Origin: Bacteroidales bacterium
GTDB taxonomy: Bacteria; Bacteroidota; Bacteroidia; Bacteroidales; DTU049
Direction of reading: 5' to 3'
NCBI GenBank assembly: GCA_026418905.1
Contig: JAOAAK010000003.1
Span: forward strand, 62,001-126,000
Length of the DNA: 64,000 nt
Shown: one piece after another, positions 1 to 64,000 of the stretch
Position numbering within the stretch: the first letter of the stretch is position 1
How the letters are laid out: every line of letters begins with the position of its first letter
Notes under the pieces: generated by a model
Told to the model about the DNA's origin: nothing
The model's input: only the letters and a program-made list of their open reading frames with translations
Databases searched by the model: none
Position numbers and translations under genes: made by a program

Positions 1-311
1 CAATTTCACCTGAACTTGAACATCTACGGCAAATCCTGAAAAAAATGTATGATCAATACGTGAAAACTGTTCAAAAAATAAAAGATACTAACAACGACGA
101 ACTTATTGATTTTCATGCTAGAAGGTTGGTCGAAATGGCTGGCCATATTATCATGGGACAACTTCTTTTAACGGATGCCAACAGAGAACCTTCATACCGT
201 GAATCTGCTACAATATTCATCCACTTTGGGCGTAGTCAAAACATAGCTCTTTCTCATTATATCGGACACGTACTTGATACTACGCTAAGTCATTTCAAAG
301 CTATTATCTGA
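1..311 (+). CDS. Acyl-CoA dehydrogenase, C-terminal fragment (5' end outside window)
   Basis: The frame is open from base 3 to a TGA at 309-311, so this is the last ~102 codons of a gene that begins before the window. The visible part is helical (MAGHIIMGQLLLTDANREP, then SQNIALSHYIGHV) and resembles the C-terminal extension of the ~570-600 residue FAD-dependent acyl-CoA dehydrogenases common in Bacteroidota. Those enzymes oxidise acyl-CoA to enoyl-CoA and pass electrons to ETF. The catalytic and FAD-binding parts are not in the window, so the call rests only on the C-terminal pattern. The gene converges on rsgA, with 4 nt between the two stop codons. Confidence 0.6.
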   Translation, partial: ISPELEHLRQILKKMYDQYVKTVQKIKDTNNDELIDFHARRLVEMAGHIIMGQLLLTDANREPSYRESATIFIHFGRSQNIALSHYIGHVLDTTLSHFKAII

Positions 312-315
312 AGAT

Positions 316-1254
316 TTAACTGATTTGCTCACTATCTTTAATGTTTTGTAAGATTTTTAAATAATTGTTATATCGTTCAGGGTGAATTTTTCCCTCTTCT
401 GTAGCTCTTCGGACAGCACAACCTGGTTCATGCCAATGCGTACAGTTGCTGAAAGAACATTTATTAATGTAAGGTTCAAATTCGCGATACCAATGTCCTA
501 GTTCCCAGGGTTCAAAATTAACAACTCCAAATTCTTTAATTCCTGGTGTATCGATTACACGAGTTCCATCCTTTAAAAGATGCAATTGAGTAAAAGTTGT
601 GGTATGTTTACCTTTAAGATATTTTCTAGAAATATCTGCAACCTTTAATCGAAGACTCGGCTCAAGTGCATTAATCAAAGTTGATTTCCCTACGCCACTA
701 TTACCGGCAAGAAGAACGGTTTTCCCACAGATGTGTTCGTAGAACTTTTTTAATCCAAATCCCGTTGTAGCAGAAACAAGCACGTACGAATACCCAGCAA
801 ATTTATGATAGATTTCGATATAAGGTTCTATGATTGAAGCATCGTTTTGATAAAGGTCATATTTATTAAACACCAGGATAGCTGGTATATGATAAGCTTC
901 GGCAGTGATGAGAAAGCGATCGATAAATCCAGTAGATGTATATGGCATGAGTGGAGTAACAATTAGACATGCAAGATCAATGTTAGCAGCTATGACGTGA
1001 AGTATTTTTGATTCGTTGGTAGCTCGCCTAATGATGGCATTTTTTCTTTCTTCCACATGAAAAATTTTACCTATGCCCATTTCACTGCTCCATTCAAACT
1101 TAACTATATCCCCGACCGTGATAGGATTGGTTGAATAATGAAATTCAAGTTTTAATTTACCACGCAATACACACGGATATGTTTTGAAATTAGAAAGTAC
1201 ATAATAGTTTTTCCCCACACAATAAACGACAACACCTTCAAGCACTTCCGACAT
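316..1254 (-). CDS. rsgA: Ribosome small subunit-dependent GTPase A (RsgA)
   Basis: This cytoplasmic GTPase assists late maturation of the 30S ribosomal subunit. It has the circularly permuted GTPase order diagnostic of the family: G4 NKYD (130-133) and SATTG (161-165) come before the P-loop GNSGVGKS (184-191), a TTT switch (218-220) and DTPG (235-238). The N-terminal ~80 residues form the OB-fold part. The C-terminal zinc-binding cluster is Cys266, Cys271, His273 and Cys279. At 312 aa it has the normal length. It is the last gene of a co-directional run beginning with valS; the mazG-like stop lies 5 nt upstream of its ATG. Confidence 0.95.
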   Translation of the reverse strand: MSEVLEGVVVYCVGKNYYVLSNFKTYPCVLRGKLKLEFHYSTNPITVGDIVKFEWSSEMGIGKIFHVEERKNAIIRRATNESKILHVIAANIDLACLIVTPLMPYTSTGFIDRFLITAEAYHIPAILVFNKYDLYQNDASIIEPYIEIYHKFAGYSYVLVSATTGFGLKKFYEHICGKTVLLAGNSGVGKSTLINALEPSLRLKVADISRKYLKGKHTTTFTQLHLLKDGTRVIDTPGIKEFGVVNFEPWELGHWYREFEPYINKCSFSNCTHWHEPGCAVRRATEEGKIHPERYNNYLKILQNIKDSEQIS

Positions 1255-1259
1255 ATGGT

Positions 1260-1589
1260 TTACTTCCTTAATTTTGAATTTGAATGATGCCTCGAATGAT
1301 CCCGTTGAGCTTTGTGTGAAATATGATTCATTAATTCATCCTCCAAATTTATCCCCATTTGATTAGCAAGGCATGTGATGACAAAAAAAATATCCATTAA
1401 TTCCTTCTTGATATCATCAGGATTTTCATTTGATTTGTATGATTGTTCACCATATTTTCGAGACACATGACGAGCAAATTCACCTACTTCTTCCATGAGA
1501 ATAAGTGTATTAGTTATTTCATTGAAATAACGTACTCCATGTTTTTTAATCCAATCGTCTACCTTTTTCTGCCACTCATTCAATGTCAT
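1260..1589 (-). CDS. MazG-like nucleotide pyrophosphohydrolase
   Basis: A 109-residue all-alpha protein of the MazG/dUTPase-like NTP pyrophosphohydrolase superfamily, which hydrolyses (d)NTPs to NMP and pyrophosphate as a house-cleaning activity. The metal-binding pattern is visible as MEEVGEFARH (EExxE type) followed by KKELMDIFFV (ExxD), with a short helix carrying CLANQMGI. Length fits single-domain MazG-like proteins of Bacteroidota rather than two-domain MazG. Its ATG overlaps the stop of the dtd gene by 4 nt, which indicates translational coupling. The exact nucleotide substrate cannot be read from the sequence. Confidence 0.85.
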   Translation of the reverse strand: MTLNEWQKKVDDWIKKHGVRYFNEITNTLILMEEVGEFARHVSRKYGEQSYKSNENPDDIKKELMDIFFVITCLANQMGINLEDELMNHISHKAQRDHSRHHSNSKLRK

Positions 1590-2041
1590 AAATCCTTATT
1601 TTGGGTATCAATCATAATGGTCACGGGACCATCGTTGACAAGTTCAACTTGCATGTAAGCTCCGAAAACGCCCGTATGGATTTTTCCTGGACAAATTCTT
1701 TTCATTTCATTGATAAATAAATGAAAAAGTTTCTCGGCTAAAACTGGTTCCATAGCCCGAGCAAATGACGGACGATAACCTTTTTTTGTCATTGCATGAA
1801 GTGTGAACTGACTAATAAGCAATATTTCTCCATCCACATCTCGAACTGAAAGATTCATCTTACCATCACTATCAGCAAAGATTCTTAAACCAACTATTTT
1901 ATTTGCTAGCCAAGGAATGTCGTCAGAAGTGTCGCTTTGCTCAATTCCGAGAAAAACTAGCAAGCCTCTACTAATTTTCCCAACTTCTTTTCCATCAACC
2001 CACACAGAAGCCTTAGCAACACGCTGAATTAAAGCTCTCAT
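1586..2041 (-). CDS. dtd: D-aminoacyl-tRNA deacylase (DTD)
   Basis: A homodimeric cytoplasmic enzyme that removes D-amino acids (and glycine mischarged on tRNA-Ala) from tRNAs. The two family signatures are present: SQFTL (77-81) and NDGPVT (136-141), which contains the cis Gly-Pro (138-139) that selects chirality. The N-terminus MRALIQRVAKASVWVDG is typical and 151 aa is the usual length. It lies between valS and rsgA in a translation-related run and overlaps the mazG-like gene by 4 nt. Confidence 0.95.
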   Translation of the reverse strand: MRALIQRVAKASVWVDGKEVGKISRGLLVFLGIEQSDTSDDIPWLANKIVGLRIFADSDGKMNLSVRDVDGEILLISQFTLHAMTKKGYRPSFARAMEPVLAEKLFHLFINEMKRICPGKIHTGVFGAYMQVELVNDGPVTIMIDTQNKDL

Positions 2042-2042
2042 A

Positions 2043-3134
2043 CTAACGTATAAAACAACACTTCATGTATACGGGCTGGTGATCACTAAATTCAAAATTA
2101 TATTCAAAAGTTTTAACATCAAGAACTTCTATGTTAGGTGAAACAAGAAAATAATCAAGCGTAGTAACAGGAGTTTTGGTTGGTTCGTACGATTTATCAA
2201 CGGCACGATTGGTGGGTATGATTGAATCGTAAACCCATTTCCATCCCACAGGCATAAAATCTTTCAAAACAGGAATGCCTGAAGTCACACCTTGATAACC
2301 TGTTTTGTAAGCAAGCTTAAATCCAGGTGGATTAACGTTCCAATCACCACCTACGATTACATAATTTCCATCTTGATACCATTTCAAAACATAACTGCGC
2401 AACAATTGCATCTCGTAAATCCTCATCAAATCAGCTTCAGAAAAAGCCGAAAGATGTAAATTAACTACATATAAATACTTACCACTTCCCTGAACATAAA
2501 ACTTCTGTACCAATAGGCAACGTTGAAGCATAAAAAGTGATTTAGGCCATGAAAATAGCATGGGAAAAGCAAGACGCTTATTTTCTAAAGGGTAATATTT
2601 AGATAGGCTTACTAATCCACTATGAACATGTCCCATCGGCTTAAAAAAAGGCACAGGCACAAAAAAAGCTTGATAATTTTTAGCCGATGCTGACCAATAT
2701 GAGGGTAAAATATCTCTGATGATTTTGAATTGATTAACATAATAGCTTCTTCGAGCGTTGAAGTCTACTTCTTGCAATAATAATAAAGCAATAGAATCCA
2801 TGTTCTGCAATGTCTGGATTATACCGGAAAAGTTCTTTTCATATGAACCTTGGGGAGGAATCACCATATTTCCTCCATCGTAAAAAAAATTTTCGTTTTT
2901 TCCGAGTCCAGCATATCCTATATTCCACGTTAAGATCGAAATGGTATCGTAAAATTGTGGGTAATTATATGAAGTTTGATCTCCTCGATACAATAGGAGG
3001 CTTTCCTCAGGTAAAGGTCGATAACGGTGCATGGAATTTATAACCAAAATACTTACAATATAACTACAGAGCAAAATTATAACTATCAAAAATAGCCATG
3101 AAAAAAAACTTATAGCTTTTTTAAACGTTATCAT
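2043..3134 (-). CDS. Membrane-anchored endonuclease/exonuclease/phosphatase (EEP) family protein
   Basis: A 363-residue protein with one N-terminal membrane segment (about residues 8-32) followed by an EEP-fold domain, probably on the outer face of the inner membrane. Fold signatures are LTWNIGYAG (start of the core strand), LLLQEVDFNARRS (metal-binding Glu), VIVGGDWNVNPPG (DxN) and the C-terminal SDHQPVYMK (SDH catalytic His). The superfamily includes DNases, phosphoinositide phosphatases and sphingomyelinases; the sequence alone does not decide the substrate. Its ATG overlaps the antiporter stop by 4 nt, so the two are translationally coupled. Confidence 0.8.
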   Translation of the reverse strand: MITFKKAISFFSWLFLIVIILLCSYIVSILVINSMHRYRPLPEESLLLYRGDQTSYNYPQFYDTISILTWNIGYAGLGKNENFFYDGGNMVIPPQGSYEKNFSGIIQTLQNMDSIALLLLQEVDFNARRSYYVNQFKIIRDILPSYWSASAKNYQAFFVPVPFFKPMGHVHSGLVSLSKYYPLENKRLAFPMLFSWPKSLFMLQRCLLVQKFYVQGSGKYLYVVNLHLSAFSEADLMRIYEMQLLRSYVLKWYQDGNYVIVGGDWNVNPPGFKLAYKTGYQGVTSGIPVLKDFMPVGWKWVYDSIIPTNRAVDKSYEPTKTPVTTLDYFLVSPNIEVLDVKTFEYNFEFSDHQPVYMKCCFIR

Positions 3135-4054
3135 GATAAGTACAAGTAAAATGTATAAGCGATTCCGAATGAAAGCAAAATTGCCCCTTCTGCTCGTGAT
3201 ATCTTAAATTGAGTTCTACCAAAAAGCCATAAAAACACTACTGACATGAAGAAAACTAATGCATCAAGCCATTCGAAGGTAGTTGAAATTTTGGAAGAAA
3301 ATACAACAGACAAACCTCCAATAAGCAAAGCATTAAAAATATTAGAGCCTACAATATTTCCGACGGCAAAATCATATTCTTTTTTAAAGATAGAAACAAG
3401 AGAAACTGCCAGTTCAGGTAAACTCGTACCAACAGCAACAACAGTCAATGAAATGACTTTTTCTTCTATGCCTGCATAACGAGCAATAAAGGAAGCCGAA
3501 GTAATTAACAGATCAGAAGAAAAATATAACCCTACTAATCCACCAATGACAAAAACGATATTAACAAGCAATGGAAATTTTGAAATCATATCATCATCTA
3601 CCTCATAAGTACTTTTTTTGAACAAGAACCACATGTAAGAAATAAAAAGAATCAATGCAATAAAACCAATCCATCGTTCAAAAAAATTGAAAAAAATCAA
3701 TGTGGCATACAAAATCGTAACTACTAAAAGCACGGGAAAATCGTAGCGAAAACTTTGATCATTTATTTTAATCGGCTTTAATAGCGAAGTTAATCCAAGT
3801 ATGAGTAATATGTTAAAAATATTAGAGCCAACAATATTGCCCAAAGCTATTTGAGGAAAATTTTTTAAACTAGCAACGGTACTAACAAAGAGCTCAGGGG
3901 AGCTGGTGCCAAAACCAAGAATAACAACTCCTATAACAAACCGGCTAAAGCCTAATTTTATTCCAAGCTCTTTCGCTCCACGGATAAGCAACTCGGAAAA
4001 CAAGTATAACAGACCAATGCTTAAAAGCAAAAATATCACCTTCCAACCAATCAT
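3131..4054 (-). CDS. Calcium/sodium antiporter (CaCA family, YrbG-like)
   Basis: An inner-membrane cation exchanger of 307 aa with about ten hydrophobic segments. It shows the two inverted alpha repeats of the CaCA family. The first is GFGTSSPELFVS followed by ALGNIVGSNIFNILLILGL; the second is AVGTSLPELAVS followed by AVGNIVGSNIFNALLIGG. The acidic residues in the two GTSxPEL motifs are the family ion ligands. It probably exchanges Na+ (or H+) against Ca2+. It follows valS by 3 nt and is coupled to the downstream EEP gene. Confidence 0.93.
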   Translation of the reverse strand: MIGWKVIFLLLSIGLLYLFSELLIRGAKELGIKLGFSRFVIGVVILGFGTSSPELFVSTVASLKNFPQIALGNIVGSNIFNILLILGLTSLLKPIKINDQSFRYDFPVLLVVTILYATLIFFNFFERWIGFIALILFISYMWFLFKKSTYEVDDDMISKFPLLVNIVFVIGGLVGLYFSSDLLITSASFIARYAGIEEKVISLTVVAVGTSLPELAVSLVSIFKKEYDFAVGNIVGSNIFNALLIGGLSVVFSSKISTTFEWLDALVFFMSVVFLWLFGRTQFKISRAEGAILLSFGIAYTFYLYLS

Positions 4055-4057
4055 ATA

Positions 4058-6679
4058 CTACAATATTTTTAATTTTTCTTTGATGGCCTTTATTTTTTCG
4101 AGAGCATCAGCTTCTTTTTTCTTTTCTTTCTGAACAATTTCTGCTGGCGCCTTGCTTAAGAACGATTCATTGGATAGTTTTTTTTGTACACTTGCAAGAA
4201 ACCCCTCATAGTAAGCAAGTTCTTCTAACAACCTATTTTTTTCCTCTTCGATGTTCAATGATTTTGTCGGAAAGAAAAAAGACTCTGTGCGAACCATGTA
4301 CAATAAATGATCTTTAGGTTTTTCATTCACTTCAATTAAGCTTTCCAAATTTGTCAGCTTTTTGACTATCGGGGCATATTTCAAGATAGTTTCTTTCATT
4401 TCACGAGGTGCAAATTGTGCGGCAATTTTTTCATGAGTGGGAACATCATTTTGTTTTCTAAAACCACGAATAGTTGAAACCAATTCTTTAATAAACTCAA
4501 ATTCATCTAAAATTGTTTTGTCGAAATTCTCCGCTTTTAACCACCGTGAAATCATGATACTTTCAGGATCTTCGGAATCTCTTAGGGCTTGCCAAACTTC
4601 TTCTGTAATAAAAGGCATGAAAGGATGCAGCAGCATCATCAATTCCTTAAAATAAGAAATAGTTTGTTGGTAGGTTTTTGAATCTACAGGATTACCGAAA
4701 GATGGCTTCACAATTTCAAGGTACCAGGAACAAAAATCATCCCAAATGAGCTGATAAAGCAGATGTAAAGAATCAGAAATTCTAAAATTGTTGAAATTTT
4801 CTTCAATTTGTATTTTGTTCGATTGCAAATTATGGTAAAACCATTGAATAGCAAGCTCAGCATACTCTGGAGAAGAAATTTCATGGCTAACGTGCCACGA
4901 TTTAACCAATCGAAGTGCATTCCAAATTTTATTACTGAAATTTCTTCCTTGTTCGCAGAGCGATTCATCAAACAAAAGATCGTTACCAGCAGGAGAACAG
5001 AACAAAACTCCAAAACGAACTCCATCTGCACCATACCTGGCAATAAGATCAAGAGGTTCGGGGCTGTTTCCAAGCGATTTACTCATTTTTCGCCCTATCT
5101 TATCTCTTACAATACCAGTGTAATAAACATTTTTGAAAGGTATTTTTTGTTGAAAATGCAAACCTGCCATGATCATACGTGCTACCCAAAAGAACATAAT
5201 CTCAGGTGCAGTTACCAAATCATTGGTTGGATAATAATATTTAAAATCTTCGTTGTTTGAATCAAGAATACCATCGAAAACGGCAAGAGGCCATATCCAA
5301 CTACTGAACCAAGTGTCAAGAACATCTTCATCTTGCTTTAAATCTGACAAATCAATATTGGGATTTTTTTCTCGAGCTTTTTGCAAGGCTTCTCCTTCAT
5401 GATGAGCTACTACGTAACTTCCATCTGGTAAATACCATGCTGGTATGCGATGCCCCCACCATAACTGACGACTAATACACCAGTCCTTTACATTTTCCAT
5501 CCAATGACGATAAGTATTCTTAAACTTAGCGGGATAAAATTTCACTTCATCCTTCATCACTACGTCTAATGCAGGTTTAGCAAGTTCTTTCATGCTAAGA
5601 AACCATTGTTCGCTAAGTCGGGGTTCGATTATTACATCGGTTCGCTCACTAAATCCAACTTTATGGATATAATCTTCAATTTTCTCTATATGTTGTTGGT
5701 TATCGAGTAAATGAACAATCTCTTTTCGGGCTTCAAATCGATCTTTTCCTACAAGAATTTGAGCTTTTTCATTTAAAGTAGCTCTTTCTGTAAAAATATC
5801 AATGACCTCCAGTTGATGCTTTAATCCAATTTCATAATCATTCGGATCGTGGGCAGGTGTAATCTTCAAGCATCCAGTACCAAATTCCATATCTACATAT
5901 TCGTCAGCTATGACAGAGACTGGTCTCCGAACTAATGGAACGTAAACCTTCTTACCTATGTAAGATTTGTACCTTTCATCATTTGGATTGACACATACTG
6001 CTGTATCAGCCAATATAGTTTCTGGACGTGTCGTAGCAATAACAAGATAACGTGTTGGATCTTCAACGAAGTAATATCTAACATAATAAAGTTTCCCACT
6101 TACTTCTTTATAAATGACTTCTTCATCACTTAGAGCAGTCAACGCCTGTGGATCCCAATTGATCATACGATATCCTTTGTAAATAAGGCCTTCCTCGTAC
6201 AATCTTACAAAAACATGAATAACAGACTCATAATATTTGGGATCCATCGTAAAACGTGTTCGATTCCAATCAAGTGATGCTCCTAATTTTTTTAGTTGTT
6301 CGAGGATAATCCCTCCGTGTTTTTCTTTCCATTCCCAGGCATGTTTTAAGAACTCCTCTCTCGTAAGTTGATGTTTTTCGATACCTTCTGCTTGGAGTTT
6401 TTGAACAACTTTAGCTTCGGTGGCAATCGATGCATGATCAGTTCCAGGTACCCAGCAAGCGTTAAACCCAAGCATTCTTGCACGCCTGATCAGAACATCC
6501 TGCAAGGTATTGTTAAGCATATGTCCCATATGCAATACCCCCGTTACGTTAGGGGGAGGTATGACAATGGTATAAGGAACTCTTTTGTCAGGATAAGAAT
6601 AGAAATAACCTTTTTCCATCCAGAAAGCATACCATTTGTCTTCAACGAGAGATGGATCGTATTTGGAAGCTAATTGCAT
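4058..6679 (-). CDS. valS: Valine-tRNA ligase
   Basis: Charges tRNA-Val. It is a class I synthetase with PPPNVTGVLHMGH (HIGH-type motif) near the N-terminus, an editing (CP1) insertion including TTRPETILADTAV, the GRKMSKSLGN signature, an anticodon-binding helical domain, and a C-terminal coiled coil of about 70 residues ending KIKAIKEKLKIL. The open frame extends to a TTG at 6700, but that TTG lies inside a -7 promoter element (6698-6705). The ATG at 6679, giving MQLASKYDPSLVEDKW, is therefore preferred. It is the first gene of the six-gene run ending with rsgA. Confidence 0.97.
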   Translation of the reverse strand: MQLASKYDPSLVEDKWYAFWMEKGYFYSYPDKRVPYTIVIPPPNVTGVLHMGHMLNNTLQDVLIRRARMLGFNACWVPGTDHASIATEAKVVQKLQAEGIEKHQLTREEFLKHAWEWKEKHGGIILEQLKKLGASLDWNRTRFTMDPKYYESVIHVFVRLYEEGLIYKGYRMINWDPQALTALSDEEVIYKEVSGKLYYVRYYFVEDPTRYLVIATTRPETILADTAVCVNPNDERYKSYIGKKVYVPLVRRPVSVIADEYVDMEFGTGCLKITPAHDPNDYEIGLKHQLEVIDIFTERATLNEKAQILVGKDRFEARKEIVHLLDNQQHIEKIEDYIHKVGFSERTDVIIEPRLSEQWFLSMKELAKPALDVVMKDEVKFYPAKFKNTYRHWMENVKDWCISRQLWWGHRIPAWYLPDGSYVVAHHEGEALQKAREKNPNIDLSDLKQDEDVLDTWFSSWIWPLAVFDGILDSNNEDFKYYYPTNDLVTAPEIMFFWVARMIMAGLHFQQKIPFKNVYYTGIVRDKIGRKMSKSLGNSPEPLDLIARYGADGVRFGVLFCSPAGNDLLFDESLCEQGRNFSNKIWNALRLVKSWHVSHEISSPEYAELAIQWFYHNLQSNKIQIEENFNNFRISDSLHLLYQLIWDDFCSWYLEIVKPSFGNPVDSKTYQQTISYFKELMMLLHPFMPFITEEVWQALRDSEDPESIMISRWLKAENFDKTILDEFEFIKELVSTIRGFRKQNDVPTHEKIAAQFAPREMKETILKYAPIVKKLTNLESLIEVNEKPKDHLLYMVRTESFFFPTKSLNIEEEKNRLLEELAYYEGFLASVQKKLSNESFLSKAPAEIVQKEKKKEADALEKIKAIKEKLKIL

Positions 6680-6697
6680 AAGAGGTAAAATTTTATG

Positions 6698-6705
6698 CAA
6701 AAGTA
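6698..6705 (-). promoter_or_regulatory. -7 promoter element of the valS run
   Basis: TACTTTTG on the minus strand matches the Bacteroidota -7 consensus TAnnTTTG and lies 18 nt upstream of the valS ATG. No clear -33 TTTG is visible at standard spacing. Confidence 0.55.
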
Positions 6706-6736
6706 AAAAAACTCATATTTGCTTTGAGATTTTTTG

Positions 6737-6744
6737 TATTTTTG
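6737..6744 (+). promoter_or_regulatory. -7 promoter element of tRNA-Ser
   Basis: TATTTTTG ends 4 nt before the first base of the tRNA, so transcription would begin at or just before the mature 5' end. A TTTG at 6718-6721 may act as the -33 element, though its spacing is short. This promoter is divergent from that of valS. Confidence 0.55.
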
Positions 6745-6748
6745 CCAT

Positions 6749-6837
6749 GGAGAGTTGGCAGAGTGGTCGATTGCGGCGGTCTTGAAAACCGTTGTCCCGT
6801 CACCGCGGGACCGGGGGTTCGAATCCCTCACTCTCCG
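6749..6837 (+). tRNA. tRNA-Ser (anticodon UGA)
   Basis: An 89-base cloverleaf. The acceptor stem GGAGAGT (6749-6755) pairs with ACTCTCC (6830-6836), with discriminator G at 6837. The anticodon loop contains CTTGAAA, giving anticodon TGA (UCA codons). A long class II variable arm (GTCCCGTCACCGCGGGAC) is diagnostic of serine or leucine tRNAs. The T-arm GGGGGTTCGAATCCC is intact. The CCA end is not encoded. Confidence 0.97.
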
Positions 6838-6850
6838 CTCAAGAGTTCAT

Positions 6851-6886
6851 AATAAAGAAAGCCGCCCATGGGCGGCTTCTTTATTA
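6851..6886. terminator. Bidirectional intrinsic terminator between tRNA-Ser and the AOR gene
   Basis: A strong inverted repeat with GC core GCCGCCC-AT-GGGCGGC (6861-6876), extended by AATAAAGAA / TTCTTTATT arms with one bulged A. The flanks read as U-rich runs in both directions, so it can end the tRNA transcript (+) and the AOR transcript (-), whose stop lies at 6901. Confidence 0.85.
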
Positions 6887-6900
6887 TAAGGAATCATCTT

Positions 6901-9054
6901 TTACTGCAAAGGAGCCACAACTTCGATAACTTCAGGTAAATCCATCCCTATTTTCTTTAAATGTTCAATTGTGGGCACACCGTTTTTGTTCCAACCACGA
7001 CGTTTGTAAACAGCATCTACCAATTTTTCATACTGCTCCTCACGATATTTTCGAAGTGCTTTCATTTTTTCCTGTAAGGTCATCTGACGAGTATCTAATC
7101 CCAAGATTTCCTGAAGCTGTTTATCGTATCTATCCTGACGACTTAAATATTCTTCTTCAGTCACCGGACCAGCAGCTCTATAGGGTTGTTGGTCATGTTT
7201 ACGAAGTCCTTTTCCCATACGGATATTAAATACGCGTTGAAAATTATAGACGCGTTCACTTTGTAAAATTAGTTCTTCCTTACTAAAAGGCTTACCCGTA
7301 ACAGCTGAATAAATGGCTACGTAATTATCGACATGTTCTGGAATTTTGTGAGGTTCATCAGTTTCAGCATTATTGGCGGGTTCGATGTCATTCCAAGGTA
7401 GTTTGCAAAGTCCCTGTAAACTAAACCAGGTTCTAAAGATTGGAAAATAATACAAAGCTTCAGCTTTATCTTCAAAAGTTGGTATCTGATTATTTACCAT
7501 ATCCATAAAAATGAGCCAAGCTTCATCGTGCTGAGGACCTTTATTGGTAAGAGCATATCCTCCTTGTTGTGCAAGAGATTCTTTAGAAACATAGAGGCTA
7601 TATTCTAGACCTTTGTTTTCCATAGCAATATCTTGAATAAATTGAGGATCGCCCCAACCTTTTTCGATAAACATTTCTTTGAGTTTTTTCACCCCCAATC
7701 CCGCAATTTTTCCAAATCCTTCTCCGCGAGCTAACTGATGAAGAAGTTCCATGGCAGCTTCTTTGTTACCGAAATTAAGTTCAAGACCCCCTGTTCTTTC
7801 TTTGTTCAAAATACCGGTTTCATAACATTCCATCAAAAACCCCACGATATTTCCCCATGTGATCGTACAAACACCATATGTATCACAATAAAAGTTAGCC
7901 TCTATCGTAAACTCCGGATCAAAAATTCCCATGGTTGACCCCAAAGAAGCTGTCGTTTCATACTCGGGACCATCCACCAAAACTTTATGTCCTTTGAATG
8001 GTCCAGTTTTCAATTCAAAATCATCTACGCCTTTGGAACAACTCAAGTGACATCCCAGCCAACACCCATCAAATATATTTTGTGTAAAATACTCCTTGTA
8101 TATATCGCTATGAACCTTATGAACATCAGGATGAGTTCCATATCGAAAATTATGAGTTGGTAACAAGTCATAATCACCCATGATGTTGGTAAGATGAGCC
8201 GTACCCTTAGAACGCATTTCATTTTGAACGGCATCTAATTCATCTATTTCTTTCTTTAAACGCAATCCCCTTTCGATGATAGTTTGAATATCTACTACAT
8301 TGTTGAAATTGGCCGACACACCGGAAACTTTTGCCACAAGTGCTTTAATGCGTTTATGCCGAAATACTGTGCCTGTCCCGCCACGACCAGCTTGTTTGAC
8401 GCGTACTTTTTTTCGCTTTGGATCATAAAAACTAAAGTTAAGCATTCCAATAAGGCTGGTTTCTGCTGCAGAACCAGTGCTAACAACTCCAATGTTTCTT
8501 TTATCTTTTTCATCATAAGCAAACATTTCAGTCAATTCTTCCACCAGCAAATGAGAATCCTTCGAAAGGCCAGGATCCTCAAAAATTTCAACGACACCTG
8601 TGGTTCCGTCTAGAAAGATTATTACGTCTCTATCGGCAATCCCTTGTAATTCCAGTGCATCAAAGCCACATATTTTCAAAAAAGGGCCAAAGAAACCACC
8701 TACATTACTGTCAATGGGAATTTCTGTTGTTGGGCTGAGAGTTACAACAATGGATTTTCCTGCCCCGCTATATTGAGTTATTCCACAAAGGGGACCGCCA
8801 GAAATGATAATCTCATTTTCAGGATCATTCCAACGAGTTTTAGGAGTAACAGCATCCCACAAAAGCTTTAATCCATACCCGCGCCCACCAATAAATTTTT
8901 CTTTCATCAATGGTGGTACATCCTTAATTTCATGTTGTAAGTTACTCAAATTAATGTACAAAATTTTATCAGTATATCCCCTATAAACAGGTGTTATTTC
9001 ATACTGAAATCTTTTTAAAAACTTCCTATTGGATTTTAATTCAGTTATGTTCAT
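6901..9054 (-). CDS. Aldehyde ferredoxin oxidoreductase family protein (tungsten/bis-pterin type)
   Basis: A cytoplasmic AOR-family enzyme expected to oxidise an aldehyde to a carboxylate (or the reverse) with ferredoxin, using a tungsten or molybdenum bis-pterin and one 4Fe-4S cluster. Visible landmarks are FIGGRGYGLKLLWDA (55-68), the cofactor-site DGPEYETTASLGS (361-373), cluster cysteines C331, C335 and C339 with a fourth at C550 (SLQGLCKLPW), and the C-terminal ERVYNFQRVFNIRMG signature. At 717 aa it is ~100 residues longer than archaeal AORs (~605). The first cysteine spacing is CX3C rather than the usual CX2C. No ferredoxin, pterin-synthesis or tungstate-uptake gene is adjacent. Confidence 0.88.
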   Translation of the reverse strand: MNITELKSNRKFLKRFQYEITPVYRGYTDKILYINLSNLQHEIKDVPPLMKEKFIGGRGYGLKLLWDAVTPKTRWNDPENEIIISGGPLCGITQYSGAGKSIVVTLSPTTEIPIDSNVGGFFGPFLKICGFDALELQGIADRDVIIFLDGTTGVVEIFEDPGLSKDSHLLVEELTEMFAYDEKDKRNIGVVSTGSAAETSLIGMLNFSFYDPKRKKVRVKQAGRGGTGTVFRHKRIKALVAKVSGVSANFNNVVDIQTIIERGLRLKKEIDELDAVQNEMRSKGTAHLTNIMGDYDLLPTHNFRYGTHPDVHKVHSDIYKEYFTQNIFDGCWLGCHLSCSKGVDDFELKTGPFKGHKVLVDGPEYETTASLGSTMGIFDPEFTIEANFYCDTYGVCTITWGNIVGFLMECYETGILNKERTGGLELNFGNKEAAMELLHQLARGEGFGKIAGLGVKKLKEMFIEKGWGDPQFIQDIAMENKGLEYSLYVSKESLAQQGGYALTNKGPQHDEAWLIFMDMVNNQIPTFEDKAEALYYFPIFRTWFSLQGLCKLPWNDIEPANNAETDEPHKIPEHVDNYVAIYSAVTGKPFSKEELILQSERVYNFQRVFNIRMGKGLRKHDQQPYRAAGPVTEEEYLSRQDRYDKQLQEILGLDTRQMTLQEKMKALRKYREEQYEKLVDAVYKRRGWNKNGVPTIEHLKKIGMDLPEVIEVVAPLQ

Positions 9055-9071
9055 AATTTTCCTCTTTTTTG

Positions 9072-9079
9072 CAAAAATA
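9072..9079 (-). promoter_or_regulatory. -7 promoter element of the AOR gene
   Basis: TATTTTTG on the minus strand matches TAnnTTTG, 17 nt upstream of the AOR ATG (9054). Confidence 0.5.
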
Positions 9080-9132
9080 AAAAACTTAAAATTCCAACTT
9101 GTTTTTTTCTATAAAATTTCTATAAAGAATTG

Positions 9133-9140
9133 TAATTTTG
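9133..9140 (+). promoter_or_regulatory. -7 promoter element of the tail-fibre-like gene
   Basis: TAATTTTG matches TAnnTTTG and ends 16 nt before the ATG at 9157. Confidence 0.5.
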
Positions 9141-9156
9141 TAGTAAAGTATAACTT

Positions 9157-10194
9157 ATGGATAAAATAGCTTTTATATTTTTGTTATTGAGTTTTTCTAA
9201 TGTTTTTGCTCAAAGTGTAGGAGTTGGTTCATCTTTTTTTACTCCTGATGCTTCAGCTATGCTAGAAGTGCAAGCTACGAATAAGGGAATTCTTATACCT
9301 CGTGTAACTCTTACAGGAATTAACGATGCAGTTACTATCCCAAGTCCTGCTACCAGCTTACTGGTATACAATACGGGGGGAGCTTTACCTACAGGTTATT
9401 ACTACAATTCAGGCACGAGTGCCGCTCCGGTTTGGACAAAATTAATCACAACCCAAGACGCGTGGCTCATTAGAGGTAATGCTGCCACGGATCCTGTTAA
9501 CAATTTTATTGGCACAACTGATAATCAACCTCTAGTATTTAGAACTAATAATGTAGAAAGAATGAGAATTTTATCTACAGGTAATGTGGGGATAGGGACT
9601 TCGAACCCTACCCAAAGACTGGACGTAACTGGTAATATTCAATTTTCTGGAGCTCTTATGCCAAATGGAACAGCAGGTGCTAGCGGGCAATACCTTCGAT
9701 CTCAGGGAGCTGGACTTCCTCCCGTTTGGTTTTCTCCTGCTGCAACTCTTGTATATCAAAATGCATTTAACTCTACAGCAAATGTATGTGTTAACAATAA
9801 CGCATGGATGACACATCCAGGAGTCTCTGTTACACTTGCTTTACAAGCTGGTGATGTTGTCTTTGCTTGGGGCTATGGAGGTGCCATGGCAGATAATAAT
9901 TGCGATGGTACAACGGATGTTGTATATTGTTACATAGACGTAAGAATTGCAGTAAATGGTGCAGACTTTCCTGATGGAGCATGGGCAAGAGTGGGGGTTG
10001 ATTACTCTGGTTCAAATTACTCTCCATTTACTTCTTATTCCATTGCAGGTAGGTACACTGTTCCAGCCAATGGAAATTACACTTTTGAATTGCAAACTAG
10101 AAGAGCAAATACCGCTGGTGGCAACGCTATCACTGCCGGCGATAATACATCCGCTTTGCAATCAGGGATGATGTTAATGGTTTATCGACCTTAA
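9157..10194 (+). CDS. Secreted tail-fibre-like protein with probable jelly-roll C-terminus
   Basis: A 345-residue exported protein. The signal peptide is MDKIAFIFLLLSFSNVFA, cleaved near Ala-Gln. Residues ~20-110 (SFFTPDASAMLEVQATNKG, then PRVTLTGINDA) and the repeat-like NVGIGTSNPTQRLDVTGNI (~145-165) are typical of the trimeric fibre or head-domain proteins abundant in Bacteroidota secretomes. The last ~130 residues are Gly/Asn/aromatic rich and include VPANGNYTFELQTR, as in C1q/TNF-like jelly rolls; that part is inference. There is no T9SS sorting domain. Its function is unknown; a surface or adhesin role is the best guess. A small secreted protein follows 12 nt downstream. Confidence 0.65.
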   Translation: MDKIAFIFLLLSFSNVFAQSVGVGSSFFTPDASAMLEVQATNKGILIPRVTLTGINDAVTIPSPATSLLVYNTGGALPTGYYYNSGTSAAPVWTKLITTQDAWLIRGNAATDPVNNFIGTTDNQPLVFRTNNVERMRILSTGNVGIGTSNPTQRLDVTGNIQFSGALMPNGTAGASGQYLRSQGAGLPPVWFSPAATLVYQNAFNSTANVCVNNNAWMTHPGVSVTLALQAGDVVFAWGYGGAMADNNCDGTTDVVYCYIDVRIAVNGADFPDGAWARVGVDYSGSNYSPFTSYSIAGRYTVPANGNYTFELQTRRANTAGGNAITAGDNTSALQSGMMLMVYRP

Positions 10195-10206
10195 ACTTTA
10201 TGGATT

Positions 10207-10467
10207 ATGAAACAGAAAAAGCTTTTTTTCGTTTTATTAGTATGTTTGTTTTTTTCCGCTTTAAGAGGCCAGCATATATACAAAGATTCGCTATCGGTAA
10301 TATCAAACAAACTTTCCACTATAAAGGATATTCCAAACAAAGATACCTTGAAAGCTAAGAATCTCATCTCACATTGGAAGGAAAATGCATCATCCATCCC
10401 ACACCCACCAATAACTCCTGTTTCAAAAAAGGAAGAACTAAATATGTTCAGAGAATTAAAAAAATAA
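10207..10467 (+). CDS. Small secreted protein of unknown function
   Basis: 86 aa with a clear signal peptide (KQKKLFFVLLVCLFFSALRG, cleavage before Gln-His). The mature part is ~65 residues, basic and Ser/Lys/Pro rich, with no cysteine and no recognisable domain. The ATG is 12 nt after the stop of the fibre-like gene, so the two are likely co-transcribed, and it may accompany that protein. I do not recognise a family. Confidence 0.5.
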   Translation: MKQKKLFFVLLVCLFFSALRGQHIYKDSLSVISNKLSTIKDIPNKDTLKAKNLISHWKENASSIPHPPITPVSKKEELNMFRELKK

Positions 10468-10494
10468 AAAAATAAACTTTATCTCACTTTTTTA

Positions 10495-10502
10495 TATTTT
10501 TG
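10495..10502 (+). promoter_or_regulatory. -7 promoter element of the thiF-like gene
   Basis: TATTTTTG matches TAnnTTTG and ends 13 nt before the ATG at 10516. Confidence 0.5.
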
Positions 10503-10515
10503 CGTAAAAATTTAA

Positions 10516-11127
10516 ATGACATTTAATGAAATAAAAGAACGTTTATCTCAATGTCAAGTAGGAATTGCTGGATGTGGAGGTTTGGGTAGCAATTGTGCCC
10601 AAATGCTTTTAAGGACTGGTATAAAAAAGTTAATATTAGCTGATTACGATGTGGTTACTGAAAATAATTTAAATAGGCAATTTTTTTTCTACGACCAGAT
10701 AAATCAAAAGAAAGCTTTTACCCTAAAAGAAAATTTACTTCGAATTAACCCATTCGCACAGATCGAGGCTTTTGAAGTTTTTTTAACACCCGAAAAAGTG
10801 AGAGAAATTTTCTCAACTTGCGATGCTATTGTCGAAGCATTTGATCTTAAAGAACACAAACTCATGATCATTGAAACTGTGGAAACTTACTTTCCTGAAA
10901 AACTTCTAGTAAGTGTTTCTGGACTTGCTGGGTTGAATCATCTGGACAAATTTAAAGTCGTTCGGAATGGTAATTTGGTTTTAATTGGTGATTTTATGAA
11001 TGACGTATCTGAAGAAAATCCTCCTCTCGCGCCCAAAGTATCTATCGCTGCAGCCCTCGAAGCCATAGAAGTAATTAATTTTTTGTTGAATAAATCTCAA
11101 AATTGTAAATATGGAAACCCAAGTTAA
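10516..11127 (+). CDS. thiF: ThiF family 2 adenylyltransferase (sulfur carrier ThiS activation)
   Basis: A 203-residue E1-like enzyme expected to adenylate the C-terminal Gly of the sulfur carrier ThiS for thiazole synthesis. The nucleotide loop GIAGCGGLGSN is at ~18-28, followed by LILADYDVV (acidic residue that binds ribose) and NNLNRQFFFYDQI with the E1 Arg finger. The zinc-binding CXXC pairs of larger ThiF/MoeB proteins are absent. Short length and lack of zinc fit the family-2 ThiF of anaerobes. No thiS, thiG or thiH is nearby, so the thiamine role is inferred from family. The end overlaps the next gene by 17 nt. Confidence 0.8.
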   Translation: MTFNEIKERLSQCQVGIAGCGGLGSNCAQMLLRTGIKKLILADYDVVTENNLNRQFFFYDQINQKKAFTLKENLLRINPFAQIEAFEVFLTPEKVREIFSTCDAIVEAFDLKEHKLMIIETVETYFPEKLLVSVSGLAGLNHLDKFKVVRNGNLVLIGDFMNDVSEENPPLAPKVSIAAALEAIEVINFLLNKSQNCKYGNPS

Positions 11128-11431
11128 ATCATCGCTTCCGAATGCCCAAAATGCATACATATTAGGAATAATTTCTATTGTCCTAACTTTTACAGCTTTC
11201 ATCATTGGCCTAATTTTAGGTGTTGTAGCTATTTTAGAAGGGAACAGAGCTATCAAAATCTACGAAGAACAACCAGATTTATACGATACCAAAGAATATG
11301 AAAATGCCAAAACGGGTAAGCTTTTGGGCTGGATAAGTGTAGGTTTATCTACTTTTTTTCTACTCATATTTGTATTTGTGTTTATTGCTATTGCTATATT
11401 AAGCATTCAACAAACATTTTCTTTTAACTAA
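11111..11431 (+). CDS. CCC-motif-type small membrane protein
   Basis: 106 aa with two clusters of membrane segments: residues ~17-45 (YILGIISIVLTFTAFIIGLI) and ~75-102. Between them is a short loop containing NRAIKIYEEQPDLY and YENAKTGKLLGW. The NAxxxLGIxSI start and the NxxTGKxLGWI part match the small Bacteroidota membrane proteins called CCC-motif proteins, although the Cys triplet is replaced here by Thr-Phe-Thr. Function is unknown. It overlaps thiF by 17 nt, so it is probably co-expressed with it. Confidence 0.6.
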   Translation: METQVKSSLPNAQNAYILGIISIVLTFTAFIIGLILGVVAILEGNRAIKIYEEQPDLYDTKEYENAKTGKLLGWISVGLSTFFLLIFVFVFIAIAILSIQQTFSFN

Positions 11432-11452
11432 TGTAATGCATAAAAAAATTTT

Positions 11453-11460
11453 TAAATTTG
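11453..11460 (+). promoter_or_regulatory. -7 promoter element of the DUF4878-type lipoprotein gene
   Basis: TAAATTTG matches TAnnTTTG, 20 nt before the chosen ATG at 11481. It lies inside the longer open frame that begins at 11436, which argues for the later start. Confidence 0.5.
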
Positions 11461-11480
11461 CCCTATTAAAAAATAAGCTC

Positions 11481-11861
11481 ATGAAAAAGTTAGTAAGTAT
11501 TTTAATTGCTATCATTGTAACAATTGCTATAAGCAGTTGTTCTAATAAAGAAAAACCTGAACAGGTTGTGAAAAATTTCTTCGAGTATGTATCAAAAGCT
11601 GAATTTGACAAGGCAAAAGACTTATGTACCGGCAAAGTCAAACAAACTCTTGAAGAGATGGAAAAAACTATTAAAGAATCTCCAGATAAAAAATCAGAAC
11701 TATCCATCGAAATAAAAGATATACAATGTAAGATAGATGACAAAGGAAGTAAAGCCATCTGCACATTTAAAGCTAAAGCAAAAGATGATTCTGATTTTAA
11801 CGAAGGTAAAGCTGAATTGACAAAAGAAGATGGAAAGTGGAAAATTGAGGACATAGACTAG
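11481..11861 (+). CDS. DUF4878-type lipoprotein
   Basis: 126 aa from the ATG at 11481. The N-terminus MKKLVSILIAIIVTIAISSC ends in a lipobox with Cys20, giving an inner- or outer-membrane lipoprotein. The remainder is one small alpha+beta (NTF2-like) domain beginning PEQVVKNFFEYVSKAEFDKA and ending GKAELTKEDGKWKIED, the pattern of DUF4878/lumazine-like lipoproteins of Bacteroidota. No catalytic residues are recognised. The frame stays open upstream to 11436, but a promoter element falls inside that stretch. Confidence 0.75.
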   Translation: MKKLVSILIAIIVTIAISSCSNKEKPEQVVKNFFEYVSKAEFDKAKDLCTGKVKQTLEEMEKTIKESPDKKSELSIEIKDIQCKIDDKGSKAICTFKAKAKDDSDFNEGKAELTKEDGKWKIEDID

Positions 11862-11882
11862 AAAAATATTTTAACTTTTTTG

Positions 11883-11916
11883 AACCTCATCATTTAAATG
11901 ATGAGGTTTTTTATTT
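11883..11916 (+). terminator. Intrinsic terminator after the lipoprotein gene
   Basis: A perfect 26-base palindrome at 11883-11908 (AACCTCATCATTT and its complement) is followed by TTTTATTT. It starts 21 nt after the stop codon. Confidence 0.85.
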
Positions 11917-11941
11917 CATTAATTTATTCAACAATCTTTAT

Positions 11942-11949
11942 TATTTTTG
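11942..11949 (+). promoter_or_regulatory. -7 promoter element of the GH18 gene
   Basis: TATTTTTG matches TAnnTTTG and ends 15 nt before the ATG at 11965. Confidence 0.5.
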
Positions 11950-11964
11950 AAAAAATGCTTTTGA

Positions 11965-14871
11965 ATGAAAAAAGCAATTATTATTGTTTTTTCATTGGCT
12001 TTTGTTTTTAGGAACTTCATTATAGCTCAATATATTCCAATTCATCTTTTGCATCAACAAGAATTTGGCTCTATAACCTTTGAGCCTTCTACTCCAATAA
12101 CAAGTAAGAATAACTCATCATGTCAGCTCGAAAAAATTATTTTTGGATGGCATCCTTATTGGTCGAACGGTCTGGAGGTCAATTATCAATGGAATCTGAT
12201 CTCGGATCTATGCTATTTCAGCTATGAATTTGATCCTGCTACAGGCAATCCAACCAACACACACAATTGGGCAACAGCATCTGTTGTAACTACTGCTCTA
12301 AATCAGGGCAAAAGAGTCAGTCTATGCATAACTCTTTTTTCAAATCATGGAACTTTTCTTACTTCTTCTACTGCAAGAAGTAATCTTATTACCAATGTTC
12401 TCAATGCAGTTCAAAACAGAAATGCACATGGAATCAATATCGATTTTGAAGGAGTAAGTAGTACTTATAAAACTCAATTAACTAGTTTTATACAACAAAT
12501 CGCAGATTCTCTACACCAACGTATCCCTAACTCTATTCTTACTGTTGCTCTTCCAGCTGTCGACTGGAGCAATGTGTGGGACATAGCTGCCTTGAATTCG
12601 TACGTTGATTATTTTATCATTATGGGGTATGATTATTACTACAGTGGAAGTACAACTGCAGGTCCCTCAGCTCCACTTTATACCTTCGGAAGTTTTGATT
12701 ATAACTATAGCAGAACCATTACTTCTTATCTAAATAAAGGTATTCCTCCCCAAAAACTTTTGATGGGTGTTCCCTATTATGGCATTGAATGGCAAACTAC
12801 ATCGCTTACCATACCTTCTTCAACGGTGACTACAGGATCGAGTCGAACATACAAAACTGTTCGTACCAATGCTTCTGGAAATTACAATTCCGCCAACCAA
12901 CGTTGGGAAGCTAATAGCATGAGCAACTATTGGGCTTACACGTCGGCAGGCAAATACTATCAGTGCTGGGTAGACAACGTCAAAAGCATGGCGAGAAAGT
13001 TTGAATTTATTAACATGAGGGGACTAGCAGGTATAGGTATTTGGGCATTAGGCTATGATGATGGATACACAGATTTTTGGGACCTTATCGCTAGCAAATT
13101 TTCTACCTGTTCGAATGTTGCTTGTTCCGACACCATCTACGATATGGGTGGCCCAGGGAGAAATTATTATGACAATGAAAATCTTGTCTTCACCTTACGC
13201 CCAACCAATGCCGTCCGTGTAATGATACAATTTCATCAATTCGAACTTGAAGCGGGATATGATAGCTTGTGGATTTACGACGGACCAAACACATCTTCTC
13301 CACTCATCGGGGGTTATTCTGGAACCAACTCTCCAGGCAATATTTCCTCAACGCAGCCATACCTAACCATACGATTCCGTAGCAATGGCACTACTACTAA
13401 AATAGGATGGATGGCAACCTATCAATGCATCTACGATGATATTCCCCCTATCACATCCATTCTTCCCTATTCCCAATGGATAACCGATACAACTTGGATT
13501 TATTTCGAAGATCAAGACAATACCGAAGTCATTTATCAGTTTTGGAATTTAGCACAATTTAAGAACCAAACCTATCGAGGAGATCCTAATCAAGGTTTTT
13601 TATATGAAACATTCGATGATTCTCTACCAACGAATGCCATTACATACGTTGGGGATTGGACTGTCTCACAATCAACCCTGATCCAGCTTGATTCCTCCGA
13701 AGGCAACACCAACTTATCTTTCCCTCTTAAGCAAGACAGCTCTCACATTTACCTTTATTCTTTGCGTTTTCGGTTTGGTTCCCCTGATCATACCAACAAT
13801 CGTCGATGTGGTTTTCATTATTTCTGCAGTGATCCTTCCCAAATTAATAGAGGAAATAGCTATATGGCATGGTTCAGATGCGATAATCAAAAAGTACAAA
13901 TGTACAAATACATCAATAACACCATGTATCTCATAAAAGATGTAACTTATCCTTTTACTCCATGGCAATGGTACGAAGCTAAAGTTTTATACAACCCCAT
14001 GACTGGCTATCATGCAGTATGGATTAATAACACATTTGTCACTAGTTGGACAGATGCTTCTTTTTATCGTCAGGGCATAGCTATCTCACTTCGTACTGGC
14101 AACAGTAAAGTTTGGTTTGATGATTTTAAAGTCTTTTTGAATCGCCTCGACAGTGTTTTACTTACCGTTGGTACAGATTCCAACAATTTAATATGGGTTC
14201 AGAATCCCAACCCAACAACACCAGCTGCTTTGGTATCATCGCTAGTCATCGATAAATACCAACTCATTTCTAACCTTTATAGTAAAGAATTACATGTCGA
14301 TTACACTCCACCAACACCCGTATTAACGGTGAATGATTTTGGTTTAAGTGGTCCTGACTATGACGAAATCATATCACCTATTCCTCTTACCTACAATGCC
14401 ACCTGGGTACCATCTACAGATGCTCAAAGCGGACTATCAAAATACATTCTATATCTTTACAAAAACCATTGTCACGACGAACTTATTTATGGCCCTATTG
14501 AGGTTCAAGATACTTTTTCTTTCCTTACTAATATTGAATCAGGATATCAGTATTTTCTAAGTATTCAAGCTCAAAACAAGGCTGGATTAATAAGTTCTAC
14601 CACCTGTTCAGATGGGATTAGTGTCCTCTTACCAACAGAAATCGAACATGTAAAAAATATCGCATACCTTTACCCCAATCCATGTACTTCTGAACTATTC
14701 ATTAGTGCCTCAAAAGAAACAAAAGCTCATATCTTTGATGTAACGGGCCAGTTAGTAAAAGAGATACTACTTGATACCCCCATAACAAGAATTGACATTG
14801 CTAACCTATCGGCTGGTTTCTATTTTATAAAAACTGAAAGCGGGGAATATTTGCACTTTATAAAGAAATAG
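11965..14871 (+). CDS. T9SS-exported GH18-family glycoside hydrolase with CUB and LamG-like domains
   Basis: A 968-residue secreted multidomain protein. It has a signal peptide (~1-21) and a GH18 TIM barrel (~55-385) with the catalytic strand GINIDFEG (D160, E162) and the conserved YDYYYSG and LMGVPYYGIEW strands. A CUB domain follows (~385-470) with C..YDSLWIYDGPN. Next is a concanavalin/LamG-like region (~545-710), a fibronectin-like stretch, and a T9SS type A sorting domain (~890-968; YPNPCTSELFIS ... LSAGFYFIKTESGE). The catalytic motif resembles YaaH/SleL-type hydrolases, so the substrate may be chitin-like or peptidoglycan-derived glycans. The 3' end overlaps the convergent lptF/G-like gene by 14 nt. 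Confidence 0.85.
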   Translation: MKKAIIIVFSLAFVFRNFIIAQYIPIHLLHQQEFGSITFEPSTPITSKNNSSCQLEKIIFGWHPYWSNGLEVNYQWNLISDLCYFSYEFDPATGNPTNTHNWATASVVTTALNQGKRVSLCITLFSNHGTFLTSSTARSNLITNVLNAVQNRNAHGINIDFEGVSSTYKTQLTSFIQQIADSLHQRIPNSILTVALPAVDWSNVWDIAALNSYVDYFIIMGYDYYYSGSTTAGPSAPLYTFGSFDYNYSRTITSYLNKGIPPQKLLMGVPYYGIEWQTTSLTIPSSTVTTGSSRTYKTVRTNASGNYNSANQRWEANSMSNYWAYTSAGKYYQCWVDNVKSMARKFEFINMRGLAGIGIWALGYDDGYTDFWDLIASKFSTCSNVACSDTIYDMGGPGRNYYDNENLVFTLRPTNAVRVMIQFHQFELEAGYDSLWIYDGPNTSSPLIGGYSGTNSPGNISSTQPYLTIRFRSNGTTTKIGWMATYQCIYDDIPPITSILPYSQWITDTTWIYFEDQDNTEVIYQFWNLAQFKNQTYRGDPNQGFLYETFDDSLPTNAITYVGDWTVSQSTLIQLDSSEGNTNLSFPLKQDSSHIYLYSLRFRFGSPDHTNNRRCGFHYFCSDPSQINRGNSYMAWFRCDNQKVQMYKYINNTMYLIKDVTYPFTPWQWYEAKVLYNPMTGYHAVWINNTFVTSWTDASFYRQGIAISLRTGNSKVWFDDFKVFLNRLDSVLLTVGTDSNNLIWVQNPNPTTPAALVSSLVIDKYQLISNLYSKELHVDYTPPTPVLTVNDFGLSGPDYDEIISPIPLTYNATWVPSTDAQSGLSKYILYLYKNHCHDELIYGPIEVQDTFSFLTNIESGYQYFLSIQAQNKAGLISSTTCSDGISVLLPTEIEHVKNIAYLYPNPCTSELFISASKETKAHIFDVTGQLVKEILLDTPITRIDIANLSAGFYFIKTESGEYLHFIKK

Positions 14872-16318
14872 ATTTTTCTTTCAGTATTTTCAGTTTTATC
14901 AAAAGCCTATTGATGGCTTTTGTCCAAGCATCCAGTTCGAGGATTGGTTTTTCTCGTATGACATTATACATAAGCCATATTCCAATAGGAAAAGTAAGAA
15001 ATGTCGATGCCCACATGCCCCAAAAAGGAGGAAGTGTCATTTCACGAACAAATTTTTCAAAAATTATAGAAATCATGTAGTAGAAAATAAACACAATGAT
15101 TGACACTACCAAAGGAAGACCGAACCCTCCTTTGCGAATGATGGCACCCAATGGTGCACCTATAAAAAACATTATTAAACACGCAATAGCCAGTGTAAAT
15201 TTTCGATGAAATTCAATATAATGCCGCATGATTAACTCACGGTTATTTTGTTTTTCACGCTTATAATTATCAGCCAACATCAAATGCATTCTTGCAATTC
15301 CAACAGCATCTCGACGTATATTTTTTTTCTCTTCTTCAGTAAACATCTTGTCAATTTCGTCCCATGAGGAAATATTATATGTTTTATGCTGAATCGTAGA
15401 TTGTTGTTTAAAAGCCATATTGGAATAAAAGTGTAAACCACTAAATACTTGTTCACAATAAATATTTAGACGTTGATAAAATTGATTTTTTAAAGTATCG
15501 ATTTGCCTCAAAAGCTGAATGACATTCATCATCTGAAAATGACTTTTGAAGAGATCTTCATTGGTTTGCATGCTGGCAAAACCGCTTAAATCAAAACGGA
15601 TGACTTCTTCCTTAAACACAAATCGTTCAAAAGGAAAGCGAACATTAGCATGAGCAACATCCCGCCTCTCTGTATAGCTAACTCCATCAAAAAGAGTCAG
15701 AATAAGCGTTCGCTTATCGGGTGTAATCTCCATATAGCCTTTTTTAGCAATTAAAAAGGAAAGTCCACCTGCAGGCTTTGTTAAGTCATAAATTACAATG
15801 TTTTCAAGAGTTTTGCCATCTTTTCCTTTTTTACTTACTTTGATGATATAGCCTTCGATTTCATCATAAAAAACACCGGGTTTTAGATTAAAAGCTGGTT
15901 TTTGTTCACGCACACTAAAAAGCAATGCATACATTTTAAGGTTTGCTTGAGGCAGTATATTGTTATTAAAATAAAAAGCAAACAATGCAAGAAAGGTAAT
16001 AAAAATAAAATAAGGTTGAGTTAACTTTCTAAATGAAATCCCAGAAGATTTTACGGCAATCAGTTCATAATGCTCACCCAATGAACCAAAAGTCATCAGA
16101 GAAGCTAATAGCACCGATAAAGGTAAAGCCATTGGTACAAACGTCGTTGATGCATAAAAAAGAAGTTTAAACAGCATCCACCCTTCAATACCTTTCCCCA
16201 CCAAATCATCTATGTATTTCCATAAAAATTGCATGAGCAAAACAAAAATGGAAAGAAAAAACGTAAGCAACCATGGTTTAACAAAAGACAATAATACCCA
16301 GCGATGAAATATTTTCAT
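14858..16318 (-). CDS. LptF/LptG family permease
   Basis: 486 aa. It is an inner-membrane subunit of the LptB2FG ABC transporter that extracts lipopolysaccharide from the inner membrane. Three N-terminal membrane helices (~12-34, 52-74, 98-116) contain SVLLASLMTFGSLGEHYELIA and KSSGISFRKL, the family coupling-helix region. A long periplasmic beta-jellyroll part follows, then three C-terminal helices including GAPLGAIIRKGGFGLPL. The single gene may work as a homodimer or with a second LptF/G elsewhere; the sequence does not tell which of the two it is. It follows the cyanophycinase-like gene by 6 nt. Confidence 0.88.
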   Translation of the reverse strand: MKIFHRWVLLSFVKPWLLTFFLSIFVLLMQFLWKYIDDLVGKGIEGWMLFKLLFYASTTFVPMALPLSVLLASLMTFGSLGEHYELIAVKSSGISFRKLTQPYFIFITFLALFAFYFNNNILPQANLKMYALLFSVREQKPAFNLKPGVFYDEIEGYIIKVSKKGKDGKTLENIVIYDLTKPAGGLSFLIAKKGYMEITPDKRTLILTLFDGVSYTERRDVAHANVRFPFERFVFKEEVIRFDLSGFASMQTNEDLFKSHFQMMNVIQLLRQIDTLKNQFYQRLNIYCEQVFSGLHFYSNMAFKQQSTIQHKTYNISSWDEIDKMFTEEEKKNIRRDAVGIARMHLMLADNYKREKQNNRELIMRHYIEFHRKFTLAIACLIMFFIGAPLGAIIRKGGFGLPLVVSIIVFIFYYMISIIFEKFVREMTLPPFWGMWASTFLTFPIGIWLMYNVIREKPILELDAWTKAINRLLIKLKILKEKSISL

Positions 16319-16324
16319 ATTAAG

Positions 16325-18274
16325 TTAGAATGTTTCATTACTAAAAAGCAATAAAAAATCTGAAAGCTTATCAATTTTAAAAGTAACCTGACGTCCTTTC
16401 TTGGTTTGAAAATTCCAAACTCCTGTTGCCATATCATCAAAACTAACCAAACAAAAACCATTTTCATCACATTGAAAAATTTTGTTGTTTATAGTCAGAG
16501 TTCCTTTCGCACATGGTTCCGTTAGCAAAATCAAGGACCTAGTTTCGTCATCATATGCATAGTCGTAAAAGCTGAAATGAACTATCCAGTTTATATTAGT
16601 TCTATGAGCTAAAATACCAATCTTTGTTTCCTTATTTTCGTTGAAATTATCAGTAATGGAAGGAGCTATATGGAGAAAATATGGAACATTGACTAAATCA
16701 ACCATTTTTATAGAAGCCACAATATTGGAATAAGAAATTTGAGTGAAACTACTCAATTGAATATTGGGATAATGTTTGTCCTTAAAACCAAAATTCTTTA
16801 TCTCCACTTCTTTTCGGTACCACTTTGAATCAGATCTTTTGTGAAATATCATAGCTGGAAGAGCTTCATAAGAATTTAACGAAGGATATACATCACTACT
16901 ATTTTCGTCCCTATCATTTATTATCAGACCATACGATAAATGCAAATTTGATGAAACGAGTTGATTTTGGATAAGTTTATTGAATTTGTCCTTTCCGAAA
17001 ATGTCAGGTTCTACGATATAATCAGGAAGGTCATTGCTTTCAACCTCAATACCTTCGAAAACCAATGATTGAACGACAAAATATTTATGAACGGATCTTT
17101 TCACCTTGTCGCCATGAGAAAGGCAATGAATAAGAAAAGAGAAATTAGTTTCCTTTTTTGCTAACAGTACTGTTCCACTCCCTACCACTCGTAACTCATC
17201 AGCTGAAAGTATAGCTGCTGTGTCTTCGTCTACGCCTATTCCCCACATCTCTGTATTGTTTCCAGCTAAATACTCAACAGCACGCAACAATCTCCCTTGT
17301 CTTCCTCTTTGACTAAAATGCGTGTCGACGATCATATTATCCGGGAGTATTCCTAATCCTTTTCCTATTATTAAGCCATTTTTTACAATGGGAAAACTTT
17401 CAGGATCGTTGATTTCGTCTTTTAACTTTTCAATGTAGGGTGCTTCTAACCATGAAAAAGCACTTCCTCCCGACATGAGCATCAACTTTGATAAAGAAGC
17501 TGCTCCAGCACTAGTACCTGCTATTATTGTACCCTTTTTATGTAAGTATTTTATAACTTGCAGAAGCAATGTTTCCCGGCCATCAGGATAGAAAAAAAGT
17601 GCAACATAACGTGCCTGATTCCCACCTGTTAAGAAAATAACATGGTAGTTACCTTTGAGTAATTTGCTTGCAATTCCAGGATTAATTGAACCAGTTTTCC
17701 ATAAAGATTCATTGATATCTGGATATGTACTTTCATCATTGATGACATGGTCTGGATCGTTAGTTGGTCGAGCATTGGTGTAGGGGTCATCAATCAAAGC
17801 AACGGGAACAATCCAAAAACACTCATTGTTGTCAAGACTTGAAAAGTCAAATTTCCCATTCAAAACCGGTATCTTATCATAATTTAACCTCAAACCACAA
17901 TATTTTTCAAATCTCACCCAACGATCCATACCCGCAGCATAGGGATTAGCTGAACCCGCCGGAATAAATGCGATGCGAGTATTTTCTTTTTCACCAGATG
18001 CTTCCACAATTGCTTGATGAATGGAAAAAGACTTATCAGCGCCGCCAATAATAAATATTTTACCAGGGCAATTTGCCGTAGAATCATTTATTTCATAATG
18101 AAAAGTTAGGATTTCATGATGATTTTTTTTTACATAAAGAGTTGTGGTGTTTTCTAGCAAAAAAGGACCATAATAAGAGAAAAATTTCTCTCCATCAAAG
18201 CTGTATTCAACAACATCTTTAGAAAGTTCAATAATAATCGGTTCATTATAGATACCTGGTTCTGGCTTTATCAT
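16325..18274 (-). CDS. Cyanophycinase-like peptidase S51 family protein with accessory domains
   Basis: 649 aa. Residues ~1-68 resemble a chitobiase/hexosaminidase C-terminal beta domain (VEYSFDGEKFFSYYGPF). Residues ~70-390 form the S51 hydrolase core: FIIGGADKS, VIFLTGGNQAR, the nucleophile elbow AGTSAGAAS (Ser255) and WGIGVDEDTAAIL, as in cyanophycinase, which degrades beta-Asp-Arg polymer to dipeptides. A further ~250 residues have no family I recognise. No signal peptide is visible. No cyanophycin synthetase or isoaspartyl dipeptidase is nearby, so the substrate is uncertain. Divergent from the polyamine genes and 6 nt upstream of lptF/G. Confidence 0.75.
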   Translation of the reverse strand: MIKPEPGIYNEPIIIELSKDVVEYSFDGEKFFSYYGPFLLENTTTLYVKKNHHEILTFHYEINDSTANCPGKIFIIGGADKSFSIHQAIVEASGEKENTRIAFIPAGSANPYAAGMDRWVRFEKYCGLRLNYDKIPVLNGKFDFSSLDNNECFWIVPVALIDDPYTNARPTNDPDHVINDESTYPDINESLWKTGSINPGIASKLLKGNYHVIFLTGGNQARYVALFFYPDGRETLLLQVIKYLHKKGTIIAGTSAGAASLSKLMLMSGGSAFSWLEAPYIEKLKDEINDPESFPIVKNGLIIGKGLGILPDNMIVDTHFSQRGRQGRLLRAVEYLAGNNTEMWGIGVDEDTAAILSADELRVVGSGTVLLAKKETNFSFLIHCLSHGDKVKRSVHKYFVVQSLVFEGIEVESNDLPDYIVEPDIFGKDKFNKLIQNQLVSSNLHLSYGLIINDRDENSSDVYPSLNSYEALPAMIFHKRSDSKWYRKEVEIKNFGFKDKHYPNIQLSSFTQISYSNIVASIKMVDLVNVPYFLHIAPSITDNFNENKETKIGILAHRTNINWIVHFSFYDYAYDDETRSLILLTEPCAKGTLTINNKIFQCDENGFCLVSFDDMATGVWNFQTKKGRQVTFKIDKLSDFLLLFSNETF

Positions 18275-18281
18275 TTTTTCA

Positions 18282-18289
18282 CAAAATTA
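18282..18289 (-). promoter_or_regulatory. -7 promoter element of the cyanophycinase-like gene
   Basis: TAATTTTG on the minus strand matches TAnnTTTG, 7 nt upstream of the ATG at 18274. The leader would be very short. Confidence 0.5.
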
Positions 18290-18333
18290 GTATTCTTATG
18301 GACAAAACTTTTTTAAAAACGAATATTTTTTTG

Positions 18334-18349
18334 CATTTTTGCAAAAATA
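18334..18349. promoter_or_regulatory. Symmetric promoter-like site between two divergent genes
   Basis: ATTTTTGCAAAAAT (18335-18348) is a perfect palindrome. It gives CATTTTTG on the plus strand (near-consensus -7, 14 nt before the ATG at 18356) and TATTTTTG on the minus strand (18342-18349). Confidence 0.4.
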
Positions 18350-18355
18350 ATCGAT

Positions 18356-19561
18356 ATGGCAAAGGTTCTGGTCATTGGTGCAGGTGGTGTGGGGACTGTA
18401 GTAGCCCACAAAATGGCACAATTGCCTGAAATTTTTAGCGAAGTTTTAATTGCAAGTAGAACCTATAGTAAGGTTGAAAAAATATTAAAAAAAATAAACA
18501 AGCCTCATTTTTACGGGGCAACTGTCGATGCCGACCGAACCGAAGAAGTTGTTTCTCTCATTGAAGATTTTAAGCCGGAAATCGTTGTCAATGTGGCTTT
18601 GCCTTACCAGGATTTACCTATTATGGATGCTTGTCTTCAAACTCAGGTATCATATCTCGATACGGCTAATTATGAACCCAAGGATTTAGCTACTTACGGT
18701 TATAAATGGCAATGGGCTTATAAAGACAAATTCAAAGAAGCTGGAATCATGGCTATTCTTGGTTGTGGTTTTGATCCTGGTGTTACTCAGGCATTTGTTG
18801 CATATGCTCATAAACATTATTTTGATGAAATTCATTATTTAGACATTGTAGACTGCAATGCTGGAGATCATGGAAAATATTTTGCTACGAATTTCAATCC
18901 TGAAATCAACATTCGCGAAGTTACCCAAAACGGACGTTATTACGAAAACGGACAATGGATTGAAACAAAACCTCAAGAATTGAAAAAAATTATCGAATAC
19001 CCTGGGATTGGCCCGAAAGATTCATATCTCATGTATCACGAAGAATTAGAAAGCCTGGTGAAAAACTTTCCCACTCTGAAACGAGCAAGATTCTGGATGA
19101 CTTTTTCTCAACGTTACCTTACAGCTCTTGAAGTTCTACAGGAAGTAGGCATGACATCTATTAAACCTATTAACTTTAATGGAATAGATATTGTTCCACT
19201 TGAATTTTTAAAAGCTGTTCTACCTGAGCCATCAGAGCTTGGGAGCAACTACAAAGGTCAAACCTCCATTGGTGTTCAGTTAAAAGGTATTAAAGACGGA
19301 AAAGAAAGAACATGCTATATTTGGAATAATTGTAGTCATGAAGAAGCCTACAAAGAAACAGGAACTCAAGCAATTAACTATACGACTGGTGTGCCTGCCA
19401 TGATAGGTGCAAAGTTGTATATCCAAGGCATATGGAAAAAACCAGGTGTTTATAATGTTGAAGAACTAGATCCAGATCCATTCATGGAAGATCTAAACAA
19501 ATATGGACTACCATGGAATATAGAACTTGATAAACCACTACCGATTGATTTAGCCAAATGA
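18356..19561 (+). CDS. Carboxynorspermidine/carboxyspermidine synthase (saccharopine dehydrogenase family)
   Basis: A 401-residue NADPH-dependent enzyme that would condense a diamine (putrescine or diaminopropane) with aspartate beta-semialdehyde to a carboxy-polyamine. The N-terminal Rossmann motif is VLVIGAGGVGTVVAHKMAQ. DTANYEPKD and GIMAILGCGFDPGVTQAF follow, both characteristic of the Lys1-like carboxyspermidine dehydrogenase group. The decarboxylase gene overlaps its stop by 4 nt, which supports this role over lysine metabolism. Confidence 0.88.
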   Translation: MAKVLVIGAGGVGTVVAHKMAQLPEIFSEVLIASRTYSKVEKILKKINKPHFYGATVDADRTEEVVSLIEDFKPEIVVNVALPYQDLPIMDACLQTQVSYLDTANYEPKDLATYGYKWQWAYKDKFKEAGIMAILGCGFDPGVTQAFVAYAHKHYFDEIHYLDIVDCNAGDHGKYFATNFNPEINIREVTQNGRYYENGQWIETKPQELKKIIEYPGIGPKDSYLMYHEELESLVKNFPTLKRARFWMTFSQRYLTALEVLQEVGMTSIKPINFNGIDIVPLEFLKAVLPEPSELGSNYKGQTSIGVQLKGIKDGKERTCYIWNNCSHEEAYKETGTQAINYTTGVPAMIGAKLYIQGIWKKPGVYNVEELDPDPFMEDLNKYGLPWNIELDKPLPIDLAK

Positions 19562-20688
19562 AATACGCACATATTCCTTCCCCTTGTTATGTTTTAGAAG
19601 AAAAAAAACTTATCGATAATCTTACTACGCTTAAAAAAGTGCGAGACGCAACGGGTGTAAAAATTATTTTAGCCCTCAAGGGCTTTGCTTTTTGGCATGT
19701 TTTTCCCATCATACGTGAATATTTAGACGGAGCAGCTGCTAGTTCTCTCAATGAGGCATTGCTTATATACGAAGAGATGCATACCAAAGCTCATAGTTAT
19801 GCCCCTGTTTATCTGCCTAATGAGTTCCCTTTCATATATCGTCTTTCTACTCACGTTACTTTTAATTCACTTAACCAATGGGAGCAATATAAACATTTCT
19901 TTAAAGATAATCGTGTATTAGCTGGTTTACGTGTTAATCCAGAATACTCTGAAATTAAACACGATATTTATAATCCTGCCATAAAAGGTTCAAGACTTGG
20001 AATTACCAGAGAATATATGCCATCACAGCTTCCCGATGGCATTTCTGGCTTGCATTTTCATGTTATGTGTGAACAAGACTCTTACGTTCTTGAAAGAGTT
20101 TTAGAAAATTTTTTAAACAAATTTAAAGGATATCTTCCTCAAATACAGTGGCTTAATCTAGGAGGGGGACATCTGATTACTCACCAATCTTACAATGTGC
20201 AACACCTGATTAACTTACTCAATGATTTTAAGTCCCGTTATCCATGGCTGGAATTAATTATGGAACCCGGAGAAGCTATAGGTTGGGAAACTGGCTTTCT
20301 TAAAGCAACCGTGCTGGATATTGTAAAAAACAACCGTATTCAGACAGCCATGCTTGATGTTTCTTTCTCAGCTCATATGCCAGACACTCTAGAAATGCCT
20401 TATAAGCCCGTTATACGAAATGCTGCCGAACCAGGTGTTTTCCCTTACGTTTACCGCATGGGAGGCATGACATGCCTTGCTGGCGATTTCATTGGAGATT
20501 ATAGTTTTCCAGAACCCCTCAAAATAGGTGATGAAATTATTTTCGAAGACATGATTCACTATACCATGGTAAAGACAACTTTTTTCAACGGAGTAAAACA
20601 TCCTTCCATTGGTATTATCAAGCAAGATGGATCTTTTCAACTGCTTAGAAAGTTTCATTATCTAGAATTCAAAAATAAGTTGTCTTGA
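19558..20688 (+). CDS. nspC: Carboxynorspermidine decarboxylase
   Basis: A PLP-dependent decarboxylase of 376 aa (alanine racemase fold, group IV) that converts carboxyspermidine or carboxynorspermidine to spermidine or norspermidine. The PLP lysine is K41 in ALKGFAFWHVF. LNLGGGHLIT is the glycine-rich phosphate loop, and EPGEAIGWETGF and MLDVSFSAHMPDTLEMPY are family signatures. Its ATG overlaps the stop of the preceding dehydrogenase (ATGA). Together they form the aspartate-semialdehyde route to spermidine, which does not use decarboxylated SAM. Confidence 0.93.
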   Translation: MKYAHIPSPCYVLEEKKLIDNLTTLKKVRDATGVKIILALKGFAFWHVFPIIREYLDGAAASSLNEALLIYEEMHTKAHSYAPVYLPNEFPFIYRLSTHVTFNSLNQWEQYKHFFKDNRVLAGLRVNPEYSEIKHDIYNPAIKGSRLGITREYMPSQLPDGISGLHFHVMCEQDSYVLERVLENFLNKFKGYLPQIQWLNLGGGHLITHQSYNVQHLINLLNDFKSRYPWLELIMEPGEAIGWETGFLKATVLDIVKNNRIQTAMLDVSFSAHMPDTLEMPYKPVIRNAAEPGVFPYVYRMGGMTCLAGDFIGDYSFPEPLKIGDEIIFEDMIHYTMVKTTFFNGVKHPSIGIIKQDGSFQLLRKFHYLEFKNKLS

Positions 20689-20689
20689 T

Positions 20690-21745
20690 ATGTTATTCAA
20701 TGGAAAATCATACCAATCTGTTTGGGCAGAACAAAACAAAAAAATAATTTATTTAGTCAATCAGCGCAATCTTCCATTTAGCTTTGAAATTGTTGAAATC
20801 AAAACCATTGAAGAACTTCTGGAAGCTATTAAAAACCTCACCGTCCGAGGAGCTCCTGCCATTGGTATAGCAGCTGCTTACGGTATATGGCTTATCTTAG
20901 AACAGCATAGAAACAACAAGAAAAGTATTCAGTTCGAATACGATCGACTCATTCATTCTAGACCAACTGCTGTCAATCTCATGCGAGGAGCTAATTACGT
21001 CATGGAAAAGGTGAAAGAGAGTTATGATCCTTCCATAGCATTTAAAGCCGCTTGTGAATTTGCCAAAGAAGAGATCGAAGCAGCTAAACTCATCGGCGAA
21101 TATGGGCTTTCGCTTATCGAGGAATTTTATACCATGGTAAATCGTCCCGTGAACATTTTGACCCATTGCAATGCTGGTTGGTTGGCTTGTGGGGATTATG
21201 GTACGGCTCTTTCTCCTATTTTTCTGGCAAAACAAAAAGGTATTCCCATTCATATATGGGTTGATGAAACTCAACCTCTCCTACAGGGTGCTCGGCTAAC
21301 TGCGTGGGAATTATATCATGAAAACATTTCCTTTAACATATTACCCGATAATTCGGCAGGATATTTAATGGCTTTGAATAAAATTGATATGATTATTACA
21401 GGAGCTGACAGGATAGCAATGAACGGAGATGTAGCAAATAAAATAGGAACATATTCCCTCGCTGTGCTGGCTCATTACCATCAAATTCCATTCTACGTTG
21501 CCGCACCCTTATCTACTTTTGATTTTGAACTAAAAACAGGAGTAGATATACCCATAGAACAACGCTCCGCTGATGAAGTCCTTTGTGCAAGGGTTTGGGT
21601 AAATGAAGAGTGGAAATTCTTCCCCAAAACAGTCACTCATTTTCCCACCGTTAATTACGCATTCGATATAACTCCTGCTCATTTTATTCGTGCCTACATC
21701 ACCAATCACGGAATAATTCACCACCCTCAGGAACTTTCCAGCTAA
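20690..21745 (+). CDS. mtnA: S-methyl-5-thioribose-1-phosphate isomerase
   Basis: 351 aa, interconverts methylthioribose-1-phosphate and methylthioribulose-1-phosphate in methionine salvage. Active-site Cys160 (LTHCNAGWLACGDYGTA) and Asp240 (ITGADRIAMNGDVANKIGTY) fall at their usual positions, and TVRGAPAIGIAAAYG and VDETQPLLQGARLTAWEL are intact. The ATG begins 1 nt after the nspC stop. This is odd because the nspC route does not release methylthioadenosine; no mtnN, mtnP or mtnK is nearby. Its stop overlaps that of the convergent PhnP-like gene (CTAA). Confidence 0.93.
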   Translation: MLFNGKSYQSVWAEQNKKIIYLVNQRNLPFSFEIVEIKTIEELLEAIKNLTVRGAPAIGIAAAYGIWLILEQHRNNKKSIQFEYDRLIHSRPTAVNLMRGANYVMEKVKESYDPSIAFKAACEFAKEEIEAAKLIGEYGLSLIEEFYTMVNRPVNILTHCNAGWLACGDYGTALSPIFLAKQKGIPIHIWVDETQPLLQGARLTAWELYHENISFNILPDNSAGYLMALNKIDMIITGADRIAMNGDVANKIGTYSLAVLAHYHQIPFYVAAPLSTFDFELKTGVDIPIEQRSADEVLCARVWVNEEWKFFPKTVTHFPTVNYAFDITPAHFIRAYITNHGIIHHPQELSS

Positions 21746-22509
21746 AATTCAAATGAAAATCCATCGTAAGCTGCTATCACGCCTTCTGGCAATAGTGTTC
21801 GCAACTCCCGATAAGGAGGCATAAAATGACTTATGTGTGTAAGGTAGGCTCTTTGTGGATTAACTTTTTCTATGATTGATAGAGCTTCTTGTAACGAAAA
21901 ATGGGTTTCATGCGGCTGGAGTCTTAATGCGTTAATAATTAAAATTTCCGTTCCTTGAAGAAATTCAATAACATCATCGTTTAATTTGTTGGCATCAGTA
22001 ATATAAGCAAGTCGTTCGAATCTGAATCCCCATATTTTCTGCTTCCCATGCCAAACCTGAAAAGCCTGAACGATAGCCTTTTCTATTTTTATGGTTGACT
22101 GCAAAGGAAAAAATTTGATCATGGGTGGACCAGTGTATTCACCAGGATCAAAGACATAAGGAAAAGCTTGCCTTATCTCGTGACGTATGTGTTCGTCAGC
22201 ATAGACAGAGATAATTTTATTTTTCATAAAATTAAGCCCTCGTATGTCGTCCAAACCTCCAATATGATCGCGATGGCCGTGAGTGATTAAAATTGCGTCC
22301 ACATCGTCCAATCCATTCTGTAACATTTGTTGTCTAAAATCAGGTCCACAATCAATGATTATTTTCGCACCTTTATAAAAAATATAAGCTGATGAACGCA
22401 ACCTTTTATCTCGAAAATCCAGCGAACAACACGTCCGACATCTACAACCAAGAACAGGAACGCCCGTAGAAGTACCCGTACCTAAAAAAATGAAAGTATT
22501 ATTCCTCAT
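21742..22509 (-). CDS. PhnP-like MBL-fold metal-dependent hydrolase
   Basis: 255 aa, metallo-beta-lactamase fold. The metal motif is THGHRDHIGG (His77, His79, Asp81, His82), preceded by KIIIDCGPDFRQQ and an N-terminal GTGTSTGVPVLGCRC with clustered cysteines, as in PhnP-type phosphodiesterases that bind an extra zinc. The likely reaction is hydrolysis of a phosphodiester such as a cyclic phosphate; the physiological substrate is not known. It is the last gene of the minus-strand run from dxs and lies 3 nt after the membrane-protein gene. Confidence 0.82.
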   Translation of the reverse strand: MRNNTFIFLGTGTSTGVPVLGCRCRTCCSLDFRDKRLRSSAYIFYKGAKIIIDCGPDFRQQMLQNGLDDVDAILITHGHRDHIGGLDDIRGLNFMKNKIISVYADEHIRHEIRQAFPYVFDPGEYTGPPMIKFFPLQSTIKIEKAIVQAFQVWHGKQKIWGFRFERLAYITDANKLNDDVIEFLQGTEILIINALRLQPHETHFSLQEALSIIEKVNPQRAYLTHISHFMPPYRELRTLLPEGVIAAYDGFSFEF

Positions 22510-22512
22510 AAT

Positions 22513-23265
22513 CTATTGCAGACGCATAATCATTGAAGTAGTATCCAAATACATTTTTTTAAGATCTTGATTCATAAACCAAGACATAGAATAAGCATTA
22601 ACAAACTTCAAGTGAGTTGATTTTTTTAAATAAAATGAAATGTTGGTCTGAAAAATTTTTCTTTCAAATATCCATGGGTGAGGATTAATGTAAAGTGTAT
22701 CATGTTGTACTATCGACCAGTATTTTTGATACACATATACGTTAGAATGTCCTCTTAAATTGAAATTGTAATGCAGAAAAGCATATTTCTTGGACGTATC
22801 AACCTGATAAAAAGTAACACTTGGGTAAGACCAGAATCCATGTTTTTGAGTCATAGGATAAACTTTTACGTAGAAAGTATCGTGCTTAATAAGTTCCTGC
22901 ATGGCACCCTTAGTCCTTTTTGTAAAAAACGGAATAGCTAGCATAAACAATATTAGTACAGTAACCAGGTATGAAAAAATCGTAGGTATCAAGAAAGTTC
23001 TAGCATGTATACTTTTCTTGAACTTAAACCATGCAAAGATCCAACTTAACATAATCGCAAAAGCAATAATAATAAGCAACAGGATTGTTACCCATTTCGA
23101 ACCACTTATAGCTAAGAATAAATCATAAATATTACTATGATAAATGAAAAAATTATCAATAAGCATGTCTAAAGAGGTAAAGGCAAAAAGAAATAATACA
23201 AACAACACCCCCCAGAAAACAAGTAAGATTATGTGAAGAAAACGATTATTCAAAATATCCTTCAT
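22513..23265 (-). CDS. Membrane protein of unknown function
   Basis: 250 aa. Three strongly hydrophobic segments (~10-32, ~57-78, ~90-112) are followed by a ~140-residue beta-rich, Tyr/His/Lys-rich tail, probably outside the inner membrane (motifs HDTFYVKVYPM, WSYPSVTFYQVD, HDTLYINPHPW). The first part faintly recalls the N-terminus of PAP2-type phosphatases, but the catalytic motifs of that family are absent, so I do not assign it. It sits between metG and the PhnP-like gene, 14 nt after metG, and is probably transcribed with them. Confidence 0.6.
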   Translation of the reverse strand: MKDILNNRFLHIILLVFWGVLFVLFLFAFTSLDMLIDNFFIYHSNIYDLFLAISGSKWVTILLLIIIAFAIMLSWIFAWFKFKKSIHARTFLIPTIFSYLVTVLILFMLAIPFFTKRTKGAMQELIKHDTFYVKVYPMTQKHGFWSYPSVTFYQVDTSKKYAFLHYNFNLRGHSNVYVYQKYWSIVQHDTLYINPHPWIFERKIFQTNISFYLKKSTHLKFVNAYSMSWFMNQDLKKMYLDTTSMIMRLQ

Positions 23266-23279
23266 GAACCTATAAAAAT

Positions 23280-25310
23280 TTATGAAATAGAATTTCCTGG
23301 GGTGGATTTTTCACTTGTAACTTCTACAAGTCCATAAGTGCCATCCTCATGCAAAGCGTATAAAATCATTCCATGGGATTCAACATTTCGTATGTTTTTT
23401 TTCTTCAAATTGGCAAGTAAAACCACCTTTTTCCCAATTAATTCAGAAGGATGAATCGATGGAGCTACACCTGAAACAACAAAACGTTTTTCGAACCCAA
23501 GGTCAACTTCAAGCTTTAGCAATTTGTCAGATTTCTCTATTTTTTCAGCATGAAGCACGCGCACTACCCTTAGGTCTAATTTCTCAAAGTCCTCAATGTT
23601 AATGGTAGGCTTGATTTGTGAGATCGACGATGAGGATTTATCTTTTTTTAATTTTTGAGTTTGCTTTTCCACCATTTCGTCTGTAATACGTTCGAAAAGT
23701 TTTTGAGGTTTATTCAGTTGATGACCAGGAGGTATAAGAATGCTTCCTACCTTGTCCCATGACAACGAATCAATCCGTAACATATGTTGTAATTTCTGTG
23801 CACTGAATGGCAAAAAAATTTCACTCAGCACATAGAGGTTTGCTACAAGTTGCAAAGCATTAAAAAGAATACCTTCAGCTTCTTTAGCATCAGCCTTTTG
23901 TAATTTCCATGGTTCTTTATCGGTTAGATATTTATTGCCCAATCGAGCTATTTGTATAAATTGATACATAGCATCTCTGAAGCGAAATTCATGAAGAGCT
24001 TGAAAAATATTCTCTTTAATTATCCTTACCTCTTGCAAAAGCTTTTCAAGTTCTTGAGGCTTGTTCTGAGCCGGTGCAATTCCGTCGTAATAACTATGAA
24101 TAAGAGAAAGGGTACGATGGACAAAGTTACTATAAACATCAACGAGTTCTCCGTTGACGTGAGTCTGAAATTCCTTCCAAGAAAAATTATTATCCTTAGT
24201 TTCAGGAGATACAATAGTAAGCATGTAACGAAGAGCATCCTGTAGACCTGGAAAATCTTGTAGATACTCATGTAGCCAAACTGCCCAATTGCGAGAAGTG
24301 CTTATTTTATCGTTTTCAAGATTTAAAAATTCATTAGCAGGGACATTGTCTGGTAAAATGAATTCCCCATGAGCTTTAAGCATTGCAGGAAAAATAATGC
24401 AATGAAAAACAATGTTATCTTTCCCAATGAAATGAATCAGTCGTGTGTCATTATCTTTCCAATAGGGTTCCCAGCTCTTACCAGTAAGATGGCTCCAGTG
24501 CTTTGTGGCTGAAATGTAACCAATGGGTGCATCAAACCATACGTAAAGAACTTTGTTTTCATAACCTTCTATAGGAACTTTGACCCCCCACGTCAAATCT
24601 CGAGTAACTGCTCTAGGCTTTAAACCAGCATCTAACCAACTTTTACATTGCCCGTATACATTAGGTTTCCATTCCTGATGTTCTTCGAGAATCCAATGCC
24701 TTAGCCATTCTTCATACTTATCAAGAGGCAAATACCAATGTTTTGTTTTTTTCCTCACAGGAGGTTTGTTGGACAAAATTGAAGTAGGATTTAGGAGTTC
24801 TTCAGGACTTAAAGAAGATCCACATTTTTCACATTGGTCTCCATAGGCAGATTCGTAACCACATTTAGGACAAGTTCCACGAATATATCTATCTGCCAAA
24901 AACATAGAAGCTTCTTCATCGTAATATTGTTCTGTTTCTATTTCAATCAGCTTACCCTCTTCGTAAAGCTTTTTAAAAAAAGAAGATGAGGTCTCATGAT
25001 GAATTGGCAAGCTAGTTCGAGAATAAATATCGAAAGAGATACCAAACTCTTCGAAAGATTTACATATGAGATCATGATAGAAATCAACCACTTCCTGAGG
25101 CGTTTTCCCTTCTTGCATAGCTCGAATAGTAATGGGAACTCCGTGTTCATCACTTCCTCCGATAAAAAGAACATCCTCGCCCGTTTTGCGAAGAAAACGT
25201 ACATAAATATCTGCTGGAACATATACACCAGCTAAATGACCGATGTGAATAGGTCCATTTGCATATGGCAAAGCCGTTGTGACAAGATATCTTTTCCACT
25301 TTTTTTCCAT
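23280..25310 (-). CDS. metG: Methionine-tRNA ligase with C-terminal tRNA-binding domain
   Basis: 676 aa. Class I synthetase for tRNA-Met with [16 protein letters not shown] (HIGH-type), a zinc knuckle [17 protein letters not shown], and KISTSRNW in place of KMSKS, which is the form usual in Bacteroidota. The last ~110 residues ([17 protein letters not shown] ... [13 protein letters not shown]) are an EMAPII/Trbp111-like OB fold that binds tRNA and dimerises. It follows the radical SAM gene by 4 nt. Confidence 0.96.
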
Positions 25311-25314
25311 AACC

Positions 25315-26097
25315 TTAATAATTAATCATGATGGGAACTTGAATTTGGGTAGCTAAAAATTGATAAATTTGTCCCATCTCATCAGGTGTCAGTTTTCTAA
25401 TCCCTAAATATGGTGTTGGACGATCCACGGGATAAATCATCCATCCTTTGAGGAAAAACTTATCAATTAAAGTAAACCACTTTTCTAATATGTGGGTGTC
25501 ATAATTTTTTATAACAACTCCATTTTCCTTTTGATATTCAAGAAAAATGGTCTGTAAATAAAAAGGAAAGGTTAAACTTTTTAAATGATGGACTATACTT
25601 TTAAAATCAATACCTGAACTAGGTTGATTAATTTCATAAAAAAGTTCTGGTGTGGGTGCATCCAATTTAAGAATTGGATTTTCAATGAGTGAGAGAGCCT
25701 CTTTGACTTCACTTTTATGCAACATAGTGGAATTAGAAAGAACCGATATCTTTGCTTCAGGATAATAAATTTGCCGAATTCTCTTGACTGCTTTAACTAT
25801 TTCTAAAAAATCAGGATGTAGGGTCGGTTCTCCATTACCAGAAAAAGTTATAGAATCAATACTTTCACCTTTTTTTTTAAGAAATGACAACCTTTCTTCA
25901 AGAATTTGCGCCATCTCTGTTACGGTAGGGAAAGCAAATTTGTCGGGCACGGAAACGTCACTAAGACCACATTCGCAGTAAATACAGTTGAAATTGCAAA
26001 ATTTATGTTGAGGCAATACGATATTAATTCCTAGCGACTTTCCTAACCTACGACTGTGAACTGGGCCAAAAACGAGCTGATGATAAAGTCTATTCAT
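25315..26097 (-). CDS. Radical SAM protein
   Basis: 260 aa from the ATG at 26097; the frame also contains an upstream TTG at 26106. The cluster motif is C34-X3-C38-X2-C41 ([13 protein letters not shown]), preceded by [17 protein letters not shown], a pattern of the wybutosine/TYW1-like and anaerobic-enzyme-activase-like radical SAM group found in anaerobes. [16 protein letters not shown] is the SAM-binding GGE-type region. There is no twitch or SPASM cysteine cluster. The substrate is unknown. Its start overlaps the preceding small gene and it precedes metG closely. Confidence 0.8.
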
Positions 26098-26422
26098 TCT
26101 TATCAATCAAGTTTCCAAATTCCTTATATGCATGGTCTATGGCTTTCATGAAATTTTCAACATTTTCTTTAAGTTGCTTTTTATAGAGAGATTTTGCTTC
26201 TTTTCTTTTTTGGTAACGTTCATGCTTTTTCAAACGTTTACCACGAAAAAATCGATGGTTAAGTGCATCAAGTACCTCCTGGTATTCTTGCTGAGTTTGA
26301 TCAAGTAATTCTTGAATTTTATCATCCTTCTGAGGGTAAATATCGCTCATTATAAGAGCGTCAGCAACAAAAATTCCTGCTATCCTCTTAATCCTTTTCT
26401 TCAATACTCTTTTGCTTGCCAT
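26090..26422 (-). CDS. Conserved small basic protein of unknown function
   Basis: 110 aa, highly charged and helical (about one third Lys, Arg, Glu or Asp) with a possible coiled coil at ~35-95 (DKIQELLDQTQQEYQEVL, KRKEAKSLYKKQLKENV). No signal peptide or membrane segment. It overlaps dxs upstream by 22 nt and the radical SAM gene downstream by 8 nt from its preferred ATG, so it is translationally coupled to both. Similar short basic proteins occur next to dxs-type genes in Bacteroidota, but I know no function. Confidence 0.6.
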   Translation of the reverse strand: MASKRVLKKRIKRIAGIFVADALIMSDIYPQKDDKIQELLDQTQQEYQEVLDALNHRFFRGKRLKKHERYQKRKEAKSLYKKQLKENVENFMKAIDHAYKEFGNLIDKNE

Positions 26423-28308
26423 GGTTCATTCATTTTTTTATAGTGAAACAATAAATGTTCATTCAAAATTACGCGAAAAATTCCATTTGCATCGTAACCT
26501 AATTTTTCTTTCAATTCAAAAATAGAACCATGTTCGACGAATCTATCTGGAACCCCGAGTCTAATGAGACGAACTCCATAATTATGTTCGGCTATATATT
26601 CAGCAATAGTCGAACCAAGACCACCATCGATAACACCATCCTCCACGGTAACAATGACAGCATGCTTTTCACATAAATGTCGGAGAGCATCTTGATCGAT
26701 AGGCTTTAAAAAACGCATGTTATAATGAGTAAATGATATATTTTTAGCTTCTAATCTATCATAAAGAGAAAGAACATCTAAACCAGGGGCTCCAATGGTG
26801 GCTATTCCAATGGTACATCCTTCGTGCAAAAGTTGTGCTTTACCGACAGGTAAAACTTCCCATGTTTTTTCCCATTTTAGATGATGTGCCTCGCCACGAG
26901 GATAACGAATTGCAAAAGGTTTATTTAAGTCGATAGCTTGTGCCGTATACAACATATCCTGAAGTTCAAATTCATCCATAGGAGCACCAATGATAATATT
27001 GGGGATAAGGCGAAGATAAGCAAGATCAAAAATTCCCTGGTGAGTTGCTCCATCTTCCCCGACGAGACCTCCTCGATCGATGCACATAACGACAGGAGCT
27101 CTTTGCAGAGCTACATCATGGATAAGTTGGTCATAGCCTCGTTGTAAAAAAGTGGAATAAATAGTACAATAAGGTATTTTTCCTGCCAATGCAAGACCTG
27201 CAGCGAAAGTAACAGCATGTTGTTCCGCAATACCCACATCAAATACACGATCCGGAAATTTTTCTTTCATGAATGTCAATGCACTTCCAGTTAGCATGGC
27301 TGGTGTGATAGCCACAATCTTAGGGTTTGTCTCAGCTAATTTTAAAAGAGTCTTTCCAAAAACCACATGCATCTTGGGTGGCTTATTTTCTTGATCTTCA
27401 TCACAAACTTTACCTGTTTCTATGTCAAATTTGCCCGGGCTATGGTAGGTAATTTGGTCCTTTTCAGCAGGTTTAAAGCCTTTTCCTTTTACTGTTAAAA
27501 CGTGTAGTACTTTTGGTCCTGGGACATCTTTTAAATCCTTCAAAACATATATGAGCTTCTTTATATCATGACCATCAACAGGCCCAAAATATCGGATACC
27601 AAAAATTTCAAAAATATTAGCTTTTTTAAACCAAGTCCATTTAATAGCTGCAAACAAATTAGTGATAAGCACGTGCAACCAAGTACCTTTTAAAAAACGC
27701 CAAAAACGATATTTGATAAAATTATACGTGTGGGAAGCTGTAATTCGAGTAAAATGTTGAGCAAGAGCAGTGCGGTTTTTGTCAATTGACATACCATTGT
27801 CATTGAGAATAATAAGAATATTGGCTTTAGCCTGACTGATGTTATTCAACGCTTCAAATGGCTGACCAGCTGTGAAACTACCATCACCAATAACAGCAAT
27901 GTAATGATTTTGTGACGATTCTTCTCCCATAGCTAATCCCAAAGCAGCTGACAAACTTGTACTGCTATGCCCCGTACCGAAAACATCATGTTCACTTTCT
28001 TCACGTAAGGGAAATCCGCTAATTCCGCCCAGTTGCCTTAAAGTATGAAAACGATCTTTCCTACCTGTCAAAATTTTATGAACATACGATTGATGACCAA
28101 CATCCCATATAATCTTATCTTGAGGAGAATTAAACACATAATGAAGAGCTATGCTTAATTCTACTACTCCAAGATTAGCACCTAAATGTCCAGGATGTTT
28201 TGAATTTATCTCAATAAGAAAATTTCTGATCTCTTCAGCGAGAAGAGGCAACTTTTCCCGTGGAATCTTTTTAAGATCATCTGGAGTGTTTATTTTTTCT
28301 AGCCACAT
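26401..28308 (-). CDS. dxs: 1-deoxy-D-xylulose-5-phosphate synthase
   Basis: 635 aa. ThDP-dependent first enzyme of the MEP isoprenoid pathway, joining pyruvate and glyceraldehyde-3-phosphate. Landmarks: GHLGANLGVVELSIALHY, DVGHQSYVHKILTGR, the ThDP-Mg motif GDGSFTAGQPFEALNN ... ILNDNGMSI, and the transketolase-like DRGGLVGEDGATHQG. Full length and intact. It is the first gene of the minus-strand run that continues to the PhnP-like gene. A polyprenyl synthase that would use its products lies at 48005-48997. Confidence 0.96.
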   Translation of the reverse strand: MWLEKINTPDDLKKIPREKLPLLAEEIRNFLIEINSKHPGHLGANLGVVELSIALHYVFNSPQDKIIWDVGHQSYVHKILTGRKDRFHTLRQLGGISGFPLREESEHDVFGTGHSSTSLSAALGLAMGEESSQNHYIAVIGDGSFTAGQPFEALNNISQAKANILIILNDNGMSIDKNRTALAQHFTRITASHTYNFIKYRFWRFLKGTWLHVLITNLFAAIKWTWFKKANIFEIFGIRYFGPVDGHDIKKLIYVLKDLKDVPGPKVLHVLTVKGKGFKPAEKDQITYHSPGKFDIETGKVCDEDQENKPPKMHVVFGKTLLKLAETNPKIVAITPAMLTGSALTFMKEKFPDRVFDVGIAEQHAVTFAAGLALAGKIPYCTIYSTFLQRGYDQLIHDVALQRAPVVMCIDRGGLVGEDGATHQGIFDLAYLRLIPNIIIGAPMDEFELQDMLYTAQAIDLNKPFAIRYPRGEAHHLKWEKTWEVLPVGKAQLLHEGCTIGIATIGAPGLDVLSLYDRLEAKNISFTHYNMRFLKPIDQDALRHLCEKHAVIVTVEDGVIDGGLGSTIAEYIAEHNYGVRLIRLGVPDRFVEHGSIFELKEKLGYDANGIFRVILNEHLLFHYKKMNEPWQAKEY

Positions 28309-28325
28309 TTTCCTTGAATCGTAAA

Positions 28326-28333
28326 CAAAGTTA
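28326..28333 (-). promoter_or_regulatory. -7 promoter element of dxs
   Basis: TAACTTTG on the minus strand matches TAnnTTTG, 17 nt upstream of the dxs ATG. It abuts a short ATATC-rich tandem repeat (28331-28361). Confidence 0.5.
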
Positions 28334-28537
28334 TATCATTTATATCTTTTATATCTTTTTTTATCACTCCATCTTCTTATATTCTTCTTGAGATCAAATT
28401 CAATTAATGTTATTTAACAAAACCACGTTGATAATCTGCAAAACAATATCGTACTAAAACATCATAGCAAAAATTCATCATTTTTTTAATCTACCGCGAC
28501 TTATAAAAATTCTATCAGAAACTTAATTTGCATGTTT

Positions 28538-28545
28538 TATTTTTG
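28538..28545 (+). promoter_or_regulatory. -7 promoter element of the ion-channel gene
   Basis: TATTTTTG matches TAnnTTTG and ends 20 nt before the ATG at 28566. The rest of the 257-nt gap from 28309 shows nothing else besides the dxs promoter and a small tandem repeat. Confidence 0.5.
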
Positions 28546-28565
28546 CATGGTTTTAATAATGTGTT

Positions 28566-29423
28566 ATGTTCAAAAAAATTAGTGAAGTTTCTAAACTGAT
28601 AACAGAGAGTTCTTTATTTCAAAACTTTATTGTTTTCCTAATCTTATTTTCAGCTGTTGTAATAGGGTTAGAAACATATTCGGGATTTGTAAAAAAATTT
28701 CATCATGAATTATTGATAGCTGATCGAATTATCATTGCCTTTTTTTCACTTGAAATCATTTTAAAGATTTTGGCTCAAGGTAGGAAGCCACTATCTTATT
28801 TCAAAGATGGATGGAATGTTTTCGATTTTATAATAGTAGCTGTTTGTTTGATACCAGCAGGTGATACACACATCTTTGCAGTTTTGCGAATTTTACGAGT
28901 CCTGAGAGTTTTCAGAATGATTACCGCATTACCAAAGTTAAAACTAATTGTTTCTGCTTTACTCAGAAGTATCCCTTCTATGGGATATGTCATCGTGCTT
29001 ATAGGGCTTTTGTTTTATGTTTATGCCATCGTTGGAGTTTTCGCCTTTGGTGAAAAGGATCCTTTTCATTTTGGCAATCTCCATTATGCTATGATTACTC
29101 TTTTCAAAATACTTACCCTTGAAGGATGGGTTGAAATTATGGATGTCATTGTTATTGACAATTCATCAGGTTCACCTAAAGTCATTTCCTATATTCCCTT
29201 CTTTTATTTTGCCAGTTTTATTCTCATAGGGGCTATGATAGTAATGAATCTTTTCATAGGAGTTATCATCAATAGCATGGAGGAATCCCAAAAAGAAATG
29301 TTACAAGAGAAAAAATCAAAAATGAATATTTCCAATACTGATGATATGTATGAAATCATACTTCAACGCATTGAAGAATTAACCAATGAGATTAAAAACT
29401 TAAAAAACAATAATTCTCAATAA
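28566..29423 (+). CDS. Voltage-gated ion channel, BacNav/NaChBac type
   Basis: 285 aa with the six-helix voltage-gated channel plan. S1 is at ~15-37, S3 contains WNVFDFIIVAVCLIP, and S4 carries regularly spaced arginines (LRILRVLRVFRMITALPKLK). S5 is SMGYVIVLIGLLFYVYAI, the pore loop has the filter TLEGWVE (184-190), and S6 is MIVMNLFIGVIINSM. The C-terminal helix (MYEIILQRIEELTNEIKNL) is the coiled coil that tetramerises these channels. The filter differs from the TLESWAS/TLESWSM of known sodium channels at the fourth and later positions. It appears to be a single-gene unit with its own promoter. Confidence 0.9.
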   Translation: MFKKISEVSKLITESSLFQNFIVFLILFSAVVIGLETYSGFVKKFHHELLIADRIIIAFFSLEIILKILAQGRKPLSYFKDGWNVFDFIIVAVCLIPAGDTHIFAVLRILRVLRVFRMITALPKLKLIVSALLRSIPSMGYVIVLIGLLFYVYAIVGVFAFGEKDPFHFGNLHYAMITLFKILTLEGWVEIMDVIVIDNSSGSPKVISYIPFFYFASFILIGAMIVMNLFIGVIINSMEESQKEMLQEKKSKMNISNTDDMYEIILQRIEELTNEIKNLKNNNSQ

Positions 29424-29487
29424 AAAATCATTCTCACTTTTTATTTTCTGTTAAAAACGTCTGTTAGTTCATCATTCTGAACAAAAA

Positions 29488-31710
29488 CTAATGAATGATA
29501 CATATCTTTCCATAAGTGTTAATGTAGGCATCCTTTTTAACAGAATATGTCAGCTTATAAACATAACAATCCTGGGGTAAGATTTTTCCTTTATAAGTAC
29601 CATCCCACCTTACATTGAAGTCCGTCGTACGGAAAACTAATTTTCCCCACTTATCATAAATGGCAAGATCAAAATATTCCGGATTAATACCCATGCCATA
29701 AACATGAAAATAATCATTAACTCCATCTTCATTGGGTGAAAAAGCTTCAGGAATATAGAGTGTAAAAAGGTTTTGAACATATACTTTACCGTACGTACTA
29801 TCGCAACAACCTAATTGATTACATACCTTAAACATTACTTGATATTCTCCTTCTCCTGGATAAGTATGAATTGGATTGCAGTCTTGACTGAAAGTTCCAT
29901 CACCGAAAGACCAAAAGCATTGGGTTCCTCCTGTGCTTTGATCAATGAAGCTTATTTCTGGATTATCAACAGTAGCAATAGGTGGAATTGCCTCAAAGTC
30001 AGCTTTTGGTCCACCCAATTGAGGTACAGTATAAGATCCTGTAACAGCACATTGATTTTGGTCAAAAACAGTCACAGTATATACGCCTGCTGAAATATTT
30101 TGAAGTGGATTGCTGTTTCCACCATTACTCCATTGATAAATGTATGGAGGAAAACCACCAGCTACGTTTAACTGAATACTTCCGTCTTTCTGACCGCAAT
30201 TTTCAGGTGTTATATTGGCAGAAATAATCGAATGAATATCGTAAACTGAAATTGTTATCTGAGCTTGATCAGTGCAACCAGTTGCTGTAACAGTGCCTGT
30301 CACAGTATAAACAGTTGTAGTCGAAACAGTAGCAATGGGATTAGCAATGTTAGGATTGTTTAACCCGGTAGCAGGTGACCACGTATAAGTGTCAGCACCT
30401 GTAGCCCAAAGTTGCACAGATTTACCAGGACAAATGGTTGTGTCAGGCCCTGCCTGAACATCGCAAGGATTGACCACATTGCATGAAGGAGGAGCTGTAT
30501 AATAAATGGTATCATTACAAGTGGGTGCGTTGGAGAAATATACAACTACATAATGTTGTTGACCATCCGCTTGAATACCAGTAATGGTAAAATTTTGAGG
30601 ACTGGTAAATGGAGCATTAAAAGTAACATTTTGTCCTGCTTGATCTTGGACTATTAACTGACCAGTGGTAGGCTGTCCACTGAAGGTCACTGTACCGCTA
30701 ACGCTATATGTATTCGTAGCAGGATTGCATTGACCAACATTAATCTGAAAGTTGTCTATATTGCATGTTACCACCGCACAGCTAGCTGCACCATTTCCAC
30801 TAGTTTGTTCAAAAACCAAAGTCCCTTCAGCATCTTCAAAATTGGTTATCAATAGTATATAAAAATCCCCCACTTGAGCATTATAAATATGCAAATACTC
30901 TTCAGAAGCCGGATCGTAACTACAATCAACCACATTGCCTACGGGATAATAAGTAGGATTGCTTGTGTTGTTGGGACAATTCGCACATGATGCACATCCC
31001 GTTAATTGATTACAAGCTCCATTTAAAGAATTAAAAGGCCCATAACAAATAAAATCTACATCATTACCATTGGGAGAATAAATATGAATGATAATATCAC
31101 CAGGTTGGTCAACAAACATGTAGTACCAGATAGGATTAGGTTGGGAACATAGACAACCATATTCTGGTCCAGTTTCAGCTGATGAACCCACGGCCATAGG
31201 GAAAAAATAAGTAGTATCCGTACAAAATGGTTGAGCATCAGCACAGGTAGTACCTATAGCTTCAAAGGTTAAAGTAACACATTCTGCACCTCCTGTATTA
31301 CCACATCCACCCCACAAACCTCCACATAACCCAAATATGCCAGTACATTTGCTCACCAAAAGAGTGACTGTACCAGTAAAATTGGCTGTCCATACAATAG
31401 CTGAATTATTGCCACATCCTCCTAAATTATTATTATGAGCTAACTCTGTACCACCACAACCCATTCCTTGATATAGTGTTAAGTACGTATCAAAACCATT
31501 ATTACCGCATGTGGTCCAAATATATGTTACACCGTTCACCACATTGTAATAAGCATAATCCCCCCCATGCACGCAATTCGATACGGTAATCTTTTGACCG
31601 ATATTTACCGAAAACGAACCTGCGGGATTATTTACATTACAATTTGAGCATTGCCCCCAAACATTTATTAACCAGAAAATTAAAAAAATAAGTAAGCCAA
31701 TATTTTTCAT
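29488..31710 (-). CDS. T9SS type-B exported surface protein with PKD domain
   Basis: 740 aa. A signal peptide (~1-19) is followed by cysteine-rich beta domains (~20-330), Ig-like segments (~330-560, with PGKSVQLWATGADTYTWSP and GGFPPYIYQWSNGG, a SprB-like repeat), and a PKD domain (~575-650, FWSFGDGTFSQDCNPIHTYP). The C-terminal type-B T9SS sorting domain has FSPNEDGVNDYFHVYGM and YDKWGKLVF. These proteins reach the cell surface or medium through PorU-independent or attachment routes. The molecular role is unknown. The gene starts 8 nt after the small secreted-protein gene at 31719-32180. Confidence 0.85.
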   Translation of the reverse strand: MKNIGLLIFLIFWLINVWGQCSNCNVNNPAGSFSVNIGQKITVSNCVHGGDYAYYNVVNGVTYIWTTCGNNGFDTYLTLYQGMGCGGTELAHNNNLGGCGNNSAIVWTANFTGTVTLLVSKCTGIFGLCGGLWGGCGNTGGAECVTLTFEAIGTTCADAQPFCTDTTYFFPMAVGSSAETGPEYGCLCSQPNPIWYYMFVDQPGDIIIHIYSPNGNDVDFICYGPFNSLNGACNQLTGCASCANCPNNTSNPTYYPVGNVVDCSYDPASEEYLHIYNAQVGDFYILLITNFEDAEGTLVFEQTSGNGAASCAVVTCNIDNFQINVGQCNPATNTYSVSGTVTFSGQPTTGQLIVQDQAGQNVTFNAPFTSPQNFTITGIQADGQQHYVVVYFSNAPTCNDTIYYTAPPSCNVVNPCDVQAGPDTTICPGKSVQLWATGADTYTWSPATGLNNPNIANPIATVSTTTVYTVTGTVTATGCTDQAQITISVYDIHSIISANITPENCGQKDGSIQLNVAGGFPPYIYQWSNGGNSNPLQNISAGVYTVTVFDQNQCAVTGSYTVPQLGGPKADFEAIPPIATVDNPEISFIDQSTGGTQCFWSFGDGTFSQDCNPIHTYPGEGEYQVMFKVCNQLGCCDSTYGKVYVQNLFTLYIPEAFSPNEDGVNDYFHVYGMGINPEYFDLAIYDKWGKLVFRTTDFNVRWDGTYKGKILPQDCYVYKLTYSVKKDAYINTYGKICIIH

Positions 31711-31718
31711 GGTTCCCT

Positions 31719-32180
31719 TTATTTTTTGTTAATAATACTTAGGACTTTGCCATATAATTCATCCCATTTTTTTCTATCAGGTCCATAATATATTGGAGTC
31801 AGCTTATTTTTATACCATTTGTTTTCGTCAAATAAACCACTACGCCAGAAAAACAAAACAAGAATATCGTGATCTTCATAGGCAAAAGCTTCGTGAGATA
31901 AAAAAACAAACTCGGGTTTATAGGCTTCAACCACATCCAAAACATTATCTATGTTTTGGTTCTGTTTAAGAACAACATACCCATATGTATGATTTGGTGA
32001 AAACGCAGCAAACAAAGCATTTCCTAGTTTTTCTACCGTTTTTGCAAGATACATTGCTTTGATTGAATCCAGCTTAATAGAATGGTATACGCGGTAGAAG
32101 TACCATTCCTCGCTTGTTGCTATATTTTGAGCGCGAGCAATAAGTAAAAAAAACAATAATATTCCCCCTATCTTTTTCAT
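31719..32180 (-). CDS. Small secreted protein of unknown function
   Basis: 153 aa from the ATG at 32180. Signal peptide KKIGGILLFFLLIARA, with cleavage before Gln-Asn. The mature part is aromatic-rich (EEWYFYRVYHSIKLDSI, then LVLFFWRSGLFDENKWY) without cysteines; no family recognised. The frame is open up to 32267, but that would run through the terminator of the TonB receptor and a promoter element, so the later start is chosen. It is probably co-transcribed with the type-B T9SS protein 8 nt downstream. Confidence 0.6.
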   Translation of the reverse strand: MKKIGGILLFFLLIARAQNIATSEEWYFYRVYHSIKLDSIKAMYLAKTVEKLGNALFAAFSPNHTYGYVVLKQNQNIDNVLDVVEAYKPEFVFLSHEAFAYEDHDILVLFFWRSGLFDENKWYKNKLTPIYYGPDRKKWDELYGKVLSIINKK

Positions 32181-32192
32181 AATAATTTTTTT

Positions 32193-32200
32193 CAAATTTA
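32193..32200 (-). promoter_or_regulatory. -7 promoter element of the 31719-32180 gene
   Basis: TAAATTTG on the minus strand, in the context ATAAATTTGAA, lies 12 nt upstream of the ATG at 32180. The same ATAAATTTGAA context occurs at 35308-35315. Confidence 0.55.
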
Positions 32201-32216
32201 TAATTTTTTTTAAAAA

Positions 32217-32250
32217 ATAAAAAGACAGCCAATCAATTGGCTGTCTTTTT
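32217..32250 (-). terminator. Intrinsic terminator of the TonB receptor gene
   Basis: A perfect stem AAAAAGACAGCCAAT with its complement around a 2-nt spacer, rich in A/T at the base, followed on the minus strand by a U-rich run. It begins 18 nt after the receptor stop codon. Confidence 0.82.
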
Positions 32251-32267
32251 AGATGAAAAACGAACAA

Positions 32268-34679
32268 TTAAAATTTAGCTCGAAATGAAAGTATCAAGTT
32301 TCTTCCAGGAGAGCTGATTCCACTAGCAAATTTTCTATAATGTACATCCATAATATTCTCCAATGCTATAGAAAAAGTTAGATTAGGCAATAAGTCATAT
32401 ATTGCCTTTACATTAAGCGTATGCCAGCCGGGCATCCCCCATGGAGTTGCATATTGTAGATTATCCTCACCACTTTGACTATAATCTTTCAATCTTTTCC
32501 AGCCGGAATAGCGTATGTAAAACATTCCCGTAAATTTATTTTTTCGATACGAAAATTCTGTCATACCATATACTGGAGGAATGTGATCGAGTGGAGTTTC
32601 TTTATCAACTCGTCCATACGTATAGGTAAGGTATGTTTTAGCGAACATATTTTCATTGAATTTTATCTTCATATTAAACTGATTACCAACAATATAAGCA
32701 CTACCCGCATTGGTATTTGCTTGCACCTGGCAAAGTTGTCCGCCAAACATGACCGAGTCTTGTCCGTTAAGCTTTGCAGGCCTCAAAACAATTACATTAT
32801 CAAGGTATGTGTAAAAAACTGTATTTTCTATGTTCCACCAATTTTCTTTCACATTTCTAATAGTAATCTCTGAGGAATATGCATACTCAGGTTTTAGGGT
32901 AGGAGATGGAATGACAAGCAAATGATCTCCTGCTTTGCTATCATTAACTTTTCCTACGTCATCGACATTTGGTGCTCTAAAACCTGAAGCAAAATTTACT
33001 GCTACACTCCACCCATTTGGTAATTTTAATACCCCACCTAAATTTCCACTGAAAGCACCATTTTTTTGTTCAACAATGTTATCGAATGGAAAACCTGTCA
33101 AGTTCATCATTGTATCGGTCCAAGCAGATTTAAGTTGAACATACTGATAACGTATTCCTTGAGTAAGGACAACTTTGGAACCGAATTCGATAGCATGATT
33201 CAAAAACGCTCCCCCACTATACATCATGTTATAATCATCTGGATAGCGCGATACGGCATTGTAAAGAATTGATCCAGTGTTGATGTTTTCATTGTATGCT
33301 TGAGACTTTACATCATCGTATCGCATCTCCAAACCATAACGCAATTCGCTACGCTTTATTTGCTTAGCAAAATCCAAATTCAGACTATATACTTTCACGT
33401 CTTCTTTTTGGTAACGACGATCCACTTTGTTGAATCTGCGAACAATTCTATCTTCATCTATTTTTTGAAAAGCAGCTACGACGCGTCCTTCGTCAGCGAA
33501 TCCAAGCTGCTGACCCTCATAAGACAAAGCTCCCAGAAGCCTGTTTTGTGGCCCATAGTACCATTCGGCATACCTCATGTTACCACCAGACATCTCAGTA
33601 AGTCTATCATAGCGAGGCACGTTGCTGCTCGTACTGTATTGGACATTTGCTGTAAGTTTATGATGATCATTGATCTTAAAAGCAAATTTTTGAATGGCAT
33701 CTGCTTGCCAATATCCACTATTTCGCTGGATATTTGGATTAGGATTCGCTACAGTGCTATCCACATCGTTTATACGTTGAAAATAATAAAGACATTTTCC
33801 AAAGTCGCCGTAAGCAGGGTTACGAATGTTTCCTGTTTTTAAATCTCCAAGATTTTTGTACGTAACGTTGGTATATGATGCTATTCTTTTCAAACCAACG
33901 AATAATCCCAAAGAATTAAATGTTTCGGCAGAAGCTGTGGCGTATTTAGTCATGGCCTTGCCGTGAATTTCCATTTTTCCAGATTTTGAAAAAATAGGAT
34001 TAGGAGTAATCATAGATATCACCCCTCCAAGAGCATCGCTACCGTATACTACTGAGCCTGGCCCGTAAATTACTTCTACTCTATCCAACATTTCAGGATC
34101 AACAGTGATGATATTTTGTAAATGACCGCTCCGATAGATAGCATTGTTCATTCTAATACCATCAACGACAAGTAAAACACGATTGGCTTCTAATCCTCTC
34201 AGAATAGGACTACCTCCACCAAATTGACTTTGCTGAACATATGCAGTTGCAGTATTTTCAAGCAATTCACCAGTGGTCTGAGGTAACATTTCATGAATGG
34301 TAGCTGAAGGGATAATCCTTTGCAATTGAGGTAAATCTTCGCTACTTTCCCTGAATTTGCTTGCACTCACTACAACTTCTCTGATGGGAATAACAGCGTA
34401 TTCCATGTAAATTTTCTTCGAAGCCTTGGCCTCTTTTGCTGTAATTTTAAAAGTTTTGTAGCCTATACATGTGAATACTAGCGAATCTTCATCATTAAAC
34501 AGACTTAGATCTACTCGCCCATTTTCGTCAGAAAAAACTGTTTTTTCTGTTTTTAATTTCTGGATTTTAACATTACTTAATGGCAACAAAGTGTTTTTAT
34601 CAATTATTTTAATTTCCTGGGCACGTAACAATGCCAATATTGAGGTTAATAAAAACCCAATCAAAAATCTTGTTTTCAT
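32268..34679 (-). CDS. TonB-dependent outer-membrane receptor
   Basis: 803 aa. A signal peptide (~1-20, ALLRAQ) precedes a CarboxypepD-reg-like domain (~22-95), then a plug domain with LLVVDGIRMNNAIYRSGH, VEVIYGPGSVVYGSDALGG, and a 22-strand barrel ending in the aromatic C-terminus ILSFRAKF. It imports a substrate across the outer membrane using TonB energy. The plug and C-terminus (NIMDVHYRKFASGISSPGRN) resemble heme/siderophore-type receptors more than SusC; no SusD partner is present. The ligand is not determinable. A palindrome at 34730-34746 lies ~50 nt upstream. Confidence 0.9.
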   Translation of the reverse strand: MKTRFLIGFLLTSILALLRAQEIKIIDKNTLLPLSNVKIQKLKTEKTVFSDENGRVDLSLFNDEDSLVFTCIGYKTFKITAKEAKASKKIYMEYAVIPIREVVVSASKFRESSEDLPQLQRIIPSATIHEMLPQTTGELLENTATAYVQQSQFGGGSPILRGLEANRVLLVVDGIRMNNAIYRSGHLQNIITVDPEMLDRVEVIYGPGSVVYGSDALGGVISMITPNPIFSKSGKMEIHGKAMTKYATASAETFNSLGLFVGLKRIASYTNVTYKNLGDLKTGNIRNPAYGDFGKCLYYFQRINDVDSTVANPNPNIQRNSGYWQADAIQKFAFKINDHHKLTANVQYSTSSNVPRYDRLTEMSGGNMRYAEWYYGPQNRLLGALSYEGQQLGFADEGRVVAAFQKIDEDRIVRRFNKVDRRYQKEDVKVYSLNLDFAKQIKRSELRYGLEMRYDDVKSQAYNENINTGSILYNAVSRYPDDYNMMYSGGAFLNHAIEFGSKVVLTQGIRYQYVQLKSAWTDTMMNLTGFPFDNIVEQKNGAFSGNLGGVLKLPNGWSVAVNFASGFRAPNVDDVGKVNDSKAGDHLLVIPSPTLKPEYAYSSEITIRNVKENWWNIENTVFYTYLDNVIVLRPAKLNGQDSVMFGGQLCQVQANTNAGSAYIVGNQFNMKIKFNENMFAKTYLTYTYGRVDKETPLDHIPPVYGMTEFSYRKNKFTGMFYIRYSGWKRLKDYSQSGEDNLQYATPWGMPGWHTLNVKAIYDLLPNLTFSIALENIMDVHYRKFASGISSPGRNLILSFRAKF

Positions 34680-34729
34680 AACTTTGCTTTTTTAAAAATT
34701 GAAACTTAATTCATTTAATCAATGAATGT

Positions 34730-34746
34730 AAAAGGGTAAACCTTTT
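34730..34746. repeat. Palindrome AAAAGGGTAAACCTTTT (possible operator)
   Basis: Inverted repeat AAAAGG / CCTTTT around GTAAA, ~50 nt upstream of the TonB receptor ATG; one base different from the site at 45582-45598. It could also be a weak hairpin. Confidence 0.35.
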
Positions 34747-34754
34747 TTATATCG

Positions 34755-35291
34755 TCAACACCAAGTATAAACTTCTGGTGGCTTAACTCGATTAAATACC
34801 CAAACTATTTCTCGTAGAATTCTATCTTTCTGTTTTAACTTGAAAAATCGACAATTTAAGCTAATAACACATGTTACCTTGTGTTGATAAAAAATTTTCA
34901 TTTGAAAAATTGATAATACCAACGTTTGAATAGTTCGATCTTTTTGGGCGAAGCATTTTAACCAATTTTCAACTAACAACTTTTCTTTTTCATCCTTGTA
35001 TACAAGGAGGATAACCGTATCATTTTTAATTTCTGCTTTTTTTATGTCGTACCAGTTGCCACGATAAACAATTTCATCTTTTTTTTCAAAACGTACCATC
35101 CCAGCCCAAAAATCTCTCAATGGAATGTACAACTGATTTAAATGCTCTTCCTCGGAAGAAGCAATGATGATTTTAGCTCTGAAATACACTATGTTTTGGA
35201 AGGTTTTGAAGACAAAATAATCTCCCATAGATACAAAAAGTACTAGAATAAGTAAAATGAAAGCACATATGGGTTTGAGAAATAATTTCAT
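34755..35291 (-). CDS. Exported or membrane-anchored protein of unknown function
   Basis: 178 aa. One N-terminal hydrophobic segment (~5-25) acts as signal peptide or anchor; after it comes FVFKTFQNIVYFRAKI and a domain with VYRGNWYDIKKAEIKNDTVILLVYKDEKEKLL. Short proteins of this outline (a 'xGxxYDIxxxEIKxDxV' stretch) are, from memory, often encoded directly upstream of TonB receptors in Bacteroidota. Here the TonB receptor follows 75 nt downstream on the same strand. Function unknown; an accessory role in uptake is inference. Confidence 0.55.
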   Translation of the reverse strand: MKLFLKPICAFILLILVLFVSMGDYFVFKTFQNIVYFRAKIIIASSEEEHLNQLYIPLRDFWAGMVRFEKKDEIVYRGNWYDIKKAEIKNDTVILLVYKDEKEKLLVENWLKCFAQKDRTIQTLVLSIFQMKIFYQHKVTCVISLNCRFFKLKQKDRILREIVWVFNRVKPPEVYTWC

Positions 35292-35307
35292 TTTCTGTTT
35301 GCCCCTT

Positions 35308-35315
35308 CAAATTTA
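35308..35315 (-). promoter_or_regulatory. -7 promoter element of the 34755-35291 gene
   Basis: TAAATTTG on the minus strand (context ATAAATTTGAA) lies 16 nt upstream of the ATG at 35291, just past the stop of the DUF2279 gene. Confidence 0.55.
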
Positions 35316-35321
35316 TAATTT

Positions 35322-36196
35322 TCAAAAATATAACCAATGCCATTTAAATTTATCCTGTTTATTAAATTCAAGAGTTGGTGCCGGAAATTTTAAAATATTT
35401 ACAGCTTCAAAAAACTTTTTTAAATATTTATTTTTCACTGGCAAATGAGCAAGAGATAGATCCATCGAAAAAAAGAATTGAGGTTTTCTTGAAAATTGAG
35501 GTATGGGTATGCCATTTATTTCTAAAGGGTTTTGGGAAGCACCCACCATTCCATCAGCGCCATAACCAAAAGAAAAACCAAACCATTTGGGAATTCGTGA
35601 AAATAATGATGAAGGCCTAAACGTCAACCAATACGTCTGACCATTATAATCTTTTAGAATTTGATAATACCAACGCGACCCTAACAATTTCGGATTATAC
35701 GAGGCATATTTTGTTGAGCTAAAAGAAAACTTCAGTATCAATACCCTTTCACTATCTAGAAATAAGGAGGCATCAGCAGCCAAGATTCCAAGCATATCAA
35801 AAAGCAAATCACCCCACGAAAAGCCCCAACCTTCTGAAAAACCATCAAGTACTTCAAAACCACCCATGAATGTCAATGCGTAAAAATTACTCCAATACAA
35901 TGAAAGGCGCTTATTGTAGGATGCCAAATGAGCCATGTTAAATCCTGCCCTTGAGAAGTAAAAAGCGGTAAAGAAATGACCTACCTTATCCATTCCACAC
36001 CACTCAGGCCAATCATTGAAGAAGTGGAAAGATTCTGTTGTATAGTTTTTATACCAAGCAAAATGAAGGTAAGTTAAACCACCAGCTATACCAGCCCCCA
36101 TCAGACTATGGTAGTGCCATTTTCGTAGCCATGGTAATGTATCACCTTGTCCTTGCAGGTTCAAAAAAAAAAGATCATCAAAAAAGATCGCAACAT
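35322..36196 (-). CDS. DUF2279-type protein, signal peptide separated by a 1-nt homopolymer frameshift
   Basis: The main frame (35322-36164) encodes ~280 residues with MGAGIAGGLTYLHFAWYKNY, then WCGMDKVGHFFTAFYFSR and EGWGFSWGDLLFDMLGILAA, the pattern of the DUF2279 predicted periplasmic proteins. It opens only with a TTG inside a poly-T run. An ATG at 36196, 5 nt after the hydrolase stop, starts MLRSFLMIFFF and then meets TGA after the T10 run (36163-36172). One extra T would give MLRSFLMIFFFLNLQGQGD, a normal signal peptide joined to the domain. I infer an indel in the run, either a sequencing error or a true or phase-variable defect. Confidence 0.7.
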
Positions 36197-36201
36197 GAAT
36201 T

Positions 36202-37020
36202 TCAAGATAGAAATTTCTTGATTAGATTATAGTATTCCTCCTTATTGATAGAAAAAGTATTTTCGTAAGTAGACTTTTTGATTCCCTCCATTTGGACTAA
36301 AGAAGGTCTTGTTTTGGCAATTTTTTTCATCATCGTTTCATTGTAAATGGGATCTTCTTTTCCGTAAATAAGCAAAATTCCACTCAAACTAGCACCTTTG
36401 GATTGAAGTGCAAAGTAAGGTTCAAGCATATTTTTGTCGTAGCCAAGAGGTAACTTAACTTCTTTTCCAGTAACTTGTTTGATAGCTTTTTGTACATCAT
36501 CCAATGTGGAATATGGAGAATCTGCTATAATTCTTGATATCTCACTACACCGCATTGCCCCGACTGCTAAAGATAACCCCGCTCCAATTCCCTTACCATA
36601 TAGGTGGATAGTTCTATTGCGAGAATGATATTTTTTCACGTAATCAATAGCTGCGTTTAAATCTTTTTCAAACTGAGCATAAATGTAAAAATCCGGCTTT
36701 ATTTCAAAATCTTGACTTTTACCGTAACCACGATAATCGTAGGTCAACACATTGTAACCTAATGAAACAAAATAGCTAGCTAGTTCAATAAGATCGGCCA
36801 TATTTCCATCTCCATCGTCACTTAATATAATTAACTTATAAACTTCTTGATTGGGTTTGTATAACCATCCATACAATACATAGTTGTCCGAAGTCTTGAT
36901 TGAGACTTCTTCGAACTTCAAACCATAATCGGCTGGAGTGGTTGCATATTCCCTTACCGGATTAAGAGAAAAAAGCGCACAAAATGCTAACAGGGACATG
37001 AAAAAAATTAACTTTTTCAT
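36202..37020 (-). CDS. Secreted alpha/beta-hydrolase-fold protein lacking the catalytic serine
   Basis: 272 aa with a signal peptide (~1-20). The fold is clear: VLTYDYRGYGKSQDF (91-105), the elbow LYGKGIGAGLS (140-150), ADSPYSTLDDV and ILLIYGKEDPIY with the acid Asp223. In active members of this BAAT/S9-like group the elbow is GxSxG; here Gly144 occupies the Ser position. The region where the catalytic His is expected reads KKSTYENTF, without His. It is therefore probably a non-enzymatic binding protein, although a rearranged active site cannot be excluded. Part of the run 37559 to 35322. Confidence 0.78.
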   Translation of the reverse strand: MKKLIFFMSLLAFCALFSLNPVREYATTPADYGLKFEEVSIKTSDNYVLYGWLYKPNQEVYKLIILSDDGDGNMADLIELASYFVSLGYNVLTYDYRGYGKSQDFEIKPDFYIYAQFEKDLNAAIDYVKKYHSRNRTIHLYGKGIGAGLSLAVGAMRCSEISRIIADSPYSTLDDVQKAIKQVTGKEVKLPLGYDKNMLEPYFALQSKGASLSGILLIYGKEDPIYNETMMKKIAKTRPSLVQMEGIKKSTYENTFSINKEEYYNLIKKFLS

Positions 37021-37031
37021 ATGCTCAAGAA

Positions 37032-37559
37032 TTATAGGTTAAACTTTTCATGAGCTTCTTTCTTTAAAAAACTCGAAGCCTTTTGAAGGGCAGGTTCAGC
37101 ACTTTTCATAAATTCCTCAAATATACCTGATATAAAATCGGTGGGAGTTGAGTCTTCAGTCAGACGACTGTGAACAACATTGATGATACGAATCATATCT
37201 TCTTTGGCGGAACGGATAAGCTGCCAAGCTTCATGAGACATGTAAATCTGCTGAGATAAATTATGATCAAACTCTTCACGGATGTTTTTTACCAACAAAT
37301 GTTTAAACTCATTTACGGATAGAGTTGGATCAAATAACCTAAAAATTAAAGTTTCGGGATTAATTCTTTCAAGATATAACATCATCCTTTCATATGCTTG
37401 TAATTGGACTGGTAAGATAATTTTTTCTCTTTCAGTTATCCTTATTTTTTCCTGCATATTCTGTTGAGATTCGAGAAAATTTTTTATTAAGAAAAAAGCT
37501 GTCAAAAAAACCACGAGTGCAGGTATAGTCAATTTAACGATTTCCATGAGATCTTCCAT
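37032..37559 (-). CDS. Conserved membrane-anchored protein of unknown function
   Basis: 175 aa with one N-terminal membrane segment (~8-27, IPALVVFLTAFFLIKNFL) followed by a cytoplasmic helical domain with LQAYERMMLYLERINPETLI and MSHEAWQLIRSAKEDMIRIIN. This combination is a conserved Bacteroidota-only family (I believe DUF7935), with no known role. It is first in the run with the hydrolase-like and DUF2279 genes; the gap to the next gene is 11 nt. Confidence 0.65.
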   Translation of the reverse strand: MEDLMEIVKLTIPALVVFLTAFFLIKNFLESQQNMQEKIRITEREKIILPVQLQAYERMMLYLERINPETLIFRLFDPTLSVNEFKHLLVKNIREEFDHNLSQQIYMSHEAWQLIRSAKEDMIRIINVVHSRLTEDSTPTDFISGIFEEFMKSAEPALQKASSFLKKEAHEKFNL

Positions 37560-37570
37560 CTTTTTTTTGA

Positions 37571-37578
37571 CAAATATA
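37571..37578 (-). promoter_or_regulatory. -7 promoter element of the 37032-37559 gene
   Basis: TATATTTG on the minus strand matches TAnnTTTG, 11 nt upstream of the ATG at 37559. It is divergent from the dapD promoter 27 nt away. Confidence 0.55.
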
Positions 37579-37584
37579 AAACAT

Positions 37585-37612
37585 TTTGGGTCATGAAAAT
37601 ATGTTACTTTTG
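37585..37612 (+). promoter_or_regulatory. dapD promoter (-33 TTTG and -7 TACTTTTG)
   Basis: TTTG at 37585-37588 and TACTTTTG at 37605-37612 are 16 nt apart, the best -33/-7 pair in the window. The ATG of dapD is 14 nt downstream. Confidence 0.6.
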
Positions 37613-37626
37613 GAAAAAGGCTCTAT

Positions 37627-38451
37627 ATGGATATTTCCAGAATTAAGCAAAACATTGAAGAAGCATTCGAACATAAAGAACTGCTGAAAGAAAAAAATTA
37701 CCAAAATGCAGTAGAAGAAACTATTGCACTGCTTGATGAAGGTAAAATACGGGTAGCAACTCCTGGAATAAATCACAAATGGGAAACTCATGAATGGATC
37801 AAAAAGGCCATCCTTCTTTATTTTCAATTGAAGGAAATGAAATTATACGAACTCCCACCTTTTGAATTTTACGATAAAATTCCCCTTAAAACTAATTATA
37901 GATCAAAAGGTGTCCGAGTAGTACCTCATGCCATTGCTAGATATGGTTCATTTATTTCGGCTGGTGTTGTAATGATGCCATCTTATGTCAACATAGGAGC
38001 ATATGTCGATGAAGGGACAATGATAGACACATGGGCTACAGTCGGCTCTTGCGCTCAAATCGGCAAATACGTGCATTTAAGTGGAGGGGTTGGGATTGGA
38101 GGAGTTTTAGAACCACCACAAGCTCAGCCAGTTATCATAGAAGATTATTGTTTCATCGGTTCACGTTCGATTATCGTTGAAGGAGTACACATTGGCAGAG
38201 AAGCAGTGATCGGAGCTGGGGTCATCCTTACTGCTTCCACTAAAATTATAGACGTCTCTAAAGAGAAATCCATCATTTATCAAGGATACGTGCCACCTAG
38301 ATCTGTGGTAATTTCAGGATGTATGCCAAAAGAATTCCGTGCTGGAACGTATTACGTTCCCGTCGCATTAATCATCGGCGAAAGGAAACCATCTACAGAC
38401 GTCAAAACTTCTCTTAACGAAACATTGAGATTTTTTAATGTCCCTGTTTGA
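37627..38451 (+). CDS. dapD: 2,3,4,5-tetrahydropyridine-2,6-dicarboxylate N-succinyltransferase
   Basis: 274 aa. Transfers succinyl from succinyl-CoA to tetrahydrodipicolinate in the succinylase branch of lysine and meso-diaminopimelate synthesis. An N-terminal helical domain (~1-75) is followed by hexapeptide repeats of a left-handed beta helix (~105-235, GAYVDEGTMIDTWATVGSCA, VHLSGGVGIGGVLEP, GSRSIIVEGVHIGREAVIG) and a short C-terminal strand region. Trimeric and cytoplasmic. Its stop and the stop of the convergent HMA gene abut as TGATCA. Confidence 0.96.
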   Translation: MDISRIKQNIEEAFEHKELLKEKNYQNAVEETIALLDEGKIRVATPGINHKWETHEWIKKAILLYFQLKEMKLYELPPFEFYDKIPLKTNYRSKGVRVVPHAIARYGSFISAGVVMMPSYVNIGAYVDEGTMIDTWATVGSCAQIGKYVHLSGGVGIGGVLEPPQAQPVIIEDYCFIGSRSIIVEGVHIGREAVIGAGVILTASTKIIDVSKEKSIIYQGYVPPRSVVISGCMPKEFRAGTYYVPVALIIGERKPSTDVKTSLNETLRFFNVPV

Positions 38452-38799
38452 TCAATGATGATCTCCTTCATCATGCCCGTGTGAACAAGCTTTCTTGATT
38501 TTAGTTTCAGCAGGTGAGCGGTCGGTTAGATACCCAATTTTGTGAAAATGTTCTACGATCTGAGGGGTGTTCACCTTCGTACTGTCATAAACGATGGTAA
38601 CGATCTTGGTTGTCACATCAGCTTTGACAAACTTAATTCCTTCCTTTTGCGACAATTCGTTTTCAATCAGTGCTTTTCCTCTTTCACAATGAAAACCAAC
38701 CTTTAAATGAATTTCTCTTAAGTTAGGATTATCCTGGCTTTGGCAACATAAAAAAACACCACCCCACAGAAAAATTAAAACTAAAAACAACGTTCTCAT
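38452..38799 (-). CDS. Exported heavy-metal-associated (HMA) domain protein with His-rich tail
   Basis: 115 aa. The N-terminal segment TLFLVLIFLWGGVFLCC carries a lipobox-like Cys pair, so it is exported or a lipoprotein. An HMA (ferredoxin-like) domain follows, but the metal loop is HCERGKALIE, with a single Cys instead of CxxC. The C-terminus is CSHGHDEGDHH, a second possible metal site. A role in binding or sensing Cu or another transition metal is inferred. It lies 4 nt downstream of fumC and probably shares its transcript. Confidence 0.7.
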   Translation of the reverse strand: MRTLFLVLIFLWGGVFLCCQSQDNPNLREIHLKVGFHCERGKALIENELSQKEGIKFVKADVTTKIVTIVYDSTKVNTPQIVEHFHKIGYLTDRSPAETKIKKACSHGHDEGDHH

Positions 38800-38803
38800 A
38801 TGT

Positions 38804-40186
38804 TTATGTCATTTTTGATGGATCTACCCAACGATCAAAATCCTCGGCAGAGACGAACCCCAATTGCACGGCAGCCTCTTTTAGGGTGATATCTTCGTTA
38901 TAAGCTTTTTTAGCTACCATCGCAGCTTTTTCGTATCCAATATACGGATTTAAAGCAGTAACAAGCATAAGTGAATTGTTTAAATTTTCTTTGATGCGTT
39001 TTACATTAGGTTGAATTCCAACGACACAATTATTAGCAAAAGAATAACATGCATCTCCTAATATACGAGCAGCAAAGAGAAAGTTATATATCATCACAGG
39101 CATAAATACATTTAATTGAAAATGTCCTTGCATCCCACTTACGGTTATAGCAGTATCACAACCAATAACTTGAGCACAAACCATGGTCATAGCTTCTGCT
39201 TGAGTAGGATTTACCTTACCAGGCATAATGGACGATCCAGGTTCATTTTCTGGAAGTATAACTTCTCCGATTCCACATCGAGGCCCACTAGCTAAAAGAC
39301 GAATGTTATTTGCGATATGCATCAAGCTTACAGCTACAGTTTTTAAAGCTGAACTGGCTTCAACGATACCATCATGGGCCGACATGGCCTCAAACTTGTT
39401 CTGTGCTACAACAAATGGGAATCCAGTAAACTGAGAGATATATTCAACAGCTTTTTCATCAAACCCCTTGGGAGCATTTAACCCTGTCCCAACTGCGGTT
39501 CCCCCAATGGGAAGCTCCAATAAATGGGAAAAAGAATTTTTTATGGTTTTGATGCCATGATCCAGCTGAGAGACATAGCCGGAAAATTCCTGTCCTAATG
39601 TCAATGGTGTTGCATCCATGAGATGTGTACGACCTGTTTTTACAATCGTTTTAAACTCTTCACTTTTACTTTGGAGTGTATCTCTAAGTTTTTCTAAAGC
39701 TGGAACAGTATGTGTAACCAGCATTTTGTAAGCAGATATATGCATGGCCGTGGGAAAAACATCATTGGTGCTTTGACTTTTATTAACATCGTCGTTAGGA
39801 TGTAGAACTTTTTTCGTATCATCTAACTTACCTCCCATCAAAACATGAGCTCGATTCGCAATAACTTCATTGAGGTTCATGTTGGTTTGAGTTCCGGAGC
39901 CCGTTTGCCAAACCACTAGAGGAAACTGATCAGCTAATTCACCTTTGATGATCTCATCACAAACTCGTGCAATTAATTCTGCCTTTTCTTTTGAAAGAAC
40001 TCCTAGATCATAATTGGCATAAGCCGCTGCTTTTTTAACTATAGCCAGAGCTTCAATCACTTCGACAGGCATCGGGGTGCCACCTATCTTAAAATTCTCT
40101 AAGGAACGTTGTGTTTGAGCACCCCAATACTTATCAACAGGAACTTTAACTTCCCCCATTGTATCGTGTTCTATTCTATAACCCAT
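38804..40186 (-). CDS. fumC: Fumarate hydratase class II
   Basis: 460 aa, interconverts fumarate and malate in the TCA cycle; cytoplasmic homotetramer without an iron-sulfur cluster. The superfamily signature [16 protein letters not shown] (~315-330) contains the catalytic Ser loop, and [19 protein letters not shown] and [19 protein letters not shown] are the other two conserved regions. Full length. Promoter element upstream on the minus strand. Confidence 0.96.
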
Positions 40187-40206
40187 AATTAATTTTCATT
40201 TATTTA

Positions 40207-40214
40207 CAAAAATA
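40207..40214 (-). promoter_or_regulatory. -7 promoter element of fumC
   Basis: TATTTTTG on the minus strand matches TAnnTTTG, 20 nt upstream of the fumC ATG. Confidence 0.5.
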
Positions 40215-40251
40215 AAATGTTTAACTAAAATTAAGAACTTTGTAGAAAAAA

Positions 40252-40980
40252 ATGAAACAAACTCTACGAATTGTTGTTACTGAAGACGGAAGTACTACTT
40301 TCTTCTCGCCTGATTATCAAGAACATTTCCACAGCATTTCTGGAGCTGTGGGCGAAAGCCAACACGTTTTTATCAAACAAGGATTCGTTCCCAAAGCAAC
40401 ACAAAAAAAAATAGTTCGCATACTAGAAGTAGGATTTGGAACAGGACTTAACATGGTTTTAACTTCTCTAGAAGCAAAAAAAATGGGTGTTAAAGTTCAC
40501 TACATTGGAATTGAACCTCATCTGCTTCATTGGACCGAGGTTTCCAAATTGAATTATGCCGACATCTTAAATAATGAAGAAGTTCGCGAAATACTTATGA
40601 AAGCTTTTACTTCGAATTACGTCGTCCCACGATACATGAACGATAATCTTGTATTGCAAATTCTACAAGCACCTTTAGAAGAAGTTTCACTTAAACAGCT
40701 TTCTTTCGACGTTGTTTATTTTGACGCATTTAGCCCTAGTGCTCAACCCTCTTTATGGACTCAAGATGTATTTCGTAAAATTTTCGAAGCTATGCAGTTC
40801 GAAGGTTTTTTAGTTACATATGTTTCTAAAGGAGAAGTACGAAGAAACCTTGAAAGTATCGGTTTTATTGTAGAAAGGTTAAGTGGTTTTGGAAAAAAGC
40901 GTGAAATGCTCCGAGCCATAAAGCCTTTGGCAAAAATTCATGAACATCAAACTTCTAAAGATGAATGCTCAAAATATTAA
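40252..40980 (+). CDS. mnmD: tRNA (5-methylaminomethyl-2-thiouridine)(34)-methyltransferase MnmD
   Basis: 242 aa. SAM-dependent methylation of the nm5U wobble base to mnm5U; this is the stand-alone methyltransferase half of MnmC. The SAM motif is VRILEVGFGTGLNMVL, and the family signature is VVYFDAFSPSAQPSLWT followed by VTYVSKGEVRRNL and GFGKKREMLRA. No FAD-dependent MnmC oxidase domain is fused. The downstream NUDIX gene starts inside its 3' end, indicating coupling. Confidence 0.92.
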   Translation: MKQTLRIVVTEDGSTTFFSPDYQEHFHSISGAVGESQHVFIKQGFVPKATQKKIVRILEVGFGTGLNMVLTSLEAKKMGVKVHYIGIEPHLLHWTEVSKLNYADILNNEEVREILMKAFTSNYVVPRYMNDNLVLQILQAPLEEVSLKQLSFDVVYFDAFSPSAQPSLWTQDVFRKIFEAMQFEGFLVTYVSKGEVRRNLESIGFIVERLSGFGKKREMLRAIKPLAKIHEHQTSKDECSKY

Positions 40981-41416
40981 GCTTTCTATCAGAGTATATG
41001 GTCTGATTTCTGAGAATGAACATATTTTAATTTCTTACGAAAATTGGTATGATCGCAGTTTCTTTAAGTTTCCTGGTGGAGGACTCGAGCCAGGCGAATC
41101 GCCCATTCAAACGTTGCATCGCGAGTTTAAGGAAGAAATGTCTATTGAAATAAAAGATGCAGAACTGATTCATATTCCTCATAAAGTTATCTTTTCAATT
41201 TTTTACCCCAATACTCAAGTAATTCCAATTTACTATCGAGTTAAAGTTCAAAAATACAAAGACTTCCCATTGTTGAGGAAAGAGATACAACTCCCCAAGT
41301 TAAAACATAGCGAATTTGTATTCTTTTGGGTACCCTTTCAAGATGTTGAAAATTTACTTAGCTTTGAAAGCGACAAAGATAGCTGGTTCATTTTTTTAAA
41401 AAAATATCATCAATAA
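40961..41416 (+). CDS. NUDIX hydrolase
   Basis: 151 aa from the ATG at 40961 (an upstream ATG at 40940 would add 7 residues). The NUDIX box reads GGLEPGESPIQTLHREFKEE, i.e. Gx5Ex7REUxEE. The last conserved Gly of the box is Ser here (MSI), a mild deviation; all metal-binding Glu residues are present. The substrate (a nucleoside diphosphate derivative) is unknown. It overlaps mnmD by 20 nt and its stop overlaps the holB ATG by 1 nt. Confidence 0.85.
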   Translation: MNAQNIKLSIRVYGLISENEHILISYENWYDRSFFKFPGGGLEPGESPIQTLHREFKEEMSIEIKDAELIHIPHKVIFSIFYPNTQVIPIYYRVKVQKYKDFPLLRKEIQLPKLKHSEFVFFWVPFQDVENLLSFESDKDSWFIFLKKYHQ

Positions 41417-42582
41417 TGACTTTTAATAATCTTCCTTTTCTAAAGGATATCATAAAGAAACTTATTCACAACGTACAACAAAAAAAACTTGCTCACGCCC
41501 AGCTTTTTTGGGGTCCAGCAGGAAACGGAAAAATGGCTCTTGCATGGGCTTTTGCAAGCTATATTTTGTGCAAAAAGCGTTCTAACGAACAAGATCAAGA
41601 GGATAGTTGTGGAACATGCATATCTTGTCGGAAAATGCAAACTTTGACACATCCCGACTTTTATTGCATTTTTCCATTTCAAGCTGATGAAGGATCAAGC
41701 CCACTTACTTCTTTTGATTATATGAAAGAATTTAGATCATACATCATTCAACATCATGGGATGGTAGATTTTTACAGTTGGCTTCTTTTTACTCATAATG
41801 CTCGCAATGAAGAAAAGAAAAAACTCGGTATCATCAACGTAAAAACTATCGAGCAACTGATGGAATACATAGAATTAACTCCTGCAGAATCAGAATATAA
41901 AATTATTTTGATCTGGCTACCTGAATATATACAATATCAAGCTGCTCCCAAACTCTTGAAAATTCTCGAAGAACCACCTTTAAATACCATTTTTTTACTC
42001 GTATCAGAAAATAAAGATCAGATCCTTCCCACCATTCTTTCAAGGTTACAACAGTGGCATATTCCACCTATTTCAACTCAGCATATTCTTGAATTCTTGA
42101 ACCGACATTTTTCAAATTTTAATAGAGAAGTTCTTATTTCTGCTTCATACTTTGCAAGAAACAATGCTAGCAAGGCTGTTGAATACTTACTTTACAAAGA
42201 ACAATGGGAATTCATCTTGAATTTTTTTCGAAATTGGATGAGAGCTACTTATCAATTTTTACCTAGCAAATTACTTGAACTCACTCATGAATTTGCCCAA
42301 TTTAGTCGTGACCAGCAAAAACAACTCATCATCGAATCCTCTTATTTTATTTCCGATGCATTAAAGTTACATTTTAATATTTCTCCCCCCGACACTTTAC
42401 TTCTCCCAGATAGAGAATTTTTTGAAAAATTCTCAAAATTTGTTACTCCTGAATTTTATTTCGCGTTCGTAATTGAAGCAGACAAGGCAATTAGGGAAAT
42501 TGAGCGCAATGGCAACCCACGTCTCATTTTTCTTAATTTTTGTGAGAACATTAGAAATCATTTCATAAAACCTCAAAAATAA
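41416..42582 (+). CDS. holB: DNA polymerase III delta' subunit
   Basis: 388 aa. Clamp-loader AAA+ subunit. The Walker A-like loop is GPAGNGKMA (Thr/Ser replaced by Met, consistent with delta' not hydrolysing ATP). The zinc site is supplied by Cys residues in YILCKK and DSCGTCISCRKM, and the partner-contact regions IIKAPKLLKILEEPP-like (YQAAPKLLKILEEPPLNT) and ILSRLQ (in place of SRC) are seen. The C-terminal ~180 residues form the helical collar domain. Convergent with the dehydrogenase gene, 1 nt apart. Confidence 0.85.
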   Translation: MTFNNLPFLKDIIKKLIHNVQQKKLAHAQLFWGPAGNGKMALAWAFASYILCKKRSNEQDQEDSCGTCISCRKMQTLTHPDFYCIFPFQADEGSSPLTSFDYMKEFRSYIIQHHGMVDFYSWLLFTHNARNEEKKKLGIINVKTIEQLMEYIELTPAESEYKIILIWLPEYIQYQAAPKLLKILEEPPLNTIFLLVSENKDQILPTILSRLQQWHIPPISTQHILEFLNRHFSNFNREVLISASYFARNNASKAVEYLLYKEQWEFILNFFRNWMRATYQFLPSKLLELTHEFAQFSRDQQKQLIIESSYFISDALKLHFNISPPDTLLLPDREFFEKFSKFVTPEFYFAFVIEADKAIREIERNGNPRLIFLNFCENIRNHFIKPQK

Positions 42583-42583
42583 A

Positions 42584-45511
42584 TCATCCTTTATTCTTGA
42601 AAGCATCCCATAAGATTTCAACAGGATGTAGAGCAACTCGTTGAGTGCCATCCATGATCTGCTGTCGGCAGCTTATTCCAGAAGCAACAACGTATTCACC
42701 ATCTTTGATTTTACGAACAAAAGGAAAGAGTATTAATTCTCCAATTTTCCTACTAATGGAATAATGCTCCTTTTCATAACCAAAAGAGCCTGCCATTCCA
42801 CAACAACCTGAGGGAATTTCATGTACCTCGTAATTTTCTGGAATAGATAAGAATTTTCTTGTAACATCAGTTCCCACAAGTGCTTTTTGCTGACAATGGC
42901 CATGAAAGTAGATTACTTTCTCTTCCGTAGTAAAGCAATTCCTAGATATGTAACCTTCTTCATAATCTTTGACAATCAATTCTTCAAGTAAAAGAGAGCA
43001 AGAGGCAAGTCGCATAGCTTCATTTTTTAGCTCCCCTCTGCAAAGTTGAGGATATTCATCTCGGAAACTTAGAATGGCAGAAGGTTCAATTCCGACAAGG
43101 GGCTCCTTTTCTGAAACAAGCGATGCAAGTGTTTTTACATTTTTTTCGGCTATTTTTTGTGCTCTAGCTAGTAAACCCTTCGATATGAACGTACGACCAC
43201 TTATGTCATGTTTAGGTATAATCACTTCGTAACCTAGAGACGTAAGCAATTTAACAGTAACAATTCCTAATTCCACATCTTGACGATTGGTAAATTCATC
43301 CACAAAAAGATATACTCGTTTAAATTTTTTTGAAGAAGCATTGAATTTTGTTAAGTTTTTTCTTGCCCAACGTCGAAACGAAAAGGAAGAAAGCTTAAAC
43401 AATTTTCTTTCTGGTGAAAATCCTAGTAAACCCAGTGATAAACGAGAAAACCAGCGAATTGATCTAAATTTATTATATATTTTAGAAAAGGGTTGTAAAA
43501 TAGCCATTACCGTATCGAAATAGGCAACGATTAATGTTCGAAGCGGTACACGATGATTTTTGTACCATTGAAAAAGAAATTCGGCTTTGTATGCTGCCAT
43601 GTCAATGTTAGATGGACATTCAGCTTTGCAAAGTTTACAAGAAAGACATAAATCTAAGACTTTATATAAATCCGGATGATTAAATGGATTGGGATTTTGG
43701 TTAAGCGTAAGTATTTCCCGAAGAGTATTTGCACGAGCACGAGTCGAATTCTTCTCATCCCATGTTGCTTGATAGCTTGGACACATACCTCCACGTGCTG
43801 TATGAGGTTTCCGGCAATCTCCGCTTCCATTACATCTTTCGACCGCTCTCAGTATGCCACCATCTTGACTAAAATCTAACAGAGTAGGTATAGTAGGATG
43901 AAGTTTCCCGGTTTCGTATCGTAGATGGGAAGTAAGAGGTGGTGCATCTAAAATTTTGCCAGGATTTAAAATACCGTTTGGATCGAAAGTTTTTTTTATA
44001 GCTTTAAATAAATCTATGATCTCTGGACCAAAAACGATTGGCAATAACTCAGCCCTAAGTCTTCCATCTCCATGTTCCCCACTTATTGAACCGCGATACT
44101 TTTTTACAATTTCAGCAGTTTCATAGGCTATTTCTTTGAATTTAATAACATCTCGGACGTCTTTCAAATTCAACATGGGTCGCAGATGAAGTTCCCCTGC
44201 CCCAACGTGAGCATAATAAACGCAAAAAAGGTTTAATCGATCAAAAACTTGTTGTATATCTTCGACAAATGCTGGTAAATCTTCTGGTCGAACAGCTACG
44301 TCTTCAATCACGGCAACTGGTTTGGCATCCCCTGGATGGTTAGTTAAGACTCCTAGGCCAGCTTTACGTAAGTCCCAAATTTTTTGACTTTCCTTTCCTC
44401 GTAAAAAAGGAAAATAATAACCTATACTCTTCTGTTTTAGTTTTTCTACTAATTCTTTTACTTTTTCAAAAAGCTTTTCCTCTGACTCCTCAGCATACTC
44501 AACCAGCAGAATAGCAGCAGGATCTCCTTCGACAAAGGATCGGTTCTGATGTTGCAAGGGATTTTTCGAAGCTAGATCCAAAATAGTTTTATCCATCAAT
44601 TCAACTGCCGTTGGACTGGTTTCCAAGGCGACCAAATTCCCAAGCAATGCCTCCTTCAAGGTATGACAATGAACGCAAACCACGCCACTCTGAGAAGGAG
44701 GAAGAGAAACAAGATTAAGCTTCATGTTCGTTACAAGGGCCAATGTCCCCTCACTACCAGCCAAAAATTTAGCCAAATTGAATTTTTCATTCCCCCCATA
44801 TGGTTCCATCTGAAAAAAAATGTCCAAGGGATAACCAGCATTTCTCCTTTTAATTTCTGGATGAGGAAACTTAGTATTAATCAAATTACGTTTTTTTTCA
44901 TCGGATATAATTGAATGAATTTGACGATAAATTTCACCCTCGAGTGAGGTTAGATTCAATTTTTTTTCCCATTCAGAAATAGTTAATGGACCAAAATTTA
45001 CGAGTGATCCATCCGACAAAATCGCATCTACCTCAATAACATGATCACGCACAGAACCGTATATCAGACTACGCGAACCACAAGAATTATTACCTAACAT
45101 TCCACCCAACGTGCAACGAGAAGAAGTGCTTGTTTCAGGACCAAAAAATAAATGATAAGGACGTAAGAAACGATTAAGCTCATCCAATATAACACCTGGT
45201 TCAATGCGAACCCAATGTTCTTCTACATTTAATTCAATGATGTGAGTCATGTAGCGAGAAAAATCTATTACCACACCATTCCCAACTACCTGACCGGCCA
45301 ACGAAGTTCCAGCCCCACGAGCAATTAAAGAAAATCCTTTCTGATTTGCTAAATCAACCAAATTTTTTACATCTTGCCAGTGCTTTGGGTAAACCACCGC
45401 CTGAGGATATTCCTTATAGACGGATGCATCAGTAGCGTAAAGTCTCCGATACAACAAACTTGTTTCAACATCAAAACCTTCTCGAGCTAAAGTCTCTATA
45501 TGTAGATCCAT
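42584..45511 (-). CDS. FAD-linked oxidase fused to iron-sulfur/CCG module (GlcD-GlpC type dehydrogenase)
   Basis: 975 aa from the ATG at 45511 (an in-frame TTG at 45514 is ignored). The N-terminal FAD-binding PCMH domain (~15-230) contains ARGAGTSLAGQVVGNGVVID. The FAD-linked oxidase C domain (~230-530) has VYYAHVGAGELHLRPML and SGEHGDGRLRAE. Then come two 4Fe-4S motifs, one in CNGSGDCRKPHTARGGMC, the other CLSCKLCKAECPSNIDM. A CCG domain ends the protein (HGHCQQKALVG, IPSGCCGMAGSFG). It resembles YdiJ/D-2-hydroxyacid dehydrogenases that feed electrons to quinones. The substrate (D-lactate, D-2-hydroxyglutarate or glycolate) is not resolvable. Confidence 0.9.
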   Translation of the reverse strand: MDLHIETLAREGFDVETSLLYRRLYATDASVYKEYPQAVVYPKHWQDVKNLVDLANQKGFSLIARGAGTSLAGQVVGNGVVIDFSRYMTHIIELNVEEHWVRIEPGVILDELNRFLRPYHLFFGPETSTSSRCTLGGMLGNNSCGSRSLIYGSVRDHVIEVDAILSDGSLVNFGPLTISEWEKKLNLTSLEGEIYRQIHSIISDEKKRNLINTKFPHPEIKRRNAGYPLDIFFQMEPYGGNEKFNLAKFLAGSEGTLALVTNMKLNLVSLPPSQSGVVCVHCHTLKEALLGNLVALETSPTAVELMDKTILDLASKNPLQHQNRSFVEGDPAAILLVEYAEESEEKLFEKVKELVEKLKQKSIGYYFPFLRGKESQKIWDLRKAGLGVLTNHPGDAKPVAVIEDVAVRPEDLPAFVEDIQQVFDRLNLFCVYYAHVGAGELHLRPMLNLKDVRDVIKFKEIAYETAEIVKKYRGSISGEHGDGRLRAELLPIVFGPEIIDLFKAIKKTFDPNGILNPGKILDAPPLTSHLRYETGKLHPTIPTLLDFSQDGGILRAVERCNGSGDCRKPHTARGGMCPSYQATWDEKNSTRARANTLREILTLNQNPNPFNHPDLYKVLDLCLSCKLCKAECPSNIDMAAYKAEFLFQWYKNHRVPLRTLIVAYFDTVMAILQPFSKIYNKFRSIRWFSRLSLGLLGFSPERKLFKLSSFSFRRWARKNLTKFNASSKKFKRVYLFVDEFTNRQDVELGIVTVKLLTSLGYEVIIPKHDISGRTFISKGLLARAQKIAEKNVKTLASLVSEKEPLVGIEPSAILSFRDEYPQLCRGELKNEAMRLASCSLLLEELIVKDYEEGYISRNCFTTEEKVIYFHGHCQQKALVGTDVTRKFLSIPENYEVHEIPSGCCGMAGSFGYEKEHYSISRKIGELILFPFVRKIKDGEYVVASGISCRQQIMDGTQRVALHPVEILWDAFKNKG

Positions 45512-45524
45512 CAAAAAATTTTCG

Positions 45525-45532
45525 CAAAAATA
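45525..45532 (-). promoter_or_regulatory. -7 promoter element of the GlcD-GlpC gene
   Basis: TATTTTTG on the minus strand matches TAnnTTTG, 13 nt upstream of the chosen ATG (45511). Confidence 0.5.
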
Positions 45533-45581
45533 TAGAGTTTTACATTGTAGAACATGTGAATGCTAAGACTTCAAAAAACAA

Positions 45582-45598
45582 AAAAGGTTAAACCTTTT
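45582..45598. repeat. Palindrome AAAAGGTTAAACCTTTT (possible operator)
   Basis: A 6-bp inverted repeat around TTAAA. A near copy, AAAAGGGTAAACCTTTT, lies at 34730-34746 upstream of the TonB receptor. Here it lies between the divergent GlcD-GlpC and T9SS genes. Confidence 0.35.
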
Positions 45599-45638
45599 GA
45601 CATATATCAATCTTTTTTTTTTAAATGAAAATCTTGTA

Positions 45639-45646
45639 TAATTTTG
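45639..45646 (+). promoter_or_regulatory. -7 promoter element of the repeat-containing T9SS gene
   Basis: TAATTTTG matches TAnnTTTG and ends 25 nt before the ATG at 45672. Confidence 0.5.
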
Positions 45647-45671
45647 ATAAACAATTCTAAAATTTTAACCT

Positions 45672-47255
45672 ATGAAAAAGTTATTTTATTCAATCGTCGT
45701 AGTCATGATCTTATGGCTTTTAGCCTTTGGTCAGGGCAATGTAAAGCGTTTCAGTTCTATGCCTTTGAAAACTATGAATGTTCCCTGTCTTGACTCCAGC
45801 TATTACTGGATAGGTGCTAATTTTAGTCTTTTGTTTCAAAAAATGATTGTAAGTGCAAGAGTTCCCAATGCAAGTCCATTTTTAGAAGCTGAAAGAAAAT
45901 ATCTTCAGTATGACACCATCAATAATCAATGGCATTACTATAGCAAAACTAATTTTACTTATTTTGGAACCCATTCAGGAGCCCCTGAAGAGAGCAGGCT
46001 AGAAAGACCCTGGAGCCTGGCCATAAATGCATGGGATGATACTCTTTATTACATCAAATATACGGGTAAATATAACTATCAGATTCCATATCCTATTCAA
46101 ATAATAACTAAGCAAATCCAAGGAAATTACAATTATCCTACAAGTCAATTTACTTATAAAACAAAAGATGTTTATACATTAATCAATGATTCTTGCCCTT
46201 CACAACATATTAGTTATAATTATAATTTATCAACTCAGGTGTATGACCCTACACAAAAAAGAATCTTTTCGTACGACGCCAATAATAATCTTACAAGCAT
46301 TACCTATCAATTCTACGATATAAATACTTCTCAATTTACGAATAGTTTTAAAGAACTTTATTCCTTTAATGGTAACCTCCTTCAACAAAGCATAAGTCAA
46401 TTTTGGGATGGCACCAATTGGGTAAACACTAACAAAACAATTAATATATACGATTCAAACAATAGGATAATTAAAAGATTCTATCTGAACTGGAATACCA
46501 ATGTTTGGGATAGCTCCTTCAAGCAACTGTTTTACTACAATCCAGCTGTTGATTCTTCCATTGCTTATAGTTGGAATGTAGGTACCAACACCTGGGATCC
46601 TAACTACAAACATGCTAATTTTTACAATTCACAGGGTCAAACTCTATTTTTTATCTACTACGGATGGAATGGAACTTCATGGTACGAAGTAAATAAAGTT
46701 ACTTATTCTTATGACGCCCAAGGAAATCTTATACAAATGCTGACACAAGTATGGGATGGGACTCAGCTTGTCAATAACTATAAAACTAATAATTATTATA
46801 CTGGTTCAAACTTAGATTCTACCATATCATTCTATTGGGATAATGTTTTAACCACGTGGATTCCTACTTATAAGGGTTTATATTCTTATGGTACTTTAAA
46901 TGAAATTATCATTGAAAAATATTATGATTATGATAATGTTAACAATCAATGGGTTGAGAATTCGAAGTATCAACATTTTTACCATATGGTAGACATCTCG
47001 ACAATTCCTGCATTGATTAAAGATGAAAGTTTTTTCATATATCCAAATCCAACCAGCAATTTTCTTATTATATCTTTTAAAGAAGAGCTTTCTATCGATC
47101 GATTTATCATAAGAGATGCAAAAGGTAAAGTAATACTAAGCCAAGAGTATAATTCTCGTCAGCTTGACATTCAACAACTGTCTTCAGGCTTGTATTATTT
47201 AAGCATCATAACGAAAGATAAGCAAATCTTGACAAAGCCATTTATTAAACAATAA
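45672..47255 (+). CDS. T9SS type-A exported protein with ~30-residue W/Y repeats
   Basis: 527 aa. A signal peptide (~1-20) leads into a region with at least five imperfect repeats of 28-31 residues (~205-430). Each starts with a WN/WDGT-type turn, then a short strand, a YxYD/YN step and a hydrophobic strand (for example WNGTSWYEVNKVTYSYDAQ and WDGTQLVNNYKTNNYY). They recall YD/RHS-like wrapped beta repeats. A C-terminal T9SS type-A sorting domain follows (FFIYPNPTSNFLIISF ... LSSGLYYLSIIT). The role is unknown; surface-exposed or released. It has its own promoter and terminator. Confidence 0.8.
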   Translation: MKKLFYSIVVVMILWLLAFGQGNVKRFSSMPLKTMNVPCLDSSYYWIGANFSLLFQKMIVSARVPNASPFLEAERKYLQYDTINNQWHYYSKTNFTYFGTHSGAPEESRLERPWSLAINAWDDTLYYIKYTGKYNYQIPYPIQIITKQIQGNYNYPTSQFTYKTKDVYTLINDSCPSQHISYNYNLSTQVYDPTQKRIFSYDANNNLTSITYQFYDINTSQFTNSFKELYSFNGNLLQQSISQFWDGTNWVNTNKTINIYDSNNRIIKRFYLNWNTNVWDSSFKQLFYYNPAVDSSIAYSWNVGTNTWDPNYKHANFYNSQGQTLFFIYYGWNGTSWYEVNKVTYSYDAQGNLIQMLTQVWDGTQLVNNYKTNNYYTGSNLDSTISFYWDNVLTTWIPTYKGLYSYGTLNEIIIEKYYDYDNVNNQWVENSKYQHFYHMVDISTIPALIKDESFFIYPNPTSNFLIISFKEELSIDRFIIRDAKGKVILSQEYNSRQLDIQQLSSGLYYLSIITKDKQILTKPFIKQ

Positions 47256-47272
47256 GTTATCTTTTTATAATT

Positions 47273-47311
47273 AAGCGTGATGAAGACTAATATTCATCAC
47301 GCTTTTTTTTT
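47273..47311 (+). terminator. Intrinsic terminator after the repeat-containing T9SS gene
   Basis: A 12-bp perfect stem AAGCGTGATGAA / TTCATCACGCTT around an 8-nt loop, followed by a run of T (to 47311). The last codons and stop of the convergent regulator gene lie within this hairpin. Confidence 0.88.
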
Positions 47312-48000
47312 CGCTTCTCTTGGACTTGAAGAAGAATTTCATCATTGTAGTCATCAATGGTAAAATATCCATTTTTTATAGCATATGTTACTAATTGAGC
47401 TGTGTTTCGAACGTTTGCCTTTTTAAGTATGTTGCTGCGATGAACATCGACGGTTCTGGCACTGATAAATAATTTATCTGCAATTTCTTGATTGGTATAG
47501 CCTTGACAAATGAGTTTTATAATTTCAATCTCTCTATCTGAAAAAGGACATTCTTTGTCCTCAGATTTTTGAGGGAATTTAATCATATTTACGATTTGTT
47601 CGAATAATTCCTGACTGAAGTAATTCTTATCTGCATATACAAACTGGATTGCTTTTTCCAATTCCTGAAAAGAAATATTTTTTAGAACATATCCTTTGAT
47701 TCCTGCTGTTAACATTTTTTCGACATAATAATCTTCCCTATGCATAGATAAAGCTATGATTTTTAAATCTGGATGAATTTCCAATGCTTTTTCTGTGGTC
47801 TGAATCCCATTCATTTCTGGCATATTGACGTCCATAAGTACAACTTCTGGCTTCTCACCACGTTTTAAGCGATTGAGAAAATCAATGGGATTTTGACAAA
47901 TATCGTAGATATCAATTACGTTAGAATACTTCGAAAGGGCTTGCATTCCTTCACAATATAATTGATGATCATCAACCAATAAAACTTTTATTTTATCCAT
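47287..48000 (-). CDS. NarL/LuxR-family response regulator
   Basis: 237 aa from the ATG at 48000. The receiver domain has the acidic pair VLLVDDHQ, phospho-acceptor Asp in VVLMDVNMPEMNG, Ser/Thr in ALSMHRED and Lys in YVLKNISF. The C-terminal GerE-type HTH reads ICQGYTNQEIADKLFISARTVDVHRSNIL. It binds DNA after phosphorylation by a histidine kinase, but no kinase is encoded in the window, so it is an orphan here. It follows the polyprenyl synthase by 4 nt. Its stop codon lies in the loop of the convergent terminator. Confidence 0.93.
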   Translation of the reverse strand: MDKIKVLLVDDHQLYCEGMQALSKYSNVIDIYDICQNPIDFLNRLKRGEKPEVVLMDVNMPEMNGIQTTEKALEIHPDLKIIALSMHREDYYVEKMLTAGIKGYVLKNISFQELEKAIQFVYADKNYFSQELFEQIVNMIKFPQKSEDKECPFSDREIEIIKLICQGYTNQEIADKLFISARTVDVHRSNILKKANVRNTAQLVTYAIKNGYFTIDDYNDEILLQVQEKRKKKRDEY

Positions 48001-48004
48001 CTTA

Positions 48005-48997
48005 TTAATATTTTCTATTAAAAATAAAATTAAGCAAATATACAAAGATATTTTTTTTATCACTAGCAAGATCCAATTGATGAACAAGGTTCAATGCATT
48101 TTCACGGTATGAATCTAGAAGACGAAAAACCTTTTCTTCGATATTTAGACGATTGAAATAATGTTTGACAAGTTCAATTTTTTCAGTTTCAAGAATGTTT
48201 CTGTTATGATAAAGTCGTATAAATTGTTCTAATTCATTGCTAGTCAGCGATTTAGTTGCCAAGACGTACAAAATAGTTTTTTTTGCATCAATAATATCAT
48301 TACCTTTTTTCTTGCCAAAAGAAACCTCATCGCCATATACATCCATCCAATCATCCTGAATTTGAAACAATAAACCAATATGAAGACCTAAGTTATACAA
48401 CAAATCTAGTGTGTCCTCATTGCTTTCTCCAAGAAATGCACCTAATTTTAAACATCCACCAATTACTACAGCTGTTTTTAGCTCAATCATCTTCAAGTAT
48501 TCATTTAGTTCGATCCTTTTTCTTTCCTCGAAATTCATATCCATTTGCTGCCCTTCACAGACTTGAATAGATATTTGATTGAAAATTTTCAAAGCTCCAA
48601 CTAACTTTTCTTCAGAAATCTTGGTAACATATTTATAAGCATGAGCAAACATGGTATCACCAGAAAGGATAGCGGAATTTAACCCATATTTCTTAAAGAC
48701 AGATGGCTGACCTCTCCTAAGATCGGCCCGATCCATAATATCGTCATGGACAAGAGTAAAATTATGAAATATTTCTACTGCAATTGCTGCATTCATAGCA
48801 TCATCGAAACGAGCATTGAAAAAATCTGCTGCTAAAAGTACCAAAAGAGGTCTTAAGCGTTTTCCTCCATTTTTTAGTGCATATTGAATGGGTTCGTATA
48901 GCTCACGTGGTTCGTAGTTGAGATCTATTTTTTCCAGCTCAATCTGAAATTTTTTTTGTAGTTCATGCAAGTATTGTGAAGGAGAAATGTCTTCCAT
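48005..48997 (-). CDS. Polyprenyl diphosphate synthase
   Basis: 330 aa, trans-prenyltransferase extending allylic diphosphates with IPP. The first Asp-rich motif is HDDIMDRAD (Asp85, Asp86, Asp89) and the second is FQIQDDWMDVYGD (Asp215, Asp216, Asp219); KNGGKRLRP and SGDTMFAHAYKYV are also conserved. Chain length is not fixed by inspection. It would use IPP/DMAPP from the MEP pathway (dxs is at 26401-28308). It sits between the SDR gene (2 nt) and the response regulator (4 nt). Confidence 0.92.
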   Translation of the reverse strand: MEDISPSQYLHELQKKFQIELEKIDLNYEPRELYEPIQYALKNGGKRLRPLLVLLAADFFNARFDDAMNAAIAVEIFHNFTLVHDDIMDRADLRRGQPSVFKKYGLNSAILSGDTMFAHAYKYVTKISEEKLVGALKIFNQISIQVCEGQQMDMNFEERKRIELNEYLKMIELKTAVVIGGCLKLGAFLGESNEDTLDLLYNLGLHIGLLFQIQDDWMDVYGDEVSFGKKKGNDIIDAKKTILYVLATKSLTSNELEQFIRLYHNRNILETEKIELVKHYFNRLNIEEKVFRLLDSYRENALNLVHQLDLASDKKNIFVYLLNFIFNRKY

Positions 48998-48999
48998 GA

Positions 49000-49947
49000 T
49001 TACATGTTTAAAATGAAAATAGGATTTTCTAAAATATAATTTATTCCTTGTTCCAAAGAAATTAAAGGACGCTGGAGAAATTCTTTCATTTTGGTTATAT
49101 CCGGTAATCTCCTAGTCATGTCGCCTTCTGGTAAAGGAGGCAAAAATTTCAAAGAAGAAGCAGAATTTGTCAGTCGTATGATCAATTTAGCTAAATCTAG
49201 GATCGATATTTCACTATCGTTGCCAATATTAATAATGTGATTGTCTGTGTTAGGGTTTTTCAAGACTGATAAAAACACATTGTATGTTGCATCTACATTG
49301 TCATCTATGTAGCAAAAAGTTCTCGTTTGACTCCCGTCACCATGGATAGTCAAGGGTTCGTTCTTAAGGGCAAGATTTATAAACCTGCTAATGACAAAAT
49401 CTGTACTTTGCTTAGGCCCATATGTATTGAAAAATCGAAAGATCGTATAGCGTAACCCGTATTCTTTGTAATAGGCTTTGAGAAAAGCTTCTGAAGCATT
49501 TTTAACGATGGCATAAGGCAACCTCGAATTTAACGGAGTAGTTTCTTCATTCTGAGGGAATTCTACAGGTTCACCATAAACTTCCGAACTACTACTGAAA
49601 AAAATGCGTTTTACTCGTGCACACCTTGAAATTCGAAGAATATTTTCAATCCCGTGTAGATCATTAAGCACCTTGATAGGGTTTTGGAGCGTACGCTGTA
49701 CTCCAACTGTAGCTGCATAATGGAAAACATACTCAAAAGGGTAGTAATAAAATAAAGAAGCAATTTCTTCAAAATTATTGACATCTATCTTTTTAAAAAC
49801 ACAACGTGGATGTTGAGGCACCTTCTGAATAGACCCGGTGGTAAGATTATCTGCAATGACTAAAAAAATATCAGGATGTTCAAGGAGTTTTTCAGCAAGG
49901 GAACTTCCTATAAATCCAGCCCCTCCAGTCAACAAAACATAAATCAT
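49000..49947 (-). CDS. NAD-dependent nucleotide-sugar epimerase/dehydratase (extended SDR)
   Basis: 315 aa. The Rossmann motif GGAGFIGSSLAEKLL is at ~8-22; active-site Ser region FFSSSSEVYGEP and Tyr-Lys LPYAIVKNASEAF match extended SDRs of the UDP-glucuronate decarboxylase/UDP-glucose epimerase group, and FRFFNTYGPKQ is typical. The substrate is a nucleotide sugar, unspecified. It lies 3 nt after rfbA, which makes a dTDP- or UDP-sugar role in surface polysaccharide synthesis likely. Confidence 0.88.
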   Translation of the reverse strand: MIYVLLTGGAGFIGSSLAEKLLEHPDIFLVIADNLTTGSIQKVPQHPRCVFKKIDVNNFEEIASLFYYYPFEYVFHYAATVGVQRTLQNPIKVLNDLHGIENILRISRCARVKRIFFSSSSEVYGEPVEFPQNEETTPLNSRLPYAIVKNASEAFLKAYYKEYGLRYTIFRFFNTYGPKQSTDFVISRFINLALKNEPLTIHGDGSQTRTFCYIDDNVDATYNVFLSVLKNPNTDNHIINIGNDSEISILDLAKLIIRLTNSASSLKFLPPLPEGDMTRRLPDITKMKEFLQRPLISLEQGINYILENPIFILNM

Positions 49948-49950
49948 AAC

Positions 49951-50817
49951 TTACGGTTTTTGAATCAAGTTTAAAAGATATTTGCCATAGCCACTGTTCA
50001 TAAGTGGCTGGGCCAGTTTTAAAAGTTGCTCTTCGTTAATGAACTTCATACGATAAGCAACTTCTTCAATGCAACCAATTTTTAAACCTTGTCGGCTTTC
50101 AATGACTTCAACAAAAAGGCTAGCTTGGAGAAGTGAACTAAATGTTCCTGTATCAAGCCAAGCTGTACCTCGACCCAATTTGATCACTTTCAATTTTCTT
50201 TGTTCAAGGTAGTATTTATTCACATCTGTAATTTCGTATTCTCCCCGAGCACTAGGTTTCAAATTTTTAGCAACTTCGATGACTGAATTATCATAAAAAT
50301 ACAAACCAGGAACTGCATAATTCGATTTAGGTTGTTTTGGCTTTTCCTCTATGGAAACGGCATTCATATTTTCATCAAACTCAACTACCCCATATCTTTC
50401 AGGATCAGAAACATGATAGGCAAAAATGATGCCTCCATCGGGATCAGTAGCTTTCTGCAACAATTCTTGTAAACCCGTCGAATAGAAAATATTGTCGCCC
50501 AGTATAAGACAGACCTTATCTTTTCCAATAAAAGTATCTCCAATGACAAATGCTTGGGCAAGGCCATTAGGTACGGGTTGTTCTCTGTATTCAAAGTAGC
50601 AACCCAACTGACTACCATCCTTAAGCAATCTTTGAAAATGAGGTAAATCCTGTGGTGTAGATATGATAAGGATCTCTCTAATTCCAGCCATCATAAGTAC
50701 GGATAATGGATAATAGATCATAGGCTTATCATACACTGGCATCAGCTGCTTGCTCATAGCAAGAGTTAATGGATATAACCTTGTTCCTGATCCTCCAGCT
50801 AAAATGATACCTTTCAT
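49951..50817 (-). CDS. rfbA: Glucose-1-phosphate thymidylyltransferase
   Basis: 288 aa. Makes dTDP-glucose from dTTP and glucose-1-phosphate, the entry step to dTDP-rhamnose and related sugars. Nucleotidyltransferase signature [14 protein letters not shown], then [28 protein letters not shown] and [12 protein letters not shown] are all intact. The partners rfbB, rfbC and rfbD are not in the window; only an SDR gene follows. It is 12 nt downstream of the MMPL gene. Confidence 0.96.
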
Positions 50818-50829
50818 TTTAATTTATTT

Positions 50830-53190
50830 TTATTCATTTTCTTCTAATTCAAGCATAGAATCTTCTATGGCTTTTCGGGAAATATATTTTTCATATGACA
50901 AAATGAGTGAAGGCAATAACATCAAATTAGAAAGAATAGCCATAAGCAACGTCACCGTAACAAGATAGCCTAAAATTCTTGTTCCCCCAAAAAAAGAAAA
51001 AACAAAAATGAAAAAACCACTCATCAAAACAATACCTGAATATATCATCCCAGGAGATGTTTCACGCAAAGCATTCTTAAGAGATGTTTTCATATCATAT
51101 AAATGTGAACGAAGATGCTGCCTAAATCTTGATAATAATTGAATAGCTGAATCGATAGCAATACCTAGAGCAATACTATATATAATGATAGTAGATGGCT
51201 TAAGTGGTATTCCAGTATAACCCATAAAGCCAGCTGTAAAAACAAGAGGGAAGATATTGGCTATCATGATGATTAAGATCAAGCGATAATCCCTAAAAAG
51301 GAAAAACATTAAAATGGTAATAACTATGATGGTTAGAACAACACTGTAAAACAAATTATCAACCAAATAGCGAGTTCCTTTTTCAAACACCACCGATGCA
51401 CCTGTTATTCTGCATGTATACTTTTCTTCAGGAAATAGTTGCTTCATTTTTCCGGCAATAGAGTCCTTAATTGCCTTGATTTGTGGTGTAGTAAGATTTT
51501 TTAATCTAAAACTAATTCGCACAATCTGATAAGATGAATCTATAAAAGATTTAATGATATGGGTATTGTTCTCTTTTTTATTATTTAAGTTGGGAAGATA
51601 AGATAAAATAAAACCTTTTTCATAGTCATTAGGTAATTCATACATCGAGGAGTCACCCTGGTAAAAAGCTTGTTTGGCGTACTTTACCACATCAACTACT
51701 GAAATAGGTCTTGAAACACCTTGAAATGAAGAAATATAAGATTGCAATGAATCGATTCTTCTCAGAGTTGAAAGACTAAATATACCTTTCTTCTTTTTCG
51801 TATCAATAGTAATCTCCATAGGTAAAACACCAGAAAAGTTTTCTTCGAAGAAAACAAAATCTTTAAGCATTCTATGATCTTGTGGAACATCATCTAGCAT
51901 GCTACTTCGGTTTTGAATGAGAAAAATGCCTACCACACTGATTAAACCAATTACGGAAAAAGATAAATATATAATTTTTTTCCTTTCTTCTATCACACGA
52001 AGAATAAAATCCTCGAATTTGTTACGCCACTTAAAAGATAAATGGTGCATGTGACGAGGTAAAGGAAGCGGAAAATAACTGAAAAGAACAGGGATTAGTA
52101 CTATGGTCAGAAGAAAAATAGACAAAATAGAAGTAAAAGCAATAAGACCAAATTCTCTAAATAACACACTCGGAGCTACCATAAAGGAACCAAACCCAAT
52201 GGCTGTAGTCAAATTGGCAAGAAAAATAGCAAGTCCGGTTCGTTTCAAAACATTAACCAAAGCAAGAGCCTGATTTTTGTGACACGTAACCTCCTGATGA
52301 TATCGAATGATGAGATAAACAGCATTTTCTATACCTATGATAATAATAATAACAGGCAAAACACCAGATAAGATGGTAATTTTAAAGCCTAGAATATCCA
52401 TCAAACCTAGTGTCCATGCCACACCTGCCAGTACTATTATCAGTGAAATTACTGTAATACGAATCGAACGGAAAAATATGAGCAACAAAATCATGACAAG
52501 CAAAAAAGCCCATATCGTAAATCTTTTGATATCAATTTTAGCTAGCTCCGTAATCATCGTGCGGATGTACGGCATTCCGGAAAAATGCAATGTAACTCCC
52601 GTCTTATCAGAAAAAAGCTGACAATATTTTTCAATTCTAGATAGAATTTCATTTCTTTTGATCGAATTCAAGAATTCATTACTGATATATATGAGCAACA
52701 CATAAGCATGACTATCGGTAAAAAGAAAGTCTTTGTAAAACAAAAGAGATTTCATTACTTTAAAAAGGGAATCGATTTTTTCCTGACTTAATGAATCAGA
52801 AAAAAGCTTTTTAAGAAAAAACTTTTTCGATATTGTATCTTTTTTCAGCAATAAGATATCTTGAAAACTTAGAACAAGTTTAACACCTTCAATCTTTCTG
52901 ATACTATCTTTAAGTTTTGAAAATTCATTGTAATGGTTAAGTCGAAAAATGGCCGAGTCTTTGAAGCCAATAAAAAAAATAGCACCATCTTCTTCAAACT
53001 GCTTTTTGAATTCCTGATAAGTTATACTCTCACTATCACTCTGAGGCAACATTTGAGCGTATTCATATGACATAGGCACCCACACCCCCCTGTAAGCTAA
53101 AAAAATAGTAAGTATAGAAAAAGTTATAAGTACGGTCAACCTATATCGTAGAATAAAATTTATAATTTTATACACTGTATTTTTTTGCAA
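50830..53190 (-). CDS. MMPL/RND-family transporter
   Basis: 786 aa with the RND plan of 12 membrane helices in two halves: a helix at ~13-33, a periplasmic domain (~35-225), five helices with SSD-like SGVLPVIIIIIGIENAVYL, then a second periplasmic domain and five helices. The second half has YSIALGIAIDSAIQL and FFGGTRILGYLVTVTL. It probably exports a lipid or hydrophobic molecule by proton coupling; the substrate is unknown. The frame opens with TTG at 53190 or GTG at 53175; no ATG occurs before the first helix. Divergent with the NamZ gene, starts 2 nt apart. Confidence 0.85.
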   Translation of the reverse strand: MQKNTVYKIINFILRYRLTVLITFSILTIFLAYRGVWVPMSYEYAQMLPQSDSESITYQEFKKQFEEDGAIFFIGFKDSAIFRLNHYNEFSKLKDSIRKIEGVKLVLSFQDILLLKKDTISKKFFLKKLFSDSLSQEKIDSLFKVMKSLLFYKDFLFTDSHAYVLLIYISNEFLNSIKRNEILSRIEKYCQLFSDKTGVTLHFSGMPYIRTMITELAKIDIKRFTIWAFLLVMILLLIFFRSIRITVISLIIVLAGVAWTLGLMDILGFKITILSGVLPVIIIIIGIENAVYLIIRYHQEVTCHKNQALALVNVLKRTGLAIFLANLTTAIGFGSFMVAPSVLFREFGLIAFTSILSIFLLTIVLIPVLFSYFPLPLPRHMHHLSFKWRNKFEDFILRVIEERKKIIYLSFSVIGLISVVGIFLIQNRSSMLDDVPQDHRMLKDFVFFEENFSGVLPMEITIDTKKKKGIFSLSTLRRIDSLQSYISSFQGVSRPISVVDVVKYAKQAFYQGDSSMYELPNDYEKGFILSYLPNLNNKKENNTHIIKSFIDSSYQIVRISFRLKNLTTPQIKAIKDSIAGKMKQLFPEEKYTCRITGASVVFEKGTRYLVDNLFYSVVLTIIVITILMFFLFRDYRLILIIMIANIFPLVFTAGFMGYTGIPLKPSTIIIYSIALGIAIDSAIQLLSRFRQHLRSHLYDMKTSLKNALRETSPGMIYSGIVLMSGFFIFVFSFFGGTRILGYLVTVTLLMAILSNLMLLPSLILSYEKYISRKAIEDSMLELEENE

Positions 53191-53192
53191 AA

Positions 53193-54392
53193 ATGAGAAA
53201 AAAAAACCAAAATATTATAGTTTTCTGGATAGTATGTGTCAATTTATCTTTTACTTACATTGTTAATTGCCAGCAAACCTGTCTTCTGACAGGTGCAGAC
53301 CAAACATATCTTTATTTTCCTCTACTTCAAGGTAAAAAAGTTGCTGTTGTTGCCAATCAAACATCTTTCATCGGAAGTACACCTCTCGTTGATAGCTTAA
53401 TACGTTCCAATATCAGGATCTGCAAAATATTGACCCCCGAACATGGTTTTTGGGGTATCATCCCCGATGGGAAACCCATCGCAGATTCTACTTATCGCAA
53501 TATACCTGTGATTTCTCTATATGGTGAAAAAAAGAAACCCACGTCTGCTGACTTAAAAGATGTAAATATCGTGCTTTATGACATTCAAGACGTAGGTGTC
53601 CGTTTTTATACCTATATTTCAACTTTATATTACATTATGGAATCTTGCTTAGAAAACAATATACCTCTTGTTATTCTTGATCGTCCTAATCCTAATGGGT
53701 TTTATGTAGATGGATTTGTTTTAAAACCTCAGTTCAAAAGCTTCATCGGCATGTTACCCATCCCTATCGTATACGGTTTAACACCCGGAGAACTTGCATG
53801 GATGATCAACGAAGAAAGATGGCTTAGTGCGGGGAAAAAAATACAATTAACGGTGATTCCCTGCAAAGGCTACGATCACAACACAAGATATGTACCACCC
53901 ATTAAACCATCTCCTAACTTAACTTCCATCGATGCTATCTACCTTTATCCTACCGTTGGATTACTTGAAGGAACTACCATGAGTGTGGGAAGGGGAACTC
54001 TTAGACCATTTGAGCTTATCGGTCACCCAGCTTTGCAAGGAGATACTTCATTTACACCTATCCCTATTGCTGGCATGAGTGACAACCCGCCTTATGCTCA
54101 TCTCATTTGTCACGGTTTTAATTTAAAACATCTTGCTCAGTTACTAAAAACTACTCCTCACATTCACATCGAACTAATTATTCAATTATATCAATCATTC
54201 AAAGAAATGGGAAAAGAAAAAGAATTTTTCAAACCAGCCATGTTCGACAAACTTGCTGGTACAGACGAACTACGTAAGCTCATTATCTCGGGAAAAAATG
54301 CCAACGAGATTCGCTCAAGATGGAAGGAAGAAGTAGAAGCTTTCAAAGCAATTCGTAAAAAATATCTACTTTATCCGGATTTTGAAAATTAA
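53193..54392 (+). CDS. NamZ-type exo-beta-N-acetylmuramidase (DUF1343, GH171)
   Basis: 399 aa with an N-terminal membrane or signal segment (~10-28). The DUF1343 core is well conserved: KKVAVVANQTSF, LTPEHGFWG, VLYDIQDVGVRFYTY, VILDRPNPNG, EGTTMSVGRGTLRPFELIG. Members described as NamZ release terminal N-acetylmuramic acid from peptidoglycan fragments, so a role in cell-wall turnover or salvage in the periplasm is expected. It is followed 7 nt later by the TMTC-like gene and divergent from the MMPL gene. Confidence 0.88.
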   Translation: MRKKNQNIIVFWIVCVNLSFTYIVNCQQTCLLTGADQTYLYFPLLQGKKVAVVANQTSFIGSTPLVDSLIRSNIRICKILTPEHGFWGIIPDGKPIADSTYRNIPVISLYGEKKKPTSADLKDVNIVLYDIQDVGVRFYTYISTLYYIMESCLENNIPLVILDRPNPNGFYVDGFVLKPQFKSFIGMLPIPIVYGLTPGELAWMINEERWLSAGKKIQLTVIPCKGYDHNTRYVPPIKPSPNLTSIDAIYLYPTVGLLEGTTMSVGRGTLRPFELIGHPALQGDTSFTPIPIAGMSDNPPYAHLICHGFNLKHLAQLLKTTPHIHIELIIQLYQSFKEMGKEKEFFKPAMFDKLAGTDELRKLIISGKNANEIRSRWKEEVEAFKAIRKKYLLYPDFEN

Positions 54393-54399
54393 ATTCAAT

Positions 54400-56448
54400 A
54401 TGTATCCAGGGAAAATCAAATTATATCAATCATGGATCATTGTTTTGCTCTCTTTTATTCTCTATGCTCAGACTATTTCTTATGATTATGCCCTCGACGA
54501 CTTGCTTATGATCACCGGCAATACATTTACCCAAAAAGGGCTGGCAGGTACCTACGAAATTTTCACCAACGATGCATTCGCTGGGTTGTTTGGCAAGGGA
54601 AAAACTCTCGTTGCTGGTGGACGTTACAGGCCTCTAACTCATTTCATGTTTGCTCTTGAAAAAGAACTCTTCGGCTTTAATCCACATATCGGGCATTTGA
54701 TTAACGTATTATTATACAGTTGCTTGGGATGGGTAGTATTTAGATTTCTATTGCGCATAGCTCATAAATTATCATTACCTACAGAATCATGGTGGTCAAT
54801 TCCTTTCTTGACAGCTCTTATCTTTGTCGTTCATCCCCTTCATACGGAAGTCGTTGCTAATATTAAAGGCCGTGATGAAATTTGCAGTCTTCTTTTCAGC
54901 CTGATAAGCATAGTGCTTGCATGGCGTTACTTTGAAAAACCTAACATCATATATTGGATTGGTTCGTTCCTTATGTTTACATTGGCTCTTTTTTCTAAAG
55001 AAAATGCCATCATGTGGCTATTTATTTATCCATTTTTCTTATTCTTGATCGAAAAAAATTTTTTAAATCGATGGAAAAATGTTGTTCTTCCCTTTTTATC
55101 ACTTTTACTGCCAGCTATAATTTTCATTGCCGTTCGTAGCTGGGTGCTTGGAGGACTACTCAACACTGAACCTGTCAAAGAACTTATGAACAATCCATTT
55201 GTCTATTCAACCAAGTCAGAGGAACTGGCAACTATCTTCTATACATGGTTGTTGTATTTTAAATTGCTCATCATACCCTATCCCCTTACCCACGATTATT
55301 ACCCCTTCCATATTCAAATCACTAATTTTTCCGATCCTTTGGTTTGGATCGGATTGTTTTTAACATTGTTTTCTTTCATATATGCACTTATCTACTTAAG
55401 AAAAAAACCTTGGGACGTTATAGGAATTGGAATTTTCTGGGGGACTTTCATTATCTCTTCCAATTTATTTTTCAATATTGGCACCTTTATGAATGAGCGA
55501 TTTATGTTTACTCCCCTTTTAGGTTTTTCAATGTTTTTCGTTGGTTGGTTTAAAAGGAATTTCGCTCAAAAGAAATGGATCAACATGGCTTTTATGATGG
55601 TTGCTTTTATTTATTCATTACTCACTATTTTGCGAAATCCCGCATGGAAAAACAATTATACACTTTTTTCCACCGATGTCAAAACATCTTATCGATCTGC
55701 CAAGGTCAATGTATCTCTGGCTGAAATTCTTTTACAAATGTCCGACGAAACAGCACATCCCATAAAAAAGAAAAATCTTGCTGATACAGCCATTTTCTAT
55801 CTAAACAGAGCCGAAAAAATTTACCCTCTCTATATCGGCGTATACGATCTTCGCGGAAAAGCACATTTTATTGTTGAAAATTTTGAAGGTTCTTATCGTG
55901 ACTACGTGAAAGCCATTCAAATAGCCCCCGAACGAAAGGTATTGTATGATAATCTTTTTCTTGTAGGTCTGGCTTCCCTTACGAAAAAACAATACCACGT
56001 AAGCAAAAGTGCTTTTCTTCAACTTATGAAATTGCAGCCCGACAGTGTCAAACATCCATTCCAACTCTCTATAGTTTATGATCAAATTGGCAAGTATGAT
56101 TCTACATTTTATTACCTTCATGCAGCCCTCAAAAAAGACAGTATCTATGTACCAGCACTTAACAAAATGGGAGAAATGTATGGCAGAGTAAGGCATGACT
56201 TTGCTCAATCAGAAAAATGGTTGCTAAAAGCTTATTCCCTAGATTCAACCTATTCCCCAGTCCTCGAAAATCTGGGCGTGTTATATGGAATGAAACAACA
56301 ATTCACTAAATCTCTCTATTACCTTAAAAAAGCTCATCGCCTAAATCCAAAGAATCCACAAATTTTGAGAAACATTGCCATTTCTTTTGATAAGCTTGGT
56401 ATGAAAGATAGTGCATCTTATTATTGGCAATTGAGTCAGAAAAAATGA
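54400..56448 (+). CDS. TMTC-like polytopic membrane protein with C-terminal TPRs
   Basis: 682 aa from the ATG at 54400; the open frame starts with TTG at 54382, inside the NamZ gene. The N-terminal ~400 residues hold about ten membrane segments with the ALDDLLMITGN acidic loop, GRYRPLTHFMFALE and HPLHTEVVANIKGRDE, as in the DUF1736/TMTC group of lipid-linked sugar-dependent O-mannosyltransferase-like proteins. The C-terminal ~260 residues contain at least five TPR-type helical repeats (RAEKIYPLYIGVYDLRGKA, NLGVLYGMKQQ). A glycosyltransferase role is inferred from the family. Confidence 0.75.
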   Translation: MYPGKIKLYQSWIIVLLSFILYAQTISYDYALDDLLMITGNTFTQKGLAGTYEIFTNDAFAGLFGKGKTLVAGGRYRPLTHFMFALEKELFGFNPHIGHLINVLLYSCLGWVVFRFLLRIAHKLSLPTESWWSIPFLTALIFVVHPLHTEVVANIKGRDEICSLLFSLISIVLAWRYFEKPNIIYWIGSFLMFTLALFSKENAIMWLFIYPFFLFLIEKNFLNRWKNVVLPFLSLLLPAIIFIAVRSWVLGGLLNTEPVKELMNNPFVYSTKSEELATIFYTWLLYFKLLIIPYPLTHDYYPFHIQITNFSDPLVWIGLFLTLFSFIYALIYLRKKPWDVIGIGIFWGTFIISSNLFFNIGTFMNERFMFTPLLGFSMFFVGWFKRNFAQKKWINMAFMMVAFIYSLLTILRNPAWKNNYTLFSTDVKTSYRSAKVNVSLAEILLQMSDETAHPIKKKNLADTAIFYLNRAEKIYPLYIGVYDLRGKAHFIVENFEGSYRDYVKAIQIAPERKVLYDNLFLVGLASLTKKQYHVSKSAFLQLMKLQPDSVKHPFQLSIVYDQIGKYDSTFYYLHAALKKDSIYVPALNKMGEMYGRVRHDFAQSEKWLLKAYSLDSTYSPVLENLGVLYGMKQQFTKSLYYLKKAHRLNPKNPQILRNIAISFDKLGMKDSASYYWQLSQKK

Positions 56449-56488
56449 AACTGTATTAAAATTGATTAAAATTGATTTGAAAAAAGAA

Positions 56489-57805
56489 CTAGTATTCTTC
56501 TTCTCTTTTAATTTTTGCTCCCAATTGTTGTAGAACCAATTCAATACGCTCGTAACCTCGATCAATTTGATGAACATTATGAATGATGCTTTTTCCACGA
56601 GCAGAAAGAGCAGCAATGAGCATTGAAATACCTGCTCGAATATCAGGTGAAGACATTTCTATTCCTCGCAGCGGATATTTTCTTTCCAGACCTATGACTG
56701 TAGCACGATGCGGATCGCATAAAATAATTTTGGCACCCATCTCAATCAGATTATCAACAAAAAATAAACGGCTTTCAAACATTTTTTGATGAACCATTAC
56801 ACTTCCACGAGCTTGAGAAGCAACTACGAGTACAACACTCAATAAATCGGGTGTAAATCCTGGCCAAGGGGCGTCACTAATCGTAAGGATACTACCATCA
56901 TACGGGGTCTGAATCTCATAAACATCCTGATACGGAACCACAATATCATCTCCTTGCATTAGAATTTTAATTCCGAGTTTTTTAAACACATCAGGTATTT
57001 GGCCTAATTGAGGTAAACAAACATTTTTAAGTATAAGATTACTTTGAGTCATGGCAGCCAACCCAATAAAGCTCCCCACTTCAATCATATCAGGCAAAAG
57101 GGTATGATCAGTTCCATGCAAAGATGACACTCCATGAATGGTCAGCAAATTGGAACCAATCCCATGAATTTTAGCTCCCATGTTAACCAACATCTTACAA
57201 AGTTGCTGAATATATGGCTCACAAGCAGCATTGTAAATTGTCGTTGTTCCTTCAGCTAAAACAGAAGCCATAATCAAATTAGCCGTACCTGTTACCGAAG
57301 CTTCCTCCAGTAAAATATAAGTTCCCCTGAGTCTATCACTTCTGAAAGTAATTACATTTTTATAGTTATCTACTTCTACATTCGCCCCCAACTTTATAAA
57401 ACCATGAATATGAGTATCAAGTCTTCTTCTGCCTATTTTATCACCGCCAGGTTTGTTAATAATGGCTAAGCCAAAACGAGCCAAAAGGGGTCCAGCAATT
57501 AAAATACTTCCGCGCAAAAGAGAAATTTTTTTTTCACAAAGTAAAGACTGAAATTTTTCAACAGTAACATTTCTCGCGTTAAATCGATAAGAACCTTTAT
57601 TTGATAATGGCTCCACTTCCACTCCTAATAATTCAAGAATTCGAATTAAGTTCTTTACGTCGAGAATATCTGGTAAATTATGAATGATCACATCTTCATC
57701 CGTAAGCAATGTGGCACATAAAACTTGAAGAGCTTCATTTTTTGCACCGCGAGGTTGAAATGTTCCTTCTAAATGGTATCCTCCCTCAATAACAAATCGG
57801 GACAT
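56489..57805 (-). CDS. murA: UDP-N-acetylglucosamine 1-carboxyvinyltransferase with Asp active site
   Basis: 438 aa. First committed step of peptidoglycan precursor synthesis (adds enolpyruvate from PEP to UDP-GlcNAc). EPSP-synthase-like two-domain fold with GAKNEALQVL and LPDMIEVGSFIG and the loop PGGDKIGRRRLDTH. The residue that is Cys115 in E. coli is Asp122 here, which is known to give natural fosfomycin insensitivity. It directly follows the DUF4290 gene and is the last gene of the lepA run. Confidence 0.96.
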   Translation of the reverse strand: MSRFVIEGGYHLEGTFQPRGAKNEALQVLCATLLTDEDVIIHNLPDILDVKNLIRILELLGVEVEPLSNKGSYRFNARNVTVEKFQSLLCEKKISLLRGSILIAGPLLARFGLAIINKPGGDKIGRRRLDTHIHGFIKLGANVEVDNYKNVITFRSDRLRGTYILLEEASVTGTANLIMASVLAEGTTTIYNAACEPYIQQLCKMLVNMGAKIHGIGSNLLTIHGVSSLHGTDHTLLPDMIEVGSFIGLAAMTQSNLILKNVCLPQLGQIPDVFKKLGIKILMQGDDIVVPYQDVYEIQTPYDGSILTISDAPWPGFTPDLLSVVLVVASQARGSVMVHQKMFESRLFFVDNLIEMGAKIILCDPHRATVIGLERKYPLRGIEMSSPDIRAGISMLIAALSARGKSIIHNVHQIDRGYERIELVLQQLGAKIKREEEY

Positions 57806-58441
57806 CTATCTTCTTGTTTTATTATACATCAATAGTTGCTTTTTCTTTTTTCCATTGCTTGAATAAGAGTTTCTTGCTTCCTTACTTTGCCTATAGGATT
57901 CTTGTATTTGCTCTATTTGCTCTGTTGTTAGAATAATTTTCCCATTTGAAAGTTCTCTCATTTGTTCGATAATTACCGAATCTTTAGCATGTTCTTTGTT
58001 CCAAGCATAATAAAATTTTTTCATCAAAATTACCGTAAGTTTAATAAGTTCATTTTTCTCTAGACCATCTTCCATTTCCGCTATTCGTTTGATAAGAGTT
58101 TGAATGTACTTTCCGTGATATTTATATTTAATAATTTCGGGATTTGAATAAGAAAGCGGATGAGGTTTTATTTCCTCAGGAGGTGTTGGTTTTGGAAAAG
58201 GCGAATCAATATCCAGCATAAATCCGGAAATGATATGGAGATGATCCATAAGTTTTTGCTTAATTTCTGGATTATCCCGCAGATGCACTCGAGTAATAAT
58301 AGCCATTACTTGGACAATTTCAGTAGCAATTTTGCTTCTCACTTTTTTGTCCTCAATTTTGGGTAAATATTCAATTACTTGCTGGATATACCGACCGTAT
58401 TCAGTCATTCGTATTTTTTCAAGCTGAGTGTTGTATCGCAT
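57806..58441 (-). CDS. DUF4290 protein
   Basis: 211 aa, soluble and mainly helical, with MRYNTQLEKIRMTEYGRYIQ at the N-terminus, DSPFPKPTPPEE in the middle and a basic tail (SNGKKKKQLL). This is DUF4290, a family restricted to Bacteroidota and commonly found directly upstream of murA, as here (0 nt between its stop and the murA ATG). Function unknown; the constant neighbourhood suggests a link to cell-wall synthesis or cell division, which is inference. Confidence 0.85.
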   Translation of the reverse strand: MRYNTQLEKIRMTEYGRYIQQVIEYLPKIEDKKVRSKIATEIVQVMAIITRVHLRDNPEIKQKLMDHLHIISGFMLDIDSPFPKPTPPEEIKPHPLSYSNPEIIKYKYHGKYIQTLIKRIAEMEDGLEKNELIKLTVILMKKFYYAWNKEHAKDSVIIEQMRELSNGKIILTTEQIEQIQESYRQSKEARNSYSSNGKKKKQLLMYNKTRR

Positions 58442-58459
58442 GGATGTATTTTAACAAAA

Positions 58460-60694
58460 TTATGAAATTATTTTAAGTTTGGCGAATTTTAATAAAAGTA
58501 CCCTTTTCCCAGCCGACTCAAATGCTACGACAGCTCTCTTGTTTTCCCCTTCACCTTCCGTACTTTCCACATATCCTTCGCCATAGTGAGAATGCAAAAC
58601 TTTCATACCAGGCATGACATTGTCAGCAGGTGGTATTTCTTCTGGATGAATATGATAAAGAGGTGTTTGAAATTGTCCATTTTTTTTAGGATTCGGTAAT
58701 GTTGCAGTTGTGTCAGCTGGCGAAAAATACTTATTGACCTTTTCAAAAAGCTCTAGTGGGATCTCTTCTAAAAAAGGACTAGGTTTTCTTATTTTAATTT
58801 CTCCCTGAATCGATCGTGTTCGAGCAAAGGAAAGAAAAAGTTTTTCTTGAGCACGGGTCAGAGCAACATAAAATAACCTTCTTTCCTCTTCAATCTTGTT
58901 TGGTTCATTTTCCAAACCATAATAATGAGGAAATAGATTTTCTTCTAGTCCCGTTACGAAAACCACAGGAAACTCAAGTCCCTTAGCAGTGTGTACGGTC
59001 ATGAGTTTTACATGATCATGCTCTTCTTCACCTGGAGCCATTTCACTTGTAGTCAACAATGAAACTGAGGACAAATAATCAAGCAAAGTAGGAGCATGAT
59101 TGTTTTCAAAAATAAATTTCTGCTCAAAGCCACTGATACTGTTTAACAACTCTTCAATATTTTCAATGCTTGCTACTTTTTCATTTTTGCTAAGATTCTC
59201 GATATCTTCCTTCATTCCACTTTTCTCATAAATATAGTAAGCCAAGTCGTACAACGATGAAAATTGAAGTGTACGAAAGGTTTCTATCAATTTTACAAAC
59301 TTTTTTAATCTATCAATAGTGCCAGCATTAAAATTCTTTTCTTCGACTTTTTTCAATATATTCCACACACTTGTTTTTTCCTCTCGAGCAAAATGAACCA
59401 GTTTCTCAATGGTTGTTTCTCCAATTCCACGGAGAGGATAATTAATGATTCTTAGCAAAGCTTCTTCATCATCTGTATTAATAACAACTCGAAAATATGC
59501 TAGTAAATCCTTAATCTCTTTTCGATTGTAGAATGATAAAGAACCATATATTTTGTAAGGGATGTTGCTTTTGCGAAGGGCAATTTCAAAAGCACGGCTT
59601 TGAGCATTGGTTCGATATAATATTGCAAAATCGCTATGTTTTCGCTGATAAGACATTTTATAGTGAAACAAATGACTGACCACTTTTTCTGCCTCATCCT
59701 CTTCATTTAATCCCTGTAACAGAGAAATAGGTCTCCCTTCTTCTTTAATTGTCCATAGATTTTTGGGAATTTGCTGCCTATTTTGCTTAATAAGATGATT
59801 AGCTGCCTCAAGAATAACTTTAGTAGAACGAAAATTCTGCTGAAGTTTTACTAGTGTAAATCCCGGAAAATCCTTCTGAAAATCGAATATGTTTTGAATA
59901 TTCGCACCTCGAAAACTGTAAATGCTTTGTGCATCATCACCAACCACACAAATATTTTTATGATAATCTGTAAGCAATTTCAAGATTTCATACTGCAATA
60001 CGTTAGTATCTTGATATTCATCGACGAGGATATATCTAAATTTATTACCATATTTTTTCCGAACTTCAGGATGGTTCTTGAGAAGTAAATATGTGAAATA
60101 GAGGATATCATCAAAATCCATTGCATGAGATGTTCTCATTTGCTGCTGATATATTTGATAGATAGTACCTGTCTCGGGGATTTTTTCCCATCGATCTTGC
60201 TCAGAAAAAGTCGGATGGTTAAAATAGTCTATGTAGCTGATAAGGTTAGTTTTAGCCATAGAAATACGTTCTAAGATTCTTGACGGCTTATAGACAGTGT
60301 TGTCTAAATTAAGTTCTTTGATGATTTTCCTTATTTTTTGAAGGCTATCGTCTCGGTCATAAATGGTAAAATTTTTATCAAAATCTATTATTTTATGTTC
60401 GACCCGTAGTATGCGTAAAAAAACGGAATGAAAAGTTCCAGCCCATAGTTGTAAAGCATTTTGAGATGACACAAGTTGACGAATTCTTTGTTTCATTTCT
60501 TCAGCTGCTTTATTGGTAAAAGTCAAAGCCATGATTTGGTCAGGTCGAACTCCCTGTGAAATAAGATATGCAACACGATAAGTAAGTACACGAGTTTTGC
60601 CACTTCCAGCACCAGCAATGACAATCAAGGGACCATCTCCATGTGTGACAGCTTCGTACTGCTCGGGGGTTAAATCTTTAAGAAAACTAGTCAT
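58460..60694 (-). CDS. uvrD: UvrD/PcrA-type superfamily 1 DNA helicase
   Basis: 744 aa from the ATG at 60694 (TTG at 60700 is open but lies inside the lepA stop region). SF1A helicase motifs: Q-motif LTPEQYEAV, Walker A VIAGAGSGKTRVL, Ia ALTFTNKAAEEMK, II YILVDEYQDTN, III VVGDDAQSIYSFRGA, IV QNFRST, and VI FYVALTRAQEKLFL. 3'-5' unwinding in nucleotide excision or mismatch repair. A C-terminal ~60-residue Tudor-like extension (LHSHYGEGYVESTEGEG) is typical of PcrA. Its ATG is 2 nt after the lepA stop. Confidence 0.94.
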   Translation of the reverse strand: MTSFLKDLTPEQYEAVTHGDGPLIVIAGAGSGKTRVLTYRVAYLISQGVRPDQIMALTFTNKAAEEMKQRIRQLVSSQNALQLWAGTFHSVFLRILRVEHKIIDFDKNFTIYDRDDSLQKIRKIIKELNLDNTVYKPSRILERISMAKTNLISYIDYFNHPTFSEQDRWEKIPETGTIYQIYQQQMRTSHAMDFDDILYFTYLLLKNHPEVRKKYGNKFRYILVDEYQDTNVLQYEILKLLTDYHKNICVVGDDAQSIYSFRGANIQNIFDFQKDFPGFTLVKLQQNFRSTKVILEAANHLIKQNRQQIPKNLWTIKEEGRPISLLQGLNEEDEAEKVVSHLFHYKMSYQRKHSDFAILYRTNAQSRAFEIALRKSNIPYKIYGSLSFYNRKEIKDLLAYFRVVINTDDEEALLRIINYPLRGIGETTIEKLVHFAREEKTSVWNILKKVEEKNFNAGTIDRLKKFVKLIETFRTLQFSSLYDLAYYIYEKSGMKEDIENLSKNEKVASIENIEELLNSISGFEQKFIFENNHAPTLLDYLSSVSLLTTSEMAPGEEEHDHVKLMTVHTAKGLEFPVVFVTGLEENLFPHYYGLENEPNKIEEERRLFYVALTRAQEKLFLSFARTRSIQGEIKIRKPSPFLEEIPLELFEKVNKYFSPADTTATLPNPKKNGQFQTPLYHIHPEEIPPADNVMPGMKVLHSHYGEGYVESTEGEGENKRAVVAFESAGKRVLLLKFAKLKIIS

Positions 60695-60696
60695 AA

Positions 60697-62484
60697 TCAA
60701 TCGAGCTTTAATACAGCCAAAAAAGCGCTTTGAGGCACTTCTACTTGACCAACCTGCCGCATTCTTTTCTTTCCTTCTTTTTGTTTTTCAAGTAACTTTC
60801 GCTTCCGGGTTATATCTCCACCATAACATTTAGCCGTAACATCCTTTCTGTATGGTTTGATAGTTTCGCGAGCAATGATTTTTGATCCTATAGCAGCTTG
60901 GATCGCAATTTCAAACTGTTGACGAGGTATAAGTTCTCTTAGTTTTTCACATATTTTTCTTCCAAGGGGATATGCATTGCTACGATGAACTAGAGCAGAA
61001 AGAGCATCTACCTGATTGCCATTAAGAAGGATATCCAGCTTAACTAGGTCTGATTCACGGTAGCCTATTTCGTGATAATCAAAAGATGCATAACCTTTCG
61101 AAATACTTTTAAGTTTATCGTAAAAATCAAAAACTATTTCTGCTAGTGGGAGCTCGGATACAATTTCAACCCTGTCTACAGAGAGAAAATTTTGCGATTT
61201 TAAAGTGCCTCTTTTATCTATGCATAATTTAATAATAGGACCGATGTATTCAGCTTTCGTAATGATTTGTGCTTCGATGTAAGGTTCCTCAATGCGTTCA
61301 ATTTTAGTTGGTTCTGGCATTTCACTTGGATTATGAATTTCTATTAATTCTCCTTTTTTAGTGTATATCAAGTATGAAACATTGGGTACAGTGGTAATGA
61401 CACTCATGTTAAATTCTCGATTTAGCCTTTCTTGAACAATTTCCATGTGAAGTAAGCCAAGAAACCCACACCTAAAACCAAATCCAAGTGCTGCCGATGA
61501 TTCAGGAGTAAAAGTTAAAGCTGCATCATTAAGTTGAAGCTTTTCCAAAGATTCTCTGAGTTGATCAAATTCATCAGGATCAACAGGATATAACCCGGCA
61601 AAAACCATAGGTTTTGCTGGTTTAAAACCTTTAACTGCTTCAGGACATGGGCGGTTTACATGTGTAATAGTATCTCCAACACGAACCTCACTAGCAGTTT
61701 TGATACCTGAAATAATATAACCCACATCACCTGCTTGAATAAAAGGTTTGGGAATGTATTCTAACCCTAATGTTCCAACCTCATTTGCTTGATACGTCTT
61801 TCCTGTGCTAAAAAGTTTTACTGCATCATTCGTACGAATAATTCCATTGAAAACACGGAAATAAGCAATCACTCCTCGAAATGAATTGTAAACACTATCA
61901 AAAATTAAAGCTTGAAGAGGTGCATCAGGATCACCTTGAGGCGGTGGGATTCTCTCTATAATAGCCTCCAGAATCTTGTCCACTCCCTGACCTGTTCTAG
62001 CACTTGCTTCGATAACTTCATGAGGTTTGCAACCTAAAAGTTCTACTATCTGATCTCTGGTCTCTTCAATCATGGCAGAAGGCATATCAATTTTGTTAAT
62101 CACTGGTATAATTTCCAAATTGTTGTCAATAGCTTGATACAAATTAGATATGGTTTGGGCCTGAATACCTTGAGTTGCATCCACCACAAGTAAAGCCCCT
62201 TCGCAAGCAGCAATAGCTCTACTGACTTCATATGAAAAATCTACATGTCCAGGAGTATCAATTAAGTTTAAAACATATTCTTCACCTTTATACTCATACT
62301 TCATTTGAACGGCATGACTCTTAATGGTAATGCCCCTTTCTCTCTCCAGATCCATGTCGTCGAGAACCTGATCAAGAAGATTTTCTTTTGAGATAGTTCC
62401 CGTAAGCTCGAGTAATCTATCTGCTAGCGTCGACTTACCATGATCAATGTGAGCTATGATACAAAAATTTCTGATGTTTCTCAT
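60697..62484 (-). CDS. lepA: Elongation factor 4 (LepA)
   Basis: 595 aa from the ATG at 62484. Translational GTPase with [19 protein letters not shown] (G1), [12 protein letters not shown] (G3) and [10 protein letters not shown] (G4). Domain order follows EF4: G domain, domain II, III, the EF4-specific V' and CTD ([49 protein letters not shown]). The frame opens upstream at a TTG (62493), but that codon is part of a -7 promoter element. First gene of the run to murA. Confidence 0.96.
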
Positions 62485-62490
62485 AATGTG

Positions 62491-62498
62491 CAAAAATA
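62491..62498 (-). promoter_or_regulatory. -7 promoter element of lepA
   Basis: TATTTTTG on the minus strand ends only 6 nt before the ATG at 62484. The mRNA would be essentially leaderless. Confidence 0.55.
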
Positions 62499-62559
62499 CA
62501 CGTTTTACTTAATTCCCTCTTATTAATTCATGAACTAGACATCAATTTTTGAAAAACAA

Positions 62560-62567
62560 TACTTTTG
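62560..62567 (+). promoter_or_regulatory. -7 promoter element of the 62582 T9SS gene
   Basis: TACTTTTG matches TAnnTTTG and ends 14 nt before the ATG at 62582, inside the upstream extension of the frame that opens with TTG at 62549. Confidence 0.55.
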
Positions 62568-62581
62568 TAAAAAAAAACATA

Positions 62582-63433
62582 ATGAAATGTAATTTCGTAA
62601 TTTTATTATTGCTTTTCACCCTTTTGAGAGCACAGGATCCAAAAGTCAACACAATAAAGCACGATTCAGTGCCTGTTACACACATGAAGGGTAATGCATT
62701 GTATGAAAGCTTTGAATCTTTTCCTTTCCCACCCACAGGTTGGAAACTAATATCCTCCGGGAATCCTCGCACGTGGGATACGGCCTCACTTGACCCATTT
62801 GAAGGAAATTTCTATGTACATTGTCTTTACGATGAATCTCTCTCAAGCACCCAAAACGAATATTTGATTACACCCGTGATGGACTTAACACAGTTTTCTT
62901 CTGCGATTCTTCGCTTTTATTTCCAGTTTTCTAAGTACTGGGGCATTTATCCTAAAAACAATTACGATCTTTATGTGGTGGTCTCGACAGATAGTGGAAA
63001 AACATTTACCGATACTTTATGGAATGAAACTATGACCGACACTTCGAAATGGGAATCGTTTGAGTGGGTAAAGGTTGAACTCTCTCTTAGCGCTTACCTC
63101 TCTCAGAGCAAAGTAGCTCTGGCTTTTGTTTATCATGGATTTGATGGTGCTGAAGCTTCTCTGGATGCTATTCAGATCGAAACCGCGGGTGGTATTGATG
63201 TTTCTACTTCATCTTTTTCCATCTTTCCAAATCCTGCACAAGATTATATTACTATTAATCAAACTTCAAGCATGTCTGAGTTACTCATCATAGACATGTC
63301 GGGTAAAATCATTCTGCGCAGTAATATCACCCCTTCGCAAAAAATTAATATCTCACATCTCCCAAAAGGACTTTATATCATGCAAATTAATTCACCCCAA
63401 GGCAACAGCAGGGTTAAACTGATTAAACTTTAA
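62582..63433 (+). CDS. T9SS type-A exported protein with choice-of-anchor-J-like domain
   Basis: 283 aa from the ATG at 62582. Signal peptide MKCNFVILLLLFTLLRAQ. One ~165-residue beta-jellyroll domain of the choice-of-anchor-J (cleaved-adhesin) type (YESFESFPFPPTGWKLISS, LDPFEGNFYVH, FYFQFSKYWG, WVKVELSLSAYLSQSKVAL), then a T9SS type-A sorting domain (FSIFPNPAQDYITIN ... HLPKGLYIMQI). No protease domain; it may be a carbohydrate- or protein-binding surface protein. The MFS gene starts 1 nt after its stop. Confidence 0.85.
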   Translation: MKCNFVILLLLFTLLRAQDPKVNTIKHDSVPVTHMKGNALYESFESFPFPPTGWKLISSGNPRTWDTASLDPFEGNFYVHCLYDESLSSTQNEYLITPVMDLTQFSSAILRFYFQFSKYWGIYPKNNYDLYVVVSTDSGKTFTDTLWNETMTDTSKWESFEWVKVELSLSAYLSQSKVALAFVYHGFDGAEASLDAIQIETAGGIDVSTSSFSIFPNPAQDYITINQTSSMSELLIIDMSGKIILRSNITPSQKINISHLPKGLYIMQINSPQGNSRVKLIKL

Positions 63434-63434
63434 T

Positions 63435-64000
63435 GTGAAAATAAAAAATAAGAAATTTTGGCTATTTATTTTGCTCATAGGCTTTGTCAGTCTCTTTTCT
63501 GACATGGTTTATGAAAGTGGAAAATCTCTTTACGGTCCTTTCCTAAAAATGCTAGAAGCATCGTCTTTCACATTGGGTTTTTTTACAGGATTGGGAGAAT
63601 TTTTGGGTTATGCTCTTCGATATATTTTTGGCAGAATTGCTGATAAAACCGGTAAATACTGGCATTTCGTCTTTTTAGGCTATATGATCAATCTTTTCAG
63701 TGTACCATTCCTTGCATTTATCGATATGTGGGAATGGGCTGTTATTATCATTATGCTTGAAAGAGTTGGCAAGGCTATGCGTGCTCCTTCAAGAGATGCG
63801 TTGCTTTCTACGGTCACAGCCAAAGTCGGGCATGGTAAAGGCTTTGCCATACAGGAAATTCTCGACCAAATCGGAGCAACTGCAGGCCCTCTTCTCATGA
63901 CATTTGCACTTTTATTAAAAAATAGCTATCATATCACTTTTGCCCTGCTTTTCATTCCTGCCACCTTGTCTATCTTATTTCTCTTATGGGCTCATGAGAA
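63435..64000 (+). CDS. MFS transporter (3' end outside window)
   Basis: Begins with GTG at 63435 (the overlapping ATG at 63433 reads directly into TGA) and stays open to the window edge, giving ~188 residues. Five to six membrane helices are visible, with the first pair containing LFILLIGFVSLFSDMVYESG and the A-motif-like loop YIFGRIADKTGKYWH between helices 2 and 3, and GKAMRAPSRDALLS, EILDQIGATAGPLL further on. A major facilitator of the drug/sugar-phosphate-like type; the substrate cannot be read. Confidence 0.82.
   Translation, partial: MKIKNKKFWLFILLIGFVSLFSDMVYESGKSLYGPFLKMLEASSFTLGFFTGLGEFLGYALRYIFGRIADKTGKYWHFVFLGYMINLFSVPFLAFIDMWEWAVIIIMLERVGKAMRAPSRDALLSTVTAKVGHGKGFAIQEILDQIGATAGPLLMTFALLLKNSYHITFALLFIPATLSILFLLWAHE

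Follow-up and report, generated by a model that had tools for sequence, protein, structure and literature searches.

A predicted voltage-gated channel of the AnclNav group with a CavMr-like selectivity filter in a Bacteroidales genome, and divalent-cation transporter genes beside its relatives

The window analysed here, a stretch of 64,000 nucleotides from a Bacteroidales bacterium, contains a gene for an ion channel whose pore loop includes the residues TLEGWVE. This raises the question of whether the channel conducts Ca2+, as does CavMr of Meiothermus ruber, or Na+, as do the canonical bacterial sodium channels (BacNavs). CavMr is called the only identified prokaryotic Cav in a 2026 paper (PMC12919392), and its filter, 183-TLEGWVD-189, is reported to give a PCa/PNa >200 (PMC7041947). 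The first-pass annotation had cited this filter and the role of its Gly at position 4, in agreement with PMC7041947, and had taken the Gly and the extra acidic residue of TLEGWVE as signs of a Ca2+-permeable or mixed channel. Literature searches for TLEGWVE, and for BacNav together with Bacteroidetes and selectivity filter, found no paper.

The gene is an intact open reading frame with an ATG start, and its 285-aa product matches the Pfam Ion_trans family (PF00520) at 8.3e-50. It is the sole PF00520 match across the 2.11-Mb source genome, and a search of NCBIfam with the protein matched no family. An AlphaFold monomer model, which was built from 57 aligned sequences and has no direct bearing on the tetrameric filter, has a mean pLDDT of 88 and a pTM of 0.65, and S1-S6, the pore helices flanking the filter and a C-terminal helix are visible in it. 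When the PDB was searched with the model, the best match was NavAb (5vb2_D, E 9.7e-14), and CavAb was also among the best matches. The channel and its parts are as follows.

28566..29423, + strand: single-domain (6TM) voltage-gated cation channel of AnclNav type (open reading frame, PF00520, AlphaFold model and trees)
28611..28850, + strand: S1-S3 helices, residues 16-36, 46-70 and 82-95 (DSSP of the model)
28866..28928, + strand: S4 voltage-sensor helix, residues 101-121 (model helix and S4 strings)
28971..29321, + strand: pore, with S5 (136-161), P1 (172-183), the filter, P2 (188-196) and S6 with neck (210-252) (DSSP of the model)
29115..29135, + strand: selectivity filter T184-L-E-G-W-V-E190 (translation, coordinates and alignment to relatives)
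29136..29207, + strand: L6 outer loop from filter to S6, 24 residues without cysteine (sequence comparison)
29337..29417, + strand: C-terminal helix, residues 258-284 (AlphaFold model)

Translation places the filter exactly where it had first been annotated, with the codon of T184 beginning at 29115 and that of E190 ending at 29135, and in the model, a channel of six helices, it sits in the pore loop, i.e. it is not a chance motif. S4 has arginines at 108, 111, 114 and 117, one every third position. R108, R111 and R114 are invariant across the 57 sequences of the alignment (A3), as are F60, E63 and D87 in S1-S3, and therefore the voltage sensor looks complete. The C-terminal helix is probably a coiled coil of BacNav type, the role that this helix has in BacNavs generally. 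There are six departures from residues kept in at least 85% of 56 relatives, among them a one-residue gap in the outer loop and, at filter position 7, Glu where the relatives have Asp; the residues invariant among AnclNavs are all retained, and departures at near-invariant residues are few and mostly conservative. The gene does not look decayed.

Relatives were drawn from a scan of genome contigs, which gave at least 80 named loci, and from Bacteroidota genomes, which gave further loci. Some loci are the same stretch in both genome collections (L084 = L128, L083 = L116, L035 = L156, L045 = L114 and L127 = L142), and counts across the two are thus non-independent. Filter columns were excluded from a 90-row tree, before which 14 near-duplicates and nine loci were left out: L001 and L002 (the window itself) and L018, L024, L025, L027, L029, L031 and L032 (fused, partial or divergent). 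Placement was repeated with a 35-row tree. The trees contained NavMs, NavAb-like rows and NavPp, represented by L109 from Plesiocystis pacifica SIR-1 (filter TLEDWTD, with filter and source species as published); CavMr and NaChBac were absent. The window channel belongs to the AnclNav (ancestor-like BacNav) group, and falls with NavPp on the AnclNav side, apart from the NavMs and NavAb-like rows (100/100 with 90 rows, 100/99 with 35 rows). The canonical BacNavs (NavAb, NavMs and NaChBac) have the same overall fold and one-domain design, but are Na+ selective, have a TLESW filter and occupy the separate side of the tree (100/100 for NavMs and the NavAb-like rows). They also have an extra residue after the filter, seen in L017, L020, L028, L030 and NavMs and missing from the window channel. 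The placement thus bears out the earlier suggestion of a CavMr-like filter in a Bacteroidota member that stands apart from canonical Na+ channels. It is qualified by the grouping with NavPp, itself modestly Na+-selective.

Within the AnclNavs, the window channel lies in a clade of 7 rows (100/97, 90-row tree), or of 8 rows with L127 (100/100, 35-row tree), whose members are all Bacteroidota as far as they are named or placed. Its own branch is longer than that of its sister (0.86 vs 0.23, 90-row tree). Gly4 is present in every row of the clade (7/7 and 8/8). As is typical of AnclNav filters, which have Gly or more negative residues and an acidic or polar position 7, the neighbours of the window channel have TLEGW[TI]D: TLEGWTD is the filter of six of the seven non-redundant sisters, TLEGWID also occurs, and TLEGWVE is present in the window only. 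The exact 7-mer TLEGWVE was absent from the 110 other loci listed and from a further 24. Of the 80 named loci listed, 55 have Asp at position 4, 21 have Gly and 4 have Asn, and position 7 is Asp in 50 of the 56 aligned relatives (A3), in contrast to Glu in the window. Gly4 was rejected as a clade marker, as it changes about 10 times on the 90-row tree, with at least six changes forced by starred branches. It also occurs on the canonical (NavAb-like) side, in L023 and L015, and in L027, which is not in the tree. The filters of these three loci are TLEGWAD or TLEGWAE, and L023 and L015 are natural tests of Gly4 on a canonical backbone. Additionally, L119, L123, L124, L133, L134, L135 and L137 form a divergent Bacteroidota Ion_trans family with the filter T[VI]EGW[YF][ED], apparently distinct from the AnclNavs.

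Published mutants indicate which of these residues matter. According to PMC7041947, CavMr needs Gly4 and Val6 for Ca2+ selectivity while position 7 is dispensable: PCa/PNa falls to 7.7 in G4D and to 11.9 in G4S, is also lowered by V6T, and remains 144 in D7M. The same source describes NavPp as modestly Na+-selective with Ca2+ block, and reports a PCa/PNa of 215 for NavPp carrying the CavMr filter. NavPp-D4G (TLEGWTD) gains Ca2+/Sr2+ selectivity but is more permeable to K+ and Cs+, and CavMr-V6T, also TLEGWTD, passes K+ and Cs+ (PMC7041947). One-domain channels with a Gly just above the Glu ring are classed as Ca2+-selective in PMC10120453. Gly4 must be read together with the backbone, because NavAb S178G (TLEGWSM) stays at PCa/PNa <0.01, being Ca2+-impermeable and Li+-selective over Na+ (PMC12919392). 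Two simpler arguments are rejected by these data, namely that Gly4 is sufficient alone for Ca2+ selectivity (by NavAb S178G) and that the extra acidic residue is the main argument for Ca2+ (by CavMr-D7M).

In comparison to CavMr by its published description, the window channel shares TLEGWVx, with Gly4 (G187), Val6 (V189) and an acidic position 7 (E190), and CavMr is likewise a one-domain voltage-gated channel of AnclNav kind (PMC7041947). Position 7 is Asp in CavMr and Glu in the window, and the hosts belong to different phyla. CavMr is also reported to have an extended L6 loop that carries a disulfide (PMC10120453), a correlate rather than a proven requirement, whereas the L6 of the window channel, like that of the sisters L033-L036 and L039, has 24 residues and no cysteine. 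NavPp, the only characterised AnclNav in the trees and the nearest characterised relative placed, shares the AnclNav backbone at 41.5% identity over 282 aligned residues. It has three of the four S4 arginines, with Lys at the fourth, and differs by Asp4/Thr6 in place of Gly4/Val6 and by an L6 of 35 residues with 2 cysteines. Human CaV3.3 domain I contains the identical seven residues, TLEGWVE, with similar flanks (7wli_A alignment), but belongs to a 24-helix channel made of four dissimilar domains, and this identity over a short loop is probably convergent.

Because an AnclNav backbone with Gly4 and Val6 is the combination reported as Ca2+-selective in both backbones tested (CavMr and NavPp), the window channel is probably Ca2+-selective, perhaps with broader divalent permeability. 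The Gly of the original argument stands when joined to Val6 and the AnclNav backbone; the acidic residue, dispensable in CavMr, does not carry it. The Ca2+ reading is thus likely, for a slightly different reason than first given. The 7-mer shared with CaV3.3 domain I and the retained AnclNav residues also speak for it, whereas the lack of the L6 disulfide, the longer branch, the Na+ preference of NavPp and the behaviour of NavAb S178G speak against it. The most plausible overall description, in which we have a fair degree of confidence on sequence grounds, is of a homotetrameric voltage-gated Ca2+-selective channel with a CavMr-like filter mechanism. Four AnclNav-group one-domain subunits would assemble, depolarisation would move the four-arginine S4 and open the S5-S6 gate, and Ca2+ would enter via a wide-mouthed filter. 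The four Glu186 (position 3) would form a ring binding Ca2+, Gly187 (position 4) would keep the mouth clear so that divalent ions could enter hydrated, Val189 (position 6) would help to exclude monovalent ions, as in CavMr, and Glu190 (position 7) would add an outer negative charge that is probably not essential. Such a channel would be expected to have a PCa/PNa well above 10. The window channel is thus a strong candidate to join CavMr as a naturally occurring calcium channel of bacteria, of the CavMr/AnclNav kind, and with its sisters offers three natural filters (TLEGWVE, TLEGWTD and TLEGWID) on one backbone, on which the rules for Gly4, residue 6 and residue 7 are testable without engineering.

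The surroundings of the gene include the following features.

26401..28308, - strand: dxs (DXP synthase), divergent upstream neighbour across a 257-bp gap, not thought to be functionally linked
29488..31710, - strand: T9SS-sorted PKD/SprB-repeat protein, convergent downstream neighbour across a 64-bp gap, not thought to be linked
3131..4054, - strand: Na+/Ca2+ exchanger-family gene (CaCA, PF01699), ~25 kb from the channel

The channel gene is solitary between the first two. Comparison with nine relatives found no synteny beyond the channel itself, save an exchanger homologue in L034. The exchanger gene is the only one of its kind found in the source genome, is common (11/14 controls), and might be a Ca2+ exit route for the channel. 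The source genome has no TerC, Cation_ATPase_C or EF-hand_7 match, an Rfam search at the channel gene found no Mn2+ riboswitch or other match, and a terminator and promoter scan there gave fewer promoter-like sites than in shuffles. The lack of TerC, Cation_ATPase_C and EF-hand_7 matches beside a solitary channel gene weighs against the Ca2+ reading.

Divalent-cation transporter genes are found beside most of the sister channels, and beside a second, distant set.

L033:302-1165, L035:4437-5974, L036:50-961, L039:5342-7798 and L127:2375-3798, same strand as the channel: TerC (and DedA) genes that seem to share an operon with the channel gene
L080:3708-6879, L099:5039-6804 and L110:4304-8789: Verrucomicrobiota AnclNavs beside TerC

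In the first five loci, a TerC gene (PF03741) adjoins the channel gene or lies one gene away; the spacing is a few bases or an overlap in some sisters, and gene order varies between them. A DedA/VTT gene is also present in L035, L039 and L127. TerC is thus beside the channel in 5/7 non-redundant sisters. The sixth, L034, has a Na+/Ca2+ exchanger gene in that position, and in L005 the 8 kb read to either side contains neither gene; its near-copy L004, equally without TerC, was omitted from the count. Among the at least 80 named loci, TerC lies within 1.5 kb in 4/5 clade members vs 3/75 others (Fisher p 1.1e-4, which overstates independence because the loci are related; in 12 of the 80, the sequence on one side is shorter than 1.5 kb). 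Those three non-members form a clade of their own in Verrucomicrobiota, with the filters TLDNWSD (L080), TLDDWRN (L099) and TLDNWGD (L110); CNNM/CorC genes are close by in L080 and L110, and in L080 and L099 the channel gene directly abuts its neighbours. TerC was also the commonest family (5) among 46 close same-strand neighbour genes scanned, i.e. 48 minus two of L140 that seem to repeat those of L043. An exchanger beside the channel was found only in L034 among the loci examined, and is weak as a general rule. A narrow literature search pairing TerC with NaChBac found no paper, and the matches listed by a broader search on TerC and voltage-gated channels looked unrelated by title.

TerC proteins have been connected with metalation and the efflux of Mn2+ (PMC10550928), and the LysE superfamily, to which they belong, also contains Ca2+/H+ antiporters (PMC4608589). 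Pairing with TerC speaks for divalent permeation among the channels of the clade, and the transporter genes beside the sisters lend support to the Ca2+ reading, although TerC linkage is not directly applicable to the window channel because its source genome has no TerC match. More speculatively, these Bacteroidota channels could be a clade, distinct from CavMr, of naturally occurring channels that are voltage-gated and conduct Ca2+ or divalent ions more broadly, each the entry half of a small divalent-cation module next to TerC (and DedA) or to a Na+/Ca2+ exchanger, with the distant TLDNW/TLDDW set of Verrucomicrobiota paired with TerC and CNNM/CorC; we regard this as possible rather than probable. 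If true, membrane voltage would be linked to divalent-metal traffic in bacteria via dedicated operons. What is newest in this analysis is that TerC linkage extends across the clade. Recurrent linkage to TerC or an exchanger might be unexpected to specialists, and such neighbours provide a handle on the purpose of bacterial voltage-gated divalent entry.

Other readings of the window channel were weighed against a Ca2+-selective channel. It could be weakly selective or Na+-permeable, passing Na+, K+ and Ca2+ and blocked or modulated by external Ca2+ in the manner of NavPp, which lies on its side of the tree. The behaviour of the two TLEGWTD mutants suggests that the sister filters may be leaky, and Glu7 on a Gly4/Val6 filter is without published precedent among the mutants compared. 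Yet Asp4 and Thr6 of NavPp are precisely the residues that differ, and swapping in both Gly4 and Val6 gave the reported PCa/PNa of 215 (PMC7041947), so that this reading is rather unlikely. A Na+/Li+ channel of NavAb type that happens to carry Gly4 would resemble engineered NavAb S178G, in which Ca2+ is excluded (PMC12919392), and L023 and L015 show that Gly4 occurs naturally on the canonical side; placement on the AnclNav side (100/100), the missing post-filter residue and the lack of Met/Ser at position 7 make it extremely unlikely here.

The physiological cargo could instead be Mn2+ or several divalents, the channel serving as a metal-uptake route whose partner, for most clade members, is a TerC-type exporter. 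The Mn2+ roles reported for TerC proteins (PMC10550928), their place beside five sister channels, three of these with DedA, and the CNNM/CorC genes near the related L080 and L110 are consistent with this. However, the window genome is without a TerC match, L034 has an exchanger instead, and Rfam searches found no Mn2+ riboswitch or other match in L033, L035, L036, L039 and L142, as at the window gene. For the window channel, Mn2+ uptake thus seems very unlikely, and a Ca2+-selective channel remains the preferred reading.

Few genomes related to that of the window carry close homologues. At E <=1e-20, a threshold loose enough to let in other Ion_trans families, 11/198 genomes match in its order and 15/395 in its class; with L036 as query, 5/393 genomes match at 1e-50 (the window's genome is included in each count). 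This patchy distribution fits loss or horizontal transfer. Among the 11 other genomes of the window's family, TerC is present in 10 and a channel match in one, which is weak (9.6e-4, 24% identity). Together with the window genome, which has the channel and not TerC, this forms a mirror-image pattern, in a single case. The matching genomes of the order include the Bacteroidales MAG ZodW_Metabat.383 (L084 = L128). Additionally, L045 comes from a MAG labelled Candidatus Competibacteraceae (Pseudomonadota) and is the same stretch as L114, from a genome placed in the window's class; the Competibacteraceae label is probably wrong.
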